From Paenibacillus faecis (GTDB lineage: Bacteria > Bacillota > Bacilli > Paenibacillales > Paenibacillaceae): a DNA stretch of 64,000 nt. The notes under the pieces were generated by a model. It saw only the letters and a program-made list of their open reading frames with translations. It made no database searches and had not been told where the DNA came from. A program made the translations under genes and the position numbers. Shown here in pieces: positions 1 to 64,000 of this stretch (position 1 is the first letter of the stretch; every line of letters starts with the position of its first letter). The stretch is taken from assembly GCF_008084145.1 (NCBI RefSeq), contig NZ_VSDO01000001.1, forward strand, positions 634,840-698,839, given 5' to 3'.

Positions 1-137
1 AGTCCGGCAGCCAGGAGGAAATCGCCAGCAAGGTCGATTCCCTGGGCCAGTCGCTCCATTCGCTCCGCGACGAACTCGACGCCGCAGGGGACGCGGACGG
101 CAAAATTACGGCGATTCAGCGGCTGCTGGGAGGTTAA
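1..137 (+). CDS. C-terminal end of a probable SNF2-family helicase (YqhH-like), 5' end outside window
   Basis: The frame starting at base 3 is open to a TAA at 135-137 and encodes 44 residues rich in charged and helical residues, ending in IQRLLGG. The next gene, six bases downstream, is a YqhG homologue. In Bacillus the gene before yqhG is the SNF2 helicase gene yqhH, so the identity is inferred from context; the tail itself carries no diagnostic motif. Confidence 0.5.
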   Translation, partial: SGSQEEIASKVDSLGQSLHSLRDELDAAGDADGKITAIQRLLGG

Positions 138-143
138 AGAACT

Positions 144-1076
144 ATGACCATGAGCAGGGAACAGATTCGCGATTTCGTGATGACTTATCTGGAGACGACG
201 GAATGCCGGTTTCTCGAAAAATCGCCCTACCACGTTACCGTCAAACTGTCCCCCCGGGCTGACCGCGATTTGACCAACCGGCCGTACTACTGGGGGTTCA
301 TTGAACGGACAGGGACCGAACCGGAGACGATGACCTTCTCGTTTATTTTCGATCCCGAACGCCACCGGGAGACGCAGGAAGAATCCGGAGGGGGTGAGAC
401 CGCCCAGGAGGATCCCCTGATGTCCCGCCACTTCGGCGCCGTCCGACCGCTGCCGATTCTCGGACCGAACCGCGTTCAGCGGGAAGAGCTGCATTTCGGC
501 AGCCCCCGCCTCAAACAGATTTTTGCCGCGGCCAAGCAAGGCGGGCGCAGCGTTTACCTGTTCGAGGACCCCGGCCCTCTTCAGCGGGAAACGTTGGTCT
601 CCGCCGCCTACGAGCCCTGGCTGGGGGTCCGCTTCAAGCTCGAGTTCTGCTGCGACATGAAGCGGGAGGAGTTGCATTTTATCGGGGTGTCTTTGCGGAC
701 GGGGCAGATCGCCGACCCGTTCTCCGCCCGGCTGGCCGGGAAAGCCTTCGCCCCCCGCGTTCCCGAAAATATGCATGTGATGCCCAGCCACCTGACGCTG
801 GAGCAAGGGTTAAAGGCGCTCGAGAGCCGGATCGGCGAGAGGCTGAGCCGCTGCGACAGCGCATGGGCGGACGAAGCCCGGGAGAGGTTGGGCGAGGAAC
901 TCACGCTCATCGATGCTTACTACAAAGACCTGCTGGCGGATCCCGATGAAGAGCGCAAAAAGGCCGCCGCGGAACAATACGAGGCCCGGCGGGGAGAAAT
1001 CCGCTGGCAGTACGAGCCGAGAATTGTCGTTTCGGCGATCGGCAGCGGCATCTTTCATCTGCGTTCGCCGGGATAG
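144..1076 (+). CDS. yqhG: YqhG family protein
   Basis: A 310-residue cytoplasmic protein of unknown biochemical role. The N-terminal part (short helix, then TVKLSPRADRDLTNRPYYW near residues 28-50) resembles Bacillus YqhG, including the NRPxYW motif. The C-terminal third is strongly charged and probably helical (about residues 225-290, many E, R and A). No signal peptide or membrane segment is seen. The ATG at 144 follows GGGAGG ten bases upstream, and the gene lies six bases after the preceding stop, so the two genes are probably cotranscribed. Confidence 0.75.
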   Translation: MTMSREQIRDFVMTYLETTECRFLEKSPYHVTVKLSPRADRDLTNRPYYWGFIERTGTEPETMTFSFIFDPERHRETQEESGGGETAQEDPLMSRHFGAVRPLPILGPNRVQREELHFGSPRLKQIFAAAKQGGRSVYLFEDPGPLQRETLVSAAYEPWLGVRFKLEFCCDMKREELHFIGVSLRTGQIADPFSARLAGKAFAPRVPENMHVMPSHLTLEQGLKALESRIGERLSRCDSAWADEARERLGEELTLIDAYYKDLLADPDEERKKAAAEQYEARRGEIRWQYEPRIVVSAIGSGIFHLRSPG

Positions 1077-1264
1077 TCAGACATTGACCTCCCTCGCTAA
1101 AATCAAGCAAAAATAGAAGCTGTGCGCGCATCCGCCGCGCGACAGATTGCAGCAACCTTTTTAAGCCGGCCCATGTACAATGGGACAAGCATCGGAGATA
1201 GAAGCAGCAGGGACGCGAAACGCGGCGTTCCGCATTTTAAAGGAATAGCGGGTGATCCGTTGGC

Positions 1265-2248
1265 ATGCTCTCGCAAAATAATGAAAATCGTAACCGTTTC
1301 CTCCTGGTTCTGATCTGTCTTACCCTGGTTTTCACCGGAAGCAGCGGGCTGCTTCCCGGATTTCAACCGGCGGCAAACGCGGCTTCCGAGAAAAGCCGTT
1401 CCGCCCATTCCGCTCCCGCCCAGCTGCGCAAATTCGCCGAAGAGGCTTCCGCCCGGCTGGCTGGAACCGAGCCGTTTACCGCTTGGGCCGGGGCCGCGCT
1501 GGTGATCGAGCCGCTCGGGCCGGGGACCCACAGCTGGCTGGTCACATTGACCAAGGGGCCAAAGGGAGCGGTTAAGCGTCTCGGGTATATGATTATCAGC
1601 GCCACGCCGGAAGGCGAATACAAATTGATCGAATACGGGCAAGGCATGAACTCGATATACGGAAGCGGCATTCTGGAGGACGGTCTTTCCGGCCTCGGAT
1701 TGTCCCAAGCGGGCTCATCGGCTGCCGCGGTCACTCCCGTCTACGGCGGGCCGGTCCTGGCGGCCTGGATGATTTCCTCCGCAGCCGGCAAATCGGAGAC
1801 GGTGCGGTTTGTGGATGCCCTGACCGGAGAACTGCTGCCCGAAAGCCGGGAAAGCTGGACAAAGCAGTCGGCCGGGTACGTTCCCCCCGCCTCGGCGGTC
1901 GGAAGCGCGAAGCGGGGCTGGACGCCGGGAGAAACGATCCGGCGGGCCGATCCTTTCGATCCTTACGACAATCTGCTGTGGATTACCGGGAAAGACCAGG
2001 TTCAGCTTAACGCAGGCAACCTGGAACAGGCCTTCTCCCGACAAAGCCGTTTCGTATTCGCCGCCACCGGTTCCAATCGTACTTATTCCGTTCCGCTGCC
2101 CGTTTACGGCTATCAAATCTGGAATCTTTCCCCTCCTTCTTCCGGCAGCGCATCGGTTTATGTTTTATCGGGAACCGACGATTCCCCTCGGTGGATCGCC
2201 CTGGACGCCTTGCTCGCGTCCGGCGGCTTTCTGGTGATGCCCGATTAA
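1265..2248 (+). CDS. hypothetical secreted protein
   Basis: A 327-residue protein not recognised as a known family. The N-terminus has basic residues, a hydrophobic run (about residues 12-30, FLLVLICLTLVFTG) and an AANA-type cleavage region near residue 40, so it is probably exported by Sec. The mature part is rich in G, S and P without enzymatic motifs. The start is uncertain because the best purine-rich site (AAAGGA) is about 20 bases upstream of the ATG. The gene stands alone and ends just before a strong bidirectional terminator. Confidence 0.6.
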   Translation: MLSQNNENRNRFLLVLICLTLVFTGSSGLLPGFQPAANAASEKSRSAHSAPAQLRKFAEEASARLAGTEPFTAWAGAALVIEPLGPGTHSWLVTLTKGPKGAVKRLGYMIISATPEGEYKLIEYGQGMNSIYGSGILEDGLSGLGLSQAGSSAAAVTPVYGGPVLAAWMISSAAGKSETVRFVDALTGELLPESRESWTKQSAGYVPPASAVGSAKRGWTPGETIRRADPFDPYDNLLWITGKDQVQLNAGNLEQAFSRQSRFVFAATGSNRTYSVPLPVYGYQIWNLSPPSSGSASVYVLSGTDDSPRWIALDALLASGGFLVMPD

Positions 2249-2270
2249 CCCGGCTTCCTAACGATGTAAA

Positions 2271-2313
2271 AAAAGCAGCGGTAGAGTCCACTCTACCGCT
2301 GCTTTTCTTTTTT
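2271..2313. terminator. bidirectional intrinsic terminator
   Basis: A 17-bp perfect stem (AAAAGCAGCGGTAGAGT at 2271-2287, complement at 2290-2306) with a two-base loop and T-rich tails on both strands. It separates the convergent secreted-protein gene and yqzE; the yqzE stop lies inside the stem. Confidence 0.9.
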
Positions 2314-2496
2314 GCTTCGTTTCCACGGCATCCGTTCCATCCATAGCGAGATCGAAAACGGGATCATCCCGAACCACCGGTTGGCCCACGGTTCCCTCTC
2401 CCGGGCCCGTTCCCTCCGTACGTCCCTCGGTGTCTCCACATAGTCGACAAACCGCTCGGTAATATATTTCACCAATTCGTCGCCTTTAGCCATCAT
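2293..2496 (-). CDS. yqzE: YqzE family protein
   Basis: A small protein of 66-67 residues with the YqzE pattern: an N-terminal KYITERFVDYVETP segment, a central Arg/Glu-rich stretch (RRERAREREP) and a C-terminal hydrophobic WFGMIPFSISLWM segment with a basic tail. In Bacillus yqzE is linked to the comG region; its function is unknown. GGGAGGG precedes two consecutive ATG codons (2496 and 2493) and either could be used. The 3' end runs into the shared terminator. Confidence 0.8.
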   Translation of the reverse strand: MMAKGDELVKYITERFVDYVETPRDVRRERAREREPWANRWFGMIPFSISLWMERMPWKRSKKEKQR

Positions 2497-2668
2497 ATTC
2501 CCTCCCGGGCGTGATATCTATCCCTATTGTGCACCGTACCGCCAGCCTCTAAACAAGGGTGCCGCATAAACCGCTCGGTCATGCATGTTTTGGGGAAGTT
2601 GGGATCAAGCTAAACGCAGATAGAAGAAAGGCTTGAAGAAGTTTCATACTTATGCGAAGGGTGAGAAT

Positions 2669-3379
2669 ATGCTGCTAAAAAAAATCGGGCTTCTGCTCAC
2701 CGGAATCATCATGGCCCTCAATACGTGCGGTTCTATAGCCATAGCCGGACCGTCAACCGAAAAGGAAAACACCGACCTCCGTCACGCCTTCCCGGTACCC
2801 GTGATTCTGATCGATGTCGGACATGGGGGCATTGACGGCGGCACCACTTACGGCAATGTACTGGAAAAAGACATCAATCTGGCGCTCGGCCGCAGACTAT
2901 ACATGGTCCTCCGCAGCCACGGATACCGGGCGATCCTGAACCGGACCGGCGACTACGCCCTCAGCGACGAGAACCGTTGGCTCAACAGCCGTTCCCGGCA
3001 TATACGGGATTTGGCCCAGCGGAAAGGCTTAAGCGATCAGCTCCCGGCCGCGATCGTGGTCAGCCTGCATGTCAACTGGGCCAGAAACGAGGCCAGGCGC
3101 GGCCCGCTCGTCCTGCACCAGGAGGACGGACGGAGCGCCATGCTGGCGGTATGCCTGCAGCACGCGCTGGAGGATCTGTATGACCTGCCCGCTTCCAGGC
3201 TTCCCGAACTCGGCAAGCCTTTCTATTTACTCAAGCATATCGAAGCTCCGGCGGTCATCGTGGAAACGGGGTTTATCAGCAACGCCGAAGACCGCGCCAT
3301 GCTTACCAGCCAGCGCGGTCAACAAAGATTGGCCGAATCGATTTACGCGGGAATCGCCGAATATTTTACGGTAATGTAA
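2669..3379 (+). CDS. N-acetylmuramoyl-L-alanine amidase (Amidase_3)
   Basis: A secreted zinc amidase predicted to cleave the amide bond between MurNAc and L-Ala in peptidoglycan. With the ATG at 2669 the protein has 236 residues: a signal peptide (about 1-27), then the Amidase_3 fold with zinc ligands His52 (DVGHGG), Glu66 (LEKDIN) and His134 (SLHVN), and catalytic Glu199 (VETGFISN). I chose 2669 over the in-frame TTG at 2633 because AAGGGTGAG sits at normal distance and the shorter form begins directly with the signal peptide. There are no SLH or AMIN domains. The CwlD-like length suggests a role in cell-wall or spore-cortex remodelling (inference). Confidence 0.85.
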   Translation: MLLKKIGLLLTGIIMALNTCGSIAIAGPSTEKENTDLRHAFPVPVILIDVGHGGIDGGTTYGNVLEKDINLALGRRLYMVLRSHGYRAILNRTGDYALSDENRWLNSRSRHIRDLAQRKGLSDQLPAAIVVSLHVNWARNEARRGPLVLHQEDGRSAMLAVCLQHALEDLYDLPASRLPELGKPFYLLKHIEAPAVIVETGFISNAEDRAMLTSQRGQQRLAESIYAGIAEYFTVM

Positions 3380-4271
3380 AAGGATGCCCCGGACCTGATC
3401 CGGGGCTGACTTGTTCGTGAGCCAGCTCCGATATTCCGATAAACTTCACTCCTCTGGCCTGAAGTCTCGGGATATGCTGTTTGATCGTTTGAGCCGTCAG
3501 CTTCCCGCCGACCCCGACATGGCCGATGGCGATGCACGCCCTCTTTTTTTCAAGCAGTTCTTCCGCTTTCTTCAACTGTCCGGAAATGTGACGGGTACTG
3601 TGCACGTCGTCCAGAAAAATATCGTTCTCCAAATTCGGCAGCCCTTTATTCTGGCTGAGTTCGCCCGCGACAGAGCGGTAATTTGTCCGGCTGTCGACAA
3701 AGAATAGCCCCCGTTCGCGGCAGACGTCCAGGATGACGCTCATAATTCTCTGATCCCCGGTGATTTTGGAGCCCATATGATTGTTGATCCCTTTAGCGAA
3801 AGGGACATTCTCAATCGCCTGCTCCACTTTGAGCCGAACCTCCTCATCGCTCATTCCGGAAATGATCGCTCCGGGTCCCAGCCATTCCGGCCTTCCCCGT
3901 TTAGGCTCCATCGGCAGATGAACCAGCACATCGTGCCCCATCTCATGTGCGCGAGTCGCATCCTCCCGCGTCGTCGGCAAAAACGGCATCACCGCTACCG
4001 TCAGTTTTACGGGCAACCGCAGCATTTCCTCCGTGCCGCCCATCTTATTCCCGAAATCGTCGATAATGACCGCAAGCCTTTGGGGACGCTCGTTCGCTTC
4101 CGTTTGCGCATCCTTTTGGATGTCCTTTTGGGCCCCCTTCGGAACCGGTTCAGCCCCCAACTCTCCGGCAGACACCCAGGTGCCTGACAACGGTCCGCCG
4201 CCAAGTCCCGCCACCAGCAAAAAAACGAGCAGCGCCGACCGTTTGGCCTTTCCCAACTTGTTGTTGCGCAT
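3366..4271 (-). CDS. divergent polysaccharide deacetylase family protein (YibQ/DUF610 type)
   Basis: A 301-residue exported protein with a signal peptide (basic MRNNKLGKAKR, then a hydrophobic run to about residue 32), a linker, and a divergent polysaccharide-deacetylase NodB-like fold. Family hallmarks are LAVIIDDFGN (first Asp pair), VAVMPFLP, HLPMEP, INNHMGS and FFVDSRT. Members are thought to act on cell-wall or capsule glycans, but the substrate is not established. The ATG at 4271 follows GAGGTGAAATC; the upstream in-frame start at 4292 lacks such a site. It converges on the amidase gene, so both may act on the envelope. Confidence 0.82.
   Translation of the reverse strand: MRNNKLGKAKRSALLVFLLVAGLGGGPLSGTWVSAGELGAEPVPKGAQKDIQKDAQTEANERPQRLAVIIDDFGNKMGGTEEMLRLPVKLTVAVMPFLPTTREDATRAHEMGHDVLVHLPMEPKRGRPEWLGPGAIISGMSDEEVRLKVEQAIENVPFAKGINNHMGSKITGDQRIMSVILDVCRERGLFFVDSRTNYRSVAGELSQNKGLPNLENDIFLDDVHSTRHISGQLKKAEELLEKKRACIAIGHVGVGGKLTAQTIKQHIPRLQARGVKFIGISELAHEQVSPGSGPGHPFTLP
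3386..3415. terminator. shared terminator between convergent genes
   Basis: Stem GCCCCGGA / TCCGGGGC (3386-3393 / 3399-3406) with a CCTGA loop. On the minus strand it is followed by ATCCTTTT. It overlaps the last codons of the deacetylase gene and follows the amidase stop. Confidence 0.7.
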
Positions 4272-4361
4272 GATTTCACCTCGATCTGTCATGTCATAGG
4301 AATTTGCCGCGATCTTCTCTAGTATGACAGACGTCTGGAAATATATGCATTGCGCCGTTGT

Positions 4362-4961
4362 TCAATCGGCGGAAACGCACAGGGACCGGAGATGCTGCTC
4401 GATGATGCTCTCAATCCGGTCCACGTCCAATCTCTCGGGCTGCATCAGCCGGTGCACAGCAAGTCCGTCGACCAGTGCGTACAGTTTCTCCGCCTCCAGC
4501 TCCACGTCAAGACCGCTCCTGGCCATCCCGCTCGCCACAAGTTCATGGAGGGCGAAGCGCGACGCTGTGAGCAATCCGTCCTGCACGCTGAGACTTAATC
4601 TTTTTAACTCGGGGTAGACTAATGTCTTTGCGCTAAAAGAAAACCACACCTCCATTTCCAGCGTTCTCTCTTCATCCACGGGTAAAAACTGCAGCAGCAT
4701 CCGTTTCAAGTCATGCAAAAGCGGCCCATGAAGCTCGAATTCGGCCAAGCGCTTCTCCACCCGTTCCACAAACAGGTTCATACAGAAGGCGAATAGCTCT
4801 TCCTGACTGGCAAAATAATGACGCATGGAACCGACGGACAGCCCCGCTTCTTCCGCGATTCTCCGCACGGTGGCCCGCTCCAGCCCCGATTCCCGAATGA
4901 CGTTTAAGGCCGCCTCGGCGACGAGACGTTTTTGTTTGTCGTGATCCACAATTTTTGGCAT
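4362..4961 (-). CDS. TetR/AcrR family transcriptional regulator
   Basis: A 199-residue repressor. The N-terminal TetR helix-turn-helix covers about residues 10-55 (ATVRRIAEEAGLSVGSMRHYF), followed by a helical ligand domain similar in layout to BetI/PksA-type regulators. It is divergent from the alpha/beta hydrolase gene, with two copies of a 15-bp palindrome between them, so it probably represses both itself and the hydrolase. A TTGTAC-17-TATAAT promoter would start transcription at or within a base of the ATG, suggesting a leaderless transcript. The ligand is unknown. Confidence 0.88.
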   Translation of the reverse strand: MPKIVDHDKQKRLVAEAALNVIRESGLERATVRRIAEEAGLSVGSMRHYFASQEELFAFCMNLFVERVEKRLAEFELHGPLLHDLKRMLLQFLPVDEERTLEMEVWFSFSAKTLVYPELKRLSLSVQDGLLTASRFALHELVASGMARSGLDVELEAEKLYALVDGLAVHRLMQPERLDVDRIESIIEQHLRSLCVSAD

Positions 4962-4967
4962 GGCTTC

Positions 4968-4996
4968 ATTATACCTGCTTTTCTTTTTTGGTACAA
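4968..4996 (-). promoter_or_regulatory. sigma-A promoter of the tetR gene
   Basis: On the minus strand TTGTAC (4996-4991), 17 bases, then TATAAT (4973-4968). The -35 lies inside the upstream operator copy. The predicted start falls at about 4961, the first base of the ATG. Confidence 0.6.
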
Positions 4997-5030
4997 CGTG
5001 CTAAAATGATTTTCGTAGTACAATGTACTA
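4989..5030. promoter_or_regulatory. two TetR operator palindromes
   Basis: A perfect 6-3-6 palindrome TAGTACAATGTACTA at 5016-5030 and an imperfect copy TGGTACAACGTGCTA (12 of 15 bases) at 4989-5003, 27 bp apart. They lie in the intergenic space between the divergent tetR and hydrolase genes, where an autoregulating TetR protein is expected to bind. Confidence 0.65.
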
Positions 5031-5064
5031 AATAAAATAGACAAGGCTGGAGAGGAAAACCAAC

Positions 5065-6078
5065 ATGAACAAAATGACAAAGAATGACAAAAAGCCATCC
5101 CGATGGCGTAAAATCAAATGGTCTCTGCTGATCGTCGTGGCCCTGATCGGCCTGGCCATCGGCTCCGGCTTCGCTTACGAAGCCATCGCGTCGAAACAGG
5201 CCGCCAAGAACTTCCCCCCTCCTGGGAAGCTGGTGGACGCCGGCGGCTATAAGCTGCATATCGTCAAAGCAGGAACCGGTTCCCCCACGATCCTGCTCGA
5301 AGCCGGAAGCGGCGAAACCAGCCTGTCCTGGCGGCAAATCCCGGACGAGCTGGCCAAGGAAGCCACCGTCGTCACTTACGACCGCGCGGGCTACGCCTGG
5401 AGCGAACCGGCCGCCACGGAACGCACCGGCGAGAATATCGTTCGCGAACTTCATACCGCGTTGGATAACGAAGGCATCCACGGGCCTTACCTGCTGGTCG
5501 GCCATTCGCTCGGAGGCATGTATGCGCGGCTCTTCGCCGAAACCTACCGGGACGAAGTCACCGGACTCGTTCTCATCGACGCGAGACCGGAGGACGACGC
5601 CCGCGATACCGCGGATATATTGAAACAAGAAGGATTTGCGGGCAATCCGCAGGCTTCGACGCTCAAGCTGATCAAGCACTCGGGTCTGCTGCGTTTATTT
5701 AAAGATGCATTGTTGGAAGGCCAAGTCCCCAAAGAAGATCGGGATCGTTTCCTTAACGTGATCGCCAAGGATAGCTTTTTTGAGGCGAAAGAAGCGGAAG
5801 GGAATTTGGCTTGGACGACGGAGGAGGCTCTCCGTGGCCAGCGCCTGGGAGACTTGCCGGTACGGGTGATCGCCCGGGGACTGCCGCAGAACTATGCTCA
5901 AGCGGGTATTTCGGAAGAGGCCGGACGGAAGCTGGAGGCGATCTGGCAGGCCGGCCAGCGCAAGATGCTGGAGCTTTCCACGGACAGCCGGCTCATTGTT
6001 GCGGAGAAGAGCGGTCACATGGTTATCCATGACCAGCCCGAACTGGTGGTTGAAACGGTCCGCAGCTTATTGAAGTAA
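5065..6078 (+). CDS. membrane-anchored alpha/beta hydrolase
   Basis: A 337-residue protein with a short basic cytoplasmic N-terminus, one membrane segment (about residues 19-38, SLLIVVALIGLAIGSGFAY) and an extracellular alpha/beta hydrolase fold. The nucleophile elbow is GHSLGG (Ser near residue 148), the oxyanion region is LLEAGSGET, and the catalytic His is in SGHMVI near the C-terminus. The substrate is unknown. The ATG at 5065 has GGAGAGG nine bases upstream. The gene is probably under control of the divergent TetR regulator through the palindromes at 4989-5030. Confidence 0.85.
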   Translation: MNKMTKNDKKPSRWRKIKWSLLIVVALIGLAIGSGFAYEAIASKQAAKNFPPPGKLVDAGGYKLHIVKAGTGSPTILLEAGSGETSLSWRQIPDELAKEATVVTYDRAGYAWSEPAATERTGENIVRELHTALDNEGIHGPYLLVGHSLGGMYARLFAETYRDEVTGLVLIDARPEDDARDTADILKQEGFAGNPQASTLKLIKHSGLLRLFKDALLEGQVPKEDRDRFLNVIAKDSFFEAKEAEGNLAWTTEEALRGQRLGDLPVRVIARGLPQNYAQAGISEEAGRKLEAIWQAGQRKMLELSTDSRLIVAEKSGHMVIHDQPELVVETVRSLLK

Positions 6079-6087
6079 ACTTAAAAG

Positions 6088-6130
6088 CGCGGTTCCGGGA
6101 GGTCATTTCCCGGAACCGCGTTCTTCTTTT
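6088..6130. terminator. bidirectional terminator between hydrolase and MFS genes
   Basis: A 13-bp stem, CGCGGTTCCGGGA at 6088-6100 and its complement at 6108-6120, followed by TTCTTCTTTT on the plus strand and TTTTAAG on the minus strand. The MFS stop codon lies within it. Confidence 0.85.
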
Positions 6131-7308
6131 CGCGGACCATAGGCGAACAGGATCAATAACACGCCTACGGCCGAGCAGATCATATACATCATGGAATAGG
6201 AAGACAGGTCGGAGACGGGCCCCATCAAGACGCCCCCCAGCGAGACACCGAGATCGGCCATGGCAATGAACAACCCCATCAGCACATTGCGATGGGCCGG
6301 TGGCAGCACAAAGGACAAGTATGTCGTCAACTTGGGATACAGCATCGCCTGAGCCAATCCCATCAATACCGCGCCCGAATAGAAAAAGACAGCCCCGCCT
6401 GCCGCGGAAATGCTTACGCTCAGAGCGGCTACGGCGAGCGTCAGCATGACTCCCATCACAAAGGAAGCGTGCCATTGGCCGTCCGAAGGAATTTTCTTGC
6501 GCAAGGTGAAGCGGGCCAAGACGATTGTTCCGGCTTGCAGCATCAAAAAGACAGCGGCATTTCCGCCCGAAATTTGTCCGGCGTACAGCGGAATGAAGGT
6601 CGTCACCGCTCCAAACACAACGGAAGCCGCCAGCATCAGAACACTGCATTTGAATAAATGCGCATTCTTGACCAGTTGCCCGAAGGATTGAAACATGGCG
6701 CTCCCCTGGCTTGTCTGCTCCGGATGCTCCCCCTCTTCTCTCGGCTCCATTTTGGCACTGAACCCTACAATCCCCGTCAATACCGCAATGGCAAGCATCA
6801 CAGTCCCAAACACCCCCGGCGATCCGCCCTGCCATATCCCTAATGCCAGCAAAGGACCGATGACCCCTGGCAAGGAAGCGCACAAGGAATACATGGAGAT
6901 CCCCTGGGAACGATCCTTGTCCGGCAGCGCATCGATGATGCCCAGCTGCAGTGCCATGGAGAAGAAGGCCGTGCAGACGCCTTGCAGCATGCGGGCTGCG
7001 AAATATCCCCCAAGCCCGGTTAATGCATAAAGCAATAAAGCGACCCCATTCAGGATCAGAATGAGACGCAGCATCTTGATCGCCCCGTGCTTTTGAATCA
7101 CCTGACCCGCCCAAGGCCTGAATAACATCGTCGTAAATAAATAAGCCCCCATAATCACGCCAATCGCCGTGTTGCTTGCACCGAGCGACTCCCCTTTTAG
7201 CGGGATGATCACATTCAATATGGAATTGGCGCTGAAATATAACAGGGTTAATAGATATAATCGCAAAAACGGCCAGGAAAGCGCTCCTTTCAATCTCGAT
7301 CCCTCCAT
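6103..7308 (-). CDS. MFS exporter, CntE-like
   Basis: A 401-residue major facilitator with about 12 predicted membrane helices and the motif-A-like loop RPWAGQVIQKHGAIK between helices 2 and 3. It is the last gene (31 bases after the second ATPase) of a gene set in the order binding protein, two permeases, two ATPases, MFS. That order matches the staphylopine-type cntABCDFE operon, where CntE exports the metallophore. By analogy this protein may export a nicotianamine-like opine metallophore, but no synthesis genes are present here, so the substrate is inferred only. Confidence 0.72.
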   Translation of the reverse strand: MEGSRLKGALSWPFLRLYLLTLLYFSANSILNVIIPLKGESLGASNTAIGVIMGAYLFTTMLFRPWAGQVIQKHGAIKMLRLILILNGVALLLYALTGLGGYFAARMLQGVCTAFFSMALQLGIIDALPDKDRSQGISMYSLCASLPGVIGPLLALGIWQGGSPGVFGTVMLAIAVLTGIVGFSAKMEPREEGEHPEQTSQGSAMFQSFGQLVKNAHLFKCSVLMLAASVVFGAVTTFIPLYAGQISGGNAAVFLMLQAGTIVLARFTLRKKIPSDGQWHASFVMGVMLTLAVAALSVSISAAGGAVFFYSGAVLMGLAQAMLYPKLTTYLSFVLPPAHRNVLMGLFIAMADLGVSLGGVLMGPVSDLSSYSMMYMICSAVGVLLILFAYGPRKEERGSGK

Positions 7309-7339
7309 GCTCGTGAATGACTCGATATTTTGTTATGGC

Positions 7340-8089
7340 TTATGTGATCATCATCCGCAATAAATCCCTGGCATAGGCCGACTGCACGTCTTTTAATCGT
7401 TCAATCGGTACGATCTCATCGATCCGCCCGCTTCGTATTAGAATGAGCCGATCGCAAATGTAGGCGGCTGCCTGGATATCATGGGTGATGAAAATATAGC
7501 TCATCCCGTAAATTTCCCGTAAATTTTTCAGCAGTTCCAACACCTGGAGTTGAACGGAGCCATCCAGCGAACTTACCGCCTCATCCAGTAAAATCCACCT
7601 GGGCTCCGTGGATACGGCCCGTGCAATACACACCCGCTGGGCTTCTCCTCCCGATAATTCATGAGGGTATTTCTTTCGGTAAGCAGCGTCCAGCCCAACT
7701 TGTGTCAGGAGAAGGTCCACCTTCTTCCTCATATCCTTTAGTTTCATGTCCGTCAATTTCAGGGGCTCCAGTAAAGCCTGTTCCACGGTATAAAAAGGAT
7801 GGAGCGAAGAGGTATAGTCCTGGAAGACGGCACTCACGCCGCCCCGTCTCGCTCTGCGCTCCGTAATGCTTCTCCCTTCAAACGAGACGGTGCCTCGATC
7901 GGGCTTCTCGATTCCCAGCAGCAGTCGACCCAGCGTGGATTTGCCGCTTCCGCTCTCTCCAATAATGCCAAGGCATTCGCCGGCCTTACATTCAAAGCTG
8001 ATATCCTCAAGCACTCTCGTACGCTCTCTGGAGAATATTCCCGATTTTTTGTAGGATTTCTCCACGCCTTCAACGATCAGCAAGGTCAA
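7340..8089 (-). CDS. ABC transporter ATPase (Opp/Nik/CntF-like)
   Basis: A 249-residue peptide/nickel-type ATPase. Walker A is GESGSGKST (about 42-50), the signature is LSGGEAQRV, Walker B is ILLDEAVSSLD, and the switch His is in ITHDI. It lacks the long C-terminal oligopeptide extension, as is usual for NikE/CntF-type subunits. It overlaps the preceding ATPase by 20 bases. Together they would power uptake through the two permeases. Confidence 0.85.
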   Translation of the reverse strand: MTLLIVEGVEKSYKKSGIFSRERTRVLEDISFECKAGECLGIIGESGSGKSTLGRLLLGIEKPDRGTVSFEGRSITERRARRGGVSAVFQDYTSSLHPFYTVEQALLEPLKLTDMKLKDMRKKVDLLLTQVGLDAAYRKKYPHELSGGEAQRVCIARAVSTEPRWILLDEAVSSLDGSVQLQVLELLKNLREIYGMSYIFITHDIQAAAYICDRLILIRSGRIDEIVPIERLKDVQSAYARDLLRMMIT

Positions 8090-8897
8090 CGCCTCCCATC
8101 ACTTTCGTGAAATGCTCGTGCAACACCCGCTTCGCGGAAACCAACTCCCGGGTATAAGCGTGTCGGGCATTGGAGAACAGAACTTCGGCCGATCCTCGCT
8201 CCACGATCTCCCCCTCCTTCATGACGAGGATGTCGTCGGCCAGCTTACCGACCACGCCCAAATCATGGGAGACAAACAACATCGCGCAGCCGATTCTCTC
8301 CCGCAGGGCCATCAATTGCTCCACGACCTCGAACTGCGAGACCGTATCCAACGCGGTTGTCGGTTCATCCGCGATAATCAGGTCGGGCTCCAGCATAAGC
8401 GCCAAAGCGATCATGATTCGCTGCAGCATGCCGCCGGACAATTGATGCGGGTATTTATGCAACACCCCGATCGGGTCCTTTAACCGGACGCTTTCCATGG
8501 CGCTTTTGGCTTTGGCGGTGATCTCGCTTTTGCTCCAGCCGTAATGCCGGGCCAGCGTCTCCGCCACATGTACGCCAATGGGGCGTGAAGGGTCGAAAGC
8601 GCTCATCCCGTGCTGCAAAATCATGCAGATTTGCTTTCCCCGGATGTTTCGCATTTCTTTTTCGGACAGCCGGCCCAGCTCCACCCCGTCAAACCGAATA
8701 TCGCCGGACTGGCGTATCCCGGACTTATTCAAACGCATCACGGCCCGGCATGTGACGGACTTGCCGCTTCCGCTCTCCCCGACGATGGAAAGGCAGCTGC
8801 CTGGTCTGACTTGAAATGAACTGTCTCGAACCAGGACGTTGCCGGTTGCTTCATCCCAAACTCGCAAATGCGATACCTCCAAAATATTCTTGCGCAT
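8070..8897 (-). CDS. ABC transporter ATPase (Opp/Nik/CntD-like)
   Basis: A 275-residue ATPase with Walker A GESGSGKSVT, a Q-loop near ILQHGMSAFDPS, signature LSGGMLQRI, Walker B LIIADEPTTALD and switch VSHDLG. It is paired with the second ATPase gene downstream. The start ATG (8897-8895) overlaps the preceding permease stop by one base in a TAATG junction, so translation is probably coupled. Confidence 0.86.
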   Translation of the reverse strand: MRKNILEVSHLRVWDEATGNVLVRDSSFQVRPGSCLSIVGESGSGKSVTCRAVMRLNKSGIRQSGDIRFDGVELGRLSEKEMRNIRGKQICMILQHGMSAFDPSRPIGVHVAETLARHYGWSKSEITAKAKSAMESVRLKDPIGVLHKYPHQLSGGMLQRIMIALALMLEPDLIIADEPTTALDTVSQFEVVEQLMALRERIGCAMLFVSHDLGVVGKLADDILVMKEGEIVERGSAEVLFSNARHAYTRELVSAKRVLHEHFTKVMGGVDLADR

Positions 8898-9790
8898 TAA
8901 GCCACCTCTTCTCCTTTCCGCTCGACCGCGGAGGGGATTTCCTGCCTTTGAAGCTTCGGTTTGGACACGATCAGTTTAGGATCCAAGGCAACCTGGAGGC
9001 CATCGGACAAAAAGTTTACCGCCGTGACGATCACGACGATCGCCAAGCCCGGCGCGAGCATGAGCTCCGGCCTCGTAAACATCACCTCTCTGGCTTCATT
9101 CAGCATCATCCCCCACTCCGCGTGCGGCGCCTCGATCCCTAGGCCGAGGAAGGAAAAGCCCGAGATTTGCAAAATCATCGCGCCGAAAGCGCTGCTGGAA
9201 GTCACTGCTATATCCGGCAGCGAGACGGGGAGAAGCTGCTTCACGATAATTCTAAAGTTGCCGAAGCCTAAAGCTTTGGAGAATTTAATATAGTCGGACT
9301 CGGCATATTGCAGGACCGAGGTCCGGATGACGCGGGCAAACCAGGCCCATTTCATCAGTACAAACGCGATCAATACATTGGTAAGCCCCGCCCCCAAAAT
9401 GCCGATGACCGCCAGGGACATCACATATCCCGGGAACGAAAGCATCACATCGCAGATTCTCATGATCACGGCATCGGTTTTGCCCCGGAAGTAGCCGGCG
9501 ATCAGGCCGAGGCCCCCTCCCAAAACGACCGAGATGACTAACGCGACGAACACCCAGAGGACGCTGGGTCGAATGCCGTAAATCAGTCTGGAGAGAATGC
9601 ACCGCCCCAGATGATCGTTCCCCAGCAGATACCCCCAAGACGGTGAGGCGTAGCGAAGCTCCATCTGGACTTCGTTTGGATCATGCGGCGCAAAGAGAGG
9701 AGCAAACAGCCCGGCAGCCACGATAACGAGAATAACCGAAAAAGACAGGGCGGCCAGTTTGTCGTTCCTTATATTTTTGTAAAGATTCAA
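8897..9790 (-). CDS. ABC transporter permease (Opp/Nik/CntC-like)
   Basis: A 297-residue DppC/NikC-type inner-membrane permease. It has an N-terminal helix and a periplasmic-type segment containing HDPNEVQMELRYASPSW and LLGNDHLGRCILSRLIYG (the DppC-type GTDxxGRD region in variant form), then five further helices with the EAA loop near SALGFGNFRIIVKQLLP. It starts directly after the partner permease stop with no gap. Import substrate: see the binding protein. Confidence 0.86.
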   Translation of the reverse strand: MNLYKNIRNDKLAALSFSVILVIVAAGLFAPLFAPHDPNEVQMELRYASPSWGYLLGNDHLGRCILSRLIYGIRPSVLWVFVALVISVVLGGGLGLIAGYFRGKTDAVIMRICDVMLSFPGYVMSLAVIGILGAGLTNVLIAFVLMKWAWFARVIRTSVLQYAESDYIKFSKALGFGNFRIIVKQLLPVSLPDIAVTSSSAFGAMILQISGFSFLGLGIEAPHAEWGMMLNEAREVMFTRPELMLAPGLAIVVIVTAVNFLSDGLQVALDPKLIVSKPKLQRQEIPSAVERKGEEVA

Positions 9791-10723
9791 TTAGGGCTCC
9801 CTCCTTAACTTCGGGTTTAACGCCGCGTTGATCAGATCCGACAGCGTGTTGAACAGCACGAAAGCCACCGCCAAGACCAGGACGTACGCCTGGATCATCG
9901 GAAAATCCCGGCTCAGGATGGAATTCACGGTCAAGGTCCCCAAACCCGGCCAAGCAAACACGTTCTCCACGACGACCGTACTGCCCAGAATGATCGGAAC
10001 CGCCATGCAAAAGACCGAAACGGCGACCTGCATGGAGTTTCTTAAAATGCGGGCCGTGATCTTTCCTTCCGGCAACCCGCAGGCTCGGGCGTAAAGCACG
10101 TAATCTTCATTCAAATTGCTCAGCATGGAACTTCTGACGATCCGAAAATAAATGCCCGCGTAACTGATGACCAGCACGGCTACCGGCAAAATATAACTTT
10201 GCGCCGAGTCCATGCCGCTGGTCGGCAGCAAGTCCAGCTTCACGGAGAAATACCAGATCATCAGCGCCGCCAGCCAATAGGAAGGCATCGAGGTCAGAAA
10301 GAACGAGATTCCCCGCACCGATTTATCCAGCGCTTTTCCTTCTCGCAGCGCGCAGAGTACGCCCAGTACGATCGAGAACACGATGATGGCGATCACCGAG
10401 ACCAGCGTCAGCTTCAACGTGTTGAGAAAGGCCGGACCCAGTAAAGACCATACCGGCTTGCCCGTCACGTAAGAGTTGCCGAAGTCCAGTTGAAGACAGG
10501 CCGCGAGCCAATCGAAATAACGAACCGCGAAGGGCCGGTTCAAACCGAGGGACGCCTTCGTTTCGGCGATCAGCTCCTCCGTGATTTTCGGCACCCCCTG
10601 CGCGTGCAGCACGACCTCCACGGGATCCAAAGGCGAGAGATGGTTTAAGCCAAACGTTAAAAAGGAGATGACCAAAAGCAGAGGGACCGATAGCAGGATT
10701 CGTTTGACGATATAGGTAACCAT
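9791..10723 (-). CDS. ABC transporter permease (Opp/Nik/CntB-like)
   Basis: A 310-residue DppB/NikB-type permease with six predicted helices. The N-terminus YIVKRILLSVPLLLVISFLTF is typical, and the EAA loop lies at YARACGLPEGKITARILRN. It begins 14 bases after the binding-protein stop and is followed without gap by the DppC-type partner, consistent with a heterodimeric channel. Confidence 0.87.
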   Translation of the reverse strand: MVTYIVKRILLSVPLLLVISFLTFGLNHLSPLDPVEVVLHAQGVPKITEELIAETKASLGLNRPFAVRYFDWLAACLQLDFGNSYVTGKPVWSLLGPAFLNTLKLTLVSVIAIIVFSIVLGVLCALREGKALDKSVRGISFFLTSMPSYWLAALMIWYFSVKLDLLPTSGMDSAQSYILPVAVLVISYAGIYFRIVRSSMLSNLNEDYVLYARACGLPEGKITARILRNSMQVAVSVFCMAVPIILGSTVVVENVFAWPGLGTLTVNSILSRDFPMIQAYVLVLAVAFVLFNTLSDLINAALNPKLRREP

Positions 10724-10737
10724 AGCCCGCTCCCCGC

Positions 10738-12351
10738 CTACTTCGTTTCGAAATACATTTGTTCAAACGGCAGCTCAAACTGCGTCTGTTTAAATGAAAC
10801 GCCTTGCAAATTGACCGGACCAACGACGGTAATGCTGCCGTTTGTAATCGGGATAAAGACCGCTTCATCATGGACGATCGTCAGAATGTCGGCATACAGC
10901 GATTTGCGCGTTTCCTCGTCCGTCGACACCATGACTTGGTCTATTTTTTGGTATAGCTCATCCTTTTGGGCGATTCCGCTCGTTGTATGGTAATAAGAAG
11001 CTTCGGAGGTAAAAGCGGACACCGTGCTTTGCGGATCGTATGCAAGTCCCCAGGTTTGGTTGAACAGCAAGTCATATTCTCCCGTCGATCTTCTGTTCGC
11101 GATGGAAGAGGATTCCTCCCCGACGAGATCCAGCTGCACACCGATGTTTTTCAGTGTGTTTTGAATCAACTCACCCTGGCTTTTTTGGGACGAGGCATTG
11201 ACGTCATAGTAAAGCTTCAGGGCAAGCGGGCTTCCGTCTTTCGTCCGAATCCCGCCCTCCGTTTCCTGAATCCAGCCGGCTTCGTCCAACAGCCGTTCGG
11301 CCTTTTCCAGGTCATAACCGCGCTGCTTCAACTCCACATCGGCGTAGTTCACGTTCTTGGAAAACAGCGTATCCGCAACCGATTCGGTGCCGCTAAAAAT
11401 CTGTTGGCTGATCGTCTCTCTGTCGACCGAATACCAGATGGCCTCGCGCACTGCCCGTTCGTGCACCGGGCTCTCCGTATTGCCGCTGTTGGCTACGATC
11501 ATTTTCGTATTCATCGGCTCGCTTCGAATGACTTGATACTCCCCCGACGCCTGCAGCTGATTCATCGCTTCCACATCGATACTGTCGGCGCCGCGGTCGT
11601 CCGTAAATGCAAAGTTCACCTCTCCTTTCCGCAACGCCAAAAGCGTCGTTTCCCCGGCCGGCAGCACCTTCGATGTGATCTTCTTCAACTTGGGGGCGCC
11701 GCCCCAATAGTTCACATTGGCTTCGAAGACGGCATATTGATCGGTCTTATGCTCGGTGAGCTTGTAAGGGCCTGTACCGTTGTAGCCGGTAACGCCGTCC
11801 TTGGTCTCTCCGTTGATGAAATTCTTGGGCGAGATAAAGACGTAAGGACGGGTCATCGACAGCTCGACCAATGCCGGGTAATACGGCTCGGACAGCACCA
11901 ATTCGAACGTGTGCTCATCGATCGCCTTCGTGCTTACAATATGGGTCGACAGCTTAATCCAGGAATGCTTGCTCGCGTTTCTTTGCACCGCATCGATATT
12001 CATTTTTACCGCCTCCGCGTTAAACGGCTCCCCGTCATGAAAAGTCACGCCCTTCCTTAAGTGAAACGTGTACACTTTCCCGTCCGGGGAGATATCCCAG
12101 GATTCGGCCAGCAGCGGTTTGATGCCTTCTTTCGTGTTTTCGACCAACGACTCATACACCATCCCCTGTGCCGGCATGGAGCCCGGATACAAGTGCGGAT
12201 TCATATCGTTGATATCCTTAGCCGTGGCGTAAATCAGCTCGTTTTGCGGACCGACGGCCGATTTCGCCTTGCCTCCATTTCCGCCGGCGCATCCGGCCAG
12301 CAACGCAGTCGATACTATTAAACTAAATAACACGGTCATTCTTTTTTTCAT
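10738..12351 (-). CDS. solute-binding lipoprotein (SBP_bac_5, NikA/CntA-like)
   Basis: A 537-residue extracellular binding protein, tethered through the lipobox LLAGC (Cys about residue 20). The family 5 fold is recognisable (PHLYPGSMPAQGMVYESLV, FHLRKGVTFHDGEPFNAEAV, YNGTGPYKLTEH, LLFNQTWGLAYDPQSTVSAF). The last motif resembles the nickel/metallophore branch rather than oligopeptide binders. I chose the ATG at 12351 (GGGAGGAAG before it, signal peptide immediately after). An in-frame GTG at 12441 also has AAGGAGA and would add 30 residues. Transcription starts from the promoter at 12483-12511, with a Zur-like box just downstream, suggesting derepression under zinc shortage. Confidence 0.83.
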   Translation of the reverse strand: MKKRMTVLFSLIVSTALLAGCAGGNGGKAKSAVGPQNELIYATAKDINDMNPHLYPGSMPAQGMVYESLVENTKEGIKPLLAESWDISPDGKVYTFHLRKGVTFHDGEPFNAEAVKMNIDAVQRNASKHSWIKLSTHIVSTKAIDEHTFELVLSEPYYPALVELSMTRPYVFISPKNFINGETKDGVTGYNGTGPYKLTEHKTDQYAVFEANVNYWGGAPKLKKITSKVLPAGETTLLALRKGEVNFAFTDDRGADSIDVEAMNQLQASGEYQVIRSEPMNTKMIVANSGNTESPVHERAVREAIWYSVDRETISQQIFSGTESVADTLFSKNVNYADVELKQRGYDLEKAERLLDEAGWIQETEGGIRTKDGSPLALKLYYDVNASSQKSQGELIQNTLKNIGVQLDLVGEESSSIANRRSTGEYDLLFNQTWGLAYDPQSTVSAFTSEASYYHTTSGIAQKDELYQKIDQVMVSTDEETRKSLYADILTIVHDEAVFIPITNGSITVVGPVNLQGVSFKQTQFELPFEQMYFETK

Positions 12352-12450
12352 GCGGCTTCCTCCCGTTAATAGCGCTTGCCTCGGATGAACTGCACTGCCC
12401 GCTTCCCTATTTCTTTCGGTTTGTTCGTTCACTGAGCGCACAGATCTCCT

Positions 12451-12471
12451 TAATCGTAATAATTACTATTA
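12451..12471. promoter_or_regulatory. Zur-like operator upstream of the Cnt-like operon
   Basis: TAATCGTAATAATTACTATTA matches the Bacillus Zur consensus AAATCGTAATNATTACGATTT at 17 of its 20 specified positions, including the whole CGTAATnATTAC core. It lies about 12 bases downstream of the -10 hexamer, a position suited to repression. Confidence 0.7.
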
Positions 12472-12482
12472 AGTTCTTGTAA

Positions 12483-12511
12483 ATTATATCCACTGTTACA
12501 ATGATCGTCAA
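12483..12511 (-). promoter_or_regulatory. sigma-A promoter of the Cnt-like operon
   Basis: On the minus strand TTGACG (12511-12506), exactly 17 bases, then TATAAT (12488-12483). The expected start is near 12476, giving a leader of about 125 bases before the ATG at 12351 that contains the Zur-like box. Confidence 0.8.
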
Positions 12512-12540
12512 CCCATAAAATTCCGGAATGAAATGAAACA

Positions 12541-12575
12541 AGCTCGTAAATCGCTGCATGAGCGATTTACGAGCT
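12541..12575. terminator. 15-bp perfect hairpin between nif and Cnt-like operons
   Basis: AGCTCGTAAATCGCT at 12541-12555 is exactly complementary to 12561-12575 around a GCATG loop. On the minus strand it is followed by TTGTTTCATTTC, a moderately T-rich tail. It sits just upstream of the Cnt-like promoter and may stop read-through from the nif operon; it could also be another element. Confidence 0.5.
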
Positions 12576-12660
12576 AAATGAAGTTGAATGATGGAAGCTA
12601 ATTCTTCGGTTCAACCTTATGATTAGTTAGACGAAGAAACGCCGGAGGGCAGGGCACTGA

Positions 12661-12849
12661 ATTTACGGGAACTTCTCCCGTTAATTGGGCGCCTCGGGGC
12701 TCCAGAGACGAATTAGCTGGAAAAACTCCAGCTAATCCTCCTGGAACCCAGGTTCCTCGGCGATGGAGCGCGAAATAGATGGAACATTTCCAGCTAAATC
12801 GTGTCCAAAGTCCAAGAGGAGAAAATTAACTGGAGGTTTTCCCGTTAAT
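12661..12849. repeat. four-hairpin intergenic repeat, copy A
   Basis: Four short inverted repeats at 12661-12685, 12711-12736, 12773-12799 and 12824-12849, each of the form TTAnCnGGA...TCCnGnTAA. Start-to-start distances are 50, 62 and 51 bases. The same order and spacing recur at 30.6 and 41.8 kb. An additional arm pair TTCTTCG/CGAAGAA flanks it at about 12602-12638. The last unit lies just beyond the nifV stop and could act as its terminator. Confidence 0.8.
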
Positions 12850-12872
12850 AAGTGGTTCGGTGTGTAGACTAA

Positions 12873-14033
12873 TTACCCTCTGGTTTCCATGCTCTGCATG
12901 ATCTCCTCGTTCCGGAGTTCTTCCCACCAATGCAGCAGTTCTTCCGGCTCCACGTTCCGTTTTTGTTCCCGGGCTTGCCTATGAACTCGCCGCAGCAGCT
13001 TTTCCGATGTAAGGGCATCGGCGACGATTCCTTTGCCCGCCAGCACATGCCGGAGGGAGCTTTTCCCCGAGTGGGTGCCGAGGACGATCCGGTGTTCCCG
13101 CCCAAGTTCCAACGGATCGAAACTTTGATAGGTTTCGGGATTTTTGGTCAGCCCGTCGACGTGTATTCCGGATTCATGCGAAAAGATCATCGTACCCAAG
13201 ATCGGTTTGCCCTCCGGGAGACGCCGGCCGGACGCCAATGCCACAGTTTCTCCCAGCGCTTGAAGAAGATCCGCCTTCACCCCGCACTCTCCCCCGTATA
13301 GATAGCGCCAGGCCATCACCACTTCCTCCAGCGGAGCATTGCCGGCGCGTTCGCCAAGCCCTGTTGCCGTCGTGCTTGCCCATACCGCTCCCGCTGCCAG
13401 ACCGCATAATGTATTGGCCGTAGCCAATCCGAAATCATTGTGGCAATGCACCTCCAATTCCACATCCGGCGGTATATCGGCCCTCAACCCCGTTATCGCA
13501 TCCCCCATGCTCGCCGGATGATGTAGGGAGAGCGTGTCCGCATACCGGAACCTCTTAATGCCAAATTCCCGGTACAAGAGAATAATCAGTTCTTTCAAAA
13601 AAAGCGGGTCACCGCGCGATGCGTCCTCCATGCCGACCGATACGGTCATATTTAGGTTCCTGGCGTATTCCGCGGCCTTCAGGACCCGGTACAAAGCTTC
13701 CCGGCCGGACCAGCCCAGCTTGGAGTTCAACTGCACCGGGGAGACCGGGATGGAGAGATGGCACCAGGAGACTCCGGTCTCCCTGGCTTTATCGATATCC
13801 TGCGGCAGAGCCCGGTTCCAGGTCAACAGCTTGACCGGCAGCTCAAGTTCCGCCATCGCGGCGATATGACGCTGTTCCTCCTTGCCCATGGCCGGGATGC
13901 CCACTTCTGCCTGCTCCACGCCGCATTCGGCCATCAGGGAAAGGATGTTCAGTTTCTCCCTGAGCGTAAAGGACACTCCGGCCGATTGTTCCCCATCCCG
14001 AAGCGTCGTATCGCAAATGTGCAATTTTTTCAC
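12873..14033 (-). CDS. nifV: homocitrate synthase NifV
   Basis: Condenses acetyl-CoA with 2-oxoglutarate to homocitrate, the organic ligand of FeMo-co. A DRE-TIM metallolyase fold with ICDTTLRDGEQ at the N-terminus, the metal-binding HCHNDFGLA motif, and a C-terminal region with HESGIHVDG and LGTHSGKSS. I chose the GTG at 14033, giving 386 residues, because AAGGAGGGGAG precedes it and the product starts directly with the barrel. The longer frame to 14111 overlaps nothing but has no ribosome site. It is the last gene of the nif operon, 59 bases after hesA. Confidence 0.92.
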   Translation of the reverse strand: MKKLHICDTTLRDGEQSAGVSFTLREKLNILSLMAECGVEQAEVGIPAMGKEEQRHIAAMAELELPVKLLTWNRALPQDIDKARETGVSWCHLSIPVSPVQLNSKLGWSGREALYRVLKAAEYARNLNMTVSVGMEDASRGDPLFLKELIILLYREFGIKRFRYADTLSLHHPASMGDAITGLRADIPPDVELEVHCHNDFGLATANTLCGLAAGAVWASTTATGLGERAGNAPLEEVVMAWRYLYGGECGVKADLLQALGETVALASGRRLPEGKPILGTMIFSHESGIHVDGLTKNPETYQSFDPLELGREHRIVLGTHSGKSSLRHVLAGKGIVADALTSEKLLRRVHRQAREQKRNVEPEELLHWWEELRNEEIMQSMETRG

Positions 14034-14092
14034 GATCTCCCCTCCTTTCTCCGAAAGCCGGTTCAACCGCCGCTCCCATGTATTTTTCTGGC

Positions 14093-14911
14093 TTACTTCC
14101 CCTGGCAGCAACCCTTATCCGAATTAGCGCATCTCTCACTCGTCGCATTTCCGCAGCACTCGCACCCTGCACTTCGCTTCACCTTAAAGCAGAAGCTCCG
14201 CATATTCAGCGTATTTATGCGGTGCATGACGCCAAGCGCCGGTTCTCCGACCCCGGTGATCCACTTTATGGCTTCCATCGCAGCCAGACACCCCGCGATA
14301 CCGGAGGTCGCCCCCAGCACCGGAAACCCGAAAGGCTCCCATTCCGGGCAACCTTCGGGATAAATGCAGGCGAGACACGGCGTTATCCCCGGAACAATCG
14401 TCGTTAACGACACTTCAAAGCCATACATCGCCGCCTCCACCATCGGTTTGCCGCAATCGACGCAAAGCCGGTTCAATTCATACCGCTCCGGGAAATCATA
14501 GCGGGCGTCAATTACGATATCCGCCGCTTCGACCCAAGGCTTTGCGGTGCCATACTCGATTTTTACCGGATAGCCCTCGAGCTTCACATGCGGATTTACC
14601 CGGCGGAGCTGCTCCAGCGCCGTATCGATCCTCGGTTCACCGATCCGTGAGGAATCCATCAGGATTTGCCGGTTCATATCCGGCGGCCGGATGATTCCTT
14701 CGTGAGCGAGAATCAGCTTTCCGACGCCGGCGGCCGCCAAATAGACAGCCGCCGTTCCTCCCAGCCCGCCGATGCCCGCGATCATCACCGTCGCCAGCCC
14801 CAGCTTCCGCTGTCCTTCTGCCCCCAGCAATTCAAGCTGCCGGGCAAACCGTTCTTTTTCGGCCCCGGCCAACCTATTTCCCATCATGGAATCACCGTCT
14901 TTCGTTGCCAT
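14093..14911 (-). CDS. hesA: HesA/MoeB/ThiF family protein
   Basis: A 272-residue E1-like adenylyltransferase. The nucleotide-binding loop is AGIGGLGG (about residues 45-52) with the following MNRQI and ARYDFPERYELN segments. Cysteine pairs CLAC and CECC could bind zinc. HesA is a regular member of Paenibacillus and cyanobacterial nif operons and is proposed to help metal or sulfur supply for cofactor assembly; the exact reaction is not settled. It begins eight bases after the preceding DUF269-type gene. The ribosome site is weak, and an alternative start lies at 14887. Confidence 0.9.
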   Translation of the reverse strand: MATKDGDSMMGNRLAGAEKERFARQLELLGAEGQRKLGLATVMIAGIGGLGGTAAVYLAAAGVGKLILAHEGIIRPPDMNRQILMDSSRIGEPRIDTALEQLRRVNPHVKLEGYPVKIEYGTAKPWVEAADIVIDARYDFPERYELNRLCVDCGKPMVEAAMYGFEVSLTTIVPGITPCLACIYPEGCPEWEPFGFPVLGATSGIAGCLAAMEAIKWITGVGEPALGVMHRINTLNMRSFCFKVKRSAGCECCGNATSERCANSDKGCCQGK

Positions 14912-14919
14912 TCGCCGTA

Positions 14920-15459
14920 CTAAGAGAACGGAGACAATTGCAATTGCCTGAACCTCTCCCGGTTTTTAAGCCCTTCGCGGATACAGGAAATGCCGTAGAG
15001 CCGCAGTTTGTCATGCTCCGCAAACGGAAACGGAACGCCTCCGCGAATGCTGTGGACCACCAGCACCGTCCGCCCGGAATAAACGAGCGCACGGCCGAAC
15101 CCTTCCTCATTCATTTCCACCATGCTCTGAACGAGATCTCCGCTTACCTTTTCCAAGGAGGCGGCGACCGCTTGAAAGAGTACCGACACCTGGGTCCGCA
15201 AGACAGGTAAGATACGGCAGCCGGACATCAACTCCGTTTTTTGTGCGGGGGTGCAGAGAAAAAGCTTGCTGATCCGCTCGTTCCGGGACAAATCGGCATA
15301 TTTTCCCCACGGATCAGATAATTGGAGAGAACGGTCCAGGTTCGACATAAACACGTCCCCTAGGCTTTCCTCGTCCCATTCTCTCCGGGCTCCCTCCCGA
15401 GCTGCGGCCTTCCCGCATTCCGCCATGACATGCCCTGAATTAGCGGCCCGCTCTGCCAT
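14920..15459 (-). CDS. NifX-associated DUF269-like nitrogen-fixation protein (nif orf1)
   Basis: A 179-residue protein whose middle and C-terminal parts fit the NifX-associated DUF269 family: SDPWGKYADLS, LFQAVAASLEKVSGDL, and EEGFGRALVYSGRTVLVV followed by an HDKLRLYG segment. Family members are encoded next to nifX in many diazotrophs and are presumed to help FeMo-co synthesis or transfer. The ATG at 15459 follows AAGGAGAG at normal distance; an upstream in-frame start at 15495 lacks this. It overlaps nifX by 20 bases. An extra gene at this place between nifX and hesA is known in one group of Paenibacillus nif clusters. Confidence 0.75.
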   Translation of the reverse strand: MAERAANSGHVMAECGKAAAREGARREWDEESLGDVFMSNLDRSLQLSDPWGKYADLSRNERISKLFLCTPAQKTELMSGCRILPVLRTQVSVLFQAVAASLEKVSGDLVQSMVEMNEEGFGRALVYSGRTVLVVHSIRGGVPFPFAEHDKLRLYGISCIREGLKNRERFRQLQLSPFS

Positions 15460-15853
15460 TTTGTTTCTCTCCTTCCTCCAAAGCCTCTTCTTCATTAAAG
15501 ATTTTGGCCAACCACAGCGGGGGAGTCCCCCGCAGCATTTCCTGTAAACGCCTGAGCTGCCCCTCGATGCTGCTACCTCCGGGCACCTTGACCGGCATAA
15601 TCTTCTTGCGGGTTACGCGGGCTGCCGCCGAAGCGCCGATCTGCATCAAGAACACCAACGCGCAATCCTCCACTGCCGCGATCCGCGCCGCGATCTTGCC
15701 GTGTTCATCCTGCCCGCTGTCCGTGGGGATCCGCCGTATCTCCAATAGCTCCACCGCACCCGACCTGGTCATTTTGTAAATCGCGAACTGCAAACTTTGA
15801 CCGAAATGGGCATTCACCGTCAAGCCGTCATCACTGGTGAAAGCGATCTTCAT
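15440..15853 (-). CDS. nifX: NifX, nitrogenase cofactor carrier
   Basis: A 137-residue single-domain protein of the NifX/NifB-C-terminal/VnfX fold: MKIAFTSDDGLTVNAHFGQS at the start and ALVFLMQIGASAAARV in the middle. It is thought to bind NifB-co or the VK cluster during transfer to and from NifEN. AAGGAGG lies six to seven bases before the ATG, and the gene overlaps nifN by 23 bases. The C-terminal tail is acidic then basic and may be flexible. Confidence 0.88.
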   Translation of the reverse strand: MKIAFTSDDGLTVNAHFGQSLQFAIYKMTRSGAVELLEIRRIPTDSGQDEHGKIAARIAAVEDCALVFLMQIGASAAARVTRKKIMPVKVPGGSSIEGQLRRLQEMLRGTPPLWLAKIFNEEEALEEGEKQNGRAGR

Positions 15854-17159
15854 GACGATCCTCCTTCCTTCGAATCAGCAGATTGCCGGCCCGGTTCACA
15901 AGGTCCATCGCGCCCCGGTAGCCAACGCTTACGCTCATATAGGATCCCAGTTCGTCGACGACCGGAAATCCGGCGGCCATGAAAGCGGACTTCATACGCC
16001 TTGCCCCTTTTCTTCCGTGGCCGTTGCTGATCCAGAGGTCGGCCCCCCAGCCCAAGGTTTCGGCATCGTCCAGATCGCCGATCCACACCTCTTGCTCCGC
16101 TTCCTTCAACAAAGGGGTTTCGCACGGCGCGACCAGAGCCTTGATCTTCACGCCCATCTCCCCGAGCCAGGCCGTCATCGACTGCGCGTGGTCCGGCTCC
16201 AGCGCGACGACCGCCGAAACGCCCGCATAATGGAAATGGGCGTCCAGCATACTGTCGAGCAGGTTCTCGCGCTGCCATCGATACCGCAGTGGTACGGGTA
16301 TCCCGCTTAGTTGCTGCAGGAATGAAATCAGCTCGTCGGCGGCGGCGAGCCCGTGCATTCCGTGAATTACTTTATAAGGAATACCGGCGGCATGCTGCAG
16401 TCTTCTTGCCGGCCGCTCCATACTGGCTCCCATGGCGATCGTATAACGGGAACGAAGCATCTGCTTTAAAGCGTCCAGCGGCACGCCGCCCCGGGTCAGC
16501 GGGGAGAAGCCTGTCAGCAGATGGCCGGACAGCGAGGTCGACAGATCCGGAAGCGTAATGACTTCAAACCCGAAATCGCCAAGGATTTCCCTTAACTCCA
16601 TCACATCGCCTGGAGTCAGGCATGGCCCCGGAAGCAAGTTGACCTGACCGGTGAGGGGTTTGCCGGGAGGTTTGCCGCTTTGTCCCTGGATGACCGCGTC
16701 GATGATACCTTCAACGACCGCGCTATACCCCGTCTCCAGCGATCCTCCTCCGAAATCGGGCAGCGTCACGGGGACAATGAGGCACTCGCGGGGAGCGCGT
16801 TCGCGGATATATTTTTTCACGCACGCCGTGTAGTCGGTTCCGGATACATCCGTAAGCTCCGTACCGATGACCGTGATCAGATCGGGACGATGCTTGGCAA
16901 TTACGGTGTTCAGCGCCTCCTCCAGGTTGCGGTCCGCGTCAAAAATAACATCCATCTCCTGGAGCGCCGAGGTCTGAACCGCGATAGGTTCGCGAAAATG
17001 ACGGGTGAGCAGCGATTTGGAAAACGCCGAACAGCCTTGAGCCCCATGAAGAAGCGCGGTCGCGCGGTAGCAGCCTTGCACGGCAAGCACCCCGCCGAGA
17101 GAAGGACCGATCGTCAGGGGATTCACCGCGACCGGTTTTGCCGTTCGCTTAACGCTCAT
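15831..17159 (-). CDS. nifN: NifN, FeMo-co scaffold subunit
   Basis: The beta-like subunit of the NifEN scaffold, where NifB-co matures into the FeMo-co precursor. The ATG at 17159 gives 442 residues; the longer frame to 17273 adds an Arg-rich segment unlike NifN and is not credible. The sequence shows the NifK-like layout with PLTIGPSLGGVLAVQGCYRA, HGAQGCSAFSKSL and the conserved GTELTDVSGTD region; Cys residues in these loops fit the NifEN cluster ligands. It overlaps the end of nifE by 11 bases, which suggests coupled translation of equal amounts. Confidence 0.92.
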   Translation of the reverse strand: MSVKRTAKPVAVNPLTIGPSLGGVLAVQGCYRATALLHGAQGCSAFSKSLLTRHFREPIAVQTSALQEMDVIFDADRNLEEALNTVIAKHRPDLITVIGTELTDVSGTDYTACVKKYIRERAPRECLIVPVTLPDFGGGSLETGYSAVVEGIIDAVIQGQSGKPPGKPLTGQVNLLPGPCLTPGDVMELREILGDFGFEVITLPDLSTSLSGHLLTGFSPLTRGGVPLDALKQMLRSRYTIAMGASMERPARRLQHAAGIPYKVIHGMHGLAAADELISFLQQLSGIPVPLRYRWQRENLLDSMLDAHFHYAGVSAVVALEPDHAQSMTAWLGEMGVKIKALVAPCETPLLKEAEQEVWIGDLDDAETLGWGADLWISNGHGRKGARRMKSAFMAAGFPVVDELGSYMSVSVGYRGAMDLVNRAGNLLIRRKEDRHEDRFHQ

Positions 17160-18516
17160 AAGCCTCCCCCGCCTCCTCCCACGGTGCCGCTCGCTCCGCC
17201 AGCTTCCACACCGGATGCTGCAAAGCGTGCCGGATTTGCTCGGCGAGCCGCAATAATCCGTCGTATCCCGCATAGGCCGTATGCCGTTCCTGATTGATGT
17301 CCACGAACGGAATCCGTTCCTTCAGCGAGACATACATATTTCGGCCGCCCGCGATGATCATGTCCGCTTTCCGGTCCTTGACCGCTTTCAAAATCCGCTT
17401 GGCTCCGCCCTCCGCGATGAACTCCGCGTTCTCCCCGATCCGGTCCACGATCCGTCCCACATCCTCGGCCGTACTTTTATTCGTTCCCACGCCGACGACT
17501 GAAATGCCGAGCTCGTTTAATGCCGAAATCACGGACCAGCTTTTTACACCGCCCGTATACAATACCGCCTTCTTCCCCTTGAAAAGCCTGCGGTATGGCT
17601 TCAACTCCTCCGCCACCCTCGCTTCCTCGCGTTCCACGAGGCGGTCCACCTTCAGCTCCGTGTCCCGGTCGTTCAGCAAATAAGCCATTTGGCGCAAAGA
17701 ATAACTGGTTTCCTTTGCGCCATAGAAAGAGCCCTCAAAAAATGGAATCCCATACGATTGTTCCATGCGCTTCGCCAGTCCCAGCAACGCCCGGCTGCAA
17801 ACGACCATATTGACCCTGGCCCGGTGAGCCCGGCCGATTTCTTTGAACCGGCCGTCGCCCGTAATTCTGGACCGGATCGATAAGCCCGCCCGGTTCATCA
17901 ACTTTTCGATCTCCCACATTTCGCCGGCAATGTTATACTCGCCGAGCAAATTGACGCCGGATGGCGGCAACGTGTCATCCAGCTCGCTCCGGCCGATCAC
18001 GTACTGCATCAGCGCTTCTCCCGCCAGCCGGTTCCCCAGATTTTTGCTCCCGATAAATCCGGGACTGTTGACGGGGATGACCGGCAGCCCCAACCGGCTT
18101 GTCGCCTCGCCGCAAACGGCGTCCAAATCTTCGCCGATCAGCGCGGTAACGCAGGTCGCATACACAAATATGGCGGGCGGAGCGAACCGCTCCGCGATAT
18201 AATCGATGCCGGCCGCCAGCTTGCCTTCGGCACCGAAGATTATGTCCCGTTCGCTGAGCGCCGTGCCGAATCCGTAATCCGACAGCCGGGGACCGCTGGA
18301 CAAGCTTCCCCGGCTCTCCCAGCTGTTTGCGATGCAAGCCGCGGGCCCGTGTACCAAATGGGCGGCATCGGCAATCGGCAGCAGCGTGATTTGCGCCCCG
18401 TCAAAAGCGCAGCCTCCGGCGGATTCTCCCGGTTTTGGACGCGGACAGGCTTGGGATTTCGGGTATAGGTTCAAACAATTCGTATCGTGCGCAGGTATTT
18501 TTGAGGTCGCCTCCAT
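17149..18516 (-). CDS. nifE: NifE, FeMo-co scaffold subunit
   Basis: The alpha-like subunit of NifEN, homologous to NifD. It shows GGCAFDGAQITL, HGPAACIANSWESR, NSPGFIGSKNLGNRLAGEAL and YSLRQMAYLL, the usual NifE blocks. I placed the start at ATG 18516 (455 residues), preceded by GGGGAG; a TTG at 18549 is possible but has a poor site. The gene lies about 54 bases after nifK and overlaps nifN, completing the scaffold pair. Confidence 0.92.
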   Translation of the reverse strand: MEATSKIPAHDTNCLNLYPKSQACPRPKPGESAGGCAFDGAQITLLPIADAAHLVHGPAACIANSWESRGSLSSGPRLSDYGFGTALSERDIIFGAEGKLAAGIDYIAERFAPPAIFVYATCVTALIGEDLDAVCGEATSRLGLPVIPVNSPGFIGSKNLGNRLAGEALMQYVIGRSELDDTLPPSGVNLLGEYNIAGEMWEIEKLMNRAGLSIRSRITGDGRFKEIGRAHRARVNMVVCSRALLGLAKRMEQSYGIPFFEGSFYGAKETSYSLRQMAYLLNDRDTELKVDRLVEREEARVAEELKPYRRLFKGKKAVLYTGGVKSWSVISALNELGISVVGVGTNKSTAEDVGRIVDRIGENAEFIAEGGAKRILKAVKDRKADMIIAGGRNMYVSLKERIPFVDINQERHTAYAGYDGLLRLAEQIRHALQHPVWKLAERAAPWEEAGEAYER

Positions 18517-18570
18517 CCTTCCCCACTCCCCTGATTCCAAGTTGGTCAAGCTTGCTTGCCTAACGAACCT

Positions 18571-20106
18571 TTATCTCACCAAATCAAAGCCGTATTCCGG
18601 CGCGCGGTCATCCAATTGCTGAAGCACCGTATTCACGATCAGACAGAGCACGTTAAGGGTTCCCTGATACCCGATAATCGGGTAACGATGCATATGGTGC
18701 CGGTCAAAGACCGGAAATCCCAGCCGCACCAGCGGGATATCCGCATCTTTAGCCGCGTATTTCAAGTGCGAGCTTCCGATCGCCAAATCCACCGGATCGC
18801 TGATCAGCAAAGACCGCATATGCCATAAATCGCGTCCGATATGCACAGTTCCCTCTTCTCCATACGGACTGGACGCCAGCAATTGTTCCGCTTCCTGTTG
18901 GAATTCCTTGTCCCCATTCGTACAGACGATGTGTACCGGCTCCATCCCCACCTCCAGGCAAAAACCGATAAGTCCGAGCAGCAGATCGGGATCTCCGGCC
19001 ATGGCTACCCTTTTTCCGTGCAAATAATTGTGGGAATCGGTCATGGCATCGACGATTCGCCCCCGTTCGTTGGCGAGCTCTTTCGGCACCTCCAAGCCCG
19101 TGAGCCGGGAAATCTCCCGAATGAGCCGGTCCGTGGCGGCGATGCCGATCGGTGTCGGCATGGAGACGACCCGCTGCCCCCAGCCGCTTTCGATATATTC
19201 CAGACTTTTCTTTACCGCATATTTTTGCAGCGAAAGGGTTCCCTGAGCCTTGGCCGCCCTCGGCACATCGGACAGCTTGGTCCCTCCATAGTAATATCCG
19301 TATTCCCCCGCTGCCGGCGAATCGAAATTGCCGCTGTGATCGCCAAGGATCGTATACCCGCTGCCAAAAAAACCGAGAACCCTCCTCAGTTCGGCAAAAT
19401 TGCCGGTGTAAGGTTCAAATCCGAGCAACACATTCAATGGGGGGGAATCCGCCTTAGGCACATTCGGGTCCCCTTCGCTGCGATCGTACAAGTAGCTCAG
19501 AATCGACTTCAGCATCGCGTCATAGCCCGTAATATGCGAACCGACGAAGCTTGGCGTATTCGCATAAGGAACGGGGACATCCTTGGCGATCACACCTTCC
19601 TGACGGGCGGTTTCGATGAAAGCGTTCAGGTCGTCGCCGATCACTTCCGCCATGCAGGTCGTGGACACGGCGATCATCTCGGGCTTATACAGCGCCATGC
19701 TGTTTTCCAGGCCTTCGATCAGGTTTCTCATACCGCCGAACACCGCGCCGTCCTCGGTCATGGAAGAGGACACCGCCGGCACCGGCTCCTTAAAATGCCG
19801 TGATAGATGGCTGCGGAAATACGCCGTGCATCCTTGAGAACCGTGCAGAAAAGGCAGCGTCTTCTCGAATCCGAGCGCGGCCATCACCGCGCCGAGCGGT
19901 TGGCACGCCTTGGCCGGATTCACGACCAGGGAGCTTCTCGCGAAATTTTTATCCTTGTAGGCGTCGGTTCTGGAGTAAGCTGCGGCCTCTTCCACCTCGG
20001 CCTGGGTGCACGGGGCTTCAAAAGTTTTTTTCCGCTCCAGGAGTTCCTTGTACTCCTCTTTTTGAAACAGATCATTGAAATCTTGAATTTCCCGCTCCAC
20101 ACTCAT
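18571..20106 (-). CDS. nifK: nitrogenase MoFe protein beta subunit NifK
   Basis: The beta subunit of dinitrogenase. With NifD it holds the P-cluster; the three NifK ligands are visible as Cys68 (AKACQPLG), Cys93 ([10 protein letters not shown]) and Cys151 ([13 protein letters not shown]). The N-terminus [15 protein letters not shown] is typical and sets the start at 20106, giving 511 residues rather than 525. The ATG overlaps the nifD stop in ATGA, so the two subunits are translationally coupled. Confidence 0.95.
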
Positions 20107-21551
20107 ACGCCCACCGCCTCTTCTTGCGGATGCCCCAGCAGTTTCCACACCGGACTGTTAACGGTCATATCCATATCTTTCGCAAACACTTTAAAACCGT
20201 CGAAACCGTGATACGGTCCGCTGTAATCCCAGGAATGCATTTGACGAAACGGGATACCCATCTTATGGTATACGTATTTCTCTTTGACGCCGGCCCCCAT
20301 CAGATCGACGCCCAGCTTCTGAGCCAGTTCCTCCAGTTCGTACGCGGAAGGATCGTCGTAAATGATCGTGCCTTCCTTCAACTCGGGAAAAGTCCGGACG
20401 TAATCGTCTTTGTGGCCGAATTCATACCCGGCCGCCACGATTTCCATCCCGAGGTCCTCATAAGCGCCGATCGTATGGCGGGGACGGAGTCCGCCAATCA
20501 GGAGCATCACCTTTTTACCTTCCAGGCGAGGCCGGTATTTGCGGATGATCGCGTCCATTTGTACCTGGTATTTGGCGATCATTTTCTCGCAATTGTCGCG
20601 GATTTGATCGTCGAACCGGTCCGCGATCGCCCGCAGACTCTCGATCGTTTTGGTCGGTCCGAAGAAATTGTACTCCATCCACGGTACACCGTACTCGCGC
20701 TCCATGGTCGTGCACATGTAGTTCATCGAACGGAAACAATGAATCAGATTCAGCTTCGATTTATGGGCGATCGCCAGCTCGTTGAGGGATCCGTCTCCGG
20801 ACCACTGCGCGACCACCCGAAGGCCCATCTCCTCCAGCAAAATCCGGGATGCCCAGGCGTCCCCGCCGATATTGTAATCGCCGATAATGCTGACATCGTA
20901 GGGGCCGCTCTCCTCAAGTTCCCGGCGTCCCATCAGGAAGTCGCGAATCGCATCGTTGGCGATATGATGTCCCAGCGACTGGCTCACCCCGCGAAAACCT
21001 TCGCAGCGGACAGGGATGATCGGAATCCCGATTTCCGCGGACATCTTTTTGGCCACCGCCTCGATGTCGTCTCCGATCAGCCCTACCGGGCATTCCGACT
21101 GAATCGAGATGCCTTTCGCCAACGGAAACATCTCCTTGATCTCCCGGCAGATCTCCTCCAGCTTTTTGTCTCCGCCAAACACGATATCCTTCTCCTGAAA
21201 ATCGCTCGTGATTTGCATGGCCGTAAAATTGTCGATCCCAAGCGCCCCGCCGGCGTAATTCCGCCGGGTGCCCCAGCTATATTGACCGCAGCCGACCGGT
21301 CCATGGCTGATATGAACCATGTCCTTGATCGGCCCCCACACTACGCCTTTGGAACCGGCATAAGCGCAGCCCCGGACCGTCATGACCCCCGGGCGGGATT
21401 TCATATTGGATTTGATGGCGCATTTGCCGCAGTTGATCAAATTCTCGTCATTGATTTCGTAATGCCTGCTTCGATCCTTCCTCGCCTTATCGGGATAGGC
21501 TTCCAGGATGTCATCGATCAGGCTCTGTTTGCCGCCGAGGTCCGTACTCAT
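20103..21551 (-). CDS. nifD: nitrogenase MoFe protein alpha subunit NifD
   Basis: The alpha subunit of dinitrogenase, 482 residues, carrying the active site. P-cluster ligands are Cys62 (RGCAYAG), Cys88 ([11 protein letters not shown]) and Cys154 ([11 protein letters not shown]). FeMo-co ligands are Cys272 ([10 protein letters not shown]) and His439 ([15 protein letters not shown]). The substrate-pocket residues Gln191 and His195 ([12 protein letters not shown]) are present. These residues indicate the molybdenum enzyme rather than a Vnf or Anf form, with no missing ligand. It lies 60 bases after nifH and overlaps nifK. Confidence 0.96.
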
Positions 21552-21611
21552 CTTTTCCCCTCCCTGTCAAGTTTGCCAATGAATTCGCGATCCGGCTTCC
21601 GTTATTCCGGT

Positions 21612-23884
<2,273 letters not shown>

Positions 23885-23956
23885 GCTTCGTTCCCTCCCT
23901 TCTCCTGTCCTCTCATTTTTCACCGATGTCAGGTTTTGGTTTACTTCCTTGTATCG

Positions 23957-23973
23957 AATTACTTTTATTTACA
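23957..23973. promoter_or_regulatory. possible second, degenerate GlnR site at the nif start point
   Basis: On the minus strand TGTAAATAAAAGTAATT keeps the first half-site of TGTNA-N7-TNACA and two of four defined bases of the second. It lies at or just downstream of the predicted start, where a repressing GlnR site occurs in Paenibacillus polymyxa nif regulation. Weak match. Confidence 0.3.
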
Positions 23974-23976
23974 TTC

Positions 23977-24005
23977 ATAATATTTACAAGCAAATTTTAC
24001 GTCAA
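23977..24005 (-). promoter_or_regulatory. sigma-A promoter of the nif operon
   Basis: On the minus strand TTGACG (24005-24000), exactly 17 bases, then TATTAT (23982-23977). The predicted start is near 23970, about 86 bases before the nifB GTG. No sigma-54 GG-N10-GC element is apparent, in line with the sigma-A-driven nif operons of Paenibacillus. Confidence 0.75.
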
Positions 24006-24064
24006 TTAACTTCCCATAACTTTTCCCTTTATTCCGCCTTAGTTTTCAATTTTGTCAATTTGTA

Positions 24065-24081
24065 TGTTATATAATATGACA
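24065..24081. promoter_or_regulatory. GlnR/TnrA box upstream of the nif promoter
   Basis: TGTTATATAATATGACA fits TGTNA-N7-TNACA at every defined position. It lies about 60 bases upstream of the -35 hexamer, a position compatible with activation by GlnR under nitrogen limitation, as described for Paenibacillus nif operons. It may also serve a divergent transcript, but no gene starts nearby on the plus strand. Confidence 0.75.
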
Positions 24082-24115
24082 TATACATCACTTGGAAGCG
24101 ATTGCTAATATGCGA

Positions 24116-24332
24116 AATAAGCGCCGTGGCGACCGTTAGAATTGGAAGTCGGCGTTTTTCAGGGCAAATAACGGCTGTGGCAACCGTTAGCGTAATTTTC
24201 GTCTTTCTTGCAAGGCTGCTCATACGACGGCGATCTGTGTTCATGAAATTCCTGCGGATTTGCAAGAATTCATCTAGGCCAGTGAGCCGGCAGGATGGGC
24301 ACCGGAGATCCAACGGCTGCCACAGCCGTTAG
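24116..24332. repeat. second hairpin repeat family (AACGGCTGTGGC type)
   Basis: Three units of similar form: 24116-24139, 24167-24190 and 24311-24332, with arms (A)ACGG...CCGTTAG and a CTGTGGCA-like centre. The first two are 51 bases apart. A separate inverted pair TTCTTGCAA/TTGCAAGAA (24205-24213, 24260-24268) lies between units two and three. No ORF with a credible start and ribosome site is present. Confidence 0.6.
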
Positions 24333-24374
24333 ATCACGTAAAATGACCACACCTAGCTATAAGCTATCCTGAAC

Positions 24375-24400
24375 CCCCCAGTCGAACTGGAGGTTTTCTT
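24375..24400 (+). terminator. small plus-strand hairpin with T-rich tail
   Basis: CCCCCAGT / ACTGGAGG (one mismatch) around CGA, followed by TTTTCTT. No plus-strand gene precedes it, so it may be the relic end of a lost gene or part of the repeat region. Confidence 0.35.
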
Positions 24401-24410
24401 ATACAAAAAG

Positions 24411-24446
24411 TAAAAGGGGCTGTCCCCAAGAGGACAACCCTTTTTT
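24411..24446. terminator. terminator downstream of the DUF6033-like gene
   Basis: A stem of about 12 bp (AAAGGGGCTGTCC against GGACAACCCTTTT, with one mismatch and one wobble) with TTTT on the minus side and TTTTTT on the plus side. It lies 55 bases after the stop of the minus-strand gene at 24501. Confidence 0.7.
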
Positions 24447-24500
24447 ATCATAATCCGACGAGATCACGAAGTTTTCAAAAGCTCTTTTGATCCGGTCGGA

Positions 24501-25199
24501 CTAATTCAAATTGATTTCATTAAGTTTCTTTGCCCGCAAAAGAAAGTTCTGCCGCACCCAATCCTGAGTAGTCATGGCTCCGGAAGAGGAAGAAAGCAAC
24601 GGATTAACCGCTTGAGAAGGTAACGAATATGTAAAATACGACGGAACAACAGATCCTGATTCCTCAAGTTTTTCAGCGGCTTGCCGAGCTTTTTCCGCGT
24701 TTTCTTTTTGCTTCTCCGCTTCGATTTTCTTGCCTTTTTCCACTTCCTCCGGCGATGTTTCGCTAGCGGACCATATGGTATATGTGCCGTCTGGATGAAT
24801 AATCAAACTGCGGCCGACTAATTTCACTCCCCCGAATAGTTCCATATTTTCGAACGCTGCTCGATCCTCATTGGTGTAATAATTTATGTACCCATATATC
24901 TTTTCTTTCAGCACAGGATCAACCTTCATGGTCTCTAAAATATTCGGTGCTATCACCACATCTTGCAAGCTGCCGCTTGCGCCACGTCTTACAACTTCTT
25001 TTTCATTCCTTGGAATCGTCTCGACTCCGACAGAAAGACCGTACTTCTTTGAAATGGCTTCAACCTCACTTTCGGTTGCGGTGAAAGCAGTCAATGTTTT
25101 GTTAAAAACAACCGAGGATGAATCAGCAGTCGCTTTATTTTTTTGTTGTGTAGGGCGTGTCAGGGGAATAATATTCGTTGCCGGTAAAGTAATACTCAT
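24501..25199 (-). CDS. DUF6033-like family protein
   Basis: A 232-residue protein with no signal peptide. The segment around residues 45-100 (ISKKYGLSVGVETIPRNEKE, then VVIAPNILETMKVDP) resembles the DUF6033 family of Firmicutes, of unknown function. A charged, probably coiled-coil region follows (about 160-190, EVEKGKKIEAEKQKENAEKA). The ATG at 25199 has GGAGGTTTGTTCG upstream, and five residues of the longer frame are dropped. It is a single-gene unit. Confidence 0.6.
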   Translation of the reverse strand: MSITLPATNIIPLTRPTQQKNKATADSSSVVFNKTLTAFTATESEVEAISKKYGLSVGVETIPRNEKEVVRRGASGSLQDVVIAPNILETMKVDPVLKEKIYGYINYYTNEDRAAFENMELFGGVKLVGRSLIIHPDGTYTIWSASETSPEEVEKGKKIEAEKQKENAEKARQAAEKLEESGSVVPSYFTYSLPSQAVNPLLSSSSGAMTTQDWVRQNFLLRAKKLNEINLN

Positions 25200-25341
25200 C
25201 GAACAAACCTCCAACAGATTAATTTACTTTACTTCATCGGTTAATGAACAGATTTATGAATAGCTTTTTGGAAAATTTATCATTTTTCACAAAAAAATCA
25301 CTTTCGCTCAATTTACGCTTGACGAATCCTCCGCATAACGT

Positions 25342-26370
25342 TCAGGCCAAACTGTTGGAGATCCCCACGACAATCCAGGACACGATCAAAATGGCGTTTC
25401 CCGCCAGCAGCCATTTTTTAGGGCGCGCAAAGCCTTTCCACTCGCCGTCCTTCAAGCCCCAGGCATTGCTGACAATCAAGGCCAGGCCGTTGAAGGCCAG
25501 CCAACCGACACTGGACCCGATCGGCCCGAGCATCACGGTGGCTTTAGCATAAAACCCAAGGGCAAAAAACCATACGAAAGAGGTTACAATCGCTTTGAGA
25601 TAAGCTTTTCCAGACCCCGCGCTCGCGTAATCGCGGTAGCTGCGGTTTTTGATCAGCTTGTACAGCGCGTAAGCAAAGTTCGCCACAAAACCGCCGGAAA
25701 GCGTGATCACCCAGGGGATCAAACTAGCACTGACCTCGGACACGCCGTGCCTGGCGGCTATATCCAGTGTCTGGTTGGCATAGGAAAAGCCGATATTCAT
25801 CGCCGCCGATCCCAGGCCCGCGAAGGAGGCCATGAGCAGTCCTTTGGACAGCCCTTTTCCTTGCATCCCTCCCTGTCCGGAATGTCGCTCCGATTGCTGG
25901 GTTTTCCCGCTCTTGTCCTTATCCAGCCCCGCCTTCGTAATGACGACGACACCGGCCAGCATGACCGCCATTCCGATCAGCAGCAGGGTAAAAGAACGAG
26001 CTGGCGGGATATTTCCGAAGATCAACAGCGGAATCAGCGACCCGAGCGAAGCCGATATGCCCATATTGATCCCGTAGGTCAGGGAAACGCCGATCGTGTC
26101 CACCGCTTTGCCGAACAAAATGGAACTGATCCCCCACAACAGGCCGCAGAACGAAGCAATCAGCAGCACCTGCGCCGGAGTTTGGCGGACATAATCCATA
26201 AAAGCCGGTACCTCCAGCCAGGTCCACCCGACCGGAATCAGCAGGATGCCGATCACCGAAAACACGACCCAAAAAGCCTCCCAGGAAAAAGGCTGGTACT
26301 TTTTCATGCCCAATCCGAAGCTGCCCTGAAACAAGCTTGCCGCGAGCAGCAGCAAAAATCCGTAAATCAC
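25342..26370 (-). CDS. RhaT-like sugar/proton symporter (DMT superfamily)
   Basis: A membrane protein of about 342 residues with ten predicted helices. It resembles L-rhamnose/H+ symporter RhaT in the helix pattern KKYQPFSWEAFWVVFSVIG, FCGLLWGISSILFGKAVDTIG and GISASLGSLIPLLIFG. A basic cytoplasmic loop (about residues 150-175, DKDKSGKTQQSERHSGQ) splits the two halves. Rhamnose metabolism genes are absent here, so the substrate is open. The likely start is GTG 26370 (AGAGGAGAGAG upstream); ATG 26397 is the alternative. Confidence 0.75.
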   Translation of the reverse strand: MIYGFLLLLAASLFQGSFGLGMKKYQPFSWEAFWVVFSVIGILLIPVGWTWLEVPAFMDYVRQTPAQVLLIASFCGLLWGISSILFGKAVDTIGVSLTYGINMGISASLGSLIPLLIFGNIPPARSFTLLLIGMAVMLAGVVVITKAGLDKDKSGKTQQSERHSGQGGMQGKGLSKGLLMASFAGLGSAAMNIGFSYANQTLDIAARHGVSEVSASLIPWVITLSGGFVANFAYALYKLIKNRSYRDYASAGSGKAYLKAIVTSFVWFFALGFYAKATVMLGPIGSSVGWLAFNGLALIVSNAWGLKDGEWKGFARPKKWLLAGNAILIVSWIVVGISNSLA

Positions 26371-26461
26371 CGTATTCTCTCTCCTCTTAGCTCCCATCCT
26401 GGTCGCTGAAACTTTGTTTATTCAATAAATTAACTATAAAGAGGAACGCGGAAAAAGACAA

Positions 26462-26489
26462 TTAAAAAAGTTCATGGAACTGGTATGAT
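26462..26489 (+). promoter_or_regulatory. promoter of the peptide-immunity two-component operon
   Basis: TTAAAA (26462-26467), 16 bases, then TATGAT (26484-26489) with an extended TGG before the -10. The response-regulator ATG follows at 26527. Confidence 0.5.
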
Positions 26490-26526
26490 GGTAGATGCAG
26501 GAATTTTTCAAGGTGGAGTGAGTCAA

Positions 26527-27234
26527 ATGGAAAACGGAACTGTCTTGCTGGTTGATGACGAACAGGGCTTGTTGGACCTGTTGGCGTTTACGTTGCGGAA
26601 ATTCGGGATCCCTAATCTGCTAACCGCAACAACCGCCCATGAAGCGTTAGAGCTCATTACGCGCCATGACGTGTCCCTGATCGTCCTGGATGTCATGCTC
26701 CCGGACGGGGATGGATTTGACGTTTGCCGACAAATCAGAACGATCACCGAAGCCCCCGTGCTGTTTCTGACCGCGAAAAATCAGGATATCCACAAGATTA
26801 CAGGTTTTGAACTGGGGGCGGACGACTACATCACCAAGCCGTTTAACCCGACCGAAGTGGCGGCGAGAGTGCAGGTTCATTTGCGCAGAATGGCCAAGCT
26901 CCAAACGCTGTCCAAAGCGGTTTACGATTTTGGGCACTTTCAACTGAACAAACAAAGCGGGCAATTAATCGTTCAAGGGCGGGAAGTCTCATGTGCGCCG
27001 ATGGAATTCTTATTGCTTGCTTTCTTTTGTGAGCATCCCAATTTTATTTTTACGGTGAGCGAATTATATGAAAAAGTGTGGAGGCCTTATCAGGAGGGCG
27101 ATGAAAAAACGGTGGTGATCCATATTTCAAGAATCCGGAAGAAAATTGAGCCCGATCCCGGACAACCGCAGTTTCTCGTCAATATGAAAGGACTGGGCTA
27201 TAAATTGGTGAAAAAAGCGAGGAATGTTCAATGA
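26527..27234 (+). CDS. OmpR-family response regulator
   Basis: A 235-residue regulator: receiver domain 1-118 with the acidic pair DDE (10-12), phosphoacceptor Asp55 (LIVLDVMLP), Thr in FLTAK and Lys in ITKPF, then a winged-helix Trans_reg_C domain. The ATG at 26527 follows GGTGGAG; the upstream in-frame ATG at 26485 lies inside the promoter. Its stop overlaps the kinase ATG (ATGA). It probably controls the following ABC transporter in response to an antimicrobial peptide. Confidence 0.9.
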   Translation: MENGTVLLVDDEQGLLDLLAFTLRKFGIPNLLTATTAHEALELITRHDVSLIVLDVMLPDGDGFDVCRQIRTITEAPVLFLTAKNQDIHKITGFELGADDYITKPFNPTEVAARVQVHLRRMAKLQTLSKAVYDFGHFQLNKQSGQLIVQGREVSCAPMEFLLLAFFCEHPNFIFTVSELYEKVWRPYQEGDEKTVVIHISRIRKKIEPDPGQPQFLVNMKGLGYKLVKKARNVQ

Positions 27235-28316
27235 CGATTGTTCGACGCTCCATGCTGCTGTCCCTTGTATTTTTAATGGCTTCCGTATTAGTCATCTCAG
27301 TCGGGTTTGTGGCCGTTACCGTTGTGTTAATCTTTCTGATGCAATATTTCCCGGCCCTTCAACTTCTGGATATCAAGGTTTATCATATCTTGGTCTTTTT
27401 ATCAATTATAGGCTTCTATATGTATACGGCCGGTTGGTTAATCGGTAAGCCTTCCCTCGCTGTGGTCGGCTGGATGAAAGGGCTCTCCGAAGGACAGTAC
27501 GACTCCCGTTTTTATGGCGAGCGGTATTCTTTTCTTTGGAGGAAAAAAGATAAAATTAAACTGATCTATATCCCTTTCAAGGATATGATTGTTCGTCTTC
27601 AGGAATTGACGGCCACGCTGGACCACAACCGCCAGGAACTTGAGCAGGCCAACGAATTAAGGGAACAATGGATTTCGGGCGTATCCCATGACATTAAGAC
27701 CCCCCTCTCTTACATCAAAGGATATCTCGATGTGATGGTTAGCCCGCAAATTGAATTGGCCAAGGAGGAGAAGGAGCGCATTTTCCGGTTGTTATCGCAG
27801 AAAGTGCAAGAAATCGAGGGATTGATTCGAACGTTTCAGTTCAAGCATGGGAAACCTCGGGTGCTGAAGGCAAGAAGCGATCTTGTCCGTTTCTTGAGGG
27901 AGCTGACGCTCGACGCGGCCAACAATCCCAAATCCGCTGCCTGTCAGTTCAGCTTTGAATCCCAGGTCTCCGCATTGCCGTACTATTTTGATGCCAAGCT
28001 ACTCAAAAGAGCGGTTCAAAATATTTTGATGAATGCCGTATTGCACAACCCGCCCGAAACGAGTATCACCGTCCAGGTAAGAACGGATCAGAACATCCAG
28101 ATCATTATTACCGACAATGGCGTAGGCATGCCTTCCGAGGTCGTTCAACGTTTCGACCACCGCCAACCGGGCGATCTCCAGGATAAAGACGAGGGAATCG
28201 GCTTGTTCGTCGTGAAAGACTTGATCGAGGAACACCGGGGAGAACTGCAGGTTCACAGCCGTCCGAACCGGGGAACGACCGTCACGATCCTGCTTCCGCT
28301 TGATGCCGTCAGGTAA
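27231..28316 (+). CDS. sensor histidine kinase
   Basis: A 361-residue membrane kinase with two helices (about 10-38 and 50-73) and only a short outside loop, then a linker and HisKA with phosphoacceptor His153 (SGVSHDIKTPLSYIKG). N box QNILMNAVLHN and G boxes DNGVGMP and DEGIGLFVVKDL follow. The short sensor resembles intramembrane-sensing kinases tied to peptide transporters such as SpaK/CprK relatives. It is coupled to the regulator by a 4-base overlap. Confidence 0.88.
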   Translation: MTIVRRSMLLSLVFLMASVLVISVGFVAVTVVLIFLMQYFPALQLLDIKVYHILVFLSIIGFYMYTAGWLIGKPSLAVVGWMKGLSEGQYDSRFYGERYSFLWRKKDKIKLIYIPFKDMIVRLQELTATLDHNRQELEQANELREQWISGVSHDIKTPLSYIKGYLDVMVSPQIELAKEEKERIFRLLSQKVQEIEGLIRTFQFKHGKPRVLKARSDLVRFLRELTLDAANNPKSAACQFSFESQVSALPYYFDAKLLKRAVQNILMNAVLHNPPETSITVQVRTDQNIQIIITDNGVGMPSEVVQRFDHRQPGDLQDKDEGIGLFVVKDLIEEHRGELQVHSRPNRGTTVTILLPLDAVR

Positions 28317-28346
28317 ATTCGTTTACCTGACGTTTACTTTGTTCAC
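28308..28346 (+). promoter_or_regulatory. hairpin and direct repeats before the LanFEG-like genes
   Basis: A 10-bp perfect stem GTCAGGTAAA / TTTACCTGAC with a TTCG loop (28308-28331) containing the kinase stop codon. Overlapping it are three TTTAC/TTCAC repeats at 28322, 28333 and 28342, about one helical turn apart, as expected for an OmpR-type binding site. The hairpin could instead attenuate transcription into the ABC genes. Confidence 0.45.
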
Positions 28347-28387
28347 TTACTCTGTGGAAAGAATATGAACAGAGGTGAACAAAGAGA

Positions 28388-29119
28388 ATGGCACGGTATA
28401 TCCTCGAAACAGACGCTTTATGCAAACAATTTGGCGAACATCTATCCGTGAACCGGGTTGATTTACAAATCCCCGAAGGCTCGGTTTACGGGTTTTTGGG
28501 ACCTAATGGAGCCGGGAAATCGACCACCCTCAAAATGCTGCTCGGACTGATCAAGCCCGACGGCGGCACCATCACGATTTTTGGCAAGCCCTTCCCGGAA
28601 GCGCGGATTGAAATTCTGAGGCAGATTGGATCGCTGGTTGAATCGCCGTCCTATTACGGACATTTGTCGGGATATCAAAATATGAAAATCGCAGCCACCT
28701 TGTTGGGAGCTTCGGAGTCGCGCATTGCGGAAACGCTGGAATCGGTCCGTTTAACGGATCAAGCCGACAAAGCGGTCCGAAAATACTCGCTGGGCATGAA
28801 ACAAAGACTCGCCATTGCAATGGCGATCCTCCATCGCCCCAAACTATTGATTCTTGATGAGCCGACCAACGGCCTGGATCCATCGGGCATACAGGAAATC
28901 CGCGGTTTGATCACCGCCATGCCAAACATGTACGGCATGACTGTATTGGTGTCGAGCCATCTATTGTATGAAATTGAACAGGTCGCGGATCATGTGGGAA
29001 TCATTAATGAAGGAAAACTCATTTATCAGGGCAGCCTGTCCTCCCTAAAGGAGCTGGGCGGGGATCGGTCACTGGAGCAAATCTTCCTCGGCATGACCGG
29101 CATGGGGAGAAGCTTATGA
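28388..29119 (+). CDS. lantibiotic-protection ABC transporter ATPase (LanF-like)
   Basis: A 243-residue single ATPase: Walker A GPNGAGKST (about 38-46), Q-loop GSLVESPSYYGHLSG, signature YSLGMKQRL, Walker B LLILDEPTNGLDPSG and switch SSHLL. The ESPSYYGHLSGYQN block is typical of the BcrA/LanF group that removes lantibiotics or bacitracin-like peptides from the membrane. GAGGTGA lies nine bases upstream of the ATG. It is the first of three transporter genes, overlapping the next by ATGA. Confidence 0.86.
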   Translation: MARYILETDALCKQFGEHLSVNRVDLQIPEGSVYGFLGPNGAGKSTTLKMLLGLIKPDGGTITIFGKPFPEARIEILRQIGSLVESPSYYGHLSGYQNMKIAATLLGASESRIAETLESVRLTDQADKAVRKYSLGMKQRLAIAMAILHRPKLLILDEPTNGLDPSGIQEIRGLITAMPNMYGMTVLVSSHLLYEIEQVADHVGIINEGKLIYQGSLSSLKELGGDRSLEQIFLGMTGMGRSL

Positions 29120-29817
29120 TCAGGCTGCTTCGCGCGGAATGGATGAAATTGAGAACGTTCTGCCTCGTACTGCCGGTCGCCGCGGCGGTTTTGCTATTAG
29201 GGGTGATTAGCGCGTTCTGGTATATGAATTTTCGGGAAACGCCCGGCGGTGCTTACGCCACGATGTCCGTGATGTACTTTTTTCTTTCTTTTACCCTTAT
29301 GCTTAGTGTCACCTTGCTCACCAGCGTCATGGCGTCTACGGAGCATGAAACGAAAGTCTGGAACCGGATCTGCACGATCCCTGTAGCGAAGCCGAAAATT
29401 TACTTAAGCAAATGGATCGTCGCATGCCTGCTGCTGTTCATTGAAGTATCGCTGATTATCGCGGGCACGATCGTGCTCTGGAAGCTGTTGTTTCATGAAC
29501 CGGCACCGCTCGAAATCATCGTCAAACAGCCGCTCTATTGTTTTTGCGCCGTTTTAGCGTTTATCTCCATCCAAACCTGGTTATCTATCGTGTTTGCCAA
29601 CCAATCGATAGCGATAGGAGCGGGAGCGGCCGGTTCCATGGCCAGTTTGTTTTTGGCGCGTTCGACGTTTCCCGTTCTCCATTACATGCCGTGGACGTAT
29701 CCCGCACTGTCCACCCCTCTCCTTCCCGGACACGGGCGGTGGGTACTTGCCGGCCTAGTCGTCGGAGTCGTTTTACTGGCCGCGGGATGTTGGCATTTTA
29801 AAAGGAAAGAATGGTAG
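29116..29817 (+). CDS. lantibiotic-protection ABC permease (LanE/MutE-like)
   Basis: A 233-residue ABC-2-type permease with six predicted helices. It opens with LLRAEWMKLR, the usual start of LanE/LanG and BcrB permeases, then alternates hydrophobic segments (about 15-37, 55-77, 97-121, 134-150, 160-180, 204-224). It pairs with the following permease to make a LanFEG-type exporter complex. Translation is probably coupled to the ATPase gene. Confidence 0.78.
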   Translation: MIRLLRAEWMKLRTFCLVLPVAAAVLLLGVISAFWYMNFRETPGGAYATMSVMYFFLSFTLMLSVTLLTSVMASTEHETKVWNRICTIPVAKPKIYLSKWIVACLLLFIEVSLIIAGTIVLWKLLFHEPAPLEIIVKQPLYCFCAVLAFISIQTWLSIVFANQSIAIGAGAAGSMASLFLARSTFPVLHYMPWTYPALSTPLLPGHGRWVLAGLVVGVVLLAAGCWHFKRKEW

Positions 29818-29830
29818 GAGGAAAATAGAG

Positions 29831-30568
29831 ATGAACAAACTACTTACCGCGGAATTCATGAAAATTCAATGGCGGCTGATCGCCGTCCTTATTCTCATCG
29901 CCCTGATTGCGGATGTATCGTTGGCTAGCAGCAATTGGGGCATGCTTTCCGCAGTTTACGAGCCGAGTTGGCCGAATTACCTGATGTATATCATAAACCT
30001 GCATACGGCGTTTTTCTTTCCGCTGTTATCCGGTACCATCGCGGGTTTGATCTGCTTGTACGAACATAGATCGGGGGGATGGAAGCAGTTGCTTGCCACA
30101 CCTTACTCCCGTTCCAGCATCTATTCGGCCAAGTACGCCGTGTTGCTCTGCATGCTGGCGATCATACAGGTACTGTTTATCGCGGCGGAGATCGGCAGCG
30201 GCATGGTTGCCGGCGTTGAAGGCCGGGTCGATTGGCTGTTCGTGGTGAGCAGCGCCGTGTTGGGCTGGTTCGGCATCCTGCCGTTAGCCGCCATCCAGTT
30301 ATGGTTTTCCAGCCGGTTTAAAAACTTCGGCATCGCCTTCAGCATCAATGTCGTCTGCGTCCTGCTGAACATTGTGTTCTCCGGCCTCCCGTCTTCGCTC
30401 GGCATGTGGTTTCCGTTTGTTCTGCCTTTCTATACCATGATGCCGCAGGGCACCCCTTTCTCGCCGCGAGTTCAGGAATGGAGCTTGTACGCGATGGTCG
30501 GCATCAGCTTTGTCTTCTATTTCTTATTGGGTAAGTACATGTTCCGAAGGAAATCATGGATGGCGTGA
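29831..30568 (+). CDS. lantibiotic-protection ABC permease (LanG/MutG-like)
   Basis: A 245-residue ABC-2 permease with six predicted helices and the family opening LLTAEFMKIQWRL. It starts 13 bases after the partner permease, with TAGGAGGAAAATAGAG before the ATG. It completes a regulator-kinase-F-E-G cassette. No lanthipeptide precursor or synthetase is found in the window, so the cassette probably protects against foreign peptides. Confidence 0.78.
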   Translation: MNKLLTAEFMKIQWRLIAVLILIALIADVSLASSNWGMLSAVYEPSWPNYLMYIINLHTAFFFPLLSGTIAGLICLYEHRSGGWKQLLATPYSRSSIYSAKYAVLLCMLAIIQVLFIAAEIGSGMVAGVEGRVDWLFVVSSAVLGWFGILPLAAIQLWFSSRFKNFGIAFSINVVCVLLNIVFSGLPSSLGMWFPFVLPFYTMMPQGTPFSPRVQEWSLYAMVGISFVFYFLLGKYMFRRKSWMA

Positions 30569-30599
30569 AGCTTTGGGAAGGAGCGGTGGCAAAAATCCG

Positions 30600-30790
30600 A
30601 TTAACGGGAGTTTCTCCCGTTAATTTTGCTTGATTCGCGCAATTGGCGCCATTTAGCTGGAGTTTCTCCCGCTAATCCCACCATAAAGGGGAAAATAGGC
30701 CTTGGTGCCGGAGGTTAGCTGGATGTTTTCCATCTAATCACAAACCGCGGCCGGTAATATCCGAAATAGCGGGAGCTTTTCCCGTTATTT
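30600..30790. repeat. four-hairpin intergenic repeat, copy B
   Basis: Inverted repeats at 30600-30624, 30651-30676, 30714-30738 and 30764-30790; start-to-start distances are 51, 63 and 50 bases, matching the other two copies. The linker between units two and three again carries a GGCC...GCC arm pair. It fills the space between the LanG-like gene and the fused kinase gene. Confidence 0.8.
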
Positions 30791-30793
30791 ATC

Positions 30794-30804
30794 GGGGGGG
30801 GGGG
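30794..30804. repeat. G11 homopolymer tract
   Basis: Eleven consecutive G residues directly after repeat copy B, in a non-coding stretch that runs to 30993. Nothing else is seen between 30805 and the kinase stop. Confidence 0.9.
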
Positions 30805-30993
30805 CCGGATACTCCGACGGACTCGCCGCCCTATCTTGGTAAATCGCGGAAAAGGAACGCGATTATCGGAACGCTGAATACATCTCTCTGGAACAAATTC
30901 CAGGCGGTGTAAAATGCGATAGCGAAGAGTGGCTTGGCAACACAAAATAGATATGTAAAATCCAAAAGCCCCCAAGAAGCGGAATCGCGCATC

Positions 30994-32796
30994 TCAGGAG
31001 CTTTTTACACCGAGCTGTTCCTCTTTGACTTTCGCGACAGCCGCATCGCGGTCGTTCACTTGCAGCTTGAGATAAATCGATGAAATATAATTGCGGACCG
31101 TCCCTTCCGACAGATGCAGCTTCTCGGCAATCGCCTTGTTCCGGAGCCCTTCCGTCAGGCACTGAAGAATATCCCGTTCCCTCTCGGTTAAACCGTAAGG
31201 ATTCGCCACGTTGTTGTCCGGCTGCTGAAAAAGCTGCTGCGCGACATGCGGCGAGATCATCGTACCCCCGCTATACACCAGTCTGATCGTCGCCGCGAGT
31301 TCCTTCGGATGCACCGACTTCAACAGGTACCCCTCCGCCCCCAGGCGCAGCGACTCTGCCGCGACATCGACCTCATCCAACGTCGTCATCATGATGACGC
31401 GGACTTCCGGCCACTTTTCCTTCACCAGCCTGGTGGCATGAAGACCGTCCATTTCAGGCATGTGGATGTCCATCAAGATGAGGTCCGGCAGTTCCCGCTC
31501 GCAGGCCTCCATCGCCTGCCTCCCGTCACCGGCCACGCGCACCTGCATATCCTTTTCTTCGCCAAGCAGCAGCCTCAGACTTTCGAGCACCAGCAGCTGG
31601 TCGTCTACGATAAGCACCCGGATGCGCTCGGTCCCCTCATGGACCCGGTTAGGTATGGCGCAGGTGACGAGGGTTCCTTGTTCTTCATGGGAGTGAATAT
31701 ACAGATTTCCTTGCAGGGCGGACAGGCGATCCCGCATCGCGTTCAGGCCGAAACCATATTGCAGCTTCGAGCTTCCCGCGCCGTTGTCCTGGATTTGCAG
31801 CATGAGCGAAGCCGCATCGTATTGAAGCGTTACTTCAATCCGGCTGGCTCGTCCGTGCCGGCTGGCATTGGTCAAAGATTCCTGAAGACAGCGGTACAGC
31901 ACGAGCTTGGCTTGCTTCATGACCGGGTAAGGCTGTCCCATCGTCCGAAAAAACACGCGAATCCCCGTACTTGTTTTGAATTCTTCAATCATTTGCATCA
32001 GCGCCTGATCCAGCGGAACCGATTCCTCCACAGGGTCCATGCGATGGACTTGGCGCCTGATCTCATCTAGCCCGTTTCTGGCCAAGCTCAGCAATGCGCC
32101 AAGCTTCTCCTCCCCTTCCGGCGAACCGATCTGGGGCCGCAGCGCTTCCATGCCCAGGATTAAAGAAGTATAGCTATGCCCGATCGTATCGTGCAGTTCC
32201 CGGGCCAAACGGTAGCGTTCCTCCAGCAGCGTCATCTTTTCGATCTGGGACGAATACTGCTCCAGGATCGTGTACTGCTCTTTCACAACGGCAAGCTTGT
32301 TGCTGATGTTGTTAATGGCGGCCGCTCCCTTTTGCAGGGCAAAACCGACGCCGTAAAGCACCAGCGCGTCCGCTACGCTCTGCCCCCAAAAGGGGCGCTG
32401 TAACGCAAGCGGACTGCCGGGTGCCGTCGCACTTATCACAAAGATGCCCACAGCTAACGGTAATGCCAAAGCGTGCCCTCTTCCGCGGGTATAAAACCCC
32501 AACATAAGAAGGACGGGGAGAAACAATCGAAGCAAACCGAAGTTGTAAGCCAGCAGGATCGAAGTTCCTCCGGCCAGGATCAGCGCGGCCGCAAGATAAT
32601 GCGGGAATTTGTAATGAACCAGAATGAACGGTATTAAATGACTGGCCAGGAGTACGGGCAACACGAATCCCAACGGAAAATCCGGCTGATCTTGATACAT
32701 AAAGATCAAAACCGCGGTAACCCAAACGCCGTGAATGCACAGCATGACCCAATCCGGCCATGACCATTTCCCGCCGGTTTTAAAACGTTCCAACAT
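30994..32796 (-). CDS. fused NarL-type histidine kinase-response regulator
   Basis: One 600-residue reading frame holding both halves of a LiaRS/DesKR-like system. Residues 1-160 hold about six membrane helices; a HisKA_3 kinase follows with His202 (ARELHDTIGHSY), N box ESLTNASRHGR and G box YGFGLNAMRDRL. Near residue 392 a receiver begins directly (IRVLIVDDQ) with Asp443 (LILMDIHMPEMD), and a LuxR-type helix-turn-helix ends the protein (LTERERDILQCLTEG). Normally these are two genes; here no stop separates them. It is divergent from an ABC transporter operon that it probably controls. AGGGGAA precedes the ATG. Confidence 0.85.
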   Translation of the reverse strand: MLERFKTGGKWSWPDWVMLCIHGVWVTAVLIFMYQDQPDFPLGFVLPVLLASHLIPFILVHYKFPHYLAAALILAGGTSILLAYNFGLLRLFLPVLLMLGFYTRGRGHALALPLAVGIFVISATAPGSPLALQRPFWGQSVADALVLYGVGFALQKGAAAINNISNKLAVVKEQYTILEQYSSQIEKMTLLEERYRLARELHDTIGHSYTSLILGMEALRPQIGSPEGEEKLGALLSLARNGLDEIRRQVHRMDPVEESVPLDQALMQMIEEFKTSTGIRVFFRTMGQPYPVMKQAKLVLYRCLQESLTNASRHGRASRIEVTLQYDAASLMLQIQDNGAGSSKLQYGFGLNAMRDRLSALQGNLYIHSHEEQGTLVTCAIPNRVHEGTERIRVLIVDDQLLVLESLRLLLGEEKDMQVRVAGDGRQAMEACERELPDLILMDIHMPEMDGLHATRLVKEKWPEVRVIMMTTLDEVDVAAESLRLGAEGYLLKSVHPKELAATIRLVYSGGTMISPHVAQQLFQQPDNNVANPYGLTERERDILQCLTEGLRNKAIAEKLHLSEGTVRNYISSIYLKLQVNDRDAAVAKVKEEQLGVKSS

Positions 32797-32851
32797 ACAT
32801 ACATTCCCCTGTCATGGTCGAATAAATCTTTCCCTGTAGCGCTTTTCGCAT

Positions 32852-32871
32852 TGTCACGAAAGGTAGTGACA
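32852..32871. promoter_or_regulatory. inverted repeat in the divergent kinase/ABC intergenic region
   Basis: TGTCAC-N8-GTGACA, a 20-base inverted repeat placed between the fused kinase-regulator and the ABC operon. It is a candidate site for the LuxR-type output domain. Confidence 0.4.
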
Positions 32872-32981
32872 GTTTGTAACTGGTTAATATGACAGTCTGT
32901 TCGGTAGGATGACATCATGTTACGCGACTAACATTGAATTATAGCCTATTCCATACGCGAAAACAAAAGGAGTGTGCAGAA

Positions 32982-33896
32982 GTGACCGTATTGCAAATCG
33001 ATCAGCTCAGCAAAAAAATCGGCAGGAAAACGATCGTTGATGGCCTCACCTTAACTTTGAACAAAGGGGAGATTCTCGGGCTGCTGGGACCGAACGGCGC
33101 CGGCAAAACCACAACGATTCGTATGATCGTCGGCCTGATGAGCAGGACGGCGGGAAGGATCATCATTAATGGCGTCGATACGAAAACCGATCATGCGAAG
33201 GCGATGAACAGCATCGGGGTGATTGTTGAAAATCCCGATCTTTACAAGTATTTATCGGGATATGACAACCTGGTTCATTTTGCGAGAATGAGCCAAGGCG
33301 TAACCAAACAACGAATCAAAGAGATCATCGCCCTGGTTGGCTTGGAACACAGCATTCATGACAAAGTAGGGACTTATTCGCTCGGTATGCGTCAGCGCTT
33401 GGGCCTTGGAATCGCTCTTATCCACAAGCCCTCCCTGCTCCTGCTGGATGAACCTACAAACGGTCTGGATCCGGCGGGCATCCGCGAACTTAGGGCGCAT
33501 CTGATCCATTTGGCCCGTCAGGAAGAAGTAGGCATTATGATATCCAGCCACCTGATGTCGGAGATGGAAATGATGTGCGACCGCGTGGCGGTTCTGCAGC
33601 AGGGTAAATTAATCGGCATCCGCGACTTGTCCGCAATGGCGCAAACGGACGAACTTCAAGTCCGATTTGAAGTGGACCGGCCCGAGGCAGCTGTTCAACT
33701 TCTTCAAACCTTGACCGCGGGTCTGGAGATTTTAAGAGACAACGATCATATCGTCCTGCGAATCGCAAAAACCAAAATACCCGAGCTGACCCAAAAACTG
33801 ATGGCGGCCGGTATCCAAATCTATGGCGTCCATACGCTCAAACCTTCTTTGGAGGATACTTTTCTGGAAATGACGGAAGGAGACAAGGCCAGATGA
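32982..33896 (+). CDS. ABC transporter ATPase (BcrA/CcmA type)
   Basis: A 304-residue ATPase with Walker A GPNGAGKTT, Q-loop VENPDLYKYLSG, signature YSLGMRQRL, Walker B LLLDEPTNGLDPAG and switch SSHLM, plus a C-terminal domain of about 80 residues (DELQVRFEVDRPEAA). I placed the start at GTG 32982, which has AAGGAG nine bases upstream; the frame to 32934 has no such site. It overlaps the permease gene by ATGA. Confidence 0.85.
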   Translation: MTVLQIDQLSKKIGRKTIVDGLTLTLNKGEILGLLGPNGAGKTTTIRMIVGLMSRTAGRIIINGVDTKTDHAKAMNSIGVIVENPDLYKYLSGYDNLVHFARMSQGVTKQRIKEIIALVGLEHSIHDKVGTYSLGMRQRLGLGIALIHKPSLLLLDEPTNGLDPAGIRELRAHLIHLARQEEVGIMISSHLMSEMEMMCDRVAVLQQGKLIGIRDLSAMAQTDELQVRFEVDRPEAAVQLLQTLTAGLEILRDNDHIVLRIAKTKIPELTQKLMAAGIQIYGVHTLKPSLEDTFLEMTEGDKAR

Positions 33897-34828
33897 TCAA
33901 CCTGATTCGCAATGAAAATATGAAGATTTACAAAAGAAAGCGCAACTGGATTTTAATCGGCATCGTCGTTTTGTTCACCCTTATTCAATTTGTAAATTTG
34001 AGGTCTACCGGCAGCGTTCCTGCCCAGGAAGATTGGCGTAGTCAATTGGAACAGGAAATCGCCTTTCTCAAGCTTGAAATGAACGAGCCGGACGCTTTAC
34101 CCGTTGAACTCAAGCAGGCTCAAAAAAGCATCCTGCTCAACCAGTATCATCTGGATACGGACCTGCCCCCTTCAACAAACACCTGGAGTTTTGCCGTAGA
34201 CCAGGCGGGAAATCTGATGGTCGCCGTTTCGTTCATTTCCGTCATTATTGCCGGGGAAATTGTGGCCGCCGAATTCATCGGCGGTACCATCAAGCTATTG
34301 CTGACGCGATCCGCGAGCAGGACCAAAATTTATATTTCCAAGTACATGGCTTGCCTTCTTTTCGGGCTTGCCCTGCTGTCGATCGGAGCGGTGATTTCCG
34401 TAGTCCTTGGAGGCGTGGTTCTAGGTTTTCAGGGATTGGGTAGTTCTTACCTCTACGTTCAGAACGGCGTTGTGGAACAAACAACGATTATTCAGGCCCT
34501 ATTCGAAGCCTACTTGCTGCAAATTCCGTTTCTTCTGCTGACGGTTACTCTAGCGTTTATGATTTCCGCGGCGTTCAAGAGCTCAACCTTCTCCATCGTC
34601 ATCTCCCTGCTTGTGGCCGTGGCGGGATTTGTTATTGCAACCGCGATGAACGGCTGGGGATGGACCAAATATTTCGTTTTTTCGCACACGAATCTCACCC
34701 AATATGTTCTCGGCGATCCCTCCGTCACAGGCATGTCCTTCGGGTTTTCGGCCGTGTTTATTCTGCTTCATCTTCTTATCATGCATCTGGTCTCTTACCC
34801 AGCTTTTGTCAAGCGTGATGTGGTTTAA
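33893..34828 (+). CDS. ABC-2 type permease
   Basis: A 311-residue permease with about six membrane helices. A first helix (about 19-37) is followed by a large outside domain (about 40-105, many Glu and Gln), then five helices (about 110-130, 155-180, 205-232, 236-258, 280-302). The cytoplasmic loop IGGTIKLLLTRSASRTKIYISKY is typical of ABC-2 exporters. It is coupled to the ATPase. The substrate is not evident. Confidence 0.82.
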   Translation: MINLIRNENMKIYKRKRNWILIGIVVLFTLIQFVNLRSTGSVPAQEDWRSQLEQEIAFLKLEMNEPDALPVELKQAQKSILLNQYHLDTDLPPSTNTWSFAVDQAGNLMVAVSFISVIIAGEIVAAEFIGGTIKLLLTRSASRTKIYISKYMACLLFGLALLSIGAVISVVLGGVVLGFQGLGSSYLYVQNGVVEQTTIIQALFEAYLLQIPFLLLTVTLAFMISAAFKSSTFSIVISLLVAVAGFVIATAMNGWGWTKYFVFSHTNLTQYVLGDPSVTGMSFGFSAVFILLHLLIMHLVSYPAFVKRDVV

Positions 34829-34870
34829 ACACGAAATTGGCCCAAATCAATCTTTAATTTGGAGGTTATT

Positions 34871-35575
34871 ATGAAATATATTCACTATTCGCTCCTAATC
34901 GTCGCTTTGTTGCTGCTGTCCGCCTGTCAATCGGAGGCGGGAACGAAGACCGAAAGCAAAGAATTGCAGTTGAACGCCGCCTCGCTGAAATCGCTGGTCA
35001 TCGACCACCGAAACGGCGATATAGAAGTTATTGGGGATGCCCGGAGCGAAACGATTCAGGTTTCCGCCGAAATCAGCCACTCCGGAAATATCGATCCGGA
35101 CAAACTTCAGTTAAGGCTGGAAGAACGTGATGGGGGAGCGTACTTGAACGCTTTTTTCAAGGGGCAGTTTTTAGCCAGCGGGAAGGGGAGCGTCAGTCTG
35201 AAAGTAACTATTCCGGCCGCTCTATCGGTTGAGATCCTATCGCATCAAGACGGCTCGATCCACATCTCCAATCTTGCATCCGCCGTAAAGATTGATAATG
35301 TCAACGGAAAGATCGATATTAAGAACATTGGAGAAGAGATCAATATCCATAACCGCGACGGTAACATCGATATCCGAAACGCGGCGGCCGACCTATATGT
35401 CACCAATGTGAACGGCGCGATAACCGCGGAACGGATCGGCGGTTCCGCGATCATCGACGTTGGCGACGGCAAACTCGACATCGACCAGGTCGACGGCGAT
35501 GTCACCGTCAAACAATCCGGCAGTGGGGAAGTCCAAGTCGGCCATGTGAAAGGGAGTGTGAACCAGAAGCGGTAG
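34871..35575 (+). CDS. DUF4097-like beta-solenoid lipoprotein
   Basis: A 234-residue lipoprotein with the lipobox LLSAC (Cys about 19). The mature part consists of repeating beta strands of the DUF4097/putative-adhesin type (SLVIDHRNGDIEVIGD, VKIDNVNGKIDIKN, INIHNRDGNIDIRN, LYVTNVNGAITAER), predicted to form a right-handed parallel fold. The ATG at 34871 follows GGAGGTTATT. It is the last gene of the ABC operon, so it may be an envelope-stress accessory. Confidence 0.75.
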   Translation: MKYIHYSLLIVALLLLSACQSEAGTKTESKELQLNAASLKSLVIDHRNGDIEVIGDARSETIQVSAEISHSGNIDPDKLQLRLEERDGGAYLNAFFKGQFLASGKGSVSLKVTIPAALSVEILSHQDGSIHISNLASAVKIDNVNGKIDIKNIGEEINIHNRDGNIDIRNAAADLYVTNVNGAITAERIGGSAIIDVGDGKLDIDQVDGDVTVKQSGSGEVQVGHVKGSVNQKR

Positions 35576-35590
35576 TCGGCCGGGTCTTTC

Positions 35591-35627
35591 GGCTTGGACC
35601 TTCGGAGGAAGGCTCAAGCCCTGTTTT
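35591..35627 (+). terminator. terminator of the ABC-lipoprotein operon
   Basis: A two-part hairpin GGCTTG...CCTTC / GAAGG...CAAGCC (35591-35620) followed by CTGTTTT, 16 bases after the lipoprotein stop. Confidence 0.6.
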
Positions 35628-35697
35628 GGCGCCTGTATTTTAAAGGGGGCATGCCGATCATCCGCAGTATTATAATGTTTCTTCTCTGTCCTTAATC

Positions 35698-35726
35698 TTG
35701 TCGATCAGTTCTCTCTATGGTATTAT
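35698..35726 (+). promoter_or_regulatory. promoter of the antisense antitoxin RNA
   Basis: TTGTCG (35698-35703), exactly 17 bases, then TATTAT (35721-35726). The predicted start is about 35733. No ORF with a ribosome site follows. Confidence 0.7.
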
Positions 35727-35732
35727 TTATGT

Positions 35733-35852
35733 AACAAGACCAAGTGCTGCGAACACTTGGCCTCGACAATTGGCTTGGATGGGGATTCCCCTCTGAGTAT
35801 TCAAAAGGCAAAGACCCACCTTCGGCGTGCAACCTTAGGGTGGGTTTTTTTT
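35733..35852 (+). ncRNA. candidate antisense antitoxin RNA of a type I toxin-antitoxin pair
   Basis: An RNA of about 120 nt is bounded by a good sigma-A promoter and an intrinsic terminator (ACCCACC...GGTGGGT plus eight T, 35814-35852). It contains an early hairpin CCAAGTG/CACTTGG. It runs convergently to the small toxin gene and overlaps the 3' part of its mRNA, as RatA does with txpA and SR4 with bsrG in Bacillus. Expression is not shown by sequence alone. Confidence 0.65.
35814..35852. terminator. shared terminator of toxin mRNA and antisense RNA
   Basis: Stem ACCCACC / GGTGGGT with an 18-base loop. TTTTTTTT follows on the plus strand; CTTTGCCTTTT follows on the minus strand, so it can serve both transcripts. 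Confidence 0.75.
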
Positions 35853-35946
35853 ACTTTCTCTTGTTGTTATTCCCGATGTATGTTAAAAGTGCAATGATAA
35901 ATGTACCAAAAGCAATCATGATGAGAATCGCATCTTTAACCTCCAT
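35851..35946 (-). CDS. putative holin-like toxin (Hol_Tox/TxpA-BsrG type)
   Basis: A 31-residue peptide: acidic MEVKD start, one hydrophobic helix (about residues 6-24, AILIMIAFGTFIIALLTYI) and a basic tail NNNKRK. This is the layout of the putative holin-like toxin family of Bacillales, which depolarise the membrane when overproduced. AAGGGAGGTGAG precedes the ATG, but the palindrome CTCCCTTCGAAGGGAG (35954-35969) can pair with it and hide it. The promoter is at 36002-36030. It is missed by gene finders because of its size. Confidence 0.8.
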   Translation of the reverse strand: MEVKDAILIMIAFGTFIIALLTYIGNNNKRK

Positions 35947-35953
35947 GGCTCAC

Positions 35954-35969
35954 CTCCCTTCGAAGGGAG
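35954..35969 (-). promoter_or_regulatory. hairpin sequestering the toxin ribosome-binding site
   Basis: CTCCCTTCGAAGGGAG is a perfect 16-base palindrome; its 3' arm in the mRNA contains the GGGAG of the Shine-Dalgarno sequence. Such hidden sites are usual in type I toxin mRNAs. Confidence 0.6.
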
Positions 35970-36001
35970 ACCATGCCCACCCAAGATTCAATTGTATTTC
36001 C

Positions 36002-36030
36002 ATTTTATCCTATAACGAAAGCACGTACAA
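36002..36030 (-). promoter_or_regulatory. promoter of the holin-like toxin gene
   Basis: On the minus strand TTGTAC (36030-36025), exactly 17 bases, then TAAAAT (36007-36002). The predicted start is near 35995, leaving a leader of about 50 bases. Confidence 0.7.
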
Positions 36031-36103
36031 GCGTTCCTCTTTTTTGCGATTCTCTTTCATTTTCAGGAGTTAATATTAATTCTTCCAAACATACTTTCTA
36101 AGC

Positions 36104-38767
36104 TTATACCGTTTCATCCTTGAGAACGTCAACAATCGTCCTCTGTTTCAATCTCCGGCCGCCCAAGATGTAAGCGAGCGTAATGGAAGCCATAATCAGC
36201 GCGGCGAACAAGACTAACGCCGTCAAGGGCATGTGAGGAAGGTATTCGCTTAACTTTACCATATTGATCTTGAGGAAAGACCAAATGATAAGAACGGCGA
36301 CCGGAATGCTAAATAGTATGGGGATTAAACCGAACAACAGGGCTTCGAGCAGCAGCAATCGCCCGATTCCCCGGGGTGATATTCCTACGGATCGCAGCAC
36401 GGCAAACTCCTTCTGCCGCTGCTGCAAATTTCCGGAAACGGTGGAAAATACATTGGCTATCCCGATCAAGGCAAGAAAGCCCGATACGCACACGATAATG
36501 AACTTCATCATCTGTCGACCTTTGTCGCCCGATTCCTTTATCTCAATGATATTCCGAATTTCGTAATCTCCCGACCCATACCATTTATCGCACACATTTT
36601 TCAACTCGGCCGTGACGCCTTCAATCCTATCTGCGGATTCCGCCACAACCGGAATGGAAACATATCGCGCACGCATAGCTCGGTCCTCCACCATTTGACT
36701 GACGATGCCAAGGTAAACGCTGCGCGGCATGATCTGCACCAGCTCGAAATTGTCGTATCTCTCTCCGAGGGGCGGCATTTCATCCGTCAAGTAACCAACT
36801 TCGGTAGTGAAAGTATAACTGCCCTTGTCTTCCGAATAGACCTTCTCCTCCAAATTCAACCGTTCACCTGGATGAAGCTTCAGAAACGGAATTCGAACAG
36901 TCTCGCGCCGGTTGCTGCGCAAATCGTCCTGAACCTGGTTGACGACGATGGTACGTGGCACGTCTTTATCGTAAAACAAGCGGGCGTCCGCGCCGATCCG
37001 CCGACTGTACTCGGCAAAACTTTGATCATCCAGCGCAACCAAAATCGTCTGCAAACGGTAGCGTCCGTTTTCCTCATACAACGAGTATCGACCGCTGTCG
37101 GCAATCCTTGAAAAACCGCCTATTCCGGCAAGCGCGTCGCTTTGCCGATCCTCCTTTACCCACATTGCCGCAGGAACATGACTTACAAACAGCGCGCTTT
37201 TCACCCCGCGGACGGACCGTATCTGCTCCTCCATTTGCGGGTCCATCATATTTCCGTCCAAAATTTGCAGCCCGATATTTTCCTCGGATTCATGAAGGCT
37301 ATCTTCTCTAAAAAGGGTATTGGCTACCTCAAGGATTGAAAACATATGCAAAAATCCGCTCAGCAAGCAAAAGGACAAAGTGAGGGAGATGACCGCGGTA
37401 CGGTACGATTTTTTTCTGGCACGCAAGGTATTTTTCGCGAGTTCTCCTTCAATCCCGAAGAGTTTGCCGCTAAGCCAAGGCTTTCGCAATTTCTTGACCC
37501 GTATTTCACCTCCCTGACGAATCGCGTCGATCGGTGACATTTTGCTGATTTTTCGGGCGGGGATGAACGCCGATAGCCATACGGTCAGCAGAGCCAGCAG
37601 TACGGACGGAAGCGCGGCTGGCAGGCCAAAGGCAAGCCGGATGTCTTGAATTTCCCGCAGCTTCTCTTGCGAGCTGATATAAGCAAACAAGCCATAGTCC
37701 AGAAGCCAACCGAAGAACAAACCCAATGGAATCGAAACGACCGATAAGATCAGCGATTCAAGAATGACCGAACGCCGGATTTGTCTCGGCGAAGCGCCGA
37801 TGCTCTGCAGCATTCCGAGTTGCTTAAGCCGCGCATTTGCCGAGATGGCAAAGGCGTTGCTGATAATCACGACGAACAGGCCGGTGACCAGAAGTGCCAT
37901 AGCCGCAAACATCAGCGGCCATGAGAATTGCCAAATTTGAAATTGGCTTCCGTGCCCGGAAGGGAACACAAAATAATGGGCTAACAAACTGCTGTTCATT
38001 CTCACCATGTAATCGCCGTATTCATCAGGCTTATAGCCTATGGAGCGGGCGATCGCGACAATATCCTCATACGCCGTACCGGGATTGTTAAAGCGCATAT
38101 AGATGGTAAGCTTGTCTTCCGGAGTTATCGACGCCTCATCCAGATAACCGTAAGCAAGATAGGCAGGGGTGGTGGAACTGGTGGTGATATCCAGTTTCCC
38201 GACCACGGTATAGCTCCGCTCCGCCGTGGGGACAAAGCGTTCTCCTTTTTTGTAGATGGATCGGGATTCCAGTGTTTCGCCGTTCAGTACCCGGCTGCCC
38301 ACCGGCAAGCGAATCGTATCCCCTACCTTTAAGTCGGGATGATGCTCAAAATACTGTTTGGACAGGGCTAATTCCCCGGGATGATGCGGAATCCGGCCCT
38401 CCAGGATATGTTGACGCTCAGGCATATCGCTCCAGAAGCTTGAGGTAAGCCCGCGCATAACCAGGTACGGTCTGCGCGGATCCTCAATTTGTGCCACTTC
38501 CCATGCGCCTTTGATCATAATCTGCTCCACATTGGGGTGACCTGTCACATATTTCAACTTATCGCCGGGGGTGTCAGCAAACAGTTCGGCATGCCAGTTG
38601 CCTTCTTTATGAATCGTCAGACGGATTTGGTCCTTATACATCGTATGCAGAAAACCGCAGAGCGCGGACAGCAGCGTTGTAGCGATGAGAATCGCAATCA
38701 GGATAGCAACACTGCTTTTTTTGTTGCGGCGCACATAATCCAGGGTGTACTCGGCAAGGATATTCAT
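36104..38767 (-). CDS. ABC transporter permease, double FtsX/MacB-type
   Basis: An 887-residue permease with the classical two-FtsX plan: an N-terminal helix (about 20-40), a large outside domain (about 45-280), three helices (about 285-400), a middle re-entry helix (about 465-485), a second outside domain, and three final helices (about 750-875). The FtsX motifs RLKQLGMLQSIGASPRQIRR and RQKEFAVLRSVGISPRGIGR precede the helix bundles. Such permeases with a paired ATPase work as mechanotransmitters or peptide/lipoprotein exporters. The start overlaps the ATPase stop (ATGA). Confidence 0.85.
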   Translation of the reverse strand: MNILAEYTLDYVRRNKKSSVAILIAILIATTLLSALCGFLHTMYKDQIRLTIHKEGNWHAELFADTPGDKLKYVTGHPNVEQIMIKGAWEVAQIEDPRRPYLVMRGLTSSFWSDMPERQHILEGRIPHHPGELALSKQYFEHHPDLKVGDTIRLPVGSRVLNGETLESRSIYKKGERFVPTAERSYTVVGKLDITTSSTTPAYLAYGYLDEASITPEDKLTIYMRFNNPGTAYEDIVAIARSIGYKPDEYGDYMVRMNSSLLAHYFVFPSGHGSQFQIWQFSWPLMFAAMALLVTGLFVVIISNAFAISANARLKQLGMLQSIGASPRQIRRSVILESLILSVVSIPLGLFFGWLLDYGLFAYISSQEKLREIQDIRLAFGLPAALPSVLLALLTVWLSAFIPARKISKMSPIDAIRQGGEIRVKKLRKPWLSGKLFGIEGELAKNTLRARKKSYRTAVISLTLSFCLLSGFLHMFSILEVANTLFREDSLHESEENIGLQILDGNMMDPQMEEQIRSVRGVKSALFVSHVPAAMWVKEDRQSDALAGIGGFSRIADSGRYSLYEENGRYRLQTILVALDDQSFAEYSRRIGADARLFYDKDVPRTIVVNQVQDDLRSNRRETVRIPFLKLHPGERLNLEEKVYSEDKGSYTFTTEVGYLTDEMPPLGERYDNFELVQIMPRSVYLGIVSQMVEDRAMRARYVSIPVVAESADRIEGVTAELKNVCDKWYGSGDYEIRNIIEIKESGDKGRQMMKFIIVCVSGFLALIGIANVFSTVSGNLQQRQKEFAVLRSVGISPRGIGRLLLLEALLFGLIPILFSIPVAVLIIWSFLKINMVKLSEYLPHMPLTALVLFAALIMASITLAYILGGRRLKQRTIVDVLKDETV

Positions 38768-39447
38768 CGTTTCATCACCTCATCGGAGACGATTTTTCCG
38801 TCCTCGATCGTGATAATGCGATCGGCTTCAAGCGCGATTTTCTCATCATGGGTAATCAACAGAACCGTCTGCCGATAGCGGCTGTGGGATAGTTTGAGCA
38901 GTTCGACGGTCTCCTCGGAGTTTTTCCGGTCCAGGTTCCCCGTCGGTTCGTCCGCCAGCAACAGAGCCGGCCGATATATCAAAGCACGGCCGATAGCGAC
39001 GCGCTGTTGCTGCCCTCCGGACAACTGGCTGGGCAGGTGGTTTAGCCGATCCGCCAGACCAAGCGTTGTGACGATTTCGGAAAAGCGTGCTTCATCCGGT
39101 TTCCTGCCGTCCAGGAGCAGGGGCAGCAAAATATTTTTGCGCACATCCAGCGTAGGGATGAGATTATAAAACTGATAAATCAGCCCCACCTTGCGGCGGC
39201 GGAATACCGCCAGTTTCTCCTCGCTCAGCGTTGAAATGTCGGTGTCTTCAATCCATATCTTCCCGCCGCTCGGGCGGTCTACGCCTCCTAGCAAATGAAG
39301 AAGCGTTGATTTCCCCGATCCCGACGCACCCACGATGGCAACGAATTCGCCTTTGTTCACCGAAAGATTGATTTGATCCAGCGCTGTAACTTTCGCCTCG
39401 CCCGAACCGTAAATTTTAGTTACATTGTCACACGTTAATAACTGCAT
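38764..39447 (-). CDS. ABC transporter ATPase (MacB/LolD type)
   Basis: A 227-residue ATPase: Walker A GASGSGKST, Q-loop GLIYQFYNLIPTLDVRKN, signature LSGGQQQRV, Walker B LLLADEPTGNLD and switch ITHDEK. These are the LolD/MacB hallmarks. AAGGAGG stands eight bases before the ATG at 39447 (a second ATG is at 39453). It pairs with the FtsX permease and follows the two-component genes. Confidence 0.88.
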   Translation of the reverse strand: MQLLTCDNVTKIYGSGEAKVTALDQINLSVNKGEFVAIVGASGSGKSTLLHLLGGVDRPSGGKIWIEDTDISTLSEEKLAVFRRRKVGLIYQFYNLIPTLDVRKNILLPLLLDGRKPDEARFSEIVTTLGLADRLNHLPSQLSGGQQQRVAIGRALIYRPALLLADEPTGNLDRKNSEETVELLKLSHSRYRQTVLLITHDEKIALEADRIITIEDGKIVSDEVMKR

Positions 39448-39489
39448 GGACATGGCCTCCTTTACAGCCTTCATCGTATCAGCCTTAAA

Positions 39490-39505
39490 TGACATTTCAG
39501 TGACA
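39490..39505. promoter_or_regulatory. TGACA direct repeat upstream of the FtsX-type ABC genes
   Basis: TGACA at 39490-39494 and again at 39501-39505, an 11-base period as seen for OmpR-type regulators. It lies just upstream of the ATPase start and after the kinase stop. Confidence 0.4.
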
Positions 39506-39542
39506 GTGGAGATAAAAAAAAGCCTTTCCCCGGCACTTGGAG

Positions 39543-40721
39543 TCAGGCGTAGAACTTCACCGTAAACCGGGCGCCGCCGTGAGGCGCGTTTTCGGCCCGG
39601 ATGCTTCCGTTCTGGTTGGCGATGATGGAGCGTGAAATGGCGAGGCCGATGCCCGCACTGTCTTTAGCCGCATTTTTTCCTTTATAGAAGCGGTCAAACA
39701 GGTGCGGCAACTCCTCCATACGAAAGCCTTCGCCGTTGTCCTCCACGACGATTTCCGTATAAAGCGGGTTTTGTGAATACCGGAGGGTAACCGTTCCTCC
39801 CGCCGGCGTATGCTCGCTGCAGTTCTTGATCAGATTCAGGAAGGCTTCCGCCGTCCATATAGAATCTCCCTTAAAGCTCACTCCGGGCTCGTTTGAAATG
39901 TCAATCCGCAATTGCTTTAAACGAAGCGCCTCTTCCAGCGGTTCAACGGCACGGAGCAGCATAGCATATACATCCACCGGCTCCCGCTTGAATTCCAAGG
40001 TGCCCGCGTCCAACCGCGACAGCTTCAGCAACGAGGCAACGAGCATTTCCAGACGCCGAAGCTGCCGGCTCAGATTATCCACGTAGTCCGCCTCTTCCCC
40101 CTCGCACGAATCCGCCAGAAGCTGTGTCATTAACGACATGGAGGTCATGGGGGTTTTGAGCTGGTGCGAGATGTCCGCCAAATTTTCGGCCAGGGCCTGC
40201 CGTTCCCGCAAGGCCTTCTCCCGGGTTTGCCGGAGCTCCGTAACCGTCTTGTACAATTCATCCTCCAGCCGGGAGAATTCATCCTCCTGCCGCACCAGCA
40301 GCATTTCCCGGCCGAGATTGACCTGTTCCAGATATGTAGTTAATCCGCGAATACGCCCTTGTTGCCTTTTTGAAAGGAACAGCAGCCATATGAGTAACCC
40401 CATCCCCGGAATCAGCAAGATTCCTGTACCGATCCCGACCAGAGTTAAAGCATGCCGCTGATGGAAAACGGCGGGGCCGTAGCCGTATTGGCGAAGGATT
40501 CGGTCTCCCGCGGCAAAGTCCGAGGGGGACGCGGCTTTCAGCGCCTGCATCATCCCGTCCTCGGCTTGCGGGTTTATTTGCTGTGCAGCGCCCAGCATTT
40601 GCGCGATCGTCCGGTATTCCTGCCGGGCGAGGACCCGATCGGCCAGCAGTCCTAAAACCGTCCCGAGCAGGAGGCAGGCGGCCAATATCGTCAGACCCTG
40701 CAGAAAGGAACGCTTGGTCAT
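39543..40721 (-). CDS. sensor histidine kinase
   Basis: A 392-residue kinase with two helices (about 7-27 and 93-115) enclosing an outside domain of about 65 residues, then a linker and HisKA with His186 (LADISHQLKTPMTSMSLM). N box LNLIKNCSEHTP and G boxes DNGEGF and SAGIGLAIS follow. The ATG at 40721 overlaps the regulator stop by one base and has GGAGGAG upstream; the 45 extra residues of the longer frame would lie inside the regulator gene. It belongs to the module with the FtsX transporter. Confidence 0.88.
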   Translation of the reverse strand: MTKRSFLQGLTILAACLLLGTVLGLLADRVLARQEYRTIAQMLGAAQQINPQAEDGMMQALKAASPSDFAAGDRILRQYGYGPAVFHQRHALTLVGIGTGILLIPGMGLLIWLLFLSKRQQGRIRGLTTYLEQVNLGREMLLVRQEDEFSRLEDELYKTVTELRQTREKALRERQALAENLADISHQLKTPMTSMSLMTQLLADSCEGEEADYVDNLSRQLRRLEMLVASLLKLSRLDAGTLEFKREPVDVYAMLLRAVEPLEEALRLKQLRIDISNEPGVSFKGDSIWTAEAFLNLIKNCSEHTPAGGTVTLRYSQNPLYTEIVVEDNGEGFRMEELPHLFDRFYKGKNAAKDSAGIGLAISRSIIANQNGSIRAENAPHGGARFTVKFYA

Positions 40722-41392
40722 CACGAGAGCTCCTCCATTCGGTAACCGATGCCGCGAATCGTTTTGAGGCAGGCGGGATAATTCAGTTTCTCGCGCAGCC
40801 GCTTCATGGTCACGGTAAGCGTATTGTCGTTGACAAAATTCCCCTCGGCGTCCCATAGCCTATCCAACAACTGCGGCCGCGTCAGGGTCTGATTTTTGTT
40901 TTCCAGCAGGATGGTTAGCAAACGGTACTCTCCCGCGGTCAGTAGCAACTCCCGCTCCGCAACCCATACCGCCGCCTTCTGCTTATCCAGCATAATCTCT
41001 CCGCAGCGCATGACGGTTTGACCGACATCTTTCGTCCGCCTCAGCACCGCATTGATTCTGGATAACAATACCGACAACTGGAACGGCTTGACGATATAAT
41101 CGTCCGCCCCCGAGTCGAGCCCTTGAACGATGTCCTGTTCATCGTCCCTCACTGTCAGAAAGATCAGCGGCACGTCCCGGACCGCTTTGACCTCACGGCA
41201 GAATCCATACCCGGTCCCGTCCGGCAGATTCCAGTCCAGCAGAACAAGCGCGAGATCGTCGTTCTCGCCAAACATCGCCCTCCCCTCCGCCAAAGTCGCG
41301 CAAGCCAGTGGCAGGAAGCCGTTTTTGCGAAGCGCGACGGTCAAGCCGAACGAAATCGTCTCGTCGTCTTCTACGATCATGATTTTCCTCAA
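40721..41392 (-). CDS. OmpR-family response regulator
   Basis: A 223-residue regulator with a receiver (acidic pair VEDDE, phosphoacceptor Asp53 in LVLLDWNLPDG, Lys in IVKPF) and a winged-helix output domain (TAGEYRLLTILLENKNQTL, NTLTVTMKRLREKL). It is first in the four-gene operon regulator-kinase-ATPase-permease. It probably responds to envelope or peptide stress through the partner kinase. Confidence 0.9.
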   Translation of the reverse strand: MRKIMIVEDDETISFGLTVALRKNGFLPLACATLAEGRAMFGENDDLALVLLDWNLPDGTGYGFCREVKAVRDVPLIFLTVRDDEQDIVQGLDSGADDYIVKPFQLSVLLSRINAVLRRTKDVGQTVMRCGEIMLDKQKAAVWVAERELLLTAGEYRLLTILLENKNQTLTRPQLLDRLWDAEGNFVNDNTLTVTMKRLREKLNYPACLKTIRGIGYRMEELS

Positions 41393-41740
41393 TGTATCCT
41401 CCGTCCTCTATGGGCAAGCAATATAAAAATCCCGCCGAAGCCTTTTAAAATCCTGCAGGATATTCTTCTAGATTCGACTTGTATCGCCAATTCTCCTTGT
41501 ATACAGAGGAAGGACGATAAAAGTGCTTATCGAAAGGACCCTTTCCCCGCCAGGCCGCCAGACGGATAAAGCACTAGACCTATACTTATGCGCTTGCATG
41601 GGGGATCACGTACAAAAAAGCCCGGCCATCCTGACGCTGTCCAAGGGGTGACAACGATTTGGAAGATAACCGAGTTTATACATCAGCGCTACTTGAGCTA
41701 TGATATTGCAGCGGCAGGCAACGTTTGCAGGAGCCACGGG

Positions 41741-41763
41741 GGTGTAAAAGGGTTCCTTTCACA
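41741..41763. other. hairpin in the intergenic region before repeat copy C
   Basis: GTGTAAAAGG / CCTTTCACAC with a GTT loop, nine of ten pairs. The stretch 41393-41740 otherwise holds no gene I can support; only the upstream region of the regulator operon is expected there. Confidence 0.4.
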
Positions 41764-41793
41764 CGCTTGGCCTCCAACTCATGGTTTGGTTCA

Positions 41794-41985
41794 AATTAAA
41801 AGGACTTCTTCCCGTTAATTTGGTACGTATGCGGCTGCAGAGGCGAATTAGCTGGAAAACCTCCCACTAATTCGTCTGAATTTGTGTATTTCGGCCATGG
41901 GGCCGGGAAATAGATGGTACTTTTCCAGCTAAATCCGGTCCAAGAGCCCTAGAGTAGCACATTAACGGGAGATTTTCCCGTTAAT
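41794..41985. repeat. four-hairpin intergenic repeat, copy C
   Basis: Inverted repeats at 41794-41820, 41845-41873, 41908-41934 and 41961-41985, spaced 51, 63 and 53 bases. Unit three is nearly identical to unit three of copy A, and the preceding linker TCGGCC-ATGG-GGCCGG is shared. Same orientation as copies A and B. Confidence 0.8.
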
Positions 41986-42015
41986 GATGTGGACTCCGAC
42001 GGTGGGACTGTATAT

Positions 42016-42147
42016 TTATAATTGTTTCTCCTTCATGTAAATCACGAGCGCCAGGCTGAAATCATAATTGTAACGATAGGTTAGCGCAGGTCTCCCCCCG
42101 CTGGATGGAGCGGTCTTATCCTTAAATATCTCATATCCAAACGGCAA
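42016..42147 (-). CDS. possible small protein after the NitT/TauT permease
   Basis: A TTG-start frame of 43 codons beginning 14 bases after the permease stop, with GGGAGGGGC before it. The peptide has protein-like composition (PFGYEIFKDKTAP, LTYRYNYDFSLALVIYMK) but is not recognised. It may be a genuine small operon member or the tail of a lost gene. Confidence 0.35.
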   Translation of the reverse strand: MPFGYEIFKDKTAPSSGGRPALTYRYNYDFSLALVIYMKEKQL

Positions 42148-42161
42148 AATTTCGCCCCTCC

Positions 42162-42914
42162 CTACTTCCGCCACTTCATGAATCGGTAGTCCAGCAGGTC
42201 CACCAGCAGAAACAGGACGAAGCCGACCAGACTGAACAGCAGAATCCCGGCGTACATTTGCGGATAATCCAGCCTGAGCCAGGCGTCCATAATGAAGAAG
42301 CCCATACCATGCTCGGTGCCGTAGATCTCCGTAAAAAACAGGACCGAAATGGCCGTGCCCAGCGAGATACGGATCGTGCTGAGGATGACGGACAACGCGC
42401 CGGGCAGGGTGACATGCCAAAATTTCTGACCAGCCCCTGCGCCAATGCTTGTCAGGACATCATAGGTACTCGCCGGAATGGCTTTTACCCCGTCCCGTAC
42501 GGAAATGATAATCTGAAATAGCAGGATCAGCATAATCATAAGAATCTTGGAAGTCTCGCCGAGCCCGAAGAACAGCATCGCCACCGGGAGCAAGGCGATC
42601 TTGGGCACAGGATAAGTCAAATAAACTACCGGGTCCAACAGCTTGTTCCAGCGTGCCGAACGCCCCATCAGAAGCCCGATCATCAGGCCGACGACCAACG
42701 CCAGCAGGACTCCGGCAAAAATCCGCATCAGGCTGTACCCGACATTCAGCAGTATGTCCCTTCCGCCGAGTTGTCCCATCGCCTGATAGACCTCGAGCGG
42801 ACTAGGCAGTATCGGATGATCCACCAGCAAATACGCCGCGTACCAGAGCGCGTTCATCCCCAAGAACACCAGCAATAATCTAATCATATGGTTGAGCCGC
42901 CGTTTATTCACCAT
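42162..42914 (-). CDS. NitT/TauT-type ABC permease (SsuC-like)
   Basis: A 250-residue permease with six predicted helices and the EAA-type loop YDVLTSIGAGAGQKFWHVTLPGALS. The opening pattern LPSPLEVYQAM is typical of SsuC/TauC/ThiX relatives, which import sulfonates, nitrate, taurine or thiamine precursors. It overlaps the ATPase gene by seven bases and is part of a binding protein-ATPase-permease operon. Confidence 0.85.
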   Translation of the reverse strand: MVNKRRLNHMIRLLLVFLGMNALWYAAYLLVDHPILPSPLEVYQAMGQLGGRDILLNVGYSLMRIFAGVLLALVVGLMIGLLMGRSARWNKLLDPVVYLTYPVPKIALLPVAMLFFGLGETSKILMIMLILLFQIIISVRDGVKAIPASTYDVLTSIGAGAGQKFWHVTLPGALSVILSTIRISLGTAISVLFFTEIYGTEHGMGFFIMDAWLRLDYPQMYAGILLFSLVGFVLFLLVDLLDYRFMKWRK

Positions 42915-43684
42915 TTCTCCTGCATTACCTTTCTGATTCTCTTCATCTGGGCAAAAAAGGCGTCACTGGCCCGCTTCTCCGCATGATCCAACCCAAATAC
43001 CGCCTCATTGTCAATCATCTCCGGCGCCTCGCTCTTGTTTGACGGGAGCACGATGACCTTCTGTCCGAGCAGAATGGCTTCGTCCACATCATGCGTCACG
43101 AACAGCGCTGTGGTCGGGTTCGCCCGCCAATGCTCCAGAAACAACTGCTGCAGCGCTTCCCGCGTCATAACATCCAGCGCGGAGAACGGCTCGTCCAGCA
43201 AAAGAATAGACGGCGCAATCGCAAACGCCCGCGCAATCGCGACCCGCTGCTGCTGCCCCCCGCTCATGGACAGCGGATAACGCTCCCCCAGCTCCGGAAT
43301 GCCCATCGCAGTCAGCCAGCGGTCAATTTGCTCCTCCCGGGCCCGCCTTTCCTGCTCCTTAGGATTAGCGATCTTCATCGCCACCCTGATGTTAGCCTTC
43401 ACCGTCTTCCAGGGCAAGAGACCGTAATTTTGCGGCACCAGCCCAATCAGAACGTCCTGTCCGCGCAGGGGCTGCCCATTGAACAGCAGCTCGCCCCGGT
43501 ATTCCGGCAGGAGGCCGGACACGGCGCGAAGCAGCGTGGATTTTCCGCTCCCGGATGGCCCAAGAATGGTGTAAATTCCATGCTCCGGCAGGGTGAAATC
43601 CACTCTCCCGAGCGCCAGTTCCCCGCTCTTGTATGCAACCTCAAGTTCCTTTACGCGCAGTCCGCTATTTTTTGAACTGGACAT
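42908..43684 (-). CDS. NitT/TauT-type ABC ATPase (SsuB-like)
   Basis: A 258-residue ATPase: Walker A GPSGSGKST, Q-loop LVPQNYGLLPWKTV, signature MSGGQQQRV, Walker B ILLLDEPFSALD and switch VTHDVDEA, all as in SsuB/TauB. It overlaps the binding-protein gene by 20 bases. It powers the importer with the permease downstream. Confidence 0.88.
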   Translation of the reverse strand: MSSSKNSGLRVKELEVAYKSGELALGRVDFTLPEHGIYTILGPSGSGKSTLLRAVSGLLPEYRGELLFNGQPLRGQDVLIGLVPQNYGLLPWKTVKANIRVAMKIANPKEQERRAREEQIDRWLTAMGIPELGERYPLSMSGGQQQRVAIARAFAIAPSILLLDEPFSALDVMTREALQQLFLEHWRANPTTALFVTHDVDEAILLGQKVIVLPSNKSEAPEMIDNEAVFGLDHAEKRASDAFFAQMKRIRKVMQEKW

Positions 43685-44678
43685 CGGAAATCACTTCTTC
43701 GGGGGTGATGTTTTTGGTCAGCAGTCCCTGTTCGCGGGCCCAGGCAAACGCCGCCTCGACCTCTTTGACATCGACCTGGTTGGCCGGGATATAAGCCGGC
43801 ACCTCAATTTGGTCCTTCAAGGTTTCCGGGTAGCCGACCTCCTTGATCACCAGATCGATGTAATCCTTCTGGTCATGGGATTGCATGTACGCCACCGCAT
43901 CGTCATAGGCCGCGTACATGGCGCGGATCGCTTCCGGCTTGGCATCAATCGCGCTTTGCGGGAAGGCCAGCACGAACGGGTTCACCTGGGCCTGCTTCGT
44001 GGAGCTAAGCACGCGCAGGCCTGACGCTTTTCCCATCGTGACGAACGGCTCCGGTAAAACCGCCGCGTCCGCTTTGTTATTTTTCAGCAGCTCCAGCCGG
44101 GTGGGAATTTGCGGCACTTCCGTTACATGGACATCCTTCTCCGTCAGACCGGCCTGCTTCAGCATCATGGCAACAGTGTACTGTGTGGAGGTGTTTTTGG
44201 ACAGGATCACGGTTTTCCCCTTCAGATCCTTCACGTCCTGAATCTCGTTATTGCCGGTCAGCAGATCGAATTCCCCGAAGGTCGTGCTGGTGATTTTTAC
44301 GTTCAGTCCTGCTTCATTGTAAATCGAAATGGCGACCAGATCGGCGCTCAGCCCGTCAACTTTTCCTGCTTGAAAAGCTACATCGCGGTCTTTGGCGCTT
44401 TTGAACGTCTGAATGTTCAGGTTCACCCCGCGCTTCTGATCAAAGCCCTGCTCATGGGCAATAATGAACGGAATGGCGTCAATCGAAGGCAAAAGGCCCA
44501 GCGACAGCTCCGGCAGTTCCGCCGGTGTGTTGCCCGCTGCCTCCTTCACCGCCGGTGCGTTGCCCGCGCCGCCTGTGTTGGCATTTTCCGTCTTGCTGCC
44601 GCACGCCACGCCCACTATGCTGACAACAAGCACCAGCGCCAACAGCATCATCATTTTTCTTGTTGCTCCAAACTTCAT
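43665..44678 (-). CDS. NitT/TauT-type solute-binding lipoprotein
   Basis: A 337-residue lipoprotein with basic start, hydrophobic run and lipobox GVACG (Cys about 26), then a NMT1/SsuA-like type II binding fold: GLLPSIDAIPFIIAHEQGF, FQAGKVDGLSADLVAIS, LKGKTVILSKNTSTQY and ADAAVLPEPFVT. The ligand cannot be read from the sequence. GGGAGAGAG precedes the ATG. The first gene of its operon. Confidence 0.85.
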   Translation of the reverse strand: MKFGATRKMMMLLALVLVVSIVGVACGSKTENANTGGAGNAPAVKEAAGNTPAELPELSLGLLPSIDAIPFIIAHEQGFDQKRGVNLNIQTFKSAKDRDVAFQAGKVDGLSADLVAISIYNEAGLNVKITSTTFGEFDLLTGNNEIQDVKDLKGKTVILSKNTSTQYTVAMMLKQAGLTEKDVHVTEVPQIPTRLELLKNNKADAAVLPEPFVTMGKASGLRVLSSTKQAQVNPFVLAFPQSAIDAKPEAIRAMYAAYDDAVAYMQSHDQKDYIDLVIKEVGYPETLKDQIEVPAYIPANQVDVKEVEAAFAWAREQGLLTKNITPEEVISDVQFKK

Positions 44679-44704
44679 AGTTGTCTCTCTCCCCTATGTG
44701 TTCT

Positions 44705-44740
44705 AAGTAAAATTGGTATGGCAATGTGCCTACTTTACTT
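44705..44740. promoter_or_regulatory. inverted repeat in the leader of the NitT/TauT-type operon
   Basis: AAGTAAA (44705-44711) pairs with TTTACTT (44734-44740), and an inner GTA-GGCA / TGCC-TAC stem lies between. It lies 27 bases before the binding-protein ATG and could be an operator or an RNA structure. The remaining bases up to 44902 hold no gene I can support. Confidence 0.4.
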
Positions 44741-44902
44741 AAGACGTCTTCCGCCACTTTGCGCTTTTATTCACAAAACATATTGAAAATAGGCCATATG
44801 CCCGTCCGATCGTCTCAAGTAATGTCATTTTACACCTATTACTGCATTTTGTATATTTACAAATTTAAATAGTTTGCTGTAGTTTAAACCCACATACCGC
44901 AT

Positions 44903-44936
44903 AAAAAAGCTCGTAACCGCCTAGGCAGCTACGAAC
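44903..44936 (-). terminator. terminator of the DUF6809-like gene
   Basis: On the minus strand a 7-bp stem (GTTCGTA / TACGAGC) with an inner GCCTAGGC, followed by TTTTTT. It lies about 100 bases after the stop of the gene at 45038. Confidence 0.65.
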
Positions 44937-45037
44937 CATCTTAATGCAATTATTTCACTCGTACTACACAAAAAAACAACATGCTCTTAACATTTAATGA
45001 TTTTATTTTCTTTCTAAAAACTTTCATTGTTATCTCC

Positions 45038-45307
45038 TCATTCACCAAAATAGGCTTCAGTGATCATTTGAATACCCATTTTGAATCCATAGATGAAAAC
45101 TTCGGTTGAGTATATGGAAGAAGATCTCCCCATTAAATCAAATGTTTTTTCAAAAAGTTTAATGTCATTCTCTGAAAGCCGCATCATTAATTGCTTCTTC
45201 GAGTCAGATATTTCGTTATTAAGTGCCTTATACTCCGGATTCTTTGGCACAATTATTTCTTCTGGTCTAATTTCCCCAAAATACAGTTGCTCTAATAGGC
45301 TACTCAT
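45038..45307 (-). CDS. DUF6809-like small protein
   Basis: An 89-residue soluble helical protein, similar in pattern to the DUF6809 family (SLLEQLYFGEIRPEE, then a KKQLMMRLSENDIKLFEKTFDL segment and FIYGFKMGIQMITEAYFG). Function unknown; such genes lie in prophages and accessory regions beside XRE regulators. The ATG at 45307 is preceded by GGGAGTGGTGGGG. Divergent from the XRE gene, with two operators between. Confidence 0.65.
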   Translation of the reverse strand: MSSLLEQLYFGEIRPEEIIVPKNPEYKALNNEISDSKKQLMMRLSENDIKLFEKTFDLMGRSSSIYSTEVFIYGFKMGIQMITEAYFGE

Positions 45308-45352
45308 TCCCCACCACTCCCAGACCTTCATTAAGTTCCTCACAAAACATTT

Positions 45353-45394
45353 TAGCGATTTTTTCGCTAAAACTCAATAGCGAATAACTCGCTA
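45353..45394. promoter_or_regulatory. pair of XRE operators, TAGCGA-N5-TCGCTA
   Basis: Two perfect palindromes with identical half-sites and spacing: 45353-45369 and 45378-45394, 25 bases apart. The first extends to nine-base arms (45350-45372). They lie between the divergent DUF6809-like and XRE genes, as expected for an autoregulating repressor. Confidence 0.8.
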
Positions 45395-45422
45395 GAGTAT
45401 CTTTATGATGGAGGTGTTAGAC

Positions 45423-45641
45423 ATGTACCCGAGAATTAGAAGTCTGCGTGAAGATAAAGATTTAACACAATCTCAAATTGCTGCATATCTAAACTGCAGT
45501 CAACGTATTTATAGCAATTATGAACGTGGTGAAGTTGACATTCCAACCGCCATACTCATTAAAATAGCTGATTTCCATCAAACAAGTACCGATTATCTTT
45601 TAAACAGAACCAACATCAAAAGAGCTTATCCCAAAGATTAA
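45423..45641 (+). CDS. XRE-family transcriptional regulator
   Basis: A 72-residue single-domain repressor made of a helix-turn-helix of the Cro/CI type (IRSLREDKDLTQSQIAAYLN, then YSNYERGEVDIPTAILIKIADF). The ATG at 45423 follows GGAGGTGTTAGAC. It is divergent from the DUF6809-like gene and probably binds the two palindromes upstream. No phage structural genes lie nearby. Confidence 0.85.
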   Translation: MYPRIRSLREDKDLTQSQIAAYLNCSQRIYSNYERGEVDIPTAILIKIADFHQTSTDYLLNRTNIKRAYPKD

Positions 45642-45700
45642 CGCTCATTATAATTTGCCCCGTAGCAACTGTTTTCTTAAATGATTCAGAATCGCTCTGT

Positions 45701-45917
45701 TTATCGAAGAAAATCTACGATGTCGTTATAGTCTTTAGCTTTAGCTAGTTCAATCGCTGTTGATCCTTCCTTATTTCTAATTGCTTTATCCGCACCATGT
45801 TCTATAAGCAATCTCACTATTTCTAGCTTTCCAGCTCTTGCTGCCTCCATCAGTGCTGTATGGTCAAATATCTTTTCAGCCTTTTTCCTTTGAAAAGTTA
45901 CTCAAAAATCGTTTCAT
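45701..45917 (-). pseudogene. frameshifted ankyrin-repeat small protein
   Basis: An ATG at 45917 (MKRFLSNFSKEKG, then stop) and a second frame (AEKIFDHTALMEAARAGKLE, then IVRLLIEHGADKAIRN and TAIELAKAKDYNDIVDFL) join if one A is removed from the AAAAA run about 38 bases downstream of the ATG. The joined product would be a 71-residue protein of about two ankyrin repeats. The insertion could be real decay or a sequencing error. It follows the DUF4265-like gene closely. Confidence 0.6.
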
Positions 45918-45922
45918 CCTAG

Positions 45923-46330
45923 TTATCCCTCTGTGTTCAAGATTATTTTCATTTCTCTGATTATTTCTTGTTCGAACTTTTTTGGAATATTCAATAATAA
46001 CAAGCCTCCAAACACTCGCTCGCATCGCCCTGCATTTTTAGTTACTTTATCTTTAAGATTCTCTAATTCCTGTGATTCGCTAACTTCCTTGCTCAATAAC
46101 CAAGAAAGTTTGATGAGTTCTGATTTTTTAATCGTTTCTATGTAGTAATATACTTCCTTAACTTTCTTAACTCGAACAATATCGCCATAGGATACCTGAT
46201 CATTGAAAATAGGATTCTCTTCGAGAGCTACCGTATCTTCGTCAATAAAAACAACATCAAGCACTTCAACTTCTCCGCCTTTATCATCAAAGCATAACTG
46301 TATTTGATCAGACTTTTTAATGGTTCTCAC
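45923..46330 (-). CDS. DUF4265-like protein
   Basis: A 135-residue soluble protein beginning at GTG 46330. The first half (IQLCFDDKGGEVEVLDVVFI, then DTVALEENPIFNDQVSYGDIV) resembles DUF4265 proteins, which occur as orphan immunity-like genes; the second half is helical. Function unknown. It sits between two unrecognised genes and the ankyrin fragment, a pattern seen in orphan immunity arrays (inference). Confidence 0.5.
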   Translation of the reverse strand: MRTIKKSDQIQLCFDDKGGEVEVLDVVFIDEDTVALEENPIFNDQVSYGDIVRVKKVKEVYYYIETIKKSELIKLSWLLSKEVSESQELENLKDKVTKNAGRCERVFGGLLLLNIPKKFEQEIIREMKIILNTEG

Positions 46331-46356
46331 CCCACTCTGGCCAACTTCACAAGTCC

Positions 46357-46464
46357 TTATTCATCGTTTCTTCTTATGTGTACTTCGTATCCCACGTCTA
46401 TAATGTCCTCCAGATAGAATTTATTATGTATATCAGGAAACGACAGCTTGTCTGACTCCATCAT
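46357..46464 (-). CDS. possible 35-residue ORF coupled to the upstream gene
   Basis: Two ATG codons start two bases after the preceding stop. The peptide (MESDKLSFPDIHNKF, then YLEDIIDVGYEVHIRRNDE) is protein-like but not recognised and has no ribosome site of its own; coupling to the upstream gene is possible. It may be a fragment. Confidence 0.3.
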   Translation of the reverse strand: MMESDKLSFPDIHNKFYLEDIIDVGYEVHIRRNDE

Positions 46465-46466
46465 CA

Positions 46467-47234
46467 CTAAATAATAATATCGATTTTTCCAAACGTACTT
46501 TCTAACTTAGGTACAACTAAATCCATGAATTCAATTAGTTTCTTTGTTTTAATATAGAGCACCATGCCATCGTGCTCACCAATGTCACCGTGTTCTTCCG
46601 TATATGTAAGAAAATAATTGTACTCTTCGAGTGGTGCTCCCTGGTCCACTAGCATACAACTGAACCAAAAGTTTATTTCAATGGCTTTTACTACCTCCTC
46701 CCTTGAAGACAATTTATACCAAAGAATACGTTTTAAATGATCTGGCTTATTGTAATGGGAAAGCCAAAGGGAGTTCTCGCTCTTGATCCTTTCGTTAATA
46801 AAAGATTGTGTCTCAGATGGTTCATCCATCAACTCATATATGGTGTACGATTTATAGAGAACCTCTTTGATTTGTTGTTTTGTAGAAGAATCCACGTTTT
46901 TTAAATCTGCCGTTCTAAACTTCGTGAGCAATTGCTCCATAGTTATCTTAGGGTCAGTTACGTAAGAACTGCTCACTAATATTTCATAGATCTGTTTTTC
47001 CATTTTTCCATCTTCGTCATATAAAATATCTGCGTGGAAGGCCTCAATAAGGTCTTCTGAGATCTCATCTTTGTGTTCATCTTTGTCTCTGTCCAACTCA
47101 CGGTAAGCGAACAACAATTCCTGGTTCTTCCCCCAAAAGGACAAAATCATATCAACGATTTCACTGCACGGACCATAACCCCATTCGTATCCCACTTCAA
47201 ACCTGATTGGATCCGTATGAATAAACAACTTCAT
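46467..47234 (-). CDS. hypothetical protein
   Basis: A 255-residue soluble protein that I do not recognise. It is rich in Glu, Lys and Leu, with aromatic clusters (RFEVGYEWGYGPCSEIVD near the N-terminus, NFWFSCMLVDQGAPLEEYNY later), no signal peptide and no membrane segment. GGAGGAGATTCTC precedes the ATG at 47234. It lies in a run of AT-rich accessory genes on the same strand. Confidence 0.6.
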   Translation of the reverse strand: MKLFIHTDPIRFEVGYEWGYGPCSEIVDMILSFWGKNQELLFAYRELDRDKDEHKDEISEDLIEAFHADILYDEDGKMEKQIYEILVSSSYVTDPKITMEQLLTKFRTADLKNVDSSTKQQIKEVLYKSYTIYELMDEPSETQSFINERIKSENSLWLSHYNKPDHLKRILWYKLSSREEVVKAIEINFWFSCMLVDQGAPLEEYNYFLTYTEEHGDIGEHDGMVLYIKTKKLIEFMDLVVPKLESTFGKIDIII

Positions 47235-47298
47235 GAGAATCTCCTCCATCCAACCACTGCTCCTTCACCTAAAGGGTCTGGAGTATAATGCACTATGG

Positions 47299-48069
47299 TT
47301 ATATTGTCAATTCTTCTATTTCATTCAACATATACGTTGCGTAATTCAATAACGTTCGCTCATCAAATCTTAATTTTTCCACTTCATTGTTATTGTAAGT
47401 TGCAAGGCATTGAGCGATTACATTTTTATACTCGGACGGTACGAAGTCCAGCGCCCATTCTCCTGCCTCTTTTTTTGAAGAAATGACCGAATCTCTTACA
47501 TAGTATAGAACTCTAGAAAGATTTAAAACGTAATAAACAGGGTTGTGAATAATCCCCTCCAGCGCATCCTCAATATCAGATTTAATGGATTGGATATAAT
47601 AGCTCTTATCTATAGGCTTTATTACGTCTTTTATTTGTTGACCAAACAGGACGATTCCACGGTGATAAGTGATGACGAAGTGAGCGGCCAAATCCGGATC
47701 TTCCCATCCCCCGCAAAAATAACTCTCATCCGTTCTGTACTTCTCTCTATGAAATGAGGAATAATGAAATTCGAAAGGGGTTGGATAGACAAAGTTAGCA
47801 GCGTATGTTTCCAAGACTACGCTTAATTCAAATCCCTTTTTTAAATTCATCTCATCTTCGATCCTGATTAAATTTCTTGCAATTTCTTTGTAGATACCGA
47901 TGGGTTGTTTTTCTCTTGTAATTACCAATACATCTATATCGCTTTGAGCAGGATTAAAGCATTCCATGGCCATAGATCCGTGCAAATAAATTCCTATAAG
48001 GGTGTCCGATAATTTTTCTTTCAAAAGATAAGTCAAATGGTCCAAAACAACGGTTTGGTTCATCTCCAT
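47299..48069 (-). CDS. AadA/ANT(9)-like nucleotidyltransferase
   Basis: A protein of about 256 residues with an N-terminal nucleotidyltransferase domain (IGIYLHGSMAMECFNPAQSD, then IDVLVI: the GS...DxD metal-binding motif) and a C-terminal DUF4111-type helical domain (EGIIHNPVYYVLNLSRVLYY). This is the plan of aminoglycoside/spectinomycin adenylyltransferases, but many chromosomal relatives have no proven resistance role. The start is ATG 48069 or 48063, after AAGGGGGCAGAG. Confidence 0.75.
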   Translation of the reverse strand: MEMNQTVVLDHLTYLLKEKLSDTLIGIYLHGSMAMECFNPAQSDIDVLVITREKQPIGIYKEIARNLIRIEDEMNLKKGFELSVVLETYAANFVYPTPFEFHYSSFHREKYRTDESYFCGGWEDPDLAAHFVITYHRGIVLFGQQIKDVIKPIDKSYYIQSIKSDIEDALEGIIHNPVYYVLNLSRVLYYVRDSVISSKKEAGEWALDFVPSEYKNVIAQCLATYNNNEVEKLRFDERTLLNYATYMLNEIEELTI

Positions 48070-48140
48070 CTCTGCCCCCTTCATTTGGGATTTTCCTGCT
48101 TTTATTTCTATAACCTGCCGCCCTTGCGGCTATTGGGCTA

Positions 48141-49538
48141 TCACTTCTTTACAGATTGATCAAGCAGCGTTTGCCCTTCGGACTTTATTGCTGCTACTGC
48201 TTCATCAAGGTTTTTTTGTTCTTTTTCCACAAGTTCTAATTCTCGACTTAAGATCGCAGCAAACTCGTTGAAAAATTGATCGGGCAGCTTGTTCCAATCA
48301 TCACTACGACTTGGAAATCTTGATTTCAACGAATAGAACGGCTCTAAACTAGTTCCTTCGTAGTCCTTCATAAATCCGGATCGACTTAATATCAACTGTT
48401 GACCTAACAACAATTCATTGGACTCGGAGCCAGCTCGAGCGTAATCTTCACCGCACACATACTTAATAAATTCCCATGCGGCATCTTGATGGACTGATGT
48501 TATGTTAATGGCGAATATATCCCCTGGAGTTACATAAGTTGATGTTGGATCAAGGGGATCGACGGGTCCAGCGGCAATACCCAGTTCAAAGGGAACATAA
48601 TCGTTCAAATCATGCTTGAAGTGATCCATAAGTACTAGCGACGTTACAGATCCAATATGCATAGCAGAACGCCCCATGAGAAATGGTTGGCTATTATAAA
48701 ACTCCTCTTTCGTTCCACTTGTGAATAATTCATCCATAGAATTAAAAATAGCGCCCGATTGTTCTGCCTGAATTGCGGTCTGAATCACTTTTTTCCACGC
48801 ATCTGTGTCTATGGTCACCTGCATCTTATCTGTATTCACGATCGACAATCCTTCAGCCCGACTCATCTTATCAATCAGTGTAACTAGATCCATGGGGGCT
48901 TCATACACATCTCCACCGCTATATCCATATATTCGTGTCTGTTTATCCCCTTCAGTAGGAAAACGACGGGCAAGATCGATCATATCGTACCAACTCATTC
49001 CATCAGATGGGAACGCTATGCCATTTTTCTTGAACAGATCTTTATTGTAAAATATCGCCTTGCTCGAAAACGACGGAGTAAGCCCATACAATTGACCACC
49101 GCCTATTTCTCTAAGTTGATCAACGAGACCGGGAACGAACCCATCCAGATTATACTTATCTCTAGTACTAAGCGAATCAAGTTCAGTCAGGTTTCCATCG
49201 TGAATTTGACGTTTAAACTGAGGAGCATCCAGAATCAAAATATCCGGCTGTTCTTTTCGGATAAACTCCGCATACACCTCTTCCTTCGTTTTATCACCCA
49301 TATCTGTGTAAATGTTCGCATCGCTGATGACTTCAAATTGGATATGATTATGAAGCGTGGTGAACCCATCCCCATATTGCTTGTAGAATAATTCCAAATC
49401 CGGATAGATGACCTTAAGCGTAGTCGTCTCTTGATTTTCCTTGGATTCAAGCGGACCCATAGACACCCTTGTACAACCTACTACTAACAGGCAACTAACA
49501 ACAAACATCGTAACTACTTGCAACCATGATCTGTTCAT
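48141..49538 (-). CDS. family 1 extracellular solute-binding lipoprotein
   Basis: A 465-residue lipoprotein: hydrophobic signal, lipobox LVVGC (Cys about 22), then a SBP_bac_1 fold (FIRKEQPDILILDAPQFKRQ, YGLTPSFSSKAIFYNKDLF, MSWYDMIDLARRFP, and a C-terminal Glu/Lys coiled tail). It is a paralogue of the next gene upstream and shares the same block order. No sugar-ABC permease or ATPase lies nearby. A second ATG after AGGAG is taken as start. Confidence 0.78.
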   Translation of the reverse strand: MNRSWLQVVTMFVVSCLLVVGCTRVSMGPLESKENQETTTLKVIYPDLELFYKQYGDGFTTLHNHIQFEVISDANIYTDMGDKTKEEVYAEFIRKEQPDILILDAPQFKRQIHDGNLTELDSLSTRDKYNLDGFVPGLVDQLREIGGGQLYGLTPSFSSKAIFYNKDLFKKNGIAFPSDGMSWYDMIDLARRFPTEGDKQTRIYGYSGGDVYEAPMDLVTLIDKMSRAEGLSIVNTDKMQVTIDTDAWKKVIQTAIQAEQSGAIFNSMDELFTSGTKEEFYNSQPFLMGRSAMHIGSVTSLVLMDHFKHDLNDYVPFELGIAAGPVDPLDPTSTYVTPGDIFAINITSVHQDAAWEFIKYVCGEDYARAGSESNELLLGQQLILSRSGFMKDYEGTSLEPFYSLKSRFPSRSDDWNKLPDQFFNEFAAILSRELELVEKEQKNLDEAVAAIKSEGQTLLDQSVKK

Positions 49539-49573
49539 CATCGTCTCCTATCTCCGCTCAACATATAGCATAG

Positions 49574-51049
49574 TCATTTAAAAGGTACTGTCTTAAAATC
49601 ATCCCAATTGACGGTCATCTTTTCCTTTGCCATGCTTTTGTCCGGCTCTTTCCCTCCATTTTTTTCATTAACCTTCCTGGCAAGGTTCGCTTCATCAAGG
49701 TCAACTTGTGCATCTCGCTGAATCGTCTGTAGCGCTTCATCAAGGGATTTTTGAGACCTCTCTACTTGGGTCCATTCCCGATACGTAATCTCTTCATATT
49801 TTTCCTTGAATTCATCCGTAATCATACTACTATCAGGATCATCATAGTAATTACTTAGCGGCACGGAGGTTAAGTGATAAAATCCATCCAGGTTAATCCC
49901 ATAATAATCGCTTGTTTGACCCATGCGTGAAGGAATGCCATGATCCGGTCTTCTCGCCAATTTGCTTGCAACGTCATCACCCTGCATAAACTTCAACAAT
50001 TCCCATGCGGCATCTACATTGGCGGAATTGGCCCGAATTGCATAAACATAGTCATTCCCCAAATTCAGATCTCTGGTTATTTCTCGATTAGACGGATCAG
50101 CTGGACCGACCACCATACCCACCCTAAATGGCTTAACCCCTGATTCCCCACTTTTTACATAGTCAAGTACACTATAGGCCCAGCTAGGTTCATCAGCGAT
50201 CAACATCGCTTGCCGCCCTTTAGCAAAAAGTTGCTGTCCGTCGAAATTCTCATCCGTGTTAAATCCTCCCTTGTGCAGGGCATTTGTAGATAGTGCTTTT
50301 TTAGCTTGTTCGTACGCTTGCTTCCAGCCTTTTGTATCCATTGTGATTTTCATTGTATCAAGGTTAACTGCCTTTAATCCCATAGATAAACCTATCCGCG
50401 TACCTAACTCTCTTAGAGGGCTTTCTTTGTCTAACCCGAAACTCGTGAATCCCCCGTATATCCTGGATTGCTCATCTCCATCGGTAGGAAATCGTCCTGC
50501 TAAGTCGATCAGTTCTTGCCAAGTCATTCCGTCGTGTGGCGGCTCAATTCCATATTGATCAAACAGGTCCATATTGTAAAAGATGACTTGTCGCTGGAAT
50601 GTGGGCGCAAACCCATACAACTTCCCGCCGCCTTGTTCCCTAAGAAAGTTGATGATCGAAGGATAAATCGTGTCGATATTGTAGTGATCCCGCGCCACTA
50701 GCGGTTCAAGATCTAACAGGAACCCTGCAGCTGATAACCGCTTATAATCATCAATACTTAGGTAAAGAACATCCAGTTGTTCTTGTTCGATAGACTGCTC
50801 AAGAGCTTGCACATAGTTTGAAGCCGTCTTCTCAAGTTCTATCCTTTTGGGTCTAACAAGCTGAATCTTAATCGAACCGTTCTGGGCATGGAACATGTCA
50901 CCGTATTGATTATTAAAGTATCTGTTTTCTTTCTCGTAAGTCATTACCTTCAACTTTGTAGTATTAGCCGCCGGCGAGCTTGTACAACCTGCCGATCCAA
51001 CTATAAGTAAACCTATAAGCAGCATTGATGTTAACTTAAACTTGCGCAA
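49574..51049 (-). CDS. family 1 extracellular solute-binding lipoprotein (paralogue)
   Basis: A 491-residue lipoprotein with lipobox GSAGC (Cys about 22). It shares blocks with its downstream neighbour: LREQGGGKLYGFAPTFQRQV, GMTWQELIDLAGRFPTDGDE, and a charged C-terminal tail. The start is a TTG after a run of eight G. The two genes are separated by 35 bases and are probably cotranscribed. A 19-base palindrome lies upstream. Without permeases, they may serve a transporter encoded elsewhere or act in sensing. Confidence 0.78.
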   Translation of the reverse strand: MRKFKLTSMLLIGLLIVGSAGCTSSPAANTTKLKVMTYEKENRYFNNQYGDMFHAQNGSIKIQLVRPKRIELEKTASNYVQALEQSIEQEQLDVLYLSIDDYKRLSAAGFLLDLEPLVARDHYNIDTIYPSIINFLREQGGGKLYGFAPTFQRQVIFYNMDLFDQYGIEPPHDGMTWQELIDLAGRFPTDGDEQSRIYGGFTSFGLDKESPLRELGTRIGLSMGLKAVNLDTMKITMDTKGWKQAYEQAKKALSTNALHKGGFNTDENFDGQQLFAKGRQAMLIADEPSWAYSVLDYVKSGESGVKPFRVGMVVGPADPSNREITRDLNLGNDYVYAIRANSANVDAAWELLKFMQGDDVASKLARRPDHGIPSRMGQTSDYYGINLDGFYHLTSVPLSNYYDDPDSSMITDEFKEKYEEITYREWTQVERSQKSLDEALQTIQRDAQVDLDEANLARKVNEKNGGKEPDKSMAKEKMTVNWDDFKTVPFK

Positions 51050-51095
51050 ACGGATTCCCCCCCTTTTTTAAATGATCATATGCAAATATGCGAAG

Positions 51096-51114
51096 ATCAC
51101 TTGAATCAAGTGAT
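51096..51114. promoter_or_regulatory. 19-base perfect palindrome upstream of the paired binding proteins
   Basis: ATCACTTGAATCAAGTGAT, nine-base arms around one central base, 47 bases upstream of the TTG start. It is a likely regulator site; the protein is unknown. Confidence 0.5.
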
Positions 51115-51303
51115 AGTTTTCACATCAATTTATATATCTTCCCATTCGTTTACTATAATAGTAGGTTCCTAAATACCGATCAAGTAATTTCATCCATATA
51201 TTCCATTCTATCCTATTCGTTGTTAGTGCGATCGATTCCTGTTTAATCTTGTCGAATCGTTCTCTGTTTTTCAAACGATAAATCCAGGGGAGATTATAAA
51301 AGA

Positions 51304-51332
51304 AATGGGTATGGAGGTCCCCCATACCCATT
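51304..51332 (-). terminator. terminator after the CBM3 fragment
   Basis: An 11-bp perfect stem AATGGGTATGG / CCATACCCATT with a seven-base loop; on the minus strand TCTTTTATAATC follows. It lies 25 bases after the stop of the CBM3 fragment. Confidence 0.75.
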
Positions 51333-51356
51333 CCATTCCAGTGACACGCACCTCTC

Positions 51357-51758
51357 TTAAGGCTCGATGCCCCATTGCAGTTCTCCGCCTACGTATCCGG
51401 TGATTTTCAGCGTTTTGGCGTAAGCCGTGGCCACAGCGTCAAAGGAATAGTCGTCGCTCTGGCTGTAATTGCTCCAATCCGCTTTGGAAATGCGGATCTG
51501 CAAATCGACGCTCTGTCCCGGTGACAGCGTTCCGGCCGTTTCCGTAAATCCGATCTCCGCGTAATGATCGGCACCGGCCAACGCCGCAGGCAAGCGTACG
51601 AAGCGGCCGGTCACGTTGGCGCTGCCGACCTGGCTCCAGTCGCAGAAGAAATTCTGCGGTTGCTCCCCGTCAACCGTAAAGTAATACCGCAATGTGACAT
51701 CCTTAAGCGGCAGAGCTTCCGTTATTGCGATATTTAATGGAAAAACAGCGTCAGGAAA
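51357..51758 (-). pseudogene. 5'-truncated CBM3 (cellulose-binding) protein fragment
   Basis: The frame is open from a TAG at 51759-51761 to the stop at 51357. It encodes nearly a whole family 3 carbohydrate-binding module: ALPLKDVTLRYYFTVDG, FCDWSQVGSANVTGRFV, HYAEIGFTETAGTLSPGQS and DWSNYSQSDDYSFD, ending in WGIEP. Such modules end secreted cellulases or expansins. The catalytic part, the signal peptide and a real start are missing. The break is near 51720; beyond it the similarity stops. Confidence 0.75.
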
Positions 51759-51769
51759 CTATAGAAGAA

Positions 51770-52030
51770 GACGCACATGAAACATAGTGAGATCCTACTT
51801 TATTACATTGCAGTATTATTGTAAAGTCTACGACGTAATATCGAGCCTCGAATTGTACGGCTTAGGGCGAATCTTAGCGCGCAATGGATAGAATTATCCA
51901 CCCAATTCATTTGCAATACTCCCCTCCATATGACCGTTATTGAGAAGAGGAATTATACTGTATAGTAATACAAAGTACTTATAGAGACCAGAATTCTGTA
52001 TCTAAAGACCTATGACATAGTAATATCCTA
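51770..52030. other. AT-rich intergenic stretch without supported gene
   Basis: Between the CBM3 fragment and the kinase-like gene I see no gene with start and ribosome site. A short plus-strand tail (LLRYLMEKQRQETIEEDAHE, stop at 51769-51771) may be the end of another lost gene. Confidence 0.4.
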
Positions 52031-52059
52031 TTCCCAAATATGCACCTTCATGGTATGAT
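52031..52059 (+). promoter_or_regulatory. promoter of the kinase/PIN/ASCH operon
   Basis: TTCCCA (52031-52036), 17 bases, then TATGAT (52054-52059) with an extended TGG before the -10. The GTG start follows about 30 bases after the predicted start point. Confidence 0.45.
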
Positions 52060-52094
52060 CAGGTAAAAAGTCGTATTTTGTGGAAGGGACTAAT

Positions 52095-52631
52095 GTGGAC
52101 AATATAATTTTTATTGGTGGCATTCACGGAGTTGGAAAGACAACATTATGTAACAAACTATCACATCAACTTCAATTGGAGAGTCATTCAGCGAGCAAAA
52201 TTATATCAAATATGAAAAAACAGAACCTTCCCTCAAACAAACTAATCCCAAATATTAATATTAATCAAGCCTTCCTCATCGAAGGCCTCAATCAATTAGA
52301 AACAGAGAAACATTGGATGATACTCGATGGACACTTCTGCTTACTTGATGGTAAAAAAAATATATCTAAAATCTCCGAAGCTGTTTTTAAGGTAATAAAA
52401 CCAGCAGCCTTAATTGTGATAACAGATTCAGTTAAAAATATTGCTTCAAGACTTAAAAATCGTGACGATGAAGAATATGATCTTAAATTTCTTAAACAAT
52501 TTCAGAATGAAGAAACAGCTTACGCAAGACATATAGCCAAAAAGTTTAGCATACCTATATATATTTTTAATAGTAGTGACGAATCCTCATCATCGCTAAT
52601 TCAATTTATCACTAATTTGGGAGTGATATAG
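52095..52631 (+). CDS. P-loop kinase-like ATPase
   Basis: A 178-residue single P-loop NTPase. Walker A is GGIHGVGKTTLCN near the N-terminus, a WMILDGHFCLLDG strand may carry Walker B-type Asp, and SRLKNRDDEEYD resembles the lid of nucleotide or polynucleotide kinases (AAA_33-like). The substrate is unknown. GTG 52095 follows AAGGGA; another GTG at 52080 has no site. It is the first gene of a tight operon, three bases before the PIN-GNAT gene. Confidence 0.7.
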   Translation: MDNIIFIGGIHGVGKTTLCNKLSHQLQLESHSASKIISNMKKQNLPSNKLIPNININQAFLIEGLNQLETEKHWMILDGHFCLLDGKKNISKISEAVFKVIKPAALIVITDSVKNIASRLKNRDDEEYDLKFLKQFQNEETAYARHIAKKFSIPIYIFNSSDESSSSLIQFITNLGVI

Positions 52632-52634
52632 TAA

Positions 52635-54134
52635 ATGAGAGTTCTTCTAGATACCAACATTGTTATCCATCGAGAAACTAGCAATGTCCAAAAAAATGAT
52701 ATAGGTATACTTTTTAGATGGCTTGATAGACTCAAATATACAAAATGTATCCACCCAGTAACAGTTGAGGAAATAAAAAAGTACAAAAACCCCCAAACTG
52801 TTAATTCTATGATAGTAAAACTTACTAGCTACCATAGCCTAAAAACAGAGGCGCCTTGGACTGAAGCCATCAATATCGTTTCAAAACAGTATGATAAAAA
52901 TGATAATGATATTAATGACACAAAATTGCTAAATGAGCTAGCAACTGAGCGAGTAGACCTTCTGATAACAGAAGACCGTAAACTTGCTTTTAAAGCTTCA
53001 AAATTAGATTTGTCCGATAAAGTATTTACAATAGATTCTTTTTTAGAGAAAGTTACATATGAGCATCCTGAACTAGTTAGTTATAAAGTTTTATCTGTAA
53101 AAAAAGAATATATAGGTAATATTGATATTAATGATAACTTTTTTGATAGTTTGAAAGAAGATTATCCTGGGTTCACTAAATGGTTTAACAAAAAGGCGGA
53201 CGAAATTGCATATATTTGTAAAATCGACAACAATATTGCTGCATTCTTATACTTGAAAATTGAAGATGAAAATGAAGATTACTCAAGTATATCTCCACCA
53301 TTTCCAAAGAAAAGGCGACTAAAAATCGGGACTTTTAAGGTAACATTAAATGGTTATAAACTTGGAGAGCGGTTTATAAAAATAATTATTGACAATGCTC
53401 TTATTTTTAAGGTTGATGAGATTTATGTTACTATTTTCGATAAGCGGATTGAGCAAATTAGACTTATAAACCTTCTCAGTGATTATGGGTTTTCAAAACA
53501 TGGCTTGAAAGATGAAAGCGAGTTGGTTTTTACTCGAAATTTTCAGAAAGCCTTTGATATTTACAACCCTAAATTTACGTTTCCGTATATTGACTCAAAC
53601 AGGCAGGTATTCTTGAGCCCGATCTATCCTGAATATCATACCAATCTTTTTCCTGACTCAATTCTACGTACTGAATCGCCCGCTGACTTTATTGAAAATG
53701 AGCCTTTTAGAAATGCCATAAGTAAGGCATTTATATCTCGTTCAATGGAAAGAAACTTAAAGACAGGGGATATTATAGTATTCTATAGAACTGGTGGTTA
53801 CCACAAGAGCGTAGTAACCACGATAGGAATTGTTGAAAGCGTGGTTAAAAATATAACTGATTCTGAACACTTTATAGCCTTATGTAAAAAAAGAAGTGTT
53901 TTTACTGACCAAGAACTTTTGGAATGGTGGAACGGGGGAAAAACTAGGCCATTTATAGTTAATTTCCTCTATTCGTACTCCTTTCCTAAACGAATTAATA
54001 TGAAAAGATTAATAGAATTGAACGTTTTGAAAAGTGTTCATTCCGCCCCCCGAGGGTTCATGAGAATAACATATCAGAATTTTAAAGACATCATAAAGGA
54101 GGCACAAATTGATGAACGTATTATTGTCAATTAA
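52635..54134 (+). CDS. PIN-GNAT-PUA/EVE-like multidomain protein
   Basis: A 499-residue protein. Residues 1-135 form a PIN nuclease domain with acidic residues in MRVLLDTNIVIH, TVEEIKKYK, DINDTKLL and LLITEDRKLAFKA. Residues about 160-300 look like a GNAT fold (IAAFLYLKIEDEN, GTFKVTLNGYKLGERFIKII, VTIFDKRIEQIRLINLLSDY). Residues about 375-470 begin KTGDIIVFYRTGGYHKSVV, like an EVE/PUA-type RNA- or modified-base-binding domain. It suggests a nuclease coupled to an acetyltransferase and a nucleic-acid reader. It overlaps the ASCH gene by 23 bases. AT-rich, unlike the nif region. Confidence 0.65.
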   Translation: MRVLLDTNIVIHRETSNVQKNDIGILFRWLDRLKYTKCIHPVTVEEIKKYKNPQTVNSMIVKLTSYHSLKTEAPWTEAINIVSKQYDKNDNDINDTKLLNELATERVDLLITEDRKLAFKASKLDLSDKVFTIDSFLEKVTYEHPELVSYKVLSVKKEYIGNIDINDNFFDSLKEDYPGFTKWFNKKADEIAYICKIDNNIAAFLYLKIEDENEDYSSISPPFPKKRRLKIGTFKVTLNGYKLGERFIKIIIDNALIFKVDEIYVTIFDKRIEQIRLINLLSDYGFSKHGLKDESELVFTRNFQKAFDIYNPKFTFPYIDSNRQVFLSPIYPEYHTNLFPDSILRTESPADFIENEPFRNAISKAFISRSMERNLKTGDIIVFYRTGGYHKSVVTTIGIVESVVKNITDSEHFIALCKKRSVFTDQELLEWWNGGKTRPFIVNFLYSYSFPKRINMKRLIELNVLKSVHSAPRGFMRITYQNFKDIIKEAQIDERIIVN

Positions 54135-54483
54135 ACCAGAGTTTGTAGAAATGATATTTTCGGGTGAAAAAAAATACGAATATCGAAAAACCATATTTAA
54201 ACGTAAAGATATTTCCAGGGTTATTATTTATGCTACTGCCCCTGTAAGTCGTGTTGTTGGAGAATTCGAAATTGATACTATTCTTTTTGAGGATGTTAAC
54301 ACCCTTTGGGAAGAGACAAAAACAGATGCCGGAATTGATGAAAAGTTCTTCTTTGATTATTTTACTGAGAAAGAAAAAGGGTACGCTATTAAAATTAAAA
54401 AGTATAAGCAATACTTGAAATCTAGAAAATTAAACGATGTTTATCATTCAACTCCTCCTCAATCTTTTGCTTATATTGATTGA
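54112..54483 (+). CDS. ASCH-domain protein (COG4933 type)
   Basis: A 123-residue single ASCH/PUA-like domain: VLLSIKPEFVEMIFSGEKKY, EYRKTIFKR, VIIYATAPVSRVVGEFEIDT and PPQSFAYID, the full pattern of the family. ASCH domains bind RNA or act on modified nucleosides. The ATG at 54112 follows GGAGG at normal distance, inside the end of the PIN gene. It probably works with that protein. Confidence 0.8.
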   Translation: MNVLLSIKPEFVEMIFSGEKKYEYRKTIFKRKDISRVIIYATAPVSRVVGEFEIDTILFEDVNTLWEETKTDAGIDEKFFFDYFTEKEKGYAIKIKKYKQYLKSRKLNDVYHSTPPQSFAYID

Positions 54484-54642
54484 TTATTTTACATTCATTA
54501 TTTGATACTCGCTAAAAATTAATCATGGAAATCATGCAGCAGTAGTATCTTCAGTTTGAATTGACATTTTGAGTTTCGTATTCAGAGTAGAATATAACAA
54601 CTTTTCAAAGTCAAAGATATTGTCTAAGGAGCATTGATTTTC

Positions 54643-55652
54643 ATGAGAAGTTTTGCGGTTTGGTACTCTTCTTCAAAAAACAACAACATAAGGGAAAATA
54701 AAGAAGCAACAGTTCATATAAATCTATGGTCACAAAAAAAAATGGCAGTAAGGAATACTGTTTTGATTTCGGATTCTTGATTGAAAGTATTGAGGGAATT
54801 GAAGATATTTTCTTATATGTCCCCTTTCCAATTAAGAAAGAGCAAATTAAAGATCTTGGGACAATTATTTCTAACAACCAACTAGTGAATGCGATTTTTA
54901 ACGAAAATTTCACCACTACAGATGGGGAACCCAAAAGACTAACTGTTAACGGAACAAAGGACAAGCCCCCTTTCACCATTTATTCCCTTGAGATAGAAAG
55001 CCAAATTGAGATTAGCAATTGTATTAGAAGTGGCAACACTGACAAGCCAGGTACCATATTGAAAATACGAATCGGAAATATCTCTCCAGGAAGTAAAGCT
55101 AGATATTATTTCAGAATACGAATTCAAGCACAAAAAAAAGATATCGCCCTAATCAATGATCAAATAAAGGGCATTAGCATTTTTAGTAACCAGTTCACCA
55201 ATACAGAAATAATTGACTTTCGATTAAATGATATTAGGAGCTGTGGAGAGGAACTAAGAGAACAGTTCAATAAAGGACTCAAATTTAATCTTTTAGCTGT
55301 TCATTACTTAATATTAAGAAGTGCAGATGACCTGATAATCCATTATGGAGAGAGTATAAATAGTAGAATGCTAGAGAATGATTTATGGAAAGATTATATA
55401 GATAGCGTGCCAACAAACAATATTATTGCTTATCATATAAAGAAAAAAGCCAATAAAACTAATAGTGATAACAGCGGAATGCCTAAATACGAATACTTAG
55501 AAGGCTTTTCAGACTTAACACGTTTTCAGTATCAAAAAAGTAGCTGGTTAATACTTCTTCTCTACACAATTTTTATTATTATCTTCGGAGCAGCAGGAGG
55601 AATTTTTGGAGATTGGATAAGTGAAATAGTTCAAAGTCTGTTTAGAAAGTAG
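54643..55652 (+). CDS. C-terminally membrane-anchored protein with A9 frameshift
   Basis: The long frame 54726-55652 has no ribosome site at its first ATG. A better start is ATG 54643 with AAGGAG upstream; its frame (MRSFAVWYSSSKNNNIREN, then KEATVHINLWSQKK) joins the long frame if one A is added to the A9 tract at 54732-54740. The joined product has 336 residues: a beta-rich domain (FDFGFLIESIEGIEDIFLYV; KPPFTIYSLEIESQIEIS; RYYFRIRIQAQKK), a helical part, and a C-terminal helix (LILLLYTIFIIIFGAAGGIF). Function unknown. Slippage at the tract or decay are both possible. Confidence 0.6.
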
Positions 55653-55661
55653 GACCCTGCG

Positions 55662-56189
55662 GTGAATTACACAAACATATTTCATGGACTTTCAACGATC
55701 CAGCCGGAAATTTTACGGAAATTCTTGTTTGATGAAATTGGGGAGCGATCCAAAGACAAATTGTATAATCATTTGAAGGAATTAGAGCACTGCTATCCCA
55801 AATTTGACCATTGGTTTTACAATGTTGTAATTCCAGAAGTTGAGCTAAGAGATGGAAAACGTGAAATTATAATAGCTCTAACACAAATGTTAGATACAAA
55901 AAAAACTTATTTAACCGGAATAGCTATTTTAAAAAAAACAAAAGATGAAAAAAAAATATGCACCTTTAGAATACATGAAAATTATAGAAACATGGGTATT
56001 GGAACTGCTTTGTTTGAGCAATGTTTTCTATATTTGGAGACAAGAAAGCCATTGATAACAGTATCAAGCGATAGGTTAGAAATGTTTAGAAATCATATTG
56101 ATCATTTTGATTTCAGAATCTATCAAAGCTTGGACAACTTTTATAAGCAAGGATCTACAGAATATGTATATAATGGTTATTTGTTATAA
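55662..56189 (+). CDS. GNAT-like acetyltransferase
   Basis: A 175-residue protein starting at GTG 55662, nine bases after the membrane protein. The acetyl-CoA loop NYRNMGIGTALFEQ follows strand KKICTFRIHE, and a strand LITVSSDRLEMFR comes after. The first 60 residues (MNYTNIFHGLSTIQPEILRK) are not part of the usual core. The target is unknown. The stop lies about 15 bases from the broken end of an IS256-type element, so the original downstream neighbour may be lost. Confidence 0.6.
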   Translation: MNYTNIFHGLSTIQPEILRKFLFDEIGERSKDKLYNHLKELEHCYPKFDHWFYNVVIPEVELRDGKREIIIALTQMLDTKKTYLTGIAILKKTKDEKKICTFRIHENYRNMGIGTALFEQCFLYLETRKPLITVSSDRLEMFRNHIDHFDFRIYQSLDNFYKQGSTEYVYNGYLL

Positions 56190-56195
56190 TTCCTT

Positions 56196-57100
56196 CTAAA
56201 TCCTTGTACGACACATAGCGGGTCTAGTTGTGGATCTGATGGATGACGCATTTCTGAATCTCGGTATTCGGGTAGCAGGCGGAAATTGACTGCGAAAAGC
56301 CTGTGAGGTTATCCACGCACGTGATAAGGATGTCTTGGACCCCGCGATTTTGCAGTTCGTTAAGACGCTAAGCCAGAACTTCGCGGATTTGTTCTCGCCG
56401 ATCCACATGCCAAGCACATCCTTGTTGCCGTCTAGATCGATACTGATGGCCATGTAGGCCGCCTTGTTCACGATGGCCATCCTGCTTGACCTTGAAGTGG
56501 ATGGCATCAAGAAAAACGACCGCGTAAACGCCTTGCAACGGCCGGTTCTGCCATTCCTTGATGAGCGGCAAGAGCTTGTTTGTGACGTTGGAAATGAGCG
56601 TTGGCGAGACCTCGATATCGTACAGATTCTGCAGGTGATCCTGAATCTCCCGGGTGCTTCCCCCATTGGCGTAGAGAGCCACTATCTTATCCTCAATGCC
56701 CGTCACGTTCCATTGATACTTCTTCACCACAAGTGGCTCGAACTCGCTGAGCCCGTCACGCGGCACCTGAATCTCCTCCTCAACTACTCCCCTCACAACC
56801 GTTTTCTTGCTTTGCCGTTACTGCTATTGAACATGACCTTGGCTTTCGCCTCATGCTTCTCGTAGCCCAGATGAGTGTCCGTCTCGGCCTCCAGCATCTC
56901 CTGAAACGTCTTCGCAAAGAAGTTTTTCAGCGCATTCAGAGCGTCCTGCGCCGTTACCAACTTGTTTTCCTTGATGAATGCCCACAGTTGCTCCTTCGTC
57001 CACAAACCCATGTGTGCTCCCCAACCTTTAATTTGCTTCTTTAGTAATTCGGTTTTGGAGTTTACACAAAAGATTTACAGACTCGGATCGAGGGAAGTCT
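56196..57100 (-). mobile_element. decayed, 3'-truncated IS256-family element
   Basis: Contains the 5' two-thirds of an IS256-type transposase on the minus strand and, near 57060-57100, a TTTACACAAAAGATTTACAGA end typical of the family's terminal repeat. The opposite end is missing; similarity stops at about 56205, next to the GNAT gene. Confidence 0.7.
56205..57011 (-). pseudogene. IS256-family transposase, frameshifted and truncated
   Basis: Three frames join to a mutator-type transposase: MGLWTKEQLWAFIKENKL to NSSNGKARK, then KTVVRGVVEEEIQVPRDG to VVFLDAIHFKVKQDG, then IVNKAAYMAISIDLDGNKD to KFWLSVL, and a further shift to QSISACYPNTEIQKC. At least three frameshifts (near 56805, 56475 and 56360), an in-frame stop (N*TRYVSYKD) and loss of the last third make it inactive. 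Confidence 0.75.
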
Positions 57101-57212
57101 GACTATCCACAGTTTTCCCCCACCCAAATACCGTAGGGCTACTAATTGTATTTTGTGGAATCAACTCTTGCGTTGACATTTACACTTCAAGTCTCATCGT
57201 TGCAATAAGCAA

Positions 57213-58403
57213 TTAATCCCCACTCCATCCTTTTCCAGTAATTGCCCATTTTAATGTCTGAAAGAAATGCCTTATATATTCTTTATATGACCATTTCTTA
57301 TAATTCTGAAGTAAGTGAATCCTGTAGTCTAAACTAGGGTGTGTATGCCACCTGCTATATCTTTCCGGAAGCTTCCTATACCAAGGTATATTTGTCTCCA
57401 TATTTTCATTCTGCATTCTTTTAAGCAGCTTTATCAACCCTAATCTGATTTCAGGAATTAACTCACATGCTTTTCTATCTGCACGCATTTCTCGAATCTG
57501 ATACCAATATCCATGTTTGGCGTACAGCAAGTAAATTAACATACCCAAAAAAACAATCATCATAACAGGGATTGCTAAAACCAAAACAAGTGCTACATAG
57601 ACTAAGTACGCACTAATAATGCCTACGATATATACATAAGTGAGCATCCCAGCGATAAACAAAAAAATTGTACTCGTAGAAAACAAAGTACTTTTAAAAT
57701 CATAATCCTTATACTTAATATGTATCAATTCATGAGCAATTAAAGCTTTCAACTCTTCATCTGAGAATTCTTCACAAGCTTCAGTCGTTAAAACAACAGC
57801 GTTCCTTCCTTTACGGAACCATGGTTTTAAATATGCATAACCTGGCGATCGACTACTAATTGTTATAAAAAGCTCTATACCGTGCATCCCCAACTGTTCT
57901 TGGGTATCCATAAAAATTTTTACTATTCGTTTGCTTGGAGGGAATAGTAGAGTTTCCGACATCAACTTTTCAATCAATAGTTTGCGCTTAAAAAGTGCGA
58001 TTAAAATACGGTTAATGAATAAAATCAACTGCTTCTTAAATCTCGAAATAAATTGCTCTTTAATTGGCCTTTGATTTATATTGGCGTGTTTGAAGGGCGG
58101 GGCGCTTTCATTGAGATCGAGTTGTTCTTCGAACTTATCTAGAACTTCAGACCATATTTTTGTCCACCTAATTCCTGTCATTACTAAAGCAGCTATCATG
58201 ATTAAATGATAAAAAATCGATACGTTCGATTGAAAAAACATTACAACGATTATTGCCGGGACCAGATGCGATAATAGAATAAGTAAAAATGAATAAAAAT
58301 GCTGGATGTTCCTTTTTTGAATAACTAGTTTTGTTAATGAAAGTAATCGAGCATAAGCAAATATGTTGCCAAACATAAAACTAATAGAATAAATGACTCC
58401 CAT
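57213..58403 (-). CDS. M48-type membrane metallopeptidase
   Basis: A 396-residue protein with N-terminal helices (about 1-25, 35-57, 62-78), a cytoplasmic stretch, and a peptidase domain with zinc site HELIH (224-228) and a downstream Glu in EMRADRKACE. Two further helices (about 245-295) follow the zinc motif. This fits the M48/HtpX-like or BlaR1-like class. The substrate is unknown. It lies between two transposon relics and may be part of the same acquired region. Confidence 0.75.
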   Translation of the reverse strand: MGVIYSISFMFGNIFAYARLLSLTKLVIQKRNIQHFYSFLLILLSHLVPAIIVVMFFQSNVSIFYHLIMIAALVMTGIRWTKIWSEVLDKFEEQLDLNESAPPFKHANINQRPIKEQFISRFKKQLILFINRILIALFKRKLLIEKLMSETLLFPPSKRIVKIFMDTQEQLGMHGIELFITISSRSPGYAYLKPWFRKGRNAVVLTTEACEEFSDEELKALIAHELIHIKYKDYDFKSTLFSTSTIFLFIAGMLTYVYIVGIISAYLVYVALVLVLAIPVMMIVFLGMLIYLLYAKHGYWYQIREMRADRKACELIPEIRLGLIKLLKRMQNENMETNIPWYRKLPERYSRWHTHPSLDYRIHLLQNYKKWSYKEYIRHFFQTLKWAITGKGWSGD

Positions 58404-58502
58404 TCTCTTTCCCTCACATTTTGTGCCAATTGTATATTATTTTTCCTAAAGCTCGTACTTCGAAAGGAATCTGAACTTCAACCTTATAACAAGTTAACTA
58501 TT

Positions 58503-59336
58503 CTAGGGCGTGTATGCAAACCCTAAGCGAGCCATACCATAATCGAAGCTAAGGTTAAAAAAGCCACAAATGTGTCTGCCCGTTTATCAAAGCGAGTCGT
58601 CAAGCGACGGTAGTTCTTCACTTTATTGAAAAAACACTCAATTAAATGCCGTTCCTTGTAAATGGCTTTGTCCCATTTTTTGGCTTTGTGGCGATTTTTT
58701 TTGTTTGGAATAACGGGAATGGCCGACTGTTCCTGAAGAAGCTTTAAAATTCGGTTGGAGTCATAAGCCCGGTCAGCTAATACTTGTTTCTGCGAGAGAT
58801 CCATTTGTTTGAGCATCTCATAGCCGGTCACAGCATCATGACGTTGTCCAGCCGTCAATTGGAAGCGAAGCGGGTTACCAAGGGCATCTACAATCGCATG
58901 TATTTTAGTCGTTAGTCCACCTCTGGAACGCCCAAACGCTTACTTAAGGGTCACCCTTTGCGCCCGCTCCATGCTGGTGGACACGGACAATTGTGGTGTC
59001 AATCATCACACTTTCCCAGTCAGTTTCGATCAAAACATGTTCTAGAATCCGCTCCCATATGCCGGCCTTTTGCCAGCGACGAAGGCGGCTGTAAACCGTG
59101 GACCAAGAGTCGTAGTATTCTGGTAAATCCCGCCATTGCGCAACCGTCCGTGCTACCCACAGCATGGCATTTAGCATCTTGCGGTGATCGTTCGGGGGTC
59201 TCCCTCCTTGTGGTTTTCTCTCCGGCGACAGAAGGTCCTTAATTTTTTCCCATTCGTCGTCACGAATTTCGTATCTTCTCATCATACAGTCTATTACCCA
59301 AATACAAGAACACTACGGTTTGCATGCACGCCCTAG
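58503..59336 (-). mobile_element. IS5-family (IS427-group-like) insertion sequence, about 834 bp
   Basis: The ends CTAGGGCGTGTATGCAAACC (58503-58522) and the complement of GGTTTGCATGCACGCCCTAG (59317-59336) are inverted repeats with 19 of 20 identical. CTAG at both borders may be the target duplication or part of the repeats. Length and two-frame transposase fit the IS427 group. Confidence 0.8.
58523..59285 (-). pseudogene. IS5-family transposase in two frames
   Basis: The first frame (59285-58944) carries the N-terminal part (IRDDEWEKIKDLLSPERKPQ, GGRPPNDHRKMLNAMLWVA, SVMIDTTIVRVHQHGAG); the second frame (open from about 58936 to 58523) carries AFGRSRGGLTTKIHAIVDAL, LADRAYDS and the DDE-region ERHLIECFFNKVKNYR. 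IS427-group elements normally join such frames by programmed frameshifting, but here both frames have stops within a few bases of each other, so the element is probably inactive. Confidence 0.7.
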
Positions 59337-59479
59337 TAACCACATTAATCTTTGAAATCACTGCTTGGAAAAATCTTGGCGCCGTCTCCCTGCCGAGTAT
59401 ACTGACAACTCATATCATCGTACATTGGTTGCTTTTTCTGCGACATTGCAGAAGCGACGAAGCGGTAGCGCCATAACTG

Positions 59480-59690
59480 TTTCTGACACGAGCGATAAAC
59501 TACCGGCTAAAATCAACCTGTGGTGGGGTTGAATCACGATAACCCGGCATGAGGGATAATGATACTTCTGCCTGGCCAACGTCACGGTATTGGGGGCAGC
59601 CCGCTCGGATGAGGGGGAGCTTTGGGAAACCGAAGTTATGATGCAGGCTTGCCACCTGCGGCTTGAAACAGGCATTCCCCTTTCCATTTC
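59480..59690 (+). mobile_element. probable group II intron 5' (domain I) fragment
   Basis: The stretch has the look of a group II intron domain I: GAGCGATAAACTACCGGC, CCTGTGGTGGGG, AACCCGGCATGAGGG, GGGGGCAGCCCGC and GCTTTGGGAAACCGAAG, in that order. No reverse transcriptase gene or 3' domains V/VI follow. It is therefore a fragment. The call rests on remembered pattern only; no ORF is supported here. Confidence 0.4.
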
Positions 59691-59978
59691 TACATGATTT
59701 CTCTGTTACACTCATTTCTCCTTCTTCCTACAAAAAATATTTAATTGAGAGAGGAAATACTAGTATGTGCCTGCCTGTACTTTTCAAACTGATGTTTCAA
59801 AATTACCCCGATGTCGTCAATGTTCCGCAAATATGCGAGATGCTCGGCGGCATCAGCACCAAATAGACTTTTTTCCTGATACGACACGGGACTGCCAACA
59901 TTATTCTCATCTCGACTGCTAAAAAGTTTCTTCAGTTCAAGTGATGAGCAGCACTTACAGAGTCCCAATATGCAAAAA

Positions 59979-60012
59979 GCCCCTGAATTATCCGCAAGGA
60001 CAATTCAGGGGC
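59979..60012. terminator. terminator of the first tRNA-Leu gene
   Basis: GCCCCTGAATT / AATTCAGGGGC (11-bp perfect stem, 59979-59989 and 60002-60012); on the minus strand TTTTTGC follows, 19 bases after the tRNA. Confidence 0.85.
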
Positions 60013-60030
60013 TCTTTCATTCTTATCGGA

Positions 60031-60116
<86 letters not shown>

Positions 60117-60118
60117 GT

Positions 60119-60148
60119 TTTCGTTGTGCTGAATTCGCAGCAACGAAA
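60119..60148 (-). promoter_or_regulatory. leader hairpin upstream of tRNA-Leu copy 1
   Basis: TTTCGTTG / CAACGAAA arms around a variable loop, directly before the tRNA. The same arms with a different loop precede copy 2 (61279-61308). Confidence 0.55.
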
Positions 60149-60151
60149 TTT

Positions 60152-60180
60152 ATAATATCATGCATCCGCAAGAGAGTCAA
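60152..60180 (-). promoter_or_regulatory. promoter of tRNA-Leu copy 1
   Basis: On the minus strand TTGACT, 17 bases, TATTAT (60180-60152). The tRNA starts about 36 bases downstream of the -10. Confidence 0.8.
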
Positions 60181-60188
60181 CAAGCAAA

Positions 60189-61115
60189 TTAATCCGTCAT
60201 TAATGATTTGACGATATCATACCGGAAGTTGGCCGCCGCTTCGACCTGCCGGAACCCTTCCTGCAAATACAGATTTTTGGCCCGGTCGTTCTCGGCATTC
60301 ACGCAAAGCACCGCTTGAGAATAACCGCGCTCAACCGCAAACGCCATGGCCGCTCTCAGCAGTATTCTTCCGAGCCCTTTCCCTTGGTATTCGGGAAGAA
60401 GCCCAAACGGTCCGATGTTCATGGTCGGCGCCCCCTCAAACTCGTCATCCGCCCCGCGAACGATGCCTACGGCGCGATCCCCATGGTACAGCATCAGCAT
60501 TCCGCCCTCCAGGTAATCGTCCTCCGCAGCCATTTGCCCCACCATTTCCGGGGTGACCGGCGTTTCATTCCCTTTTAGCTTGGCAAAAGCCGCATTGCGG
60601 ACCTTCGCCCATGCCTCCTCATCCCGCCCGGCTTGAAAAGCTTCCAGCCGGTATCCGCCAGGCACCCGGAAAGCCGGCTTTTCCAAATCGTGATGAGCCA
60701 AAATAAAGGCATACCGCTCCAGCTTGAAATCCAATCTCTCCAACAGCTCCATCGCTCTCACTTGCAGGGTCGGCACAAATATAAACAGCTGGTCGAGCCC
60801 TTCCCCGTGCCGCACAATCGACTTCAATAGTTGCTCGTATAGCGTTAGGTCCTCCGCTTCGGTATGAAATATCCGGAACCGCCCCCGGCGACCCTTGCGG
60901 TGATAAGCATCCTTGATGAGCGAGGCCGCGCCAACGAGGTCCCCTGCCGAATTCAGCGCAATATAAGTAGGATGGTCTTCATGAATGGCAAAGTCCCGCA
61001 AATCCTCTTCATATAAAAACGAATCATCCACGTCCTTCCGGTGCTTTCTGCAATAGTCCAAAAACTCCCCAAGCTTCTCCATACCCAATGCTTCAACGCT
61101 CATATCCTTCATCAT
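60189..61115 (-). CDS. double-GNAT acetyltransferase
   Basis: A 308-residue protein of two GNAT halves. The first (about 1-140) is degenerate; the second has the acetyl-CoA loop LPEYQGKGLGRILLRAAMAF near residue 250 and the following NAENDRAKNLYLQEGF, typical of MshD/Eis-like N-acetyltransferases. The substrate is unknown. ATG 61115 after GGACGGAG is preferred; the longer frame to 61163 runs through a tRNA terminator. It lies between the two tRNA-Leu genes. Confidence 0.78.
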   Translation of the reverse strand: MMKDMSVEALGMEKLGEFLDYCRKHRKDVDDSFLYEEDLRDFAIHEDHPTYIALNSAGDLVGAASLIKDAYHRKGRRGRFRIFHTEAEDLTLYEQLLKSIVRHGEGLDQLFIFVPTLQVRAMELLERLDFKLERYAFILAHHDLEKPAFRVPGGYRLEAFQAGRDEEAWAKVRNAAFAKLKGNETPVTPEMVGQMAAEDDYLEGGMLMLYHGDRAVGIVRGADDEFEGAPTMNIGPFGLLPEYQGKGLGRILLRAAMAFAVERGYSQAVLCVNAENDRAKNLYLQEGFRQVEAAANFRYDIVKSLMTD

Positions 61116-61149
61116 CCGACTCCGTCCTTCCCGGTCAAAGCTATTAAAA

Positions 61150-61174
61150 AAACTCCAGATCATCTCTGGAGTTT
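61150..61174. terminator. terminator of the second tRNA-Leu gene
   Basis: AAACTCCAGA / TCTGGAGTTT ten-base stem with a five-base loop; on the minus strand TTTTTTTAATAG overlaps and follows the stem end, 17 bases after the tRNA. Confidence 0.85.
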
Positions 61175-61190
61175 ACAAGGCGGTGTATGA

Positions 61191-61275
<85 letters not shown>

Positions 61276-61278
61276 GTT

Positions 61279-61308
61279 TTTCGTTGTGCAGGAAGCGCAG
61301 CAACGAAA
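61279..61308 (-). promoter_or_regulatory. leader hairpin upstream of tRNA-Leu copy 2
   Basis: TTTCGTTG / CAACGAAA arms as before copy 1, with a different loop sequence. Confidence 0.5.
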
Positions 61309-61311
61309 TCT

Positions 61312-61341
61312 ATAATATCATGTCTTCTTAAAAAGAGTCAA
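61312..61341 (-). promoter_or_regulatory. promoter of tRNA-Leu copy 2
   Basis: On the minus strand TTGACT, 18 bases, TATTAT (61341-61312). The -35 overlaps the stop of the nucleotidyltransferase gene. Confidence 0.75.
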
Positions 61342-62153
61342 TACATATTATTTTTAATTTTATTATCCCTGCATTCCTCAGGCGTCGCCAATTTCCGTAT
61401 CTCCTCGCTAAGCCTTTCGTTTACGGGGTAAACACTCTCCAAAAAGTTCAATATCGCCAGCGCCGATTCCGGGACGTGCTCATAACCGAGCAGCATCCCG
61501 CCTAAAAGGGTGGCAAAACGCGGAAACCTTTGTTCAAGTCTGCGTTCGTTCCCGAAAGGATCCGGGAAATGATCGTTTTCTTTTTCAATCAGATGTAATA
61601 CGGATAAGATCGAACCGATCGCGCTTCCCTGCACAAACCGGAGCGCGGACAATTTTTCGCCCCTGGCAAACCGGCAGAGGCCGACATACAGATTGGTTAA
61701 AGCTTCATTGATCGCGTAAGCAAGCTCCTCCTGTCTGGAGTCGGGGATCAGCCTGTCATTCGCGAGAGGAACTTCAAATGCCGCCTTACGCGGATGTTTC
61801 CAGACGATTCTTCCGCCCCGATAAGGAATGTTATCCAGCTCCCTCGCCTCAAATACCGCGTACTCCCCATAAATGCCGTCCCGGAACATGATCTTGTGGC
61901 CGTCCACCGTGTTCATGAACGAATAAGCCAAAGGATAAACGTCCTCCAGCCAATCCAGGTTGTTCAAAAATCGAGCTTTACAGCCAGGCTCCACGATTAC
62001 AAAAAAATCCAGGTCCGAATATTCGTCCAACCTTCCCAACTCCGACCCGACCGACCCCAAGCCCAGCAGCAGCAAGGCACCGTCCTTCCCTTCCAGCGAG
62101 TTTCCGATTTCCTCCAGCCGGTTCAGCAGCAGTTCCCGTCTATTCATGGGCAC
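61338..62153 (-). CDS. nucleotidyltransferase domain protein
   Basis: A 271-residue protein with a minimal nucleotidyltransferase motif (LLLGLGSVGSELGRLDEYSD, then LDFFVIV: GS...DxD) followed by a helical domain with AINEALTNLYVGLCRFARGE. It resembles lincosamide/aminoglycoside nucleotidyltransferase-like proteins of unknown target. The likely start is GTG 62153, seven bases after GGGAGG; TTG 62156 and ATG 62144 are in frame. Its stop overlaps the tRNA promoter. Confidence 0.72.
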   Translation of the reverse strand: MPMNRRELLLNRLEEIGNSLEGKDGALLLLGLGSVGSELGRLDEYSDLDFFVIVEPGCKARFLNNLDWLEDVYPLAYSFMNTVDGHKIMFRDGIYGEYAVFEARELDNIPYRGGRIVWKHPRKAAFEVPLANDRLIPDSRQEELAYAINEALTNLYVGLCRFARGEKLSALRFVQGSAIGSILSVLHLIEKENDHFPDPFGNERRLEQRFPRFATLLGGMLLGYEHVPESALAILNFLESVYPVNERLSEEIRKLATPEECRDNKIKNNMY

Positions 62154-62184
62154 CAAGCAACCTCCCTTTCATTGACAAAATAGA

Positions 62185-62223
62185 AAGGGCCCACCCTCGC
62201 ATGAATTACGAGGATGAACCCTT
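62185..62223 (-). terminator. terminator after the secreted DUF4179-like gene
   Basis: A two-part stem AAGGG...CCTCG / CGAGG...CCCTT; on the minus strand TTTCTATTTT follows. It lies about 105 bases after the stop at 62328. Confidence 0.65.
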
Positions 62224-62327
62224 GGGTTACATTGCCTTCAATTTATAACAGAAATATCATAGCGTATGAAGAATGTCAAGTAATACATATCAGCCCCTTA
62301 AATGGAATTCGGGAATGAGTGATGAGG

Positions 62328-63308
62328 TTATCTCACCTTTACCGTCATTTCCAGTTCTTTTATCTCTTGTTTCACGATCTCGCCGTTTTCGTCCAGTTTA
62401 AACGCTCCGCTTGTTGCGCCCGGCTCCGCGTATTCGGGTTTGAAGGCCTTCATCGTAATCGACTTCACGTTTTTTCCCAACGGGCCGAGCAGGCAATTGT
62501 AGTACATATCGCCGGCTTTGTTGTTCTCGTCGGTACCAAAGCTCGAAAGATCATCCAACCGGTTGCCTTGATCATCCACAAATTCATACATGAAATCGGA
62601 AGGCTTGCCCTTTTCAAAGCCTTTCTCGATCAACTGAATTCGGGTTGAGGTGGAGGTTGCGTTTAATTGGCTCAGAACAACGGTACGACTGCCCAATTTT
62701 TTACTTACATTCGGCTTCAAGACAATCGGTTTAGCCGTGCTTTTTTGCATCGAGAGGTCAAAAGTATAAGGCTTATCCACACCTTCCAGGGTGATCTTCG
62801 CCGTCAGTTTGAACTTGTTCGGGAAGGTATACTGTTGTCCGCCAAGCCAGGAGGGGTCGGACATTTGAAGGACAGCCTGATCCGGCGTATTTCCCTTAAT
62901 CTTCCTAAAGGTCGGTCTTTTGCTCATCGTGCCGCCCCCCAGTTCATAAATGTCTTTTCCGTCAATGAAGATCCGGATATCTTTGATTGCGCCCTTCTCC
63001 CAAAGCGTATCCTGGGTCTTTTCGTCAAATTTGGAGTCGGTGATACCGCCGACCAAATTTTTGCCGCTGCGTTTCAGGGAAATTTTAATGTAATTTCCGT
63101 CATAGAACGCCTCGCTCACACCGAGTGTAATGCCGTTCTGCGTAAGCTCCGCCGCTTTTCCCGCCTTCTGCGCCGCGGCGCTGTAAGCTGCGGAAGCCTT
63201 TCCGGCCGCCGAAGCATGGACGTCCGTTGCTGCCGTCACCCATCCCGCTCCACCAAGAAGCATCCCGGCTAGTGCGGCAGTGGTCATCACCTTATAAACC
63301 TTCTTCAT
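62328..63308 (-). CDS. secreted DUF4179/DUF5643-like protein
   Basis: A 326-residue exported protein. A signal peptide (MKKVYKVMTTAALAGMLLGG, cleavage near residue 30-33) leads to an Ala-rich segment and a DUF4179-like part (TQNGITLGVSEAFYDGNYIK), then a DUF5643-like part (GGQQYTFPNKFKLTAKITLE; PSDFMYEFVDDQGNRLDDLS). Related domains occur outside the membrane in anti-sigma factors, but no transmembrane or cytoplasmic part is present here. ATG 63308 follows GGAGG. It is a close paralogue of the next gene upstream. Confidence 0.72.
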   Translation of the reverse strand: MKKVYKVMTTAALAGMLLGGAGWVTAATDVHASAAGKASAAYSAAAQKAGKAAELTQNGITLGVSEAFYDGNYIKISLKRSGKNLVGGITDSKFDEKTQDTLWEKGAIKDIRIFIDGKDIYELGGGTMSKRPTFRKIKGNTPDQAVLQMSDPSWLGGQQYTFPNKFKLTAKITLEGVDKPYTFDLSMQKSTAKPIVLKPNVSKKLGSRTVVLSQLNATSTSTRIQLIEKGFEKGKPSDFMYEFVDDQGNRLDDLSSFGTDENNKAGDMYYNCLLGPLGKNVKSITMKAFKPEYAEPGATSGAFKLDENGEIVKQEIKELEMTVKVR

Positions 63309-63343
63309 CTTAAAATCCTCCGATTCACGTAATTTCAATTCAA

Positions 63344-64000
63344 CTACTTCACCTTTACCGTCATTTCCAGTTCTTTTACCTCTTGTTTCACGATCTCGCC
63401 ATTTTCGTCCAGTTTAAAGAGTCCGCTTGTTGCGCCCGGTTCCATAAATTCAGGTTTGTAGGCCTTTATCGTAATCGACTTCGCGTCTTTCTCCAGAGCA
63501 CTCAGCACATAATCTTCGTACATATCGCCGTCTTTGTTGTTCTCATCGGTGCCCATTCCCGAAAGAGTTTCCAGCTTACGCCCTTGATCATCCACAAATT
63601 CAAACATGATGTCGGAAGGCTTGCCCTTTTCATAGCCTTTCTGAATCAACAGAACACGGGTAGAGGTCGAAGTCAGATTCAATTTGCTAAGGTTATAAGT
63701 CAGCTTGCCCGATGTTTTCGTTAAATTCGGCTTCAGGACTATCGGGGATCCCGTGCTTTTTTGCATCGCCAGCTCAAAAGTGTACGGTTTCTCCACGCCT
63801 TCCAGGGTGATCTTGGCGGTCAATTTGAACTTGTCCGGGAAGGCATATTGTTGACCGCCGAGCCAGGAAGGATCGCTTAATTCAACGATAGCAGCGTCTG
63901 GCGTAGGTCCTGGCCGCCAACCCAGGCTCGGTCTTTTGCCGAGAGATCCTCCACCGATCGTATAGATGTCTTTGCCGTCAATAAAGATCTGAATAGCTTT
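63344..64000 (-). CDS. paralogous secreted DUF4179/DUF5643-like protein, 5' end outside window
   Basis: The frame is open to the window end and encodes at least 218 residues nearly parallel to the downstream gene: IFIDGKDIYTIGGGSLGKRP, SDPSWLGGQQYAFPDKFKLT, QKGYEKGKPSDIMFEFVDDQ and KLDENGEIVKQEVKELEMTV. The C-terminal 20 residues are almost identical in both copies. The pair arose by tandem duplication; the intergenic gap is only 35 bases to the ATG. Confidence 0.75.
   Translation of the reverse strand, partial: KAIQIFIDGKDIYTIGGGSLGKRPSLGWRPGPTPDAAIVELSDPSWLGGQQYAFPDKFKLTAKITLEGVEKPYTFELAMQKSTGSPIVLKPNLTKTSGKLTYNLSKLNLTSTSTRVLLIQKGYEKGKPSDIMFEFVDDQGRKLETLSGMGTDENNKDGDMYEDYVLSALEKDAKSITIKAYKPEFMEPGATSGLFKLDENGEIVKQEVKELEMTVKVK

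Follow-up and report, generated by a model that had tools for sequence, protein, structure and literature searches.

A candidate PIN-GNAT-EVE/ASCH toxin-antitoxin operon with an overlapping ASCH gene in Paenibacillus faecis

Described systems and the layout of the locus

Operons in which a (PIN)-GNAT-EVE protein is accompanied by an ASCH protein and an AAA_17 ATPase were presented by Bell et al. 2020 (PMC7641849) as predicted toxin-antitoxin or defence systems, and the available passages of that paper assign the PIN-less forms to prophages and put the PIN-bearing ones in the vicinity of restriction genes and further defence genes. The core composition is already known from this work, from the PADLOC phage defence candidate PDC-M11, for which a literature search found no publication, and from the record of Escherichia phage PhiR47_2 (PV340567.1), which annotates a PIN-less pair as GevT toxin and GevA antitoxin. 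No experiments on GevT/GevA were found among the literature matches listed, a search that left preprints and most subscription papers uncovered, so that a GevAT paper may exist. A search for GNAT-EVE returned only Bell et al. 2020, and no measured activity of any family member was found in the accessible literature. The system is spread over Bacteria, Archaea, phages and plasmids, yet it is uncharacterised in that literature. ZmASCH (ZMO0922; 5gus, 5guq, 5y6b), a nucleic-acid-binding protein of the ASCH fold, cleaves single-stranded RNA with an activity described as weak, and no activity on DNA was seen, according to the available passages of PMC5615036.

The window analysed here is a stretch of 64,000 nucleotides from contig NZ_VSDO01000001.1 of P. 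faecis. It contains an operon of three same-strand genes for a P-loop kinase, a PIN-GNAT-EVE/ASCH-like protein (hereafter the toxin candidate) and an ASCH protein, with 3 bases between the first two genes and a 23-base overlap between the last two (Table 1). This confirms the tight operon described in an earlier, sequence-only reading of the locus. The same reading had proposed a single protein with PIN, GNAT and PUA-like folds, encoded alongside a P-loop kinase and an ASCH protein, and the fold search found the folds of the large protein; it had also noted transposon remnants next to this AT-rich region, whose right edge is indeed a fragmented Mutator-family transposase. Its idea of an RNA-directed conflict system agrees with the available passages of PMC7641849, where the same composition is published as a predicted toxin-antitoxin or defence system. 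The sequence-only reading included neither P4 and P5 nor the prior prediction of the system. The window shares with the operons of PMC7641849, as its available passages describe them, the domain order, the ASCH partner and the AAA_17 ATPase. Of the features that mark membership, the window has the PIN/GNAT/EVE-PUA-like order, an adjacent ASCH gene and the AAA_17 ATPase, which is frequent but not obligatory. Matches to promoters and terminators at the locus were no more numerous than in shuffled sequences.

Table 1. Features of the locus, in positions of the window
Feature	Position	Strand	Evidence or remark
AAA_17 / adenylate-kinase-like P-loop kinase	52095..52631	+	GTG start; other in-frame GTG at 52080
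PIN-GNAT-EVE/ASCH-like toxin candidate, 499 aa	52635..54134	+	PADLOC PDC-M11A 3.5e-220; fold model and comparison
PIN domain, residues 1-134	52635..53036	+	
GNAT domain, residues 145-306	53067..53552	+	
C-terminal PUA-like reader domain, about residues 320-493	53592..54113	+	
23-base overlap, codons of toxin candidate C-terminus and ASCH N-terminus	54112..54134	+	
ASCH protein, candidate antitoxin (GevA-like), 123 aa	54112..54483	+	Pfam ASCH 6.1e-6; PDC-M11B 6e-51
P4, C-terminally membrane-anchored beta-rich protein, unnamed family	54726..55652	+	Frame broken near start
P5, second stand-alone GNAT	55662..56189	+	Acetyltransf_7 2.2e-4, below cut-off
Mutator-family transposase in pieces, outside the system	56196..57011	-	Transposase_mut 1e-9, 3.6e-27, 1.2e-4

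The toxin candidate and its ASCH partner

As a single sequence the toxin candidate gave zero matches against PDB sequences, and its profile (A5) matched only N-alpha-acetyltransferase 50 (E 0.044). Since these searches were nearly empty, folds were needed to assign the domains. The fold model and fold comparison backed PIN, GNAT and PUA-like folds in the protein, and PDC-M11A covers its residues 1-498. The fold matches of the PIN domain were VapC toxins. VapC cuts RNA. For the C-terminal reader domain the best solved relative by fold was ZmASCH; an EVE chain was absent among the 50 fold matches listed, and EVE remains compatible. In the aligned relatives the acidic residues of the PIN domain were kept in 85/85, one of them in 82/85, and the GNAT motif residues were fixed or almost fixed. 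A single branch of the tree separated PIN-bearing from PIN-less proteins, and of the 80 top-ranking relatives in IMG/VR, 79 lacked PIN.

The ASCH protein matched Pfam ASCH above the Pfam cut-off; the only other Pfam match was a sub-threshold GTPase, and no RHH or HTH domain was detected by Pfam. It also resembled, below cut-off (NF008917, 6.6e-13), the additional domain carried by a fusion of ribosomal protein L22. Its best solved relative by sequence was ZmASCH (phmmer against 5gus, 1.4e-14). In the alignment Tyr47, Gln127 and Ser128 of ZmASCH correspond to Y40, Q117 and S118, and both Y40 and S118 were nearly invariant across 13 aligned ASCH proteins, whereas Lys53 aligns with S46, adjoined by the basic R47. 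ZmASCH is thus a common relative of the toxin candidate's reader, by fold, and of ASCH, by sequence, which suggests that ASCH may be a competing-reader antitoxin. Since the sequence profiles of the two barely matched (hhalign E 0.026, probability 1.9), it is the fold that carries this idea.

An ASCH gene lay downstream on the same strand in 78/78 genome loci with room for it, in 80/80 viral loci and in 19/19 Paenibacillaceae loci, the genome and Paenibacillaceae sets overlapping by a few genomes. When the loci with a located ASCH start were compared (the start was not located in 12 of 179), the exact -23 spacing was observed in 47/77 genome, 61/76 viral and 13/14 Paenibacillaceae loci, and the 23-base overlap recurs from Paenibacillus through archaea and phages. 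Some plasmid loci carried the ASCH gene on the opposite strand and five genome loci had an extra gene between the two, which indicates that the tight coupling is not universal. An SD-like motif 5' of the ASCH start was detected in 32 of 64 genome loci against a background of 5.9%, and in 5/13 Paenibacillaceae loci against 7.5%. The motif was barely enriched in viral loci (8/76 against 6.1%), which rules out a ribosome site of its own as a universal feature of ASCH.

Among 295 Paenibacillaceae genomes an intact toxin candidate was present in 20, all 20 with ASCH alongside, and in four genomes ASCH was kept where the toxin candidate was broken, reduced or absent. This 4:0 excess of ASCH without toxin candidate is weak and unsurprising, because the toxin candidate gene is about 3-4 times longer. 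In one E. coli record, from an assembly with many frameshifts, both genes were broken.

ASCH might instead be a second effector or processing enzyme, that is, a ZmASCH-like nuclease of single-stranded RNA in a phage-triggered two-enzyme unit with the GNAT-PIN protein. The clear relationship to ZmASCH, which degrades such RNA in the available passages of PMC5615036, and the three retained positions fit this proposal, but the Lys53 position is not conserved, and ZmASCH itself is described in the same passages as weakly ribonucleolytic. Moreover, the retention of ASCH where the toxin candidate is broken better fits an antitoxin, which is also what the phage record calls it. We consider the second-effector proposal improbable.

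Neighbouring genes and genomic distribution

The kinase matched AAA_17 (1.3e-13) and AAA_18 in Pfam, the PADLOC model VakA (7.1e-11) and, as a profile, adenylate kinase 1ki9 (4e-9); its best NCBIfam match was adenylate kinase PRK04040 (8.4e-7, below cut-off). The top PDB match was a designed nanoparticle protein, and the named PDB relatives were mostly adenylate kinases. These matches do not support the polynucleotide-kinase label that the sequence-only reading had given to the ATPase, and the label was rejected. Residues G9, G12, G14, K15, D78, H80 and R123 were invariant in 13/13. AAA_17 was found within 2 kb in 21/80 genome, 8/80 viral and 16/19 Paenibacillaceae loci. A literature search for VakA gave nothing relevant among the matches listed.

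The likeness to adenylate kinases would also suit a DNA or nucleotide system, in which the GNAT domain acetylates a DNA base, the readers recognise the modified DNA and the kinase handles nucleotides. According to the available passages of Bell et al. (PMC7641849), this was proposed by Iyer et al. 2013, ASCH-HsdS and HTH-ASCH fusions occur, and the EVE protein THYN1 is a reader of modified cytosines in DNA. The type I restriction gene HsdM was found near 6/80 genome loci, a raw count without a background rate, but near 0/19 Paenibacillaceae and 0/80 viral loci. The VapC-like PIN domain also argues against DNA, as does the closest solved ASCH relative, a nuclease that showed no activity on DNA though it binds nucleic acids generally (PMC5615036, available passages). 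A DNA-directed system is thus quite unlikely in our judgment.

Relatives were found on 33 plasmid records and 16 phage records, and also in viral contigs and E. coli prophages. The linkage to mobile elements expected from the sequence-only reading was seen in these relatives, and so was borne out in part; some of the 80 chromosomal relatives had ordinary neighbours in common (three Flavobacterium loci a whole neighbourhood, four Chloroflexota loci a single adjacent gene). The PIN-less phage pair was present in 274 of 5,426 complete E. coli genomes (about 5%), always at 99% identity at least, and lay after a CI-type repressor in all four lambdoid phages or prophages viewed. In lambda, this position is used by rexAB. 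Such pairs, together with the plasmid records and the near absence of PIN among viral relatives, could be explained by counter-defence or selfish addiction, the PIN-less phage forms protecting the prophage or plasmid and the PIN-bearing forms being chromosomal strays. This explanation is doubtful: the position after CI suits superinfection exclusion equally well, and the recurrence of P4, P5 and the kinase hints at something beyond a simple addiction module.

In phage Lj965, four tRNA genes lie immediately upstream of the GNAT-EVE gene. A tRNA link was rejected as a general feature, a tRNA being found within 2.5 kb in 5/80 genome, 1/80 viral and 0/19 Paenibacillaceae loci. HTH proteins were observed upstream in some alpha-proteobacterial loci.

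P4 adjoined the system in 7/7 plasmid records and 5/5 Paenibacillaceae genomes in which the P4 queries matched. In the window, the part that corresponds to the N-terminus of its relatives lies in a different frame, read from 54643; P4 is intact at loci L027, L028 and L036. Cohnella sp. REN36 and Paenibacillus puerhi are among the carriers of an intact P4. The model of a P4 relative showed a beta-rich domain and a single C-terminal helix (300-328). P4 was unnamed in the libraries searched, with zero PADLOC model matches. P5 was found beside P4 in the loci examined, and was related to the GNAT domain of the toxin candidate (hhalign E 3.2e-6, probability 88).

Proposed action and comparison with known systems

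The reading that we prefer, and to which we give an even chance, is a horizontally moving module of the toxin-antitoxin or abortive-defence type, most likely arresting translation when the cell is stressed or infected by phage. It is favoured by the VapC-like PIN, GNAT and ZmASCH-like folds joined in one chain, with conserved residues where their active sites are expected, by the same-strand downstream ASCH gene with its recurrent overlap, and by the constant company of ASCH with intact toxin candidates in Paenibacillaceae, four genomes keeping ASCH without an intact toxin candidate. The GevT/GevA annotation, the post-CI position, the cutting of single-stranded RNA by ZmASCH and the likeness to the L22 fusion point in the same direction. 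The reading is weakened by the small number of loci with HsdM nearby, a raw count, by the GevT/GevA label being an annotation, by the faint profile match between reader and ASCH, by the loci in which toxin candidate and ASCH are not tightly coupled, and by the E. coli record with both genes broken.

In the preferred module the large protein would be the toxin. Its C-terminal PUA-like reader may select an RNA, probably tRNA, with a particular base modification, the GNAT domain would acetylate the selected RNA or its aminoacyl group, and the VapC-like PIN domain would cut RNA. ASCH, presumably translated from the start codon inside the toxin gene, would be the antitoxin; since its fold matches the toxin's own reader, it would probably occupy the RNA or docking surface used by that reader. 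The kinase, P4 and P5 may be accessory, either tuning the triggering or placing the complex at the membrane.

More tentatively, the window may represent a form of the (PIN)-GNAT-EVE system that has five genes and is linked to the membrane, with P4 as a dedicated component and P5 as an alternative acetyltransferase, a combination that we regard as possible but, taken as a whole, rather less than probable. P4 would then be a tail-anchored, beta-saddle-like protein, repeatedly gained or lost by the operon, that either brings the complex to the membrane or detects a membrane event during infection, P5 could even stand in for the EVE toxin (locus G041), and ASCH would neutralise by mimicking the toxin's reader of modified RNA. 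If true, this would be a toxin-antitoxin class under reader-competition control. New to the known composition are the recurrent membrane partner P4, together with P5, the recurrent gene overlap, the clean separation of PIN-bearing from PIN-less lineages, and structural grounds for suspecting that toxin and antitoxin compete for the same modified RNA.

Compared with the operons of Bell et al., the window adds P4 and P5 beside the pair: the available passages of PMC7641849 name neither a membrane protein nor a second GNAT nor a conserved gene overlap, and the word "transmembrane" is not in the main text, figures lying outside this text search. In PADLOC the pair matches PDC-M11 through both of its models (Table 1) and the kinase matches VakA, while P5 matches PDC-M11A only weakly (8.8e-5). 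GevT of PhiR47_2 is a GNAT-EVE protein that aligns with 69% of the window protein at 39.8% identity, and its gene overlaps that of GevA, as in the window; the phage pair has no PIN domain, and neither the kinase nor P4 is annotated beside it. In VapBC, a stand-alone PIN toxin is paired with a VapB-type DNA-binding antitoxin, whereas the PIN domain of the window is fused to a GNAT and a reader, and its partner is an ASCH protein rather than one of the VapB or RHH type; the likeness to the VapC fold stays. The GNAT type II toxins of the TacT/AtaT class have a partner with an RHH or HTH DNA-binding domain, in which the window ASCH differs from them. Unlike both VapC and TacT/AtaT toxins, the protein of the window carries PIN, GNAT and a PUA-like reader in a single chain.

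Gene order, composition and borders of the locus

The sequence-only reading had described a tight three-gene operon in an AT-rich region adjoining transposon remnants, and this description held in all three respects. The kinase gene is followed after a gap of 3 bases by the gene for the large protein, our toxin candidate, which overlaps the ASCH gene by 23 bases, all three being on the + strand. The GC content is 31.9% over 52080-56189 as compared with 53.8% over bases 1-45000, and a transposase in three pieces lies at the border of the AT-rich stretch. Within the large protein, PIN_3 and EVE were detected in the family libraries as weak matches only. The ASCH protein also matched the extra domain of the ribosomal protein L22 fusion model NF008917 (6.6e-13, far below the NCBIfam cut-off).

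Features of the locus and its surroundings in the window
Feature	Position	Strand	Evidence or remark
Nucleotidyltransferase	47299-48084	-	AadA_C domain (aminoglycoside adenylyltransferase family)
Two adjacent extracellular solute-binding-protein-like genes	48141-51049	-	first by Pfam, second by eye
CBM_3 cellulose-binding domain protein fragment	51357-51692	-	left edge of AT-rich stretch
Kinase gene	52080 or 52095-52631	+	AAA_17, above family-library cut-off
Large-protein gene, 499 codons	52635-54134	+	PADLOC PDC-M11A 3.5e-220
ASCH gene	54112-54483	+	ASCH, above family-library cut-off; PADLOC PDC-M11B 6e-51
P4	54726-55652	+	C-terminally membrane-anchored, beta-rich; unnamed family
P5, GNAT	55662-56189	+	related to toxin's GNAT: hhalign E 3.2e-6, probability 88
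Mutator-family transposase, three pieces	56196-57011		border of AT-rich stretch
M48/BlaR1-like membrane peptidase	57213-58403	-	

The membrane-anchored protein P4 adjoined the stand-alone GNAT P5 wherever the P5 profile matched well (E of 1e-21 or better, in loci preselected by toxin or P4). The P4 reading frame of the window is broken at an A run near its start (54643-54740); relatives read this region in one frame, and the break may represent a pseudogene, an assembly error or slippage. P4, P5, ASCH and the kinase also occur together in family genome G041 (locus L223, 7607-10173), where no EVE-domain protein was detected, as if the stand-alone GNAT stood in place of the toxin.

Linkage of the toxin candidate to ASCH

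A scan of genome contigs returned 281 toxin relatives, of which the best 80 (identity 55-78%) were analysed together with the best 80 of 135 viral relatives and 19 Paenibacillaceae loci, the genome and Paenibacillaceae sets overlapping in part. The best 80 of the 281 genome relatives were distributed over many phyla (38 Bacteroidota, 8 archaea, 5 without a phylum name). A same-strand ASCH gene was present within 1.5 kb downstream in all 78 genome loci whose sequence extends 400 bases or more past the toxin gene (two of the 80 stop short of this), in 80/80 viral loci (best 80 of 135) and in 19/19 Paenibacillaceae loci; an opposite-strand ASCH gene occurs in some loci beyond these three sets. 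The AAA_17 kinase was found within 2 kb in 21 of the best 80 genome, 8 of the best 80 viral and 16 of the 19 Paenibacillaceae loci, and raw locus counts for HsdM in the same sets were 6/80, 0/80 and 0/19.

The ASCH gene starts exactly 23 bases before the toxin gene end in 47/77 genome, 61/76 viral and 13/14 Paenibacillaceae loci, counted where the ASCH start was located (it was not in 12/179) and with many of the viral loci being near-copies. In nine loci displayed (Paenibacillaceae, an archaeal MAG and phages), the same bases encode the toxin C-terminus and the ASCH N-terminus. The overlap is instead 4 bases in 11 of the 77 genome loci, all Bacteroidota by title, and five genome loci carry an inserted gene between toxin and ASCH.

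Toxin-profile matches were obtained in 26 of 295 family genomes: 20 intact, three partial (G146, G294, G059) and three weak partial ones (G136, G219, G233), which were set aside. An ASCH gene of this subfamily (159 bits or more) was detected in 25 of the 295; counting every ASCH match with an E of 0.001 or less gives 40 genomes. An intact toxin adjoins ASCH in 20 of these 25 genomes, window included, and the toxin of G059 is cut by the contig end. In the remaining four genomes ASCH is retained; the toxin is fragmented in G146, persists as no more than a C-terminal remnant in G294 and G045, and is absent from G041. The G294 remnant has a stop, and the G045 contig ends 346 bases further upstream of the remnant. 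None of the 20 intact toxins among the 295 family genomes was without ASCH. In the other sets, an apparently broken or short toxin frame accompanies a full-length ASCH gene in four loci (L146, L108, L117, L121). This direction of loss fits a toxin and its antitoxin; it is suggestive only, since the toxin gene is ~3-4 times longer and is expected to break more often.

Three Flavobacterium loci (L201, L206, L213) have one ordinary chromosomal neighbourhood in common, and four Chloroflexota loci (L158, L174, L176, L187) have one common neighbouring gene, which speaks for stable chromosomal residence of some relatives. In 6/80 genome loci (L149, L160, L177, L166, L142, L207), a member of one recurring gene family lies at most 3 kb from the toxin, and both members tested matched HNH_5 endonuclease. 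The Hymenobacter locus among these (L160, 6651-9204) carries, upstream of the system, a second, different ASCH gene adjoining a 695-aa gene.

PIN-bearing and PIN-less lineages

One branch divides PIN-bearing from PIN-less proteins in a tree of 99 rows, from which 8 long or oddly composed rows were left out. This branch has a support of 100/100, and a single change was obtained in every one of 200 bootstrap trees. With the 8 rows included (107 rows), its support was 98. PIN was lacking in 79 of the best 80 viral relatives (135 found), although the ranking took into account similarity to PIN-bearing as well as to PIN-less sequences. In E. coli, the PIN-less pair of GNAT-EVE and ASCH proteins occurs in 274/5,426 complete genomes, always in the chromosome and with at least 99% identity. 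It sits after a CI-type repressor gene and before the gam-bet region in 4/4 (pro)phages viewed, the position that rexAB occupies in lambda. In one of these four records, frameshifts affect the toxin gene as well as several genes around it, and the ASCH gene is truncated.

In Methanothermobacter phage psiM100 (L023, 2554-5346), nearly all of the PIN-GNAT-EVE gene falls within the inserted fragment annotated as IFa; ORF5, the gene that comes next, is compared in that record with an ORF of phage psiM2. In prophage Lj965 (L055, 4280-4855), four tRNA genes are located immediately upstream of the GNAT-EVE gene, an arrangement that was not general among the loci compared.

Proposed mechanism and relation to described systems

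The ASCH partner is clearly related to ZmASCH (1.4e-14), a nucleic-acid-binding protein whose ssRNA nuclease activity is described as weak (PMC5615036). Tyr47 and Ser128 of ZmASCH correspond to Y40 and S118 in the window protein, whereas Lys53 has no counterpart in register. ZmASCH is also the top fold match of the toxin C-terminal domain, while the sequence profiles of this domain and ASCH hardly connect. From these two relations to ZmASCH, we propose that ASCH may neutralise the toxin as a competitor of its reader, both binding the same RNA or surface. VapC cleaves RNA. According to Bell et al. 2020 (PMC7641849), charged tRNA is acetylated by GNAT toxins. The large protein may act in either of these ways. 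A phage trigger, a role of the kinase and a membrane role of P4 are further putative elements of this scheme. Several features of the locus are open to direct testing.

In the account of Bell et al. 2020 (PMC7641849), EVE-GNAT fusions, often with an N-terminal PIN, share their operons with an ASCH gene and in many cases with an AAA_17 ATPase gene; toxin-antitoxin or defence roles were predicted for these operons, PIN-less forms were located in prophages, and the authors state that no module of these systems had by then been characterised by experiment. PDC in the PADLOC names stands for 'phage defence candidate' (PMC11514479). GevT toxin and GevA antitoxin are the names given to the PIN-less pair in the annotation of one GenBank phage record, and no paper on GevT/GevA was found in the literature searched. 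Since the core of the locus fits the description by Bell et al., PADLOC PDC-M11 and the GevT/GevA annotation, it is a member of an already described, apparently experimentally uncharacterised kind. The locus is real and for the most part of a known kind; its membrane-linked variant is new.
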